A DNA stretch of 27,026 nucleotides from a bacterium (GTDB lineage Bacteria; Cyanobacteriota; Vampirovibrionia; Gastranaerophilales; UBA9971), in contig JBAWVS010000033.1 in assembly GCA_037147175.1 (NCBI GenBank), forward strand, positions 1 to 27,026, in the 5' to 3' direction. The position numbers were made by a program, and so were the translations under genes. A model generated the notes under the pieces. The model searched no databases. It was not told where the DNA came from and saw nothing but the letters and a program-made list of their open reading frames with translations. Position 1 is the stretch's first letter; each line of letters starts with the position of its first letter. This document shows positions 1 through 27,026 of the stretch, one piece after another.

Positions 1-22
1 GGAAAGTCAGGATTCTTTATTT

Positions 23-1075
23 TTAATATTTTAAATTACTTTGCGTAACTCCTGATACAAGATAAAATAGGTAGAAAAAACCACCGCAGATTAGTGCAGA
101 AGGTTTTAATATGCCTTTGTTTTTGACTATATTTAGATATACAACTCCGACAGACAGATAAAGCATAATTACATTTACAATACTGTCCGTACTGAGAATC
201 CACGGAGTAAGAGCAATGCCGACTGCTGTAGGTATGCAGCTTTGAAATACCATAGCACCGGTAATATTTCCCATAGCAAGAGTATCTTTTTTGTTTCTTA
301 TCCAAAGTACGCTATTAAATTTTTCCGGCAATTCAGTCGCAATCGGAGTAATAATTAAACTTAAAATAAGCGGATTAATATGAAAGAATTCTGCAACAAC
401 TTTTAATTCTCCGACAAAAAAGTGTGCCAGAAGTATTATTCCGATTAGAGATAATACGACTTGCAAAATTATAAAAGAAAATTCAAAACGTTCGGGAACA
501 CGAATGTATTTTGTTAAGTAAAGAGCCGCAAGTTCTTCTTGTCCTCCTTCTTCAACAGTGCTTGCGGTTTTGATAGTTTGTACTGCGTATAATACATACA
601 TAAGTATCAATAAAACCGCTAGGAAATATTTTACCGGCTGAAACGGAATGAAAGAACTTACAATTGCAATAAAATAACATAATGCAAAATAGTGTAAATC
701 TCTGAACATTATGGTTGTATTAACAGGCATATCGGATTTTCTTCTGCCTGTCTTGCTATAAAACAAAACAGCAAGACCTGTCCCAAAAAAGGCAAGGGTT
801 CCGAGCATAAACGGAGCTCCCAAAATAGCGCCTATGCCTATTTCATTGCTTTTTGCAATGTTTTCACCGGCTAAATACCCTCCGATTATTGCAACCAGCG
901 GTACTATTGTTTCCGGCAAAGCTGTGCCGACCGCAGCAAGTACGCTTCCTACAGCACCCTCTGATAAATTAAGTTTTTCACCGAGATGTTCTATCGCATT
1001 AGTAAATATTACGCACGCTAAGACTATTAAAAATAAAATGATTACTAAACTTGCAAATGCTATACTGATTTCCAC
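23..1075 (-). CDS. Sodium/calcium exchanger-family (CaCA) membrane transporter
   Basis: A 350-residue, very hydrophobic protein with the two alpha-repeats of the Ca2+/cation antiporter superfamily. The first runs from about residue 43 to 90 and contains AVGTALPE with the ion-binding Glu55, then a Gly-rich GIGAILGAPFM stretch. The second, about residues 236-290, contains TPIATELPEKFNS followed by GNITGAMVFQS. It is expected in the cytoplasmic membrane exchanging Ca2+ or a similar cation for Na+ or H+; the substrate cannot be read from the sequence. The start is GTG at 1075, preceded by AAGGA about 8 nt upstream. It lies 42 bp behind flgB on the same strand with no terminator between them, so the two are probably co-transcribed. 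Confidence 0.85.
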   Translation of the reverse strand: MEISIAFASLVIILFLIVLACVIFTNAIEHLGEKLNLSEGAVGSVLAAVGTALPETIVPLVAIIGGYLAGENIAKSNEIGIGAILGAPFMLGTLAFFGTGLAVLFYSKTGRRKSDMPVNTTIMFRDLHYFALCYFIAIVSSFIPFQPVKYFLAVLLILMYVLYAVQTIKTASTVEEGGQEELAALYLTKYIRVPERFEFSFIILQVVLSLIGIILLAHFFVGELKVVAEFFHINPLILSLIITPIATELPEKFNSVLWIRNKKDTLAMGNITGAMVFQSCIPTAVGIALTPWILSTDSIVNVIMLYLSVGVVYLNIVKNKGILKPSALICGGFFYLFYLVSGVTQSNLKY

Positions 1076-1117
1076 TCTTTTTTCCTTTTACTATACTATC
1101 GAATATTTTAAATATTA

Positions 1118-1600
1118 TTAGCCCCCGGCTTGTTTTATTACATCTGCTAAACCCGCATACTTTTTACTCAGCAGCTGTGCAACTGCGTTATAGGTCATTC
1201 CGTTTTTTGCCAATTCGGACATCTCGGATTCTATTTGCACACTATTGCCCTTATTGTTCTCAGGTGAGTTATTATCAGCATTAATTTGCGGTTTAAAATC
1301 TTTGTGAGTCAAGCTTTGTTCAACGGCATTCAGAACATTAAATCTCAATAAATTTGTATCTAAGGTTATTGCTCCTGTCGGAGAATTCATCAATTGTGCA
1401 GAATACTGCTCTTTTTTGAGTTGAGCCGCTCTTTCATTATTAATAATTTCTGACAGTTGCCCTTCAAAAGCAACGTCCACTCTTTTATAACCGGGAGTAT
1501 CCGCATTAGCAATATTTGAAGCTAAAGCTTTATGCCGCAAAGACAGACCGTTTAAAGAACTGATCATTGAATCCGTAACAGACGAGCTTAATAAATCCAC
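1118..1600 (-). CDS. flgB: Flagellar basal-body rod protein FlgB
   Basis: A 160-residue protein of the usual FlgB length. The N-terminal rod-protein signature is clear (SLRHKALASNIANADTPGYK, about residues 21-40), and the C-terminal part (AKNGMTYNAVAQLLSKKYAG) matches the helix that packs in the proximal rod. FlgB is a structural subunit of the flagellar rod, exported by the flagellar type III apparatus. The start is GTG at 1600 with AGGAG 7 nt upstream. The gene normally heads a flgB-flgC-fliE operon; here the next gene is a cation exchanger and no other rod gene is in view, so the rest of the flagellar genes must lie elsewhere or have been lost. Confidence 0.93.
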   Translation of the reverse strand: MDLLSSSVTDSMISSLNGLSLRHKALASNIANADTPGYKRVDVAFEGQLSEIINNERAAQLKKEQYSAQLMNSPTGAITLDTNLLRFNVLNAVEQSLTHKDFKPQINADNNSPENNKGNSVQIESEMSELAKNGMTYNAVAQLLSKKYAGLADVIKQAGG

Positions 1601-1660
1601 AATTTACTCCTACCCACTTAACAAGAATAAACATATTATAAAATAATAATATGTTGTTTG

Positions 1661-1689
1661 AGTATACTTATCATTAATCCCCGAGTCAA
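1661..1689 (-). promoter_or_regulatory. Sigma70-type promoter of flgB
   Basis: On the minus strand TTGACT (1684-1689) and TATACT (1661-1666) are separated by exactly 17 bp and point at flgB. A perfect 10-bp inverted repeat (AACATATTAT, 1630-1639 and 1646-1655, 6-nt loop) sits where transcription would begin and could be an operator or 5' mRNA hairpin. The promoter is housekeeping-like rather than sigma28- or sigma54-like. Confidence 0.6.
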
Positions 1690-1775
1690 TATTTGCAAGC
1701 ATTAACCGTTAGCAAATCAGAATCAAACAACTTGCTTGAAAAATAGTTTTAAAATCAAATATTTACATATATTGT

Positions 1776-1803
1776 TTGATAACAGTAAATTATGGGATAT
1801 AAT
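1776..1803 (+). promoter_or_regulatory. Sigma70-type promoter of the 1854 gene
   Basis: TTGATA (1776-1781), a 16-bp spacer, then a perfect TATAAT (1798-1803). The transcript would start near 1810 and reach the SD-preceded ATG at 1854. Confidence 0.6.
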
Positions 1804-1853
1804 TCTCATTAATGATATATTATTTTTTCTTAATATATAAACAGGAGAAAAAG

Positions 1854-2471
1854 ATGAAAAAGAAGATTATAAAAATAGTTATTGCCGTAGTTTTATTTGC
1901 AGTTATTGCTGTCGGTTTACTTTCTTGGGGCGTAATAAGTGGCATCGGTTTTATTAAAAATTCAGTTACACCGGTATTTTCCGGTACTAATATTACATCC
2001 GGAAACAAGAATAATGCAACTTCATCGAAAACCGCAAACGGTTTTAAGACTTTAAGTTCTTATAATCTCCTTGCGGCTTCGATTACAACATCCGAAGATG
2101 TTAAAAGCAAGCAGAAGATAATTCTTATAAACCCCGGCATGTTCTTTAGCATTACAAAACAGGATATTGAATCCAATATTATCCAATCACAACTAAAAAC
2201 AATGACTTCCTTAGGACCTGTTCAGATTATTAATTTTGATAAATTTGAAATAGCTAAAAAAGGGTCGTTTGAAATCGACAAACAGAATGTGCCGTATGTT
2301 AAGGGCAGTTTTGGAGGTATAAGCGGAGGAAAGGTTCGCGCTGAAGGAATTATCGGCGTAATTGATACAGCAGCCGGTAAGAATAATATTTTTATCTCTA
2401 CAACAGCTTCGGGTAAAATTAAACTAAAAATAGTTGAAGATTTCTTTAAGCAAGATAAAAAAAAAAAATAA
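1854..2471 (+). CDS. Membrane-anchored protein of unknown function
   Basis: A 205-residue protein that I do not recognise. It begins with a lysine-rich stretch and one hydrophobic segment (about residues 6-30), then a Ser/Thr/Asn/Lys-rich linker, then a mixed alpha/beta region rich in Gly and Lys, and it ends in KKKK. This suggests an inner-membrane anchor with the body outside the cytoplasm. The ATG at 1854 is preferred over an in-frame ATG at 1812 because AGGAGA lies 6 nt in front of it and the hydrophobic segment then sits at the N-terminus. Its TAA stop overlaps the SD of the following 35-codon ORF. Confidence 0.7.
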   Translation: MKKKIIKIVIAVVLFAVIAVGLLSWGVISGIGFIKNSVTPVFSGTNITSGNKNNATSSKTANGFKTLSSYNLLAASITTSEDVKSKQKIILINPGMFFSITKQDIESNIIQSQLKTMTSLGPVQIINFDKFEIAKKGSFEIDKQNVPYVKGSFGGISGGKVRAEGIIGVIDTAAGKNNIFISTTASGKIKLKIVEDFFKQDKKKK

Positions 2472-2483
2472 GGAGAATAAATA

Positions 2484-2591
2484 ATGTTAAACAGAAATGC
2501 ACACGAAATAGATTTTCAAATTTTTGGCGATGATATGCAACTAATAGAAATAGAACTTGATCCGCAAGAAAGTGTTATTGCTGTAAAATAG
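2484..2591 (+). pseudogene. Truncated AIM24/TIGR00266-like N-terminal fragment
   Basis: A 35-codon ORF with a good SD (AGGAG at 2471-2475). Its sequence, [20 protein letters not shown] then VIAVK, resembles the beginning of the AIM24 (TIGR00266) family, where this stretch normally continues into 'AEAG' and a body of over 200 residues. Here a TAG ends the frame at once and no frame resumes the family. In another frame 2591-2674 reads through to TAA (a short stretch containing ITNQASILNFPSDMLKDEPK), so two gene ends may have been joined by a deletion. It could instead be a translated small protein. The family assignment is from recalled sequence pattern only. Confidence 0.5.
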
Positions 2592-2694
2592 CACCCGGCG
2601 TGAAAACCATAATAACTAATCAGGCTTCAATCCTGAACTTCCCGAGCGATATGCTCAAAGATGAACCTAAATAATTTAAATTTCCAAAGAAATA

Positions 2695-2726
2695 AAAACC
2701 CCTGTTAGTAATAAAACAGGGGTTTT
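2695..2726 (+). terminator. Bidirectional intrinsic terminator
   Basis: A perfect 12-bp stem (AAAACCCCTGTT, 2695-2706, with AACAGGGGTTTT, 2715-2726) and 8-nt loop, flanked by A- and T-rich tracts on both sides. It sits between the plus-strand 1854 unit and the minus-strand CcdA-like gene and can serve both. Apart from this hairpin and the short frame noted for 2484-2591, I see nothing in 2592-2785. Confidence 0.85.
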
Positions 2727-2785
2727 ATTTTGAGATAAACTAAAATAGGGAAGCAAATATAAAAATCAGCAAAAATATTCTTTAT

Positions 2786-3481
2786 CTAAAACGTAAACAG
2801 AAAGTAAAAACCTACTCCGATAAGAATCAAGCCGGCAACCCAACGGAAGGCAGTGTCCAGACCTTTGGAAGCAAGAGAAAACTTACTTAGCGAAATACCA
2901 AGTACCAATGCTCCTAAAGGCAGGGCAAATCCTACAGCATAAAATCCAAGAAGGAGCATTGCCCATAGTATAGCTCCCTGAAGAATTGCAGCTCCCATCA
3001 CAATAAAAATGCCGGGATTACATGGCAGCGAACTTACTGCGACGATTCCACCGAGAGCAAATCCGGTTAATAGTGAACCGAATTGATTCTGTTTCATTTT
3101 GGACAGGTCAAATTTTCCGAAAGATATATCAAATGGCAGCAGTTTTAGAGTTGCCAATCCCAAAATTACTGCGATAACTCCTGCAAAAACTTTCCAATAT
3201 CGTCCGAGTGTTATTTGGGCTACCTGACCGACAAAACCTGAAATAGCTCCAATAATCATCAATGCTACAATTGTGCCTAACATAAAAAGCAGTGTTGACT
3301 TAACGAGTGCTTTTCTGTTCTCTTGTGTCTGAGTTCCCGAATATCCTGCAACTAAGCCTAAAGCAGGAAGGGTGCAGCAGGTACTGGCTACAGCACTTGC
3401 TGCTCCAAGAATTAAGGCAAATAAAAGACCTATCGGTTGAGACGATACAAGCTGTAATTTATCTGTTATTTGTTGAATCAT
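2786..3481 (-). CDS. CcdA/DsbD-type membrane protein of the arsenic operon
   Basis: A 231-residue protein with about six hydrophobic segments of the CcdA/DsbD transmembrane type. Each half carries a Cys/Pro motif near its start: STCCTLP (Cys35, Cys36) and SLPCNPG (Cys154). CcdA proteins pass electrons from cytoplasmic thioredoxin across the membrane; relatives called ArsG, found in arsenic loci, are reported as efflux permeases for aromatic arsenicals. The start ATG at 3481 has AGGAG about 8 nt upstream. It is the last gene of arsA-arsD-this gene, 13 bp behind arsD, and ends before the bidirectional terminator. It may serve the periplasmic domain of the ArsD fusion or act as the missing pump; the sequence does not decide. 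Confidence 0.75.
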   Translation of the reverse strand: MIQQITDKLQLVSSQPIGLLFALILGAASAVASTCCTLPALGLVAGYSGTQTQENRKALVKSTLLFMLGTIVALMIIGAISGFVGQVAQITLGRYWKVFAGVIAVILGLATLKLLPFDISFGKFDLSKMKQNQFGSLLTGFALGGIVAVSSLPCNPGIFIVMGAAILQGAILWAMLLLGFYAVGFALPLGALVLGISLSKFSLASKGLDTAFRWVAGLILIGVGFYFLFTF

Positions 3482-3494
3482 AATAATCTCCTTA

Positions 3495-4403
3495 TTAGTG
3501 ACACGGACAATTTGACCCGCAGTTACCGGCTAATGATGCAGCAACGTAAGCCTGTAAAATATTTGTTTCGTTTATTTCAACCGAAACGGCTTTTCTGCTT
3601 CCGTCTTTGTAAACTACTAGAATTGCCGGAGGAACAGACTGAGAAGAAACTGAAGTGTAGTCAGGAGATGTGGTTCGTAATGTGTATAAGCCGACTTTGA
3701 TGTTTTTGGAACTTAATGCCTTTTGAGATTTTAGAGCAGCAGATTTAGTTTCATCACTTATACTTGTGTTATTTTTTGCAGGAATATAGATAAAAACGGC
3801 ATCTTGTTTTAAAGCAGCCAGATTCAGTTGACTCACTGAATCTATGTATTCTCCCAATATTTTAGGAGAAGAAGTTGTCTGGTTTTTTACTGAATGTATT
3901 GCATTTTTTGCTTTAGATAGACTAAGTTCACCTGCATTTGCTTTACAAAACGACTTGAAAAGTAGAATAGCAATAATAATAACCAGAACAGCTACAAAGA
4001 TAATTTTTTTTGATTTATTGCTGACATCAGTTTGATGACAATCGCAATCAGCACCGCAAGCTTCCACAACCGGGATAGCTTCTTGAGCGGTGTCTTCTTT
4101 TAATTCAATTCCGCATATTTTTGCCAATTTAGCTCGATTCGGGTATTCGCCCTTGTAAACAATTTCATTATTCACAATAATAAGCGGAAGACATTCATTT
4201 CCTTCAGTTTCAAGTGCCTTTTTAACAACATCATTATTGGCAAAAGCAGCAGGTTCAAACGAAAGACCATATCTTTCGACTTCAATTTCTTCTTTTTTTA
4301 ACCATTCCAAATCACCGGCAAATTTAACCAGCCTTGTATCGACGTTAGTTCCGCATACACCGCTGGTACAGCACATCGGGGGATCAAATACTTGTAATTT
4401 CAT
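3495..4403 (-). CDS. arsD: ArsD metallochaperone fused to a membrane segment and periplasmic Cys-tailed domain
   Basis: A 302-residue protein. Residues 1-105 are ArsD, the arsenite metallochaperone that hands As(III) to ArsA; the metal-binding cysteines are present at 11, 12 and 17 (MCCTSGVC), one position off the E. coli numbering, and a CGADCDC cluster at 116-122 replaces the usual C-terminal ArsD cysteines. E. coli ArsD ends near residue 120; here a positively flanked transmembrane helix (133-149) follows and then about 150 further residues with a thioredoxin-like strand/helix pattern (VFIYIPAK, PPAILVVYKDG) but no CXXC, ending in NCGSNCPCH. The topology predicted is N-terminal ArsD inside, C-terminal domain outside. 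A strong AGGAGG precedes the ATG. It lies 12 bp after arsA, in one operon. Confidence 0.88.
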   Translation of the reverse strand: MKLQVFDPPMCCTSGVCGTNVDTRLVKFAGDLEWLKKEEIEVERYGLSFEPAAFANNDVVKKALETEGNECLPLIIVNNEIVYKGEYPNRAKLAKICGIELKEDTAQEAIPVVEACGADCDCHQTDVSNKSKKIIFVAVLVIIIAILLFKSFCKANAGELSLSKAKNAIHSVKNQTTSSPKILGEYIDSVSQLNLAALKQDAVFIYIPAKNNTSISDETKSAALKSQKALSSKNIKVGLYTLRTTSPDYTSVSSQSVPPAILVVYKDGSRKAVSVEINETNILQAYVAASLAGNCGSNCPCH

Positions 4404-4415
4404 AATAATAACCTC

Positions 4416-6203
4416 CTAAGTTAATTTATTTGTATCAAACATTAATATTTTTAAATTATTCGCACCGACTAATTCATCGGCAACCCATGGCGAGATCACT
4501 GTTCTTTTTGATAAAGTTTTTGTAATTTCACCAATGTAATTAAGTTCATGTAGCCCTTTTGCGCAAAGTGTCGAGTCAGTCGTTCCCGAGACGGCAAAAC
4601 TTCGGTTTATTATCCAGCCGTAAGGCTCAATATTTGCTCTTCTTAAATCATTTTGTAAAGCCTCCGCTTCGTGGGTAGGAGTTGCTTCAGGCAGAGCAAC
4701 AATCAAAACTCTTGTATATTTAGGGTCACGAATTCTCGGTAGAAGTTCTTTAACCTCATCAGGCAAATCATCGGCAGTTTTTGCAACTTCACGATGATAG
4801 GCTTCTGTTGAATCAAGTAAAAGTAAAGTATGTCCTGTTGGAGCAGTATCCAAGACTATGAATTGCCCGACTCCTTTTGCAACTGTTTGAGCAAAAGCCT
4901 GAAAAACTGCAATTTCTTCAATACAAGGTGAGCGTAATTCTTCTTCAAGCAAAGCCATATCTTCAAGTGAAAGCTTGCCTCTGTTTTTTTCTATAACTCC
5001 GCAAACATATTTTTCAGTTTCTGTTTTTGGGTCTATTCTTTCAACGTGAAGATTAGGAATGTTTTCGCCGATAGTTTCGGTAACATGAGCCGCAGGATCG
5101 GTAGTTGACAGTACTACGGAGTTTCCACGTTGAGCCAATTGGGTTGCAATCATTGCAGCCATAGTTGTTTTACCTACACCGCCTTTTCCCATAGTCATGA
5201 TGACACCGCAACCTTCTGCTTCTAATTCATTGAGGAATTTAGTCCACGGCTCCGAATTTTTAATAACCTCTGCTGTTTTGACTTTTAAATCTTCCGCATT
5301 GACCATATCAGAATCATCCGCACTGTTATGACAAACACTTTGCAGAGCATTAATTCCCATTACGCCTGAAGGTCGAAAAGGAACAGTCGTTGTCGGTAAA
5401 GTTTTAAGTTCTTCCGGCATTAAATCAAGTGAAACTTTTGATTTATCCGTAAAAGCTTTGGCTATTTTATCATCAGAATCTTTAGTAAATAATCCGTTAA
5501 TAATCAAATGCTGATTACTAAGCCCGAGTTCTTTTAATTCAAGACTTGTTCTATTTGCTTCAGTAAAACTCATTGTTTCAGCCCGTGAAACCAGAACGAG
5601 CAAAGTTTTATCAGGATTTTTTAAAGAATTAACAACTTGCTCAAAAATTATTTTCTGATCAGCAAGTCCCGAAATCGGTCCTAAACAAGAACTGCCTGTT
5701 TTATTGCTTTCTATAAAAGCATTCCATGCAGATGGAAGATTAAGCAAACGCAGTGTATGACCTGTCGGAGCTGTATCTAAGACCACATGATCGTAATCTT
5801 TTATTTCTTCATCGTTACCGATAAACTTGGAAAACTCATTAAAACCGGCAATTTCTACAGTGCAGGCACCTGAAAGCTGTTCTTCCATCTGCTGAATAGT
5901 TGCATCCGGAAGTACGCCTCTATAAGGTCCGACCATTCTTTCTCTGTATTCTGCCGCCGCATCAATCGGATTAATATTCATAGCATACAATCCTGAAACA
6001 CCTGTTACTTCTGTGGGTGTTGAACCAAGTTTTGTTTCCAGAACTTCATCTAAATTTGAAGCAGGGTCTGTACTTATCAATAATATTCTTTTTCCCGTTT
6101 CTGCAAGCCCAACAGCTGTAGTGCAAGCCATTGATGTTTTACCTACACCGCCTTTGCCTGTAAAAAACAGAAATCGTGGTGCTTTAGTTAATAAATTTTT
6201 CAT
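4416..6203 (-). CDS. arsA: Arsenite-translocating ATPase ArsA (two-domain)
   Basis: A 595-residue ATPase with two homologous halves, as in E. coli ArsA (583). Walker A motifs GKGGVGKT are at residues 16-23 and 338-345, and DTAPTGHT appears once in each half. The three As(III)-binding cysteines are conserved at 114 (SGACTVE), 173 (SSCLGP) and 426 (SPCIEE). ArsA energises an arsenite pump in the membrane and receives arsenite from ArsD. I chose the ATG at 6203 over an in-frame ATG at 6218: it aligns with the E. coli N-terminus and has GGGA upstream, while 6218 has no SD. First gene of the minus-strand operon, divergent from arsR and driven by the operator-overlapped promoter at 6289-6316. No ArsB or Acr3 partner occurs in the window. 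Confidence 0.96.
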   Translation of the reverse strand: MKNLLTKAPRFLFFTGKGGVGKTSMACTTAVGLAETGKRILLISTDPASNLDEVLETKLGSTPTEVTGVSGLYAMNINPIDAAAEYRERMVGPYRGVLPDATIQQMEEQLSGACTVEIAGFNEFSKFIGNDEEIKDYDHVVLDTAPTGHTLRLLNLPSAWNAFIESNKTGSSCLGPISGLADQKIIFEQVVNSLKNPDKTLLVLVSRAETMSFTEANRTSLELKELGLSNQHLIINGLFTKDSDDKIAKAFTDKSKVSLDLMPEELKTLPTTTVPFRPSGVMGINALQSVCHNSADDSDMVNAEDLKVKTAEVIKNSEPWTKFLNELEAEGCGVIMTMGKGGVGKTTMAAMIATQLAQRGNSVVLSTTDPAAHVTETIGENIPNLHVERIDPKTETEKYVCGVIEKNRGKLSLEDMALLEEELRSPCIEEIAVFQAFAQTVAKGVGQFIVLDTAPTGHTLLLLDSTEAYHREVAKTADDLPDEVKELLPRIRDPKYTRVLIVALPEATPTHEAEALQNDLRRANIEPYGWIINRSFAVSGTTDSTLCAKGLHELNYIGEITKTLSKRTVISPWVADELVGANNLKILMFDTNKLT

Positions 6204-6288
6204 TTTTTGTTTTCCCATTCATATAATTAATAAGTTAAGTTGAATAAAAAATAAATTCTTCAAGTTGATAAAAATACTTACTAAATAT

Positions 6289-6316
6289 TTTATACACACA
6301 TTTTATTACTTGGCAA
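6289..6316 (-). promoter_or_regulatory. Promoter of arsA
   Basis: On the minus strand TTGCCA (6311-6316) and TATAAA (6289-6294) are 16 bp apart. The -35 box lies inside the dyad at 6308-6327, so a bound repressor would block it. The arsA leader would be about 80 nt. Confidence 0.6.
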
Positions 6317-6327
6317 ATTAGCCAAGT
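6308..6327. promoter_or_regulatory. ArsR operator 1 (divergent arsA/arsR)
   Basis: A perfect inverted repeat, ACTTGGC-N6-GCCAAGT, between the divergent arsA and arsR. It overlaps the arsA -35 box on one strand and, on the other, a possible arsR promoter (TTGGCA at 6310-6315, 18-bp spacer, TATAAA at 6334-6339). A near copy lies at 6852-6871. Binding by ArsR is inferred from position and duplication. Confidence 0.65.
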
Positions 6328-6467
6328 GAGTAATATAAAAAAATTTAAAATGTAATAGCTATCAGCTGTGCAGATATAAATTTAATAATCAACCTAATAA
6401 TTTTTCTTTATGCTGAAGATGTTATAATAATTTTGACAATAAATAATAGGGAATTGGTTTTTAAAAA

Positions 6468-6761
6468 GTGAACAATGAAATTCTGAAAAAATATAAAAGG
6501 CGGTCGGAAATTATAAAAGCCCTTGCTCATCCGACAAGATTGTTTATTATTGATTTTCTTTCAGAGGGCGAAAGATGCGTTTGTGAAATTGTAGAGCAGG
6601 TAGATGTGGATATATCAACTATTTCAAAACATTTATCGGTTATGAAGAACGCCGGTCTTGTTGAAGATGAAAAACGAGGACTTAATGTTTTTTATAAAAT
6701 GACCTGTCCTTGTATTTTAAATTTATTCAACTGCTTAGAATCTATAAGTAATAAAGATTAA
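6468..6761 (+). CDS. arsR: ArsR-family arsenite-responsive repressor
   Basis: A 97-residue winged-helix protein of standard ArsR length. KALAHPTRLFIIDFL (about 17-31) and the recognition region DVDISTISKHLSVMKNAGLV (46-65) are typical. The metal-sensing pair Cys37-Val-Cys39 sits where E. coli ArsR has Cys32/Cys34; the third E. coli cysteine (37) is a valine here, and Cys80, Cys82 and Cys89 in the C-terminal helix may complete the site. It represses until As(III) or Sb(III) binds. The start is GTG at 6468 with no close SD (the nearest, GGGA, is about 16 nt away), so a weak or leader-dependent start is likely. It is divergent from arsA across the operator. Confidence 0.92.
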   Translation: MNNEILKKYKRRSEIIKALAHPTRLFIIDFLSEGERCVCEIVEQVDVDISTISKHLSVMKNAGLVEDEKRGLNVFYKMTCPCILNLFNCLESISNKD

Positions 6762-6851
6762 TCGAACCCAACTTGAATTTAAGAAATCTAAACAAAAATC
6801 GATAACCTGTATAAAAACTAATTTTATAAGTGTAAATTTTTTTGCAATAAT

Positions 6852-6871
6852 ACTTGGTGGTTTTACCAAAT
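6852..6871. promoter_or_regulatory. ArsR operator 2
   Basis: ACTTGGT-N6-ACCAAAT, one mismatch from a perfect dyad and closely matching operator 1, including the GTAATATAA that follows a few bases later in both. It lies after arsR and before the insertion sequence. Repressor binding is inferred. Confidence 0.55.
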
Positions 6872-6882
6872 AGTAATATAAT
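6854..6882 (+). promoter_or_regulatory. Orphaned ArsR-regulated promoter
   Basis: TTGGTG (6854-6859), 17-bp spacer, perfect TATAAT (6877-6882), reading rightwards. Its -35 box and spacer overlap operator 2, the same layout as at arsA. The insertion sequence starts at 6895, about where the transcript's first bases would be, so whatever this promoter served is now cut off or displaced. Confidence 0.55.
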
Positions 6883-6888
6883 TTTTAT

Positions 6889-6894
6889 TAAATA
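6889..6894. repeat. Left target-site duplication copy
   Basis: TAAATA directly outside the left terminal repeat of the insertion sequence, matched by TAAATA at 7788-7793 outside the right one. In AT-rich DNA a 6-bp match could be chance, but both copies abut the terminal repeats exactly. Confidence 0.5.
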
Positions 6895-6924
6895 ACTTGA
6901 ATTGCTAGATAGCCGAACTAAGCT

Positions 6925-6957
6925 CTAACTTAATGTTGTAGCAGCAAAGAATGGCAT
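6925..6957 (-). pseudogene. Transposase C-terminal tail, left behind by inversion
   Basis: Read on the minus strand from the ATGCCAT formed at 6957-6951, this encodes MPFFAATTLS and a TAG (6925-6927). It joins in frame to the ...RVRKMP end of the inverted core when the inversion is undone, supplying the native C-terminus. Confidence 0.7.
6951..6957. repeat. Inversion breakpoint repeat, left copy
   Basis: ATGGCAT here and its reverse complement ATGCCAT at 7331-7337 flank the inverted 373 bp (6958-7330). The identity is exactly 7 bp; the next bases differ on both sides. Confidence 0.75.
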
Positions 6958-7337
6958 AAGCGTAATAGAAGCAATAAGAGGAAAATATGCTAAAAGTTTT
7001 AGAAACGGCAGAAAAGTTTATTCAACAAGCAAAAAGTGTTGGTATTTCGGATTTTTACTTGAAATGATAATTGATGCTGATGGAAAAATTTCATATGTAA
7101 GTATCGGAAAAGAAGCCGAGGTAAAGCAACTTCAGAATTTACTTGAAGATTTAAAGGATAAATGGTTACTCGGCGACAGAGGCAATAGAAATGCTAAAGT
7201 ATGGCAACAATTTTGGGAAGATAAACAGATAAAAGTTAAGATTACAGGCGGAAAAGAGCGTCAATGGATTGAAAATGTTTTTGGATTTTTAAAGACAAAA
7301 CTCGGACTTGATAAAATCCGAGTTCGTAAAATGCCAT
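6951..7337 (+). pseudogene. Inverted transposase core and C-terminal region
   Basis: This segment reads on the plus strand while its N-terminal partner reads on the minus strand. In frame it encodes GISVIEAIRGKYAKS, then CWYFGFLLEMIID, then WLLGDRG (second catalytic Asp) and RQWIENVFGFLKTK (catalytic Glu), up to RVRKMP. The open frame continues to 7516, but everything after 7337 is the complement of the N-terminal half and has no meaning. The segment lacks its own start: the ATG at 7064 is internal, and upstream codons continue the family sequence back to 6951. Confidence 0.8.
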
Positions 7338-7686
7338 CATTTTTAGCAAGACTTACTGTTGTCCCGTCTGCAATAAGTCCAAAGCTGTTTAAATTAGCAA
7401 GTTTTTGCATTATTACAATCAAATATTCGCTGTTATTGTTGAATAATCTTGTAATTCTTGAATATTCAGGAATGTTCGGAAAAAGATGTTTAAAATTGTG
7501 TAAAAGCCAAAAATGAAAGCGCTTTAGGTCCCAAAAAGGTTTTAATATCGGATGTAAAATCATTAATGTTAATATTTCAGATTCGTTTAATTTGCCTGCA
7601 GGTCCTGGTTTTAAATCAATTTCTATTGATTTGATAATTTCATCAATAATTGCGAAAATACTTATTGTTAAGTCAATATCATTCAT
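7331..7686 (-). pseudogene. Transposase N-terminal fragment
   Basis: Starts with ATG at 7686 and encodes 118 genuine residues of an IS982-like transposase. They include ESEILTLMILHPILKPFWDL, FKHLFPNIPEYSRITRLF and GLIADGTTVS, whose Asp should be the first of the DDE triad, ending at SLAKNDG. The frame stays open a little further (to 7261), but past 7331 it reads the back of the inverted core. Rejoined to 6951-7337 and 6925-6957 it forms a single 253-residue frame. An SD-like GGGGA precedes the ATG and lies in the stem of the hairpin at 7690-7724. Confidence 0.8.
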
Positions 7687-7689
7687 GAA

Positions 7690-7724
7690 AAAATCCCCAT
7701 TAGTTAGTACCTAATAGGGATTTT
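7690..7724 (-). promoter_or_regulatory. Hairpin over the transposase ribosome-binding site
   Basis: A 14-bp stem with one mismatch (7690-7703 with 7711-7724, 7-nt loop) just upstream of the transposase ATG and inside the element. Read on the minus strand, the promoter-distal arm CTAATGGGGATTTT contains the SD-like GGGGA. Transcripts entering from outside would fold and hide it. On the plus strand the same hairpin followed by TTTTCGTTTA could act as a terminator. Confidence 0.5.
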
Positions 7725-7787
7725 CGTTTATTTGCATAACATGTTTCAAAATTTACTTATTTAGCAATTTGATTTAGCAATTCGAGT

Positions 7788-7793
7788 TAAATA
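7788..7793. repeat. Right target-site duplication copy
   Basis: TAAATA directly outside the right terminal repeat, matching 6889-6894. Confidence 0.5.
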
Positions 7794-7815
7794 AATCTAA
7801 AAAGGAAAAATATAA

Positions 7816-7899
7816 ATGGATGAAAAAATCAAAGAATTAGTTGTGTACACTGGTTTAATAACTTTGATAATTTATGGATTAATGGAAGTCTGGATATAA
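7816..7899 (+). CDS. Small hydrophobic peptide (27 aa)
   Basis: A 27-codon ORF, too short for standard gene calling, starting at ATG 7816 with AAGGA (7802-7806) about 9 nt upstream. The product is a charged N-terminus (MDEKIKELVVY) followed by one hydrophobic helix (TGLITLIIYGLMEVWI). It is the first frame beyond the insertion sequence. If the element and one target copy are removed, it lies about 30 nt behind the start of the ArsR-type promoter at 6854-6882, which would make it an arsenic-induced membrane peptide. It could instead be the surviving start of a decayed gene. I recognise no family. In 7900-7988 I see nothing else. Confidence 0.4.
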   Translation: MDEKIKELVVYTGLITLIIYGLMEVWI

Positions 7900-7988
7900 A
7901 ACAAAGGTTTCAAAAATTAATTTTTCCAAAAGGTTTAATTTATGATACAGAGAAATTTCGAACCGCTGAAATGTCTATTATATTCAAT

Positions 7989-8017
7989 ATAATAGGAGCC
8001 TTAAAAGCTCCTATTAT
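7989..8017 (-). terminator. Possible terminator hairpin of the tRNA-Glu transcript
   Basis: A perfect 11-bp stem (ATAATAGGAGC, 7989-7999, with GCTCCTATTAT, 8007-8017) immediately 3' of the tRNA on the minus strand. No proper T tract follows, so it may be a processing or stability hairpin. Confidence 0.4.
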
Positions 8018-8021
8018 AAAA

Positions 8022-8097
8022 TGGTACCCCCACGGGAATTCGAATCCCGGTCTCCTCCGTGAAAGGGAGGTGTCCTAGGCCTCTAGACGATGGGGGC
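8022..8097 (-). tRNA. tRNA-Glu (anticodon UUC)
   Basis: A 76-nt cloverleaf on the minus strand including an encoded CCA (8022-8024). The acceptor stem is GCCCCCA with TGGGGGT (G1-U72 wobble), the anticodon stem CCTCC/GGAGG encloses loop CTTTCAC with anticodon TTC (8061-8063), and the T arm is CGGGATTCGAATTCCCG. Discriminator base A. It reads GAA/GAG codons and in many bacteria also supplies tetrapyrrole synthesis and, through GatCAB, related tRNA amidation pathways. Confidence 0.95.
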
Positions 8098-8181
8098 TTG
8101 TTTATTTAATTGACTTAATTCTAAGATAGCAGGAATATATTTTGATTGTCAACACGTTTTTTTATTTTTTCGCTTTGTTTT

Positions 8182-8625
8182 CTATTTCCCTGTTGAACCA
8201 AAACCGCCTGAAGCTCTTGCAGTGCTTGTTAATTCTACTACTTCAACAATTTCTGCTTTTTGTATTTCAGAAATTATCATTTGAGCTATTCTTTCACCAG
8301 GTTGAATAACATAAATTTCATTAGAAAGATTTATCATGGGGACACAAACCTCTCCGCGATAATCTTCGTCAATGGTTCCCACACAATTTATTAGAGTCAT
8401 TCCGAATTTTATAGAAAGCCCTGACCTCGGTCTAACCTGTGCTTCATAACCAACGGGAAGTTCAATAATTATTCCTGTAGGAACAATTATCCTCTCAAAA
8501 GGTTTAAATTCTAAGGGTTCTGATATGCCTGCCGTTAAATCCATGCCGGCCGCACCTTCTGTTGCGTAAAAAGGAAGCTGGCTATTATTTTCCAGACGAC
8601 ATACTTTTAATTTTATTTTATTCAT
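8182..8625 (-). CDS. dut: Deoxyuridine 5'-triphosphate nucleotidohydrolase (dUTPase)
   Basis: A 147-residue trimeric-type dUTPase, the usual length, with all five motifs in order: AGMDL (26-30), PRSGLS (66-71), GTIDEDYRGE (83-92, with the catalytic Asp and Tyr), PGERIAQM (109-116) and the C-terminal glycine-rich RASGGFGSTG (137-146). It hydrolyses dUTP to dUMP and pyrophosphate, keeping uracil out of DNA and supplying thymidylate synthesis. The ATG at 8625 is preceded by a GGA about 7 nt upstream. It is divergent from the receiver-STAS gene and lies 84 bp upstream of tRNA-Glu on the same strand. Confidence 0.96.
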   Translation of the reverse strand: MNKIKLKVCRLENNSQLPFYATEGAAGMDLTAGISEPLEFKPFERIIVPTGIIIELPVGYEAQVRPRSGLSIKFGMTLINCVGTIDEDYRGEVCVPMINLSNEIYVIQPGERIAQMIISEIQKAEIVEVVELTSTARASGGFGSTGK

Positions 8626-8724
8626 TTTATTATCCTTAAATTATATTTAACACTAAATCAACTTTTTATTTTATAATAATATTTAATATAGCAAAAATAC
8701 ATTTTTGGAGTTTTTTAATAAATA

Positions 8725-9660
8725 ATGTCAAACCTAAATCAAGAACAAATTGAACAACTTTTTAATCTTGTAGGGCAAGTGGCTCCTGATAATCCAACTT
8801 CTGAAGAAATATCAGAAATTTTAATTAAAATTGAAAAAAAAATTTCTCCCGGATATATACAAACTCAAAACTCTACTAAATTTTTGAATAATGCAAATGT
8901 TCTCTTGGTTGATGATCTTGAATTGTCTATATATCAACTCAGCAAACTCCTCACGAATTGCAATTATAATACAATAATCGCCAGAAGTGTTGAAGAAGCT
9001 TTAGATTATTATAAAAAACAAAGCTTTCAATATGTTATTGTTGATTTATTTTTACCAAATCCTGAAGATGGTTTACATTTAATTGATTCAATTAATAATT
9101 CTGAAAAAACAAAAAATGATAATACAAAAATCATTGTTATATCAGGCTCTGACGACAAAGCACTGATAAATGAGTGTTTCTTAAAAGGAGCTAACGAATT
9201 TGTCAGTAAATTACCCGACTGGCACAAAAAAATATTGCATCATATAGGACATCTTGAAGTTAAAAAATACGGCTCAATTCCGGAAGTTCTTACCAAAATT
9301 GAAGATACTGAAATGAAAATTGCATCTATTACTTTAAGTAATTTATACAAAAATGAAGTGATTGAAACACTTAAAAAAGAAATACAAATTCTCATAAATA
9401 CAGGCTATATAAATTTAATACTTGATCTTGAAAAAGTAAAAAACCTTGATTCGAACGGACTCAATGCTATTGTGGATGCTTATAAGTCCTGTTCCGAGAA
9501 GAAAGGAATCCTGAAATTATGCGGAGTTAATAATACAATTATGGATGTTCTTTCTTATGTGTTTTTAAATAATTTAATATCTGTATTTAAAGATAAAGAT
9601 AGTGCCTTATTCGACTACAAAAAAGAAAATTCATTAAATAGTTCTAATAAATTAAAATAA
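8725..9660 (+). CDS. Response-regulator receiver fused to a STAS domain
   Basis: A 311-residue protein in three parts. An N-terminal helical stretch (1-50) is followed by a CheY-like receiver (about 57-170) with acidic Asp63/Asp64, phospho-acceptor Asp107 (YVIVDLFLP), Ser140 and Lys162. The C-terminal part (about 195-300) is a STAS domain of the anti-sigma-factor-antagonist type, with LILDLEKVKNLDSNGL placing Ser243 at the position phosphorylated in that family. This implies that two-component signalling feeds a partner-switching module; no kinase, anti-sigma factor or phosphatase is adjacent. The ATG at 8725 is behind GGAG at 8707-8710, a long 14-nt spacing. Confidence 0.85.
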   Translation: MSNLNQEQIEQLFNLVGQVAPDNPTSEEISEILIKIEKKISPGYIQTQNSTKFLNNANVLLVDDLELSIYQLSKLLTNCNYNTIIARSVEEALDYYKKQSFQYVIVDLFLPNPEDGLHLIDSINNSEKTKNDNTKIIVISGSDDKALINECFLKGANEFVSKLPDWHKKILHHIGHLEVKKYGSIPEVLTKIEDTEMKIASITLSNLYKNEVIETLKKEIQILINTGYINLILDLEKVKNLDSNGLNAIVDAYKSCSEKKGILKLCGVNNTIMDVLSYVFLNNLISVFKDKDSALFDYKKENSLNSSNKLK

Positions 9661-9790
9661 CTTTTTTCTTTTAGTCTGTTTTTGTTTCGTGTATTCAAAT
9701 ATATAAGACAGTGAAAATGGGTATTGAATATAATCTAAAGTCTATCTTAATATAAGAGCATAAAAATTTTATTTGGAGATTGGTTTAAAT

Positions 9791-11092
9791 ATGCCGGAAA
9801 AATTCCTTAATTTCATAAATTCTAAAAAAATATATTTCATCATAATATTTTCCATTTTAAGTATTGCCTGGTTTTTTTATTACGGGAACAATAAGCCGAC
9901 ATCAGTTGCTGGAATGATGAGAGAAGCTGATAAAACAGCAGCAAAAGGACAAATTGCATATGCAATCGAAGATTATAATAAAATCGTCAGAGTTTTTCCG
10001 AAAAATTATGAAGCGCACATTCGTTTAGCGGAACTTTATCTTCATGCAGACGAGCAGGATTTGGCTAAAGTTGAATATATAAAAGCAATAGAATTGGGTT
10101 ATAAATCAGAATCTAAAGCAAATATAGATATTGCGAATCTTTATGTAGAAGAAAATAATTTTACACTCGCCGAAAGTTTTATCAATGAAATAAAATATAT
10201 AAAAGACAAAAAAGTTCAGCAATTGATAGGTGATTTTTATTATAAATGGGGCATTAAGCTTAAAAAAGACGGAGATAAAACAGAAGCTATCAGAAAGTTC
10301 AAAACTTCTTACAAATATTATAAACTATCAGAAAGTCCAAATTTATTAAATCTTAAAAAAGATATACGAGATATTTATATTGATATTTCAAATGATCTTC
10401 TAAACGCAAATAAACCTGTGGACTCTGTTAATATATTGAAACTGTCTTTGAGTTTTTGGAATAACGCTGAAACCCATTACAGACTGGCAAAGATTTACGA
10501 AAAATACGGAAAAATTGATAATGCACTAGCAGAATATAAAATGTCGTTTACTCTCAATCCCTCTGTCTCCGGTACAGACAGTTATTTTTCATTATTAGTC
10601 AAAAAAGCCGGGATTTCAGAATCGCAAGGCGATAAAATTACGGCAGAACTTTATTATACACTGGCTAATAAACTAAAACCGAAAACAAATATTCAAATGA
10701 ATCCTGATAATAGGATAATACTAAATAATGTAGAAGCAAAATGCAATGAAAATATAGATAAAGATATACTTATACCGGAAATAAGCTTTAAATTAAGCAA
10801 TATAAGCAAAGATACTATTAATTATTTAAAAATTAAAATTAATTTTTTGGAAAATAATAAACCCTTTAGTGAGCAAGTGCAGACACTTGCTACAGAAAAA
10901 CAGCCTTTAAACAAAGACTCAAGCACTTCTCAAATAAACATTTTTTCATCAAAACCTGTGAACTATGTTTTAGATAAGCATAATTTATTGGCGCAAATAT
11001 ATATATCTCAAAAAACTCCTGACAAATGGGTACTTTTTAGAAATGTTAAAATTGTATGGGAAATAAAATCAGATGTCCTTTTCTCTAAGTAG
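9791..11092 (+). CDS. Membrane-anchored TPR-repeat protein
   Basis: A 433-residue protein. One transmembrane helix (about 12-31) is followed by tetratricopeptide repeats covering about residues 40-300 (for example AAKGQIAYAIEDYNKIVRVF with NYEAHIRLAELYLHA, and ETHYRLAKIYEKYGKIDNAL). The last 110 residues look beta-rich (ISFKLSNISKDTINYLKIKI) and may form a small beta-sandwich. TPRs are protein-binding scaffolds, so an envelope assembly or docking role is likely, but no specific function can be claimed. ATG 9791 is preferred to an in-frame TTG at 9773 because GGAG at 9775-9778 precedes it. It converges with ddl; the last 8 bp overlap. Confidence 0.8.
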   Translation: MPEKFLNFINSKKIYFIIIFSILSIAWFFYYGNNKPTSVAGMMREADKTAAKGQIAYAIEDYNKIVRVFPKNYEAHIRLAELYLHADEQDLAKVEYIKAIELGYKSESKANIDIANLYVEENNFTLAESFINEIKYIKDKKVQQLIGDFYYKWGIKLKKDGDKTEAIRKFKTSYKYYKLSESPNLLNLKKDIRDIYIDISNDLLNANKPVDSVNILKLSLSFWNNAETHYRLAKIYEKYGKIDNALAEYKMSFTLNPSVSGTDSYFSLLVKKAGISESQGDKITAELYYTLANKLKPKTNIQMNPDNRIILNNVEAKCNENIDKDILIPEISFKLSNISKDTINYLKIKINFLENNKPFSEQVQTLATEKQPLNKDSSTSQINIFSSKPVNYVLDKHNLLAQIYISQKTPDKWVLFRNVKIVWEIKSDVLFSK

Positions 11093-12032
11093 AGGCGCTG
11101 TTAAGAATTATTTGAACAAGTTCATCATAACTGATACCCATTGCCTTAGATTGGGCAGGCAAGTCGCTTAAATCGGTCATTCCCGGAATGGTGTTGATTT
11201 CTAATATAAAAGGAATTCCTTCTTTTGTAACTACAAAATCAACCCTGCTCATTCCTTTAGCTTCTATTGCTTTGTGAGATTTTATTGACAAATCTTGAAT
11301 TTTTTTTGTTAAATTTTCATCAATTTCAGCAGGAAGAATAAATTTTGTCATTCCTTCCGTATATTTTGCTTCATAATCATACCACTCTGTTTTTGTTTGG
11401 AATTCAAGTATAGGTGTAGCTATAGTTTCTTTTTCAAGATCAAGTACTCCTACTGTAATTGATTTTCCATCGAGATATTCTTCAAGCATCACACCTGTGT
11501 TATATTTTTCAGCATCTATTATTGCTGATTCAAGCTCATCAGGAGTGTTTACTTTTTTCATTCCTATGCTTGAGCCTTCACTTACAGGTTTTATCATAAG
11601 AGGATAATTTAAATTAATTTCTTTATCTTTTAATTCATTGAAAGTATTAACAACAATCGATGGAATTATAGGCAGCTTTTGGGTATCCAAAATTCTTTTT
11701 GTAAACTCTTTGTCCATAGCTATAGCACTTGCTTTAACACCGCTTCCTGTGTAAGGAATCCCGATTACTTCAAGCAATCCCTGAATACAACCATCTTCGC
11801 CATATTTACCATGAAGGGCTATATAAGCGACTTCTATCTTTTTTTCAATCAATGTTTTAGCAATATTTCTATCAACGTCTATTATTTCAGTATTTTCAAA
11901 GCCTAATCTTTTTAAAGCTTCAAAACAATTTTTGCCTGACCTGAGCGAAACTTCTCGTTCGTTGGACATTCCACCGCAAAGAACGCCTATTTTTTTGCTT
12001 TTATCTATTAATGAACTGTGAAATTTTTCCAT
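11085..12032 (-). CDS. ddl: D-alanine--D-alanine ligase
   Basis: A 315-residue ATP-grasp enzyme joining two D-alanines for the peptidoglycan pentapeptide. Visible family motifs are GGMSNEREVSLRSG (about 20-33), ALHGKYGEDGCIQGLLE, YTGSGVKASAIAMDK, the grasp region MIKPVSEGSSIG, and EINTIPGMT with the metal-binding Glu/Asn near the C-terminus. The ATG at 12032 lies 25 nt inside the end of murB and has AGGAAGAGG upstream, so the two are translationally coupled. The murB-ddl order is a common piece of the mur/fts wall cluster. The 3' end overlaps the convergent TPR gene by 8 bp. Confidence 0.96.
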   Translation of the reverse strand: MEKFHSSLIDKSKKIGVLCGGMSNEREVSLRSGKNCFEALKRLGFENTEIIDVDRNIAKTLIEKKIEVAYIALHGKYGEDGCIQGLLEVIGIPYTGSGVKASAIAMDKEFTKRILDTQKLPIIPSIVVNTFNELKDKEINLNYPLMIKPVSEGSSIGMKKVNTPDELESAIIDAEKYNTGVMLEEYLDGKSITVGVLDLEKETIATPILEFQTKTEWYDYEAKYTEGMTKFILPAEIDENLTKKIQDLSIKSHKAIEAKGMSRVDFVVTKEGIPFILEINTIPGMTDLSDLPAQSKAMGISYDELVQIILNSAST

Positions 12033-12913
12033 ATCTCTGCCTCTTCCTGTGTAGGTACACCGATATATCTGATCTCAGCTATAAGATCATAGCCAAATTT
12101 ATCTTTTACTTCTGAATGCATTCTGTGCATAAGCCTTGAAACATCAAGAGAAGTAGCATTTCCTGTATTTATAAGAAAATTGGAATGTTTTTCAGAAACT
12201 TTTGCTCCGCCTTCTTTCCAATTTTTAGCACCCAATTCTTCAAAAAGCTTACCTGAATAAACTCCTCTATCAGGGTTTCTGAATGTGCTGCCTGCATTTG
12301 GTTCAGTCAAAGCCGGATGATTATCTTTTCTGTATTTTATATGAAATTCCATTTTTTCTAAAATTTCTTTATTTTCTGCCTTTTTCAGCTTAAATACCGT
12401 ATTTAGTATTAAATGCCTGTTTTTTTCGACAAAAGAATTTCTGTAAGTTAGTTTTAAGTCTTCTTTATTAAGAAAAATAATCTCGCCAGTATTTAAATCC
12501 AGAACTTCTGCGGATTCTATAACGTCTTCTATTGCCTGCCCGTGAGCTGATGAATTCATAGTAACTGCTCCACCAACAGAACCCGGGATTCCTATCATAA
12601 ATTCCATGCCGGAAAGATTTTTTTCAAGAAGAATTTTAGCCAAACTGGCAGATTTAAGCCCGCATTCTGCTTTTATTGTTAAATCATCAATAAATTCATG
12701 TTTTTTAAGATTTTTTGTAAAGACAACCTTTTCTTCCACTCCCTGAGAAGATACCAACAGATTTGAGCCTTCACCTATTACAATTATTTTCTTGCCCTCA
12801 GAATTATTTTTTATTTCTTTAATTTCTTCTACCGAAGTGGGAAGATAAGCAATTTTTGCACTTCCGCCTATTTTTAGCGTTGTATGTTCTCTTAGAGAAT
12901 AATTTTGCATCAT
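12008..12913 (-). CDS. murB: UDP-N-acetylenolpyruvoylglucosamine reductase MurB
   Basis: A 301-residue FAD enzyme that reduces UDP-GlcNAc-enolpyruvate to UDP-MurNAc. The N-terminal YSLREHTTLKIGGSAK and the FAD-binding IVIGEGSNLLVS and GIPGSVGGAVTMNSSAHG are clear. The active-site Ser is in NAGSTFRNP and the final catalytic Glu in LIAEIRYIG, which is the shorter type II form. The reading frame extends upstream to a TTG at 13006, but homologues begin close to the ATG at 12913, so I chose that; neither site has a convincing SD. It is upstream of ddl with a 25-nt overlap. The 260 bp between this start and the gene at 13174 show no ORF or RNA I can support. Confidence 0.93.
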   Translation of the reverse strand: MMQNYSLREHTTLKIGGSAKIAYLPTSVEEIKEIKNNSEGKKIIVIGEGSNLLVSSQGVEEKVVFTKNLKKHEFIDDLTIKAECGLKSASLAKILLEKNLSGMEFMIGIPGSVGGAVTMNSSAHGQAIEDVIESAEVLDLNTGEIIFLNKEDLKLTYRNSFVEKNRHLILNTVFKLKKAENKEILEKMEFHIKYRKDNHPALTEPNAGSTFRNPDRGVYSGKLFEELGAKNWKEGGAKVSEKHSNFLINTGNATSLDVSRLMHRMHSEVKDKFGYDLIAEIRYIGVPTQEEAEIWKNFTVH

Positions 12914-13173
12914 TTTAAATATCTTTTCTATTTCAAATAGTATGCCTGATAATACCAAGCAAGCTTTTACAGTCATAATTATATCAACCACAACTAATAT
13001 AAACAATATTAAGAAAAATTAAGATAAGTTATATTTGAAATTATAAGACTCAGAGCGGATTTTCTTAAATAATAAAAAATTTATTGAGTTAAGATGTCAC
13101 TTTTTATTTTCACGATCTTTCTATTGTTAGAAGATTAATTTATAAAATATATTAAATACCGAAAGGGCAAAAA

Positions 13174-13542
13174 ATGAACATAACCCCAAACAGACCTTCT
13201 TTTAGTGCAAATGTGAATACTTTATTCAAAAAAGAAGTTATCAGAGAAATAAGTCCGACTGCTGAAAGCGCACTTGATGAGCTGATATTACATGCTAAAC
13301 ATGATGGAAGAGATAATCTTTCATTAGAGATTGGTGCTTCTAAGAGGAAGTTAAGAGGTCTTAATTTTCCGGTAAATTTTGTATATAAAAAAATCAACCC
13401 GCGGATCAATAGTACTTCTACTATACCGAAGCTGGTAAGAAAAGTTGATGCAACCAATCCTTATTGGAATAAGATTCTTTCATCAGGAAAAGAGCTTATA
13501 AGAGAATATGAAGAATTTGCAAATAGAATTCAACCTAAATAA
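13174..13542 (+). CDS. Protein of unknown function (122 aa)
   Basis: A soluble, basic 122-residue protein with no signal peptide or membrane segment. It starts MNITPNRPSFSAN, continues with a helical region (KEVIREISPTAESALDELIL) and a Lys/Arg-rich centre (ASKRKLRGLNF), and ends in a second helix (GKELIREYEEFANRI). I recognise no domain. The start ATG is supported by GAAAGGG about 7 nt upstream. It lies 34 bp before a second unknown gene on the same strand, probably in one transcript. Confidence 0.6.
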   Translation: MNITPNRPSFSANVNTLFKKEVIREISPTAESALDELILHAKHDGRDNLSLEIGASKRKLRGLNFPVNFVYKKINPRINSTSTIPKLVRKVDATNPYWNKILSSGKELIREYEEFANRIQPK

Positions 13543-13576
13543 CTAAATAAAAGCTTATTGTAAAGAGACAGTTAGA

Positions 13577-13792
13577 ATGAGCTTTTTGGATCATCCACTT
13601 AATGATTCTATTTGTAAAATAAATAAGGATATTATATACGTTAGTCCTGTTACATCGGGAAATTTTTTAGATATTGAAAAGTTGCAAAAATATCAAACAT
13701 TTATTATAGAAATGGATAACAAAACTTTTTTAAATCATTTTAATGAAACTAAAACCAGAGAACATTTGAAATTATTCGATAAATCACAATAA
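13577..13792 (+). CDS. Small protein of unknown function (71 aa)
   Basis: A 71-residue ORF behind the 13174 gene on the same strand. The SD is weak (AGAGA about 10 nt upstream). The sequence has no hydrophobic segment; DIIYVSPVTSGNFLDIEKLQ is followed by an acidic/basic helical end. No family recognised. A weak 8-bp hairpin follows (13797-13804 with 13810-13817) without a T tract. Confidence 0.45.
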   Translation: MSFLDHPLNDSICKINKDIIYVSPVTSGNFLDIEKLQKYQTFIIEMDNKTFLNHFNETKTREHLKLFDKSQ

Positions 13793-13881
13793 TAAATAAT
13801 AAGAAGCTGTCTTATTAAAATTTAAATCGTTTTGTCAATCGACCGTTTTTGGATTTTAACAGCAGTTATTTCAAGACAAAA

Positions 13882-14991
13882 TTACCGTAAAATTTTATTT
13901 ACTAAATTCCTAATTTTCATAATAGTTTTCTTGGTCTGAAAAGTTGTTATATTGAACAAAATTTCTTCATAATTAGAAAACCAGTTTTTATAAGGCTCAG
14001 AGCCTCTGCCAAAGTCGAATTTCTCTGTATTATGAGGTGATAAGTTCCAAGCTTTGCCGTTTACATCTTCCTCTTTTGTTTCTAATGAAAATATTTCTGA
14101 AATTAAGTCATACAAAAGAACTTTTCCCGGAGAAATTTGTTTATAATTTATGTCGTAAGTCGGCATACTTGACCAGAATTTTTTGGCAGAATCCATAAAT
14201 CCAAAGTGATATGCAACTGTTTTGTCTGATTTTTCCAGCGATAACCTTGATAAAACACTAAAATCAGTATTTAGAACTAAATCCTGCAAAAAATCAGCTA
14301 TTTTAGGCTTTTTGGAAAATAAACCGCCGCCCCATCTTGCTTTGTGAAATTCTATAAATTCTTCCACGTATTCTTTTTTTCTTTCAGCCTGAAATTCGAA
14401 TTTTAAGGCTTCTCCAAAAAGCTTAACAGCATTGTTTTTGCATCTTGTATTATCGTCTTTTTGTTTTCTTTTAAAACCGAATTTATCTTTTAAAATAACC
14501 GGCTTTGTTTCTAAGACATGGGAAACTTGCCTGATTCCTCTCTGGGAGAATCTTTTAACTATAGTTTTACCAAATTCTGATTCACTGTTTACGTACCTGA
14601 AATTTATTTCCAGCTTGTTATGCTGCAAATAATCAATTAATTCATCAATATTTTCAGTTTTCTGATACAGGATATTTAACTCATCATACAAATCTGGTTT
14701 TGTGCCAATAAGTGTCAGCCTGCCTCCTCTGATGTAAAAAGGGGCTAAGAGTACAAGCTCATTGTTTTTCCAGAGAGTAATAACAGATAATTTTTGTTTT
14801 TTCCCGAAATGCTTAAACCAGATACTGCACCATTCATAAGACAAATTATAATTTGCCCCTTTGTTATAAAGTTTTTTCCAGTTATTAGAAAGAATTTCAT
14901 CGTTAAAGTTGTGAAATGCCTTGAATCCGTCAGGAATTGCCGTATTAATAATTTGATTTTTAATTTTTTCAGAAGTTTCCTGCATATTCAC
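13882..14991 (-). CDS. CelD/BcsL-type GNAT acyltransferase
   Basis: A 369-residue protein resembling the CelD/BcsL acetyltransferase family (GNAT fold) often found with polysaccharide synthesis genes. Typical elements are the N-terminal YNLSYEWCSIWFKHFG, LVLLAPFYIRGGRLTLIG, and the C-terminal half with FIEFHKARWGG, VAYHFGFMDSAKKFWSSMP, YDINYKQISPGKVLLYDLI. The function would be acyl transfer to a glycan or precursor; the substrate is unknown. The start may be GTG at 14991 or ATG at 14985; neither has a strong SD. It follows the DUF1919-like gene by 17 bp, so the pair form a small operon, probably for surface-glycan modification. Confidence 0.75.
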   Translation of the reverse strand: MNMQETSEKIKNQIINTAIPDGFKAFHNFNDEILSNNWKKLYNKGANYNLSYEWCSIWFKHFGKKQKLSVITLWKNNELVLLAPFYIRGGRLTLIGTKPDLYDELNILYQKTENIDELIDYLQHNKLEINFRYVNSESEFGKTIVKRFSQRGIRQVSHVLETKPVILKDKFGFKRKQKDDNTRCKNNAVKLFGEALKFEFQAERKKEYVEEFIEFHKARWGGGLFSKKPKIADFLQDLVLNTDFSVLSRLSLEKSDKTVAYHFGFMDSAKKFWSSMPTYDINYKQISPGKVLLYDLISEIFSLETKEEDVNGKAWNLSPHNTEKFDFGRGSEPYKNWFSNYEEILFNITTFQTKKTIMKIRNLVNKILR

Positions 14992-15008
14992 CGCAATTAT
15001 TTTATCTT

Positions 15009-15902
15009 TTATCTATTGTTATTGAACCATTCTATAAAGTCAAAATTATAAAAAGTAGTTGAATTGGTGTATTCCCAAAAGTGTTGATATTCAGGAGTTA
15101 TTATCCTCCAATATTTCAAATTTAAACAATCTTTGTTTTCAAAATCAAAATTAGTAACAAGCAGCTTATTTTTAATTTTCAAATTAACAAACCTATTTGC
15201 CAAACTTTCTGAGTTATCTGATTTTTCAAGTTTCATTACTACAAAAAAATTGTCTTTATTGAAGCGCTGCAATCTTTCTTCCCATTTTAGTCTTGCATAT
15301 TTTTGCGATTTAGAATGATTAAAATAGATTTTTATATCATCTAACAATCCGACAGGATAAGCCAGATTATAATCATCCTTGAATGTCAGTGGACATGATA
15401 AGTAATAATCTAAATTTTCCAATAATTTAATAAAATCTTCGTCTTCAAAATACATCCAGCAAAACGGAGATTTATAGTTCAAATCCAATTTTTTGTATAA
15501 ATTTGCGCCAAAACATTGATTGTTAATTATACTCATTTCTTTATTAATCAATCTATTTTTATCGTAATCTATAGATTTTAAATAAATATTCGAATCCAGC
15601 ATTTTAATGTTATAAAACACTTTAAGGTCTTTTATGTTGAATTTTGCAATTTGTTCATAAATAGAAGCCCTATGTTTTACAGAACTGATAAAAACTGAAT
15701 TAACCTCTAAATCTTTAATTGAGTCAACAGGTAAAATAGGAATATTATTAATTTTATAACCCTGTTCAAATTTATTATTTGTTAAAATAGCAATTACTTC
15801 GTAATTTTCTTCATTAATATGATAAAGTGAATCAAAAATATTTGTTTCACCGTTTAAAATTACCAGTTTATCTCTATTTTTAACTATGTTGTCTTGTTGC
15901 AT
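15009..15902 (-). CDS. DUF1919-like protein, probable exopolysaccharide modification
   Basis: A 297-residue protein. The N-terminal 110 residues look like a Rossmann-type domain of the kind that precedes sugar-modifying enzymes (KLVILNGETNIFDSLYHI, ILPVDSIKDL). The rest matches the DUF1919 pattern: IINNQCFGANLYKKL, SPFCWMYFEDEDFIKLLENL, YPVGLLDDIKIYFNH, KWEERLQRFNKDNFFVVMKL. DUF1919 genes usually lie in capsule or exopolysaccharide loci; the reaction is unknown to me. ATG 15902 is preferred to an in-frame TTG at 15950 because AGAAGGA sits just upstream of it and the TTG overlaps the -35 box of the likely promoter. Confidence 0.75.
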   Translation of the reverse strand: MQQDNIVKNRDKLVILNGETNIFDSLYHINEENYEVIAILTNNKFEQGYKINNIPILPVDSIKDLEVNSVFISSVKHRASIYEQIAKFNIKDLKVFYNIKMLDSNIYLKSIDYDKNRLINKEMSIINNQCFGANLYKKLDLNYKSPFCWMYFEDEDFIKLLENLDYYLSCPLTFKDDYNLAYPVGLLDDIKIYFNHSKSQKYARLKWEERLQRFNKDNFFVVMKLEKSDNSESLANRFVNLKIKNKLLVTNFDFENKDCLNLKYWRIITPEYQHFWEYTNSTTFYNFDFIEWFNNNR

Positions 15903-15921
15903 ATTATATCCTTCTTTTAAA

Positions 15922-15950
15922 ATTATTATTATAGCGTGTGCATTTGTCAA
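15922..15950 (-). promoter_or_regulatory. Promoter of the DUF1919-CelD pair
   Basis: On the minus strand TTGACA (15945-15950), 17-bp spacer, AATAAT (15922-15927), 20 bp before the SD/start of the 15902 gene. Confidence 0.5.
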
Positions 15951-16025
15951 TATATTTATTTAATCGGCATTATTTAAGATATAATTAATTGCCGGTCCTG
16001 CAAAACCAAATATAGGAATATCGCT

Positions 16026-17159
16026 GTGATAGACGTCAACGAAATAAGAAAAAACTTTCCTGTAACAAAAAACCTGATTTATCTGGATCATGCTGCTGTA
16101 GCACCTCTTCATAACGCTTCAAAAGCGGTCCTTGAAGAATATACAGAACATTTTTTGAATCAGGGTATAAAAAATTATACTTACTGGTACGAAAAAACTG
16201 AAAAGATAAGGGAAAATTTCGCAAAGTTTATAGGTGCAGACCCCTCAGAAATTGCTTTTATAAAAAGTACATCAGCAGGTTTATCGATATTTGCCAACGG
16301 AATAAACTTTAAGGAAGGCGATAATATAATAATTCCAGAAATAGAATTTCCTTCTAATGTGTATCCGTGGCTTAATTTGCAAAAAAAAGGCGTAAATGTA
16401 AAATTTTTAAATTGCGATAATGGAATAATTGACACCTGCAAACTCGAAAGTCTTATAGATGAGAAAACACGTGTTGTTTCAGTCAGCTGGGTACAATTTA
16501 CAAACGGTTATAAAGCGGATTTAGCCCAAATCTCTAAAATCTGTCACAACAAATCAAACCAATACGGCAGAAAAATATATTTTTGCGTAGATGCAATACA
16601 GGGCTTAGGGGCATTAAAACTTGAAGTAAACGAAATAGACATTGATTTTTTGGCGGCAGATGGGCATAAGTGGTTTCTTGCCGCAGAAGGCGCAGGGTTT
16701 TTGTACTGTAATAAAAATATTCTTGACGAAATCCATCCCGTAACTGTCGGCTGGAAAAGCGTAATAAATCCGTTGGATTTTACAAATATCCATTTTGATC
16801 TGGAAAAATCTGCCAAGAAATTTGAAGAAGGAAGCATGAATTTGCCGGGGATTCTTACATTAGGAGCAAGTCTGGAGCTTTTTAACAAATACGGCATTAA
16901 TAATATAGAAAACAGAATTTTAAGTCTTTCAAAATATGCCTGCACTCTTCTTGAGAAGAAAAATATTGAATTGCTTACAATAAACGAAGATTTTTGTAGG
17001 TCGGGAATTATTTCTTTTAAAACAAAAAATATTAATGCTGATTTTGAAAAACTTGTACAGCAAAATATACAAGTTTCAAAACGTGGAAATGCATTAAGGA
17101 TATCTCCGCATGTATATAATACTGTACATGAAATTGAAAACTTTGTTGACAATTTATAA
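16026..17159 (+). CDS. Class V aminotransferase (PLP-dependent), not a canonical cysteine desulfurase
   Basis: A 377-residue fold-type I PLP enzyme. Its landmarks are the N-terminal YLDHAAVAPL (19-28), IKSTSAGLSIFANG (79-92), the pyridine-binding Asp189 in VDAIQGLG, and the Schiff-base Lys215 in ADGHKWFLAAEGAG. The C-terminal region has SKRGNALRISPHVYNT where SufS/Csd desulfurases carry their RxGxHCA catalytic-Cys motif. It therefore resembles the isopenicillin-N-epimerase/selenocysteine-lyase-like branch, and the substrate is unknown. The start is GTG at 16026 with AGGA about 8 nt upstream. Monocistronic by appearance. Confidence 0.85.
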   Translation: MIDVNEIRKNFPVTKNLIYLDHAAVAPLHNASKAVLEEYTEHFLNQGIKNYTYWYEKTEKIRENFAKFIGADPSEIAFIKSTSAGLSIFANGINFKEGDNIIIPEIEFPSNVYPWLNLQKKGVNVKFLNCDNGIIDTCKLESLIDEKTRVVSVSWVQFTNGYKADLAQISKICHNKSNQYGRKIYFCVDAIQGLGALKLEVNEIDIDFLAADGHKWFLAAEGAGFLYCNKNILDEIHPVTVGWKSVINPLDFTNIHFDLEKSAKKFEEGSMNLPGILTLGASLELFNKYGINNIENRILSLSKYACTLLEKKNIELLTINEDFCRSGIISFKTKNINADFEKLVQQNIQVSKRGNALRISPHVYNTVHEIENFVDNL

Positions 17160-17370
17160 TTCTTAATATTTTTTATAATAATTATAAACAATGATTGTGA
17201 TTACATAATCATCAATTTAATAATCAGAATGCAGTGTTATACCACTTTATAAATTTTATTTAACTTATCGACAGTTTTAATATTTGAGAATGATTTAAAC
17301 AACTGATATTGATTTTTAGACACATTTGAGAGATAAAATATTGTATTACAAAACAATGTGTACATCATTA

Positions 17371-17435
17371 TTTACAAATCAATTTATACATTGTAAATAC
17401 TGATTAATATTAATTAGTATAAATCACTAAAGTGA
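17371..17435. promoter_or_regulatory. Cluster of three dyads upstream of the RHH-like gene
   Basis: Three inverted repeats in 65 bp ahead of the ATG at 17451: TTTACAA/TTGTAAA (17371-17377, 17391-17397), a contiguous 24-bp palindrome (ATACTGATTAAT at 17397-17408 with ATTAATTAGTAT at 17409-17420, one mismatched pair), and TCACT-AA-AGTGA (17424-17435). TTTACA (17371-17376) and TAAATA (17394-17399) with 17-bp spacing could be the promoter. The arrangement suggests operator sites, perhaps for autoregulation. The rest of 17160-17450 holds no gene that I can support. Confidence 0.45.
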
Positions 17436-17450
17436 GTAAATGGGGTTGAG

Positions 17451-17648
17451 ATGACTGAGAGAAAAATATCGAAAAGAGGACCGAATAAAAAACCGGGCTT
17501 TAGACAAGAATTGAGAGTTACCCCGTTAGTTGAAAATGTTTTCAACAAGCTGAGAGAAAAATATGCTTTAAAAAATAATTCAGAAGCATTGCATAAAATA
17601 GCAGAAATTTATTTTAGTGTTACAGATGACTTACAAGGCAATATTTAA
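17451..17648 (+). CDS. Small ribbon-helix-helix-like DNA-binding protein
   Basis: A 65-residue protein with a basic N-terminus (MTERKISKRGPNKKPGFR), a short strand (QELRVTP), a helix (LVENVFNKLREKY), a turn with conserved-looking NNS and a second helix (EALHKIAEIYF). This order is that of a ribbon-helix-helix (CopG/Arc-like) repressor, though I cannot confirm the fold. The ATG has GGGGTTGAG upstream. It is a single-gene unit between a dyad-rich upstream region and a strong terminator; no toxin partner is adjacent. Confidence 0.6.
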   Translation: MTERKISKRGPNKKPGFRQELRVTPLVENVFNKLREKYALKNNSEALHKIAEIYFSVTDDLQGNI

Positions 17649-17663
17649 ATCTTAAAACCGAAT

Positions 17664-17710
17664 AAAAGAAGAAAAAGACTCTAATATTTTTACAGTCTTT
17701 TTCTTCTTTT
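17664..17710 (+). terminator. Intrinsic terminator of the RHH-like gene
   Basis: A perfect 17-bp stem (17664-17680 with 17694-17710, 13-nt loop) whose distal arm is itself T-rich. It separates the small regulator from recN. Confidence 0.8.
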
Positions 17711-17780
17711 TATATGTTAAAATAACCTTGAGGTAGGGACTTATCCCAATCTGTAATAAGAAAAGATTTAACGGTTTAGA

Positions 17781-19484
17781 ATGATTAAAACCTTAATTAT
17801 AAAAGACTTTGTTTTGATTGAAGAGCTGCAAATCAGCTTTGATAAAGGCTTAAACGTACTTATCGGAGAAACAGGTTCAGGAAAAAGTATAATTATTGAT
17901 GCGATTGATCTTGCATTTGGTGCGAGAGCTTCCAAAGATCAAATCAGAACAGGTGCGAGCAAGTCTTTTATTGAATTAACTATTAAGATTAATGCTGGTT
18001 TTCCTTTTGAGATTCTGGAAGAAAACGGTATCGAAGTCGAAGACGATAAATTGCTTGTTATTTCTCGAGAAATCACTCAAAATGCAACACGTTCCAGAAT
18101 AAACGGAATACTTGTTGCGCAGAATTTTGTCCAAACATTAAGAAGCTTTCTTGTTGATATTCACAGCCAGCACGAAACTTATAACTATATCCATTCAAAA
18201 ACCCATATAGATTTACTTGATAGCCACGGCAGCAGCGAATATAAAGATTTATTAAACAGCTATAAAAATATTTTTTTTGAATATAAATCAATCGCGAAAG
18301 AGCTGGAAATTGCACAGTTGCAAGTCCAAGCAGGATCGCAAAAAATTGATTTTCTTAAATTTCAGATCGAAGAAATCACTGCGGCTAAAATAAAAAATAT
18401 TAATGAATATGATGAGTTAATGAATGAAAGATCAATTTTGATTAATTCGGAAGAATTAAAAGAAGTAACTTTTTCAGGTTATGAACTCCTGTATAATCAG
18501 GATAGCAGTTTGATTGATGTATTGAATTCTCTCAAAAACAAACTAATAAAAGCCTCTAAGTTTGATGAAAATCTGTCAAAACTTGCAGAAATTATTGATT
18601 CAAGTACGGTAAACCTTAAAGAAGCTGCAAATGAACTTAGAGATTACGCAGAAAATCTCGAAACCAACCCTGCAAAGCTTAAAAAACTTGAAGAAAGAAT
18701 TGAACTTCTTTATAAAATAAAGAGAAAATACGGCTCAGAACTATCTGACGTGCTGAAAAATCTCGAAAAGTTCGAAAAAGAACTAAATGAAATTAATTTT
18801 AGCGACGAAAAAATTCAAGAATTATCCAAAAAAGTTGTTGAATTACAAAAAGAAACAGAAATTTTAGCTGAAAAATTAACAGTTTCAAGAGAAAAAATCG
18901 CCTCAACACTTTCAGTGCTGATTGAAAATAGACTAGTTAAACTGGAAATGCCAAAAGTACAGTTTAAAATCAGTATTGAACCTGCAAAAGACCTTTCAAA
19001 CAAAGGCAAAGATGATGTTGAATTTTTAATTTCGCCAAATATCGGAGAGCCTTTAAAACCTCTTTCAAAGATTGCCAGCGGTGGAGAAATTTCAAGGGTT
19101 ATACTTTCTATAAAAACTATATTTGCTCAAGCAGATAAGGTTAATACTGTAATTTTCGACGAAATAGACACAGGAATTAGCGGAAAAACTTCTCAGGCGG
19201 TTGCAGAGTCCGTTGCAGAGCTTGGAATCAGCCAGCAGGTTTTGTGTATAACCCATCAGCCGATTATTGCTGCTATGGCCGATAAACACCTTTATATAAA
19301 GAAAATTCAGGAGAATAACACTACAAATATTATTATTCAAGATTTAAATCAGGATGAAAAAATTAGAGCCCTTGCAGGACTAGCAAGCGGCTCTAATGAT
19401 GATGAAAATTCATTAAATTTTGCAGCTAAACTTCTTGAGCAGGCTGAAAATTTTAAGAACAAATTTAAAACATATATTGTGTAA
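17781..19484 (+). CDS. recN: DNA repair protein RecN
   Basis: A 567-residue SMC-like ATPase (E. coli RecN is 553) acting in recombinational repair of double-strand breaks. Walker A GETGSGKS is at 29-36 in the family context MIKTLIIKDFVLIEEL. A long coiled-coil middle (about 150-380, rich in Lys/Glu/Leu) is followed by the ABC signature ASGGEISRVILSIK (about 432-445) and Walker B TVIFDEIDTGISGK (about 456-469). The His of the switch region is in ITHQPIIAAMAD. The ATG has no strong SD. No LexA-type box that I know is evident in the 70 bp between the upstream terminator and the start. The last 20 bp overlap the convergent porin gene. Confidence 0.96.
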   Translation: MIKTLIIKDFVLIEELQISFDKGLNVLIGETGSGKSIIIDAIDLAFGARASKDQIRTGASKSFIELTIKINAGFPFEILEENGIEVEDDKLLVISREITQNATRSRINGILVAQNFVQTLRSFLVDIHSQHETYNYIHSKTHIDLLDSHGSSEYKDLLNSYKNIFFEYKSIAKELEIAQLQVQAGSQKIDFLKFQIEEITAAKIKNINEYDELMNERSILINSEELKEVTFSGYELLYNQDSSLIDVLNSLKNKLIKASKFDENLSKLAEIIDSSTVNLKEAANELRDYAENLETNPAKLKKLEERIELLYKIKRKYGSELSDVLKNLEKFEKELNEINFSDEKIQELSKKVVELQKETEILAEKLTVSREKIASTLSVLIENRLVKLEMPKVQFKISIEPAKDLSNKGKDDVEFLISPNIGEPLKPLSKIASGGEISRVILSIKTIFAQADKVNTVIFDEIDTGISGKTSQAVAESVAELGISQQVLCITHQPIIAAMADKHLYIKKIQENNTTNIIIQDLNQDEKIRALAGLASGSNDDENSLNFAAKLLEQAENFKNKFKTYIV

Positions 19485-20886
19485 GAATCATCAATCTTTT
19501 ACTGTCTTTACCTGCTTGATTGCTAACAGCAACGGCATCCATTTGAAGTTTGATATTATTTCCCGCAAAGAAATAATTTGTGCCTAAAGTGTATTCTGTA
19601 TTGCAATTTTGTTTATTGCTGGGGTTAAAGATGTCATATTTAGCTAATAATTGGATTTTTGGAGAAAAATCATAAGTGGTTTCAGCGAACATACCTTTTG
19701 CAATTTGGTTTAGAGCTGTATATCCACGTTTGTAAGCCCATTCACTTTTAAAGCCCACTTTTTTGTATTTGTAAGCTAATAATGCACTGTAAGTTTGAGA
19801 TTCATATCTTGTTGAAGTAGCAGTATTTGTTGTGTTTCCATTATTCTGTCTATAAGCACCGCCGCCTAATTCAAGTTTTCCATATTGAGGTGATTTGTAT
19901 AACGGTTTTGCCGTAATCCATCCGCCTATAGCTAAATCATTTGAATAATCTTTATAGTTTTGTCCTGCTCCGTTATAAGTCCCTAAAGTATAATCAAATA
20001 AAGGCCAGTTTCCTACAATTTTAATACCCATATCTCTGTAATTGCTTAAATTTCTTGAGATTTGAGATCTTTCTATTGTATCAAGTGCATAGGGTGATAA
20101 TGTGCCTTCTATGCCTATAGGTATCCTGTTTTGACCGAGGACTACTGTATGATGTTTGATTATATCAGTGGAAACATATATATCACCAATAGTTCCTCCA
20201 GTGGTAGTTGTAGATGTAGAGCCACCCCAGGTGGTTGATGGAACATACTGTGCGTAATAATTTAAGTGCGGAGCCATTTTCCCCGAAATGCGCAAGTCAG
20301 AAAGAGGTATTGAGAAGTTAGGAGGGAATGAAGAACTGTCGGCTCCTTTTTGCGCAATACCATTATATCTTAACTGTATACCCCCGTTAATCTTAAAATC
20401 TTCACCAAATCCATATTTAAGCGTTTTAGTATTTGATTTTTCAATGTTGCTGACAGATCCCTGCAATTTGCCTACAGAATCTTCTAAAACAGCAACTCTT
20501 CCTGTAAGTGCTGTTATTTCTTCAGAAAGTTCATTTTTAAGTATATCAATCTGAGTTTTTTCAGAATCATCAAGGCTTAATTTTTCCTGCTCTACTTTTC
20601 CAATCAAATTAACAAGAATAACAGCAGCTTCATTTCTCGTTAAAGGCTTTGAACCGTCAAATTTTTCTCCTGCATCACCTACCAGTAAACCGTATTTTCT
20701 GGTAATATTTTCCAATGATTTGTAAGCCCAGTTTCCGCTTTGAATTTCTTTTGCAGTAATATTGACTGCCGGCTTAAAATTTGCTTGTGAGTTTTGCAAT
20801 TCGTCAAGCGAAATACTTTTTGCAAGAACCGGTGAACATAATACTAACAGGGCAATTGAGGCAGGTAAAAAAATTTTTGATTTCAT
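19465..20886 (-). CDS. Outer-membrane porin with SLH domain (cyanobacterial OprB type)
   Basis: A 473-residue exported protein. The signal peptide is residues 1-22, with cleavage after PVLA. An SLH domain follows at about 50-98 (GNWAYKSLENITRKYGLLVG ... LTRNEAAVILVNLIGKV), which binds the peptidoglycan-linked polymer. A coiled coil (about 98-150) spans the periplasm, and a beta-barrel of alternating hydrophobic/aromatic strands from about 160 ends in the C-terminal Phe expected of BAM substrates. This layout is the hallmark of cyanobacterial-lineage porins and allows small-solute diffusion. The ATG at 20886 has AAGGA 7-8 nt upstream. The gene ends 20 bp inside the convergent recN with no terminator between them. 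Confidence 0.92.
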   Translation of the reverse strand: MKSKIFLPASIALLVLCSPVLAKSISLDELQNSQANFKPAVNITAKEIQSGNWAYKSLENITRKYGLLVGDAGEKFDGSKPLTRNEAAVILVNLIGKVEQEKLSLDDSEKTQIDILKNELSEEITALTGRVAVLEDSVGKLQGSVSNIEKSNTKTLKYGFGEDFKINGGIQLRYNGIAQKGADSSSFPPNFSIPLSDLRISGKMAPHLNYYAQYVPSTTWGGSTSTTTTGGTIGDIYVSTDIIKHHTVVLGQNRIPIGIEGTLSPYALDTIERSQISRNLSNYRDMGIKIVGNWPLFDYTLGTYNGAGQNYKDYSNDLAIGGWITAKPLYKSPQYGKLELGGGAYRQNNGNTTNTATSTRYESQTYSALLAYKYKKVGFKSEWAYKRGYTALNQIAKGMFAETTYDFSPKIQLLAKYDIFNPSNKQNCNTEYTLGTNYFFAGNNIKLQMDAVAVSNQAGKDSKRLMILTQYMF

Positions 20887-21055
20887 TGATTATCCTTCAA
20901 TTATTTGTTTACTAAAGTATACATGTTTGAGTATAATTAATACTACTGCATGTAAAGTATTTTGCATATATTTGTTTCTAAAGATTATTATCCTAAACAG
21001 TTTATTCTATGAACCAATCATGTATAATAAATTTTAATCCGGAAAATCTAAAATT

Positions 21056-21544
21056 ATGAAAAAAATAGCAACTATAACAATTTCTATACTCATGCTACTT
21101 GTTTGTCAGCTAAAAATTTCTAGTGCTAACGAACTAAAACTAAATAAATATGATTTTGGAATAATTAATAATCAAAAATTTTTTCTTAATGTAGCAGATA
21201 CACCTGAAAAAAAAATTCAGGGATTAATGTACATAGACAAAATTGCAGAAGATCAGGGAATGATATTTTTATTTAAAAACCCTGATTATAAAAATTTTTG
21301 GATGAAAAATATGAAAATTTCTCTGGATATAGTCTTTCTTTATAATGATAAAATTGTTACAATATATAAAGAAGTTCCTGTTTGTGAAAAAGATCCCTGT
21401 CCTCTTTATGTTTCAAAATATAAAATTGATACAGTTTTAGAATTTCAAAAGGGATTTTGTGAAAAATTTAATATAAAAATAGGCGATAAAATAAAATTAA
21501 GCAAGGATATTAAATTAATAAAATCAGGATTAAAAGATAATTAA
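21056..21544 (+). CDS. Exported DUF192-family protein
   Basis: A 162-residue protein with a signal peptide (about 1-24, cleavage near SSA) and the DUF192 signature: GLMYIDKIAEDQGMIFLF followed by NFWMKNMKISLDIVFLYNDK. The family is small, beta-rich and often secreted; its biochemical role is not established to my knowledge. The ATG at 21056 has only a distant GGA upstream. It is followed after 25 bp by a second exported protein, and the two are probably co-transcribed. Confidence 0.85.
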   Translation: MKKIATITISILMLLVCQLKISSANELKLNKYDFGIINNQKFFLNVADTPEKKIQGLMYIDKIAEDQGMIFLFKNPDYKNFWMKNMKISLDIVFLYNDKIVTIYKEVPVCEKDPCPLYVSKYKIDTVLEFQKGFCEKFNIKIGDKIKLSKDIKLIKSGLKDN

Positions 21545-21569
21545 TCATCTTTATCAAAAGGATAAAAAA

Positions 21570-21929
21570 ATGAAAAACAATAAATCACTTACAAAAGTTT
21601 TTTCGATTTTTATGTTGTTAACGGGAATTTTGCTTAGTTCTGTTACTTATGCAGCTCAACAGCAAGTTGTTCTATTTTGCTCAAGCTGGAATTTAAAATG
21701 CAGAGAAGCGAGAAACGCCTGTTCTACAGCGGCAAATCATCTTAATATAGGTTTTATTGATCTTGATATTGATTTTGCAGCTTCACAACAAAAAGCCAAT
21801 GCTTTGGGACTGGATTTTCCGTCTTCAATTCCATATATTTATATTCTGGATAACAAAAAAGTTATACAAGCGAAATTGTACAATGGTGAAACGGCACAGG
21901 AATTAGAACGAATTATAACATGGGAATAA
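21570..21929 (+). CDS. Exported thioredoxin-like protein lacking the first active-site cysteine
   Basis: A 119-residue protein with a signal peptide (about 1-28, cleavage near YAA) and a compact thioredoxin-like fold: VVLFCSSWNLKCREARNAC aligns with the thioredoxin strand and WCxxC helix, and PSSIPYIYILDN gives the cis-Pro loop. In place of WCGPC it has WNLKC, so only the second cysteine of the CXXC remains, with extra cysteines before (FCSS) and after (RNAC). This argues against a standard oxidoreductase and for a binding or one-cysteine role. AAGGA supports the ATG. It lies behind the DUF192 gene. Confidence 0.75.
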   Translation: MKNNKSLTKVFSIFMLLTGILLSSVTYAAQQQVVLFCSSWNLKCREARNACSTAANHLNIGFIDLDIDFAASQQKANALGLDFPSSIPYIYILDNKKVIQAKLYNGETAQELERIITWE

Positions 21930-21936
21930 CCTGGCA

Positions 21937-22491
21937 TTAAAGCATTTCTGCAAATTCTGACAGTGAGTTTACAGAAAAAATTTCTGCGTCATTTTCATTC
22001 TTTTTTAATGTAACTTTAATAGCGTACATCCCTGCATTTTTACCAAATTGTATGTCAGAAGAAGTATCACCGACCATTATTGATTTTTTGAAATCAACCT
22101 CGGGGAAATCCTGCTTTGCTTTCAATGCTGAACCAATTTCAGGTTTTCTGCATCCGCAATTTTCACCTCGATCATGAGGACAAAAATATATTTTGTCTAT
22201 TCTTCCGCCCGAATTGTTGATGCCGTCTATCATAAAACCATGAACCAATTCAAGATCATTTTCAGTCATAATTTTTCTTGCAATGCCGCGTTGATTTGTA
22301 ACGATAAAAATTCTCCCAAAAACATCTGAGAATTTTTTAATTGCTTCAGGCACTCCTGTGAGAAATTCAAATTCGGAAATGTTTTTGACGTAATCGTCAA
22401 CCAGTCTTTTATTTATCACACCGTCTCTGTCAAGAAACAATGTCCAGCTTTTATCTATATTTAAATTTTTCAAATCTTTAATTACTCGCAT
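21937..22491 (-). CDS. gmhB: D-glycero-D-manno-heptose 1,7-bisphosphate phosphatase-like HAD enzyme
   Basis: A 184-residue HAD-IIIA phosphatase. The nucleophile motif LFLDRDGVIN gives Asp21 and Asp23, IFIVTNQRGIAR is motif II, the zinc-binding insert is CPHDRGENCGCRKP, and MVGDTSSDIQFGKNAG is motif IV. This pattern is GmhB, which removes the 7-phosphate during ADP-heptose synthesis for LPS, although the same family includes HisB-type histidinol phosphatase. No other heptose gene is in view. The start is taken as ATG 22491; an in-frame TTG directly precedes it. It ends 7 bp from the convergent thioredoxin-like gene. Confidence 0.87.
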   Translation of the reverse strand: MRVIKDLKNLNIDKSWTLFLDRDGVINKRLVDDYVKNISEFEFLTGVPEAIKKFSDVFGRIFIVTNQRGIARKIMTENDLELVHGFMIDGINNSGGRIDKIYFCPHDRGENCGCRKPEIGSALKAKQDFPEVDFKKSIMVGDTSSDIQFGKNAGMYAIKVTLKKNENDAEIFSVNSLSEFAEML

Positions 22492-22667
22492 CAAATTAAT
22501 CTTTTGTTACAATTACTCTACTTAAATTATTTTACATTAAAAAAAATAATTATCATACAAAAATATGCCTAAATGCAGTTATATCAAGAAAAAATCTTTA
22601 TATAAAAAACATAATATTAAGTTTTAAATATTGTATATTTTACACTTATTTTAATAATTGTAAAGAT

Positions 22668-22733
22668 TACACTAATTAGGGGTAGTATTATTTCGTGGAT
22701 GAGTTAAATTAATAATATCAAATAATTAGTGTA
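22668..22733 (+). promoter_or_regulatory. Long inverted repeat in the leader of the 59-aa gene
   Basis: TACACTAATTA (22668-22678) and TAATTAGTGTA (22723-22733), a perfect 11-bp inverted repeat around 44 nt that includes GGGGTAG and GTGGATGAG. It lies 42 bp before the ATG at 22776. It could be a structured 5' leader, a small RNA or a pair of operator half-sites. I do not recognise a known riboswitch. The remaining AT-rich sequence in 22492-22667 shows nothing else that I can support. Confidence 0.35.
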
Positions 22734-22775
22734 CTAAATACAATATTAAAAGAAAGATCATGAGGCATAAATAAA

Positions 22776-22955
22776 ATGAGAATATTACCTGACAGTATAA
22801 TTTTTTATCCGGGACCGGATTGGAAATTTAACTCATCAGAAAGAAAGAAAATGAACTATGGTGAGTACGTCCCAAACTTTTTTAGCACTAAAAAACCACT
22901 GAGTAAAGTTACATTTGCATCTCATACAGGAAACAAAATTAACTATGTGGCATAA
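22776..22955 (+). CDS. Small protein of unknown function (59 aa)
   Basis: A 59-codon ORF with GAGG 10 nt before the ATG and a strong terminator 32 bp after its stop, hence a complete single-gene unit. The product is basic and soluble: MRILPDSIIFYPGPDWKF, then SERKKMNYGEYVPNFFSTKK, ending PLSKVTFASHTGNKINYVA. I recognise no family. Confidence 0.5.
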   Translation: MRILPDSIIFYPGPDWKFNSSERKKMNYGEYVPNFFSTKKPLSKVTFASHTGNKINYVA

Positions 22956-22987
22956 GCTAAAAAAACTAAAAACTGAATATCACTTCA

Positions 22988-23022
22988 AAAAAGGACAGAG
23001 CATAAAAAATTCTGTCCTTTTT
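22988..23022 (+). terminator. Intrinsic terminator after the 59-aa gene
   Basis: A perfect 12-bp stem (AAAAAGGACAGA, 22988-22999, with TCTGTCCTTTTT, 23011-23022) with an 11-nt loop and a T-rich distal arm. It insulates the gatC-pyrG-cdd unit that follows. Confidence 0.85.
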
Positions 23023-23102
23023 AATTGTTAAAAATTAGCCATTTATTCTTGGTCGTAATAAAATATGATGTATAGAATAAAATAAGGTAACGGAGCAGAA
23101 AA

Positions 23103-23387
23103 TTGATTACCAAAAACGAAATAGAACATGTGGCAAAACTCGCAAGACTTGAGTTGTCAGAAGAAGAAAAAGATAAATTCACAGAACAGTTTTCTAATAT
23201 TCTCGATTATTTTAATCAGTTAAGCGAAGTTAACACAGATAATATTGAACCAATGGCACATGCGATACCTATGGTAAACGTAATGAGAGAAGATAAAGTA
23301 AATTTGCCGTATACAAGAGATGAAATACTTGCAAATGCACCTCTGGAAGAAGACGGCTTTTTCAAAGTTCCCAGAATTACCGAGTAA
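23103..23387 (+). CDS. gatC: Asp/Glu-tRNA amidotransferase subunit C
   Basis: A 94-residue GatC of standard length: IEHVAKLARLELSEEEKDKF at the N-terminus, then ILDYFNQLSEVNTDNIEPM and the conserved C-terminal DGFFKVPRI. GatC is the small subunit that holds GatA and GatB together; the complex converts Glu-tRNA(Gln) and often Asp-tRNA(Asn) to the amidated forms. The start is TTG at 23103, supported by GGAG about 7 nt upstream. gatA and gatB are not adjacent; the gene leads directly into pyrG (30 bp). Confidence 0.95.
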   Translation: MITKNEIEHVAKLARLELSEEEKDKFTEQFSNILDYFNQLSEVNTDNIEPMAHAIPMVNVMREDKVNLPYTRDEILANAPLEEDGFFKVPRITE

Positions 23388-23417
23388 TTGAATTATAATT
23401 AAGGACGGATAAATAAA

Positions 23418-25073
23418 ATGGAAAAGAAAACTAAATTTATATTTGTAACAGGAGGAGTTGTCAGTTCTTTAGGTAAGGGCATTGTTGGCGCATCACTCGG
23501 AAAGCTTTTAAAAACCAGAGGATATTCTGTTACTATCCTTAAATTTGATCCTTATATAAATGTAGACCCCGGAACAATGAGTCCTTTCCAACATGGAGAA
23601 GTCTTTGTTACAGACGACGGTGCTGAAACTGATCTTGATTTAGGCCATTACGAAAGATTTATTGATGAAAATTTTGGCAAAATTAACAATGTAACCGCAG
23701 GAAGCGTCTACTTAAATGTCATAACAAAAGAAAGACGCGGAGACTATCTGGGCGGAACTGTCCAAATAATTCCTCATATTACAGACGAAATTAAAACACG
23801 TCTTAGAGAAGCAGCAAATAAAAATCCTGATTTTTTAATTGCGGAAATTGGCGGAACTGTCGGAGATATAGAAGGTTTACCGTTCTTAGAAGCAATAAGG
23901 CAGTTTAAAGTTGAAGCAGGATTTGCGAATACAGTATCTATTCACGTTACTCTTATTCCTTATCTTAATGCTTCAGGCGAATTAAAAACAAAACCTTCAC
24001 AGCACAGTGTAAATACACTTAGAAGCATAGGTATCCAACCTGATATTCTGGTTTGCAGGTCATCAAAATCAATTCCTCAATCAGAAAGAGCAAAGCTGGC
24101 TTTATTTACAAATGTACCTCCGGAAGCTGTAATAGAATGCAAAGATTTAAAAACAATTTATGAAGTTCCAATAGCTCTCGAAGCTCAAAATCTTCCGAAA
24201 GAAGTCCTCAAAAGGTTGAATATTGAAGACAATACAGTTCCTAATCTTGATTCATGGAAAGGAATTGTAAACGGTATTAAAAATCCGAATAAAACTGTAA
24301 AAATTGCACTCGCAGGAAAATATACAAAACTTTCTGATGCATATATTTCTGTTGTTGAATCTTTAAAGCATGCCGGTGCTGCTTTTGGAGCAAGTATTGA
24401 GCTGAAATGGATTTCTTCAGAAGATATATGTGTGGATTTGAAAAAAGCAAAAGAAGCGATGGCTGATGTTGACGGACTTGTAATTCCGGGAGGTTTCGGG
24501 ATTAGGGGTGTTGAAGGTAAAATTAATGTAATAAACATCGCAAGAACCACAAATACACCTTTCTTGGGACTTTGCTTGGGTATGCAATGCGCTGTTATTG
24601 AATACGCAAGAAATATGGCAGGGTTAAAAGATGCTAACAGCACAGAATTTAATCAGGAAACACCTTATCCTGTTATTGATTTGATGAGAGAACAGGAAGA
24701 AGTTGTTGATTACGGCGGTACTATGAGGCTTGGCGCATATAATTGTCATCTACAGAACGGAACGCTTGCCGAAAAAATATACAATAAAGACATAATTTCT
24801 GAAAGACACCGTCACAGGTATGAAGTGAATAATGCATACAGAGATAAACTTTCTGAGTCAGGACTTGTTTTTTCAGGGCTTTCACCTGATAAAAAACTGG
24901 TTGAAATGATTGAGTTAAAAGATCACAGATATTTTATAGCCAGTCAATTCCATCCTGAATTCAAATCTCGTCCTGAAAGACCGCATCCATTGTTCTATGG
25001 TCTGGTAAAAGCAGCTCTTGAAAAAAAAGCAGAAGAAAACAGCTCAAAAACACCTCAACAACTTTTGAGATAA
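23418..25073 (+). CDS. pyrG: CTP synthase
   Basis: A 551-residue enzyme with the amidoligase domain first ([20 protein letters not shown], then [39 protein letters not shown]) and a class I glutamine amidotransferase domain second. The catalytic Cys is in LGLCLGMQ (about residue 385) and His/Glu in [18 protein letters not shown] (about 511-513). It makes CTP from UTP, ATP and glutamine. AAGGA precedes the ATG. It sits between gatC and cdd in one transcript; cdd begins 4 bp after its stop, pairing CTP synthesis with cytidine salvage. Confidence 0.98.
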
Positions 25074-25077
25074 GCTT

Positions 25078-25494
25078 ATGAAAGATAATGAAGCACGAAA
25101 ATTGCTCGATTTAGCATCTGATGCCGCTAAAAACTCTTATTCTCCATACTCAAAATTTAAAGTAGGTGCATGCGTATTATACGAAGACGGCAAGACTTAT
25201 ACAGGATGCAATGTAGAAAATACAAGCTACGGCTTAACTCTTTGTGCTGAGCGAACAGCTATTGCTTCAGCTATTGCTTCAGCTATTGCTTCAGCTATTG
25301 CAGACGGACAAAAATCAAAAATTGTTGCTATAGCAATTTTTAGCCAAAACGCAAAATTATGTTATCCCTGCGGTGCTTGCAGGCAATGGATTATAGAATT
25401 TTGCAAAGATGCATCTGTTATTGTTGAAAGTACAAAAGGAAACCCCCAAAAAATTTCTATAAAAGAATTACTTCCTCATTCTTTCGAGCTTTAA
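25078..25494 (+). CDS. cdd: Cytidine deaminase with an in-frame repeat expansion
   Basis: A 138-residue homotetramer-type cytidine deaminase converting cytidine to uridine. Zinc ligands and catalytic Glu are in LCAERTA (Cys56, Glu58) and PCGACRQ (Cys98, Cys101); YSPYSKFKVGA and NVENTSYG are also typical. Directly after CAERTA the sequence IASAIASAIASAIA is encoded by a 12-bp tandem repeat (25258-25302), making the helix about eight residues longer than I expect for the family. The start is 4 bp behind pyrG, without a separate SD, so translation is probably coupled. Confidence 0.95.
   Translation: MKDNEARKLLDLASDAAKNSYSPYSKFKVGACVLYEDGKTYTGCNVENTSYGLTLCAERTAIASAIASAIASAIADGQKSKIVAIAIFSQNAKLCYPCGACRQWIIEFCKDASVIVESTKGNPQKISIKELLPHSFEL
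25258..25302 (+). repeat. 12-bp coding tandem repeat in cdd
   Basis: Three perfect copies of GCTATTGCTTCA (25258-25269, 25270-25281, 25282-25293) and a partial fourth (GCTATTGCA, 25294-25302). The unit is a multiple of three, so gain or loss of copies preserves the reading frame. Confidence 0.95.
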
Positions 25495-25553
25495 AAACAA
25501 TAAAAAATATTAAATTCACTCATATAATTATTTTGTGAAAAAAATTTTAAATT

Positions 25554-26015
25554 TTAAAATAAGCCTATAGATAAATCTACGTCTAAATTATCGACATTAT
25601 ATTTAACAACCAGCAAAATAGGAGCTGCCAGTTTAATAGTTGCACCTTTTCCGACAATTATTGAAGGCGGCGAAATATTTAACCCGTCGATACCTATTTC
25701 AGTAAAGTTAGTACAAGCATTAGCACAAACAATATTACTCATTTCAGCAATTGCACTTGTTGCTAATTCATCAAATTCGCTAACTTCCATTCCCATCATC
25801 ATAATAGATGCGAATTTTTTAGCAGAATCTGTGTCCATCCCGATAACAATAGATCCTTTTAATTTACCGATCACACCGATATTGCTAATAACTCCCTTGT
25901 TTATGATTAATGATTTAGTTTTAGATAATCCCAGTCTTTCTACTTTTTGAAATCCAAGCTGGGAAAGAACATTCGTAAAAGCATCCAGTACAGGATTTAT
26001 ATGTTTTACATCCAT
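25554..26015 (-). CDS. CheX-like chemotaxis phosphatase
   Basis: A 153-residue CheX/CheC/FliY-type domain. The phosphatase helix carries the ExxN signature as Glu91-Met-Ser-Asn94 in TSAIAEMSNIVCANA, with the usual GVIGKLKGSIVIGM beta-strand ahead and the C-terminal PPSIIVGKG and LDVDLSIGL. Members dephosphorylate CheY-P. The ATG at 26015 overlaps the stop of the upstream receiver-CheX gene by 10 nt, so the two are translationally coupled and presumably act in one pathway. No terminator is evident after it; 25495-25553 is AT-rich with only a weak 5-bp stem. Confidence 0.87.
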   Translation of the reverse strand: MDVKHINPVLDAFTNVLSQLGFQKVERLGLSKTKSLIINKGVISNIGVIGKLKGSIVIGMDTDSAKKFASIMMMGMEVSEFDELATSAIAEMSNIVCANACTNFTEIGIDGLNISPPSIIVGKGATIKLAAPILLVVKYNVDNLDVDLSIGLF

Positions 26016-26878
26016 AGTATCGACTCCTTTTTAAAACCAAAGCTCAGGTTAATATCTCCAAATTTTGCCTTAGCAGTGATACTATTCATTTGTAAGGACG
26101 GATTAATAATTTCTGTCGAAGCTTCCGTCGATGACTTATAAAATAAACTTGGCGGCGTCACTCGCAAAAGCAGGGATTTGTCCAATTTGTTAACTAAAGA
26201 ACAGGCTATACCGCCGACTACATTGGCAAATTCTGCTATCATATCCAAATATTCATCTTTATCTTTGATTTTTCTGTTATAAATAATTTCTGCCATTTTT
26301 TCCGCAGTTTCTAGTGATAAATCCATTACAATAGTTCCGGAAACTCTTCCTATAACCCCAATAACCACTGTAATTCCTTTAGAAACAATTGTTTTCCCCT
26401 GAGTTTCAGCATCTACTATGGTTACAGTGCTTTTAGTTACTTTTGTAATACTTTGATTTAGGGCTTCTTTAAAAGAACCTACACTTGAAGTTACCAGATT
26501 CTGATAATTGGTATCAGGTGAAAGAACATTATTAATCATTGTCAATAAATGCTCAGCTTCGACAGGTTTTTGTAAATATCCTGAAATTCCCAGCTTTCTG
26601 GCTTCCGCTTCTGTCGCTTCGTCTTTCATTGAGCTAACCAAAATTATTTTAGCAAGTTTATCCTGTAATAATAACGCCTTGCTGCATTCAAATCCGTCAG
26701 CTCCGGGCATTGCTATATCCATAGTCACTATATCCGGTTTACAGGTTTTATAAGTTTCAATTAGTGTTTGAATTGAGCCTGCTTCTCCAACAACTTCACA
26801 GTTTCCATCTTTTAAAATATCCGCCAGCATGATTCTTGAAAAATTAGAATCATCAACTATCATTACTCTTGTTTTCAT
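26006..26878 (-). CDS. CheY-like receiver fused to a CheX domain
   Basis: A 290-residue two-domain protein. The receiver (1-120) has the acidic pair Asp9/Asp10, phospho-acceptor Asp54 (IVTMDIAMPG), Ser83 and Lys104 (YLQKP), closely resembling CheY. The second domain (about 134-285) is CheX-like, with Glu216-Phe-Ala-Asn219 as the ExxN motif in IAEFANVVGG and DINLSFGF near the end. A response regulator carrying its own phosphatase domain could shorten its own signal or couple to the adjacent CheX. The ATG at 26878 has AGAGG about 11 nt upstream. The 148 bp from here to the window end hold no gene I can support. Confidence 0.9.
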   Translation of the reverse strand: MKTRVMIVDDSNFSRIMLADILKDGNCEVVGEAGSIQTLIETYKTCKPDIVTMDIAMPGADGFECSKALLLQDKLAKIILVSSMKDEATEAEARKLGISGYLQKPVEAEHLLTMINNVLSPDTNYQNLVTSSVGSFKEALNQSITKVTKSTVTIVDAETQGKTIVSKGITVVIGVIGRVSGTIVMDLSLETAEKMAEIIYNRKIKDKDEYLDMIAEFANVVGGIACSLVNKLDKSLLLRVTPPSLFYKSSTEASTEIINPSLQMNSITAKAKFGDINLSFGFKKESILWM

Positions 26879-27026
26879 AAAAATATTTACCTCTTCTATA
26901 TTGAATTAAAAAAAATAGCAGTTAATTTATTTTAAATCTCTTTTAGTATTTTGTCATATATATTATATTACTTGACAGTTTCGCATTGAAATCGCAACAC
27001 TTTGTTACAATCGTTAAATAACGAAA

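Follow-up and report, generated by a model that had tools for sequence, protein, structure and literature searches.

How does a transposase gene come to be read partly from one strand and partly from the other, and what does its breakage mean for the elements that share its ends? We address these questions in the window, the whole stretch of 27,026 nucleotides analysed, which is the entire contig C33 of a draft genome (2.66 Mb, 109 contigs) of an uncultured Gastranaerophilales-type bacterium. The original prediction was that a recent 373-bp inversion (6958-7330) between 7-bp inverted repeats had split the gene, and that undoing it cleanly restored a full-length frame.

The element and its three-piece transposase

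We detected a complete IS982-like insertion of 893 bp at 6895-7787, bounded by ACTYGAATTGCTA in inverted orientation; its IS982-type ends, 13-bp terminal inverted repeats starting with AC, are flanked on both sides by a TAAATA target duplication (Table 1). An ArsR-type regulator gene (6468-6761), itself adjacent to arsD/arsA, borders the insertion on one side and a tRNA-Glu gene on the other. In the two same-genus genomes searched for an empty site, conservation of the right flank starts only at about 8015, which makes the comparison uninformative. On the minus strand, 3495-6218 carries an arsD-like gene and arsA, both near the plus-strand regulator that sits directly beside the insertion; the arsD-like product has 302 aa, with the ArsD domain confined to the first 122.

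Searching relatives with the catalytic core recovered an uninterrupted frame at 80% identity in a same-family genome (G004), that of Candidatus Melainabacteria bacterium GWF2_37_15. This gene (L010/L027, MFRL01000016.1) encodes 260 aa on a single strand and is the closest IS982-family copy found, its protein being 83% identical to the two main pieces of the window gene. Its 13-bp ends are near-identical to those in the window, and both copies have 6-bp AT-rich duplications, TAGTTA on either side of L010 and TAAATA in the window; L010 is intact, whereas the window copy has an inverted core. As predicted, the N-terminal part reads on the minus strand and the core on the plus strand. BLASTN placed window 6956-7354 on one strand of L010, and 7352-7685 plus 6885-6959 on the other, the matches meeting within a few bases; in a second relative, L014, the core-to-tail joint falls at the same place, 7354 meeting 6959. 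In the native arrangement, the joints read ...IADGTT-VSVIEAIRG... and ...KMPSFLARL-YAILCCYNIKLELSSAI-stop.

Table 1. Coordinates of the insertion, the pieces of its transposase gene and the inversion junctions in the window.
Feature	Position	Strand	Basis
Target-site duplication, left copy, TAAATA	6889..6894		identical to 7788-7793
Terminal inverted repeat, left, ACTTGAATTGCTA	6895..6907	+	12/13 identical to right end
Native C-terminal tail, YAILCCYNIKLELSSAI + stop	6905..6958	-	last 17 residues of L010; 72% identical to L010 tail, same register; stop TAG at 6905-6907 overlaps left terminal repeat
Left junction, TAAG	6957..6960	+	flip scan and BLASTN; breakpoint within 6956-6962
Inverted core, native SVIEAIRG...KMPSFLARL, second Asp and Glu	6959..7354	+	L010 residues 112-243; 83% identity, 132 codons, dN/dS 0.07
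Right junction, CTTA	7352..7355	+	flip scan and BLASTN; breakpoint within 7350-7357
N-terminal 110 codons, MNDIDLTI...IADGTT, first Asp	7357..7686	-	L010 residues 1-110; 83% identity, 110 codons, dN/dS 0.10; starts at ATG 7686
Terminal inverted repeat, right, ACTCGAATTGCTA on minus	7775..7787	-	paired with left end
Target-site duplication, right copy, TAAATA	7788..7793		same 6 bp as left copy

Among NCBIfam profiles, NF033520 was the best match for L010 (8.8e-31, with 107 bits that fall short of its curated equivalog cut-off of 130 bits) as well as for both the core and the N-terminal part in the window. The core matched the NCBIfam IS982 profile at E 9.5e-17, and plasmid-annotated IS982 transposases were 27-31% identical over about 85%. 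The window copy is a broken member of the IS982 family, not a working one. L010 carries the DDE catalytic triad in a single frame, whereas the window has its first Asp on the minus strand and the remainder on the plus strand. Because this separates the first Asp from the other two catalytic residues, transposase activity would have been lost.

A split layout could in principle be the normal architecture of such elements, as each half forms an open frame. L010, however, reads intact from a single strand, and the other relatives found (L011, L012, L013, L014) each gave a single-strand reading with none split like the window. The only loci with matches on both strands were copies of the window itself, and we rejected this explanation, which retains practically no probability.

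Two further loci in the GWF2_37_15 genome are incomplete. L012 (G004:C76, 1435-1948) is a second copy with an internal deletion of residues 100-150, defective by a route other than inversion. L025 (G004:C48, 233-574) is a fragment from the N-terminal end of a paralogue (47% identical) that stops at DGTTIS, at the same codons as the inverted copy, and is followed by about 230 bp to the contig end without transposase homology; this recurring position is probably due to chance.

Breakpoints of the inversion

To place the breakpoints, we inverted each segment that starts within 6940-6975 and finishes within 7320-7370 (1836 flips) and aligned each result to L010. The assembled order scored 227 and the ATGGCAT flip 726 (index 1334 of 1836), while the best flips, running from 6956-7357 to 6962-7350, scored 841. 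The inversion is therefore about 391-402 bp long, between 6956-6962 and 7350-7357, and the homology common to its two junctions is only 3-4 bp (TAAG/CTTA). The window is also one base short against the native frame. This base went missing before the inversion or in the course of it, and merely flipping the segment back would therefore not bring the C-terminal tail into frame.

These results uphold an internal inversion and revise its anatomy. The repeats ATGGCAT (6951-6957) and ATGCCAT (7331-7337) are present as claimed, and flipping 6958-7330 does reproduce 253 open codons plus a stop over 6925-7686. Scored against L010, that 373-bp flip is nevertheless ruled out as the ancestral state: the right breakpoint lies at 7350-7357 rather than 7330, the right-hand ATGCCAT sits inside the inverted core, and the relevant repeat is the 4-bp TAAG/CTTA in place of the 7-bp pair. 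The native protein had about 260 residues ending in YAILCCYNIKLELSSAI, not 253 ending in FFAATTLS; the peptide SLAKND at the proposed joint is the antisense of native SFLARL, FFAATTLS is native YAILCCYNIKLELSSAI read out of frame, and with one base missing the joint is not clean. The 762-bp stretch contains 59 inverted 7-mer pairs, and 3 of 45 flips between inverted 7-mers, the ATGGCAT flip included, gave a 253-codon frame. Since 2 of the 44 other flips did so as well, the open frame is not diagnostic of the breakpoints. An open restored frame is thus weak evidence for where an inversion ended, and here only the intact relative fixed the true breakpoints.

Origin and age of the inversion

The reading that best accounts for these observations, and that we hold to be very probably correct, is that the complete 893-bp IS982-like element was inactivated by one internal inversion, some 0.4 kb of its gene having been flipped in a one-off event at 3-4 bp of microhomology (TAAG/CTTA). 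Breakage and rejoining at TAAG/CTTA with one base missing would produce the arrangement, and its likely route is either strand switching in replication or the mending of two closely spaced breaks; homology as short as 3-4 bp at the junctions, together with the missing base, fits either end joining or template switching. We infer the presence of the inversion in the living cell, its single occurrence and its biochemical route. An inversion is an ordinary kind of mutation and the element belongs to a known IS family. Our literature searches found no report of IS-internal inversions and none of insertion sequences in Gastranaerophilales. Viral contigs contained neither transposase relatives nor the junction sequence. 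L010, at only 83% identity over the two main pieces, limits how closely the sequence before the inversion may be reconstructed.

A draft assembly could carry chimeric or minority sequence, and the cell may have an uninverted gene that was misjoined during amplification or assembly. Multiple displacement amplification chimeras are mostly inverted joins at short complementarity over short distances (PMC1855051), and this genome is a draft in 109 contigs. Such chimeras carry intervening deletions, however (PMC1855051), whereas an artefact here would need a reciprocal pair of junctions with the loss of just a single base. The genome yielded no second copy that could have been mixed in, which makes repeat collapse an unlikely origin for the junctions. 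A microhomology of 3-4 bp is also far below the overlaps normal in assembly. Taken together, we consider an artefact quite improbable.

Intragenic invertible segments are known in bacteria, and the original prediction had listed a reversible switch turning the transposase on and off beside a one-off event and an artefact. The two outer parts and the core, though inverted, have each stayed intact, which would suit a switch, and the window shares with invertons, intragenic ones included, a segment lying inverted, here inside a gene. Invertons are flanked by inverted repeats of 10-40 nt (PMC11892184), whereas only the 4-bp TAAG/CTTA was found at the breakpoints; the junctions do not match what a site-specific recombinase working on repeats of that length would leave. 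With the missing base, re-inversion would not restore the tail, and the inverted order occurs in no relative. A switch is thus highly improbable, and the best supported of the three options is a one-off event at a repeat of only a few bases.

The one-off inversion also appears to be recent, as predicted. Neither coding piece contains a stop or frameshift, and this absence of decay suggests a young, though undated, inversion. The dN/dS values against L010 (Table 1) cover both lineages and so reveal constraint before the inversion; they point to a transposase that was probably under constraint until recently.

Short elements sharing the same ends

The 19-bp end pattern occurred at 93 sites in the same genome, compared with 2 for the reversed control. 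About 40 short elements of 105-180 bp have ends and a 6-bp duplication in common with the broken element, whose left-end sequence is also common to L010 and 31 short elements. One 132-bp element had about 40 substantial matches in the genome, 79-100% identical. At least two length classes were seen, of about 133 and 167 bp (for example, L065 1501-1634, L041 1501-1669 and L044 1501-1669). The 6-bp flanks were exact in 10 of 32 paired-end elements, the window element included, against a mean of 1.7 and a maximum of 7 when right flanks were shuffled 2000 times; in 23 of 32 they were at least 5/6 identical (shuffled mean 8.0, maximum 16).

By structure, these short elements can be classed as MITEs, and their common ends and duplication length, on which the link is based, suggest that they probably depended on the transposase of the broken element. 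A direct precedent is ISCca4, an IS982-family element with many short non-autonomous derivatives (MITECca01) sharing its terminal repeats within one genome, that of Cardinium cOegib (PMC9769881). MITECca01 is about 240 bp and intact parent copies remain in Cardinium (PMC9769881), whereas the short elements here are 105-180 bp and the only transposase gene detected is broken. The inverted copy was the only transposase of this kind detected in its genome, though multi-copy elements drop out of draft genomes where contigs break, and an intact one may have been missed. The other IS982-profile match in this genome (L108 on C13), a 282-aa frame, matched weakly and had no such ends in the stretch read, and we set it aside.

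The same terminal ends occur across the bacterial family. Another same-family genome (G006) has 322 terminal-repeat sites, many of which form pairs spaced by about 150 bp or lie close to contig ends; no relative of this transposase, or IS982-type transposase, was detected there.

Implications for the element and its family

The locus offers a clean, apparently recent case in which an insertion sequence was killed by an inversion of the microhomology type. The link to MITEs is the more interesting part: common ends tie the broken IS982-like element to a family of MITEs that occurs widely across this bacterial family, and the locus could serve to study the fate of MITEs after transposase loss. 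We suggest, tentatively and as a rather unlikely outcome, that the inversion disabled the lineage's last working transposase, freezing dozens of dependent MITEs in one step; a weaker variant is that a reversible inversion throttles MITE movement. If the last working transposase was indeed lost here, the inversion would mark a datable end of a MITE burst.
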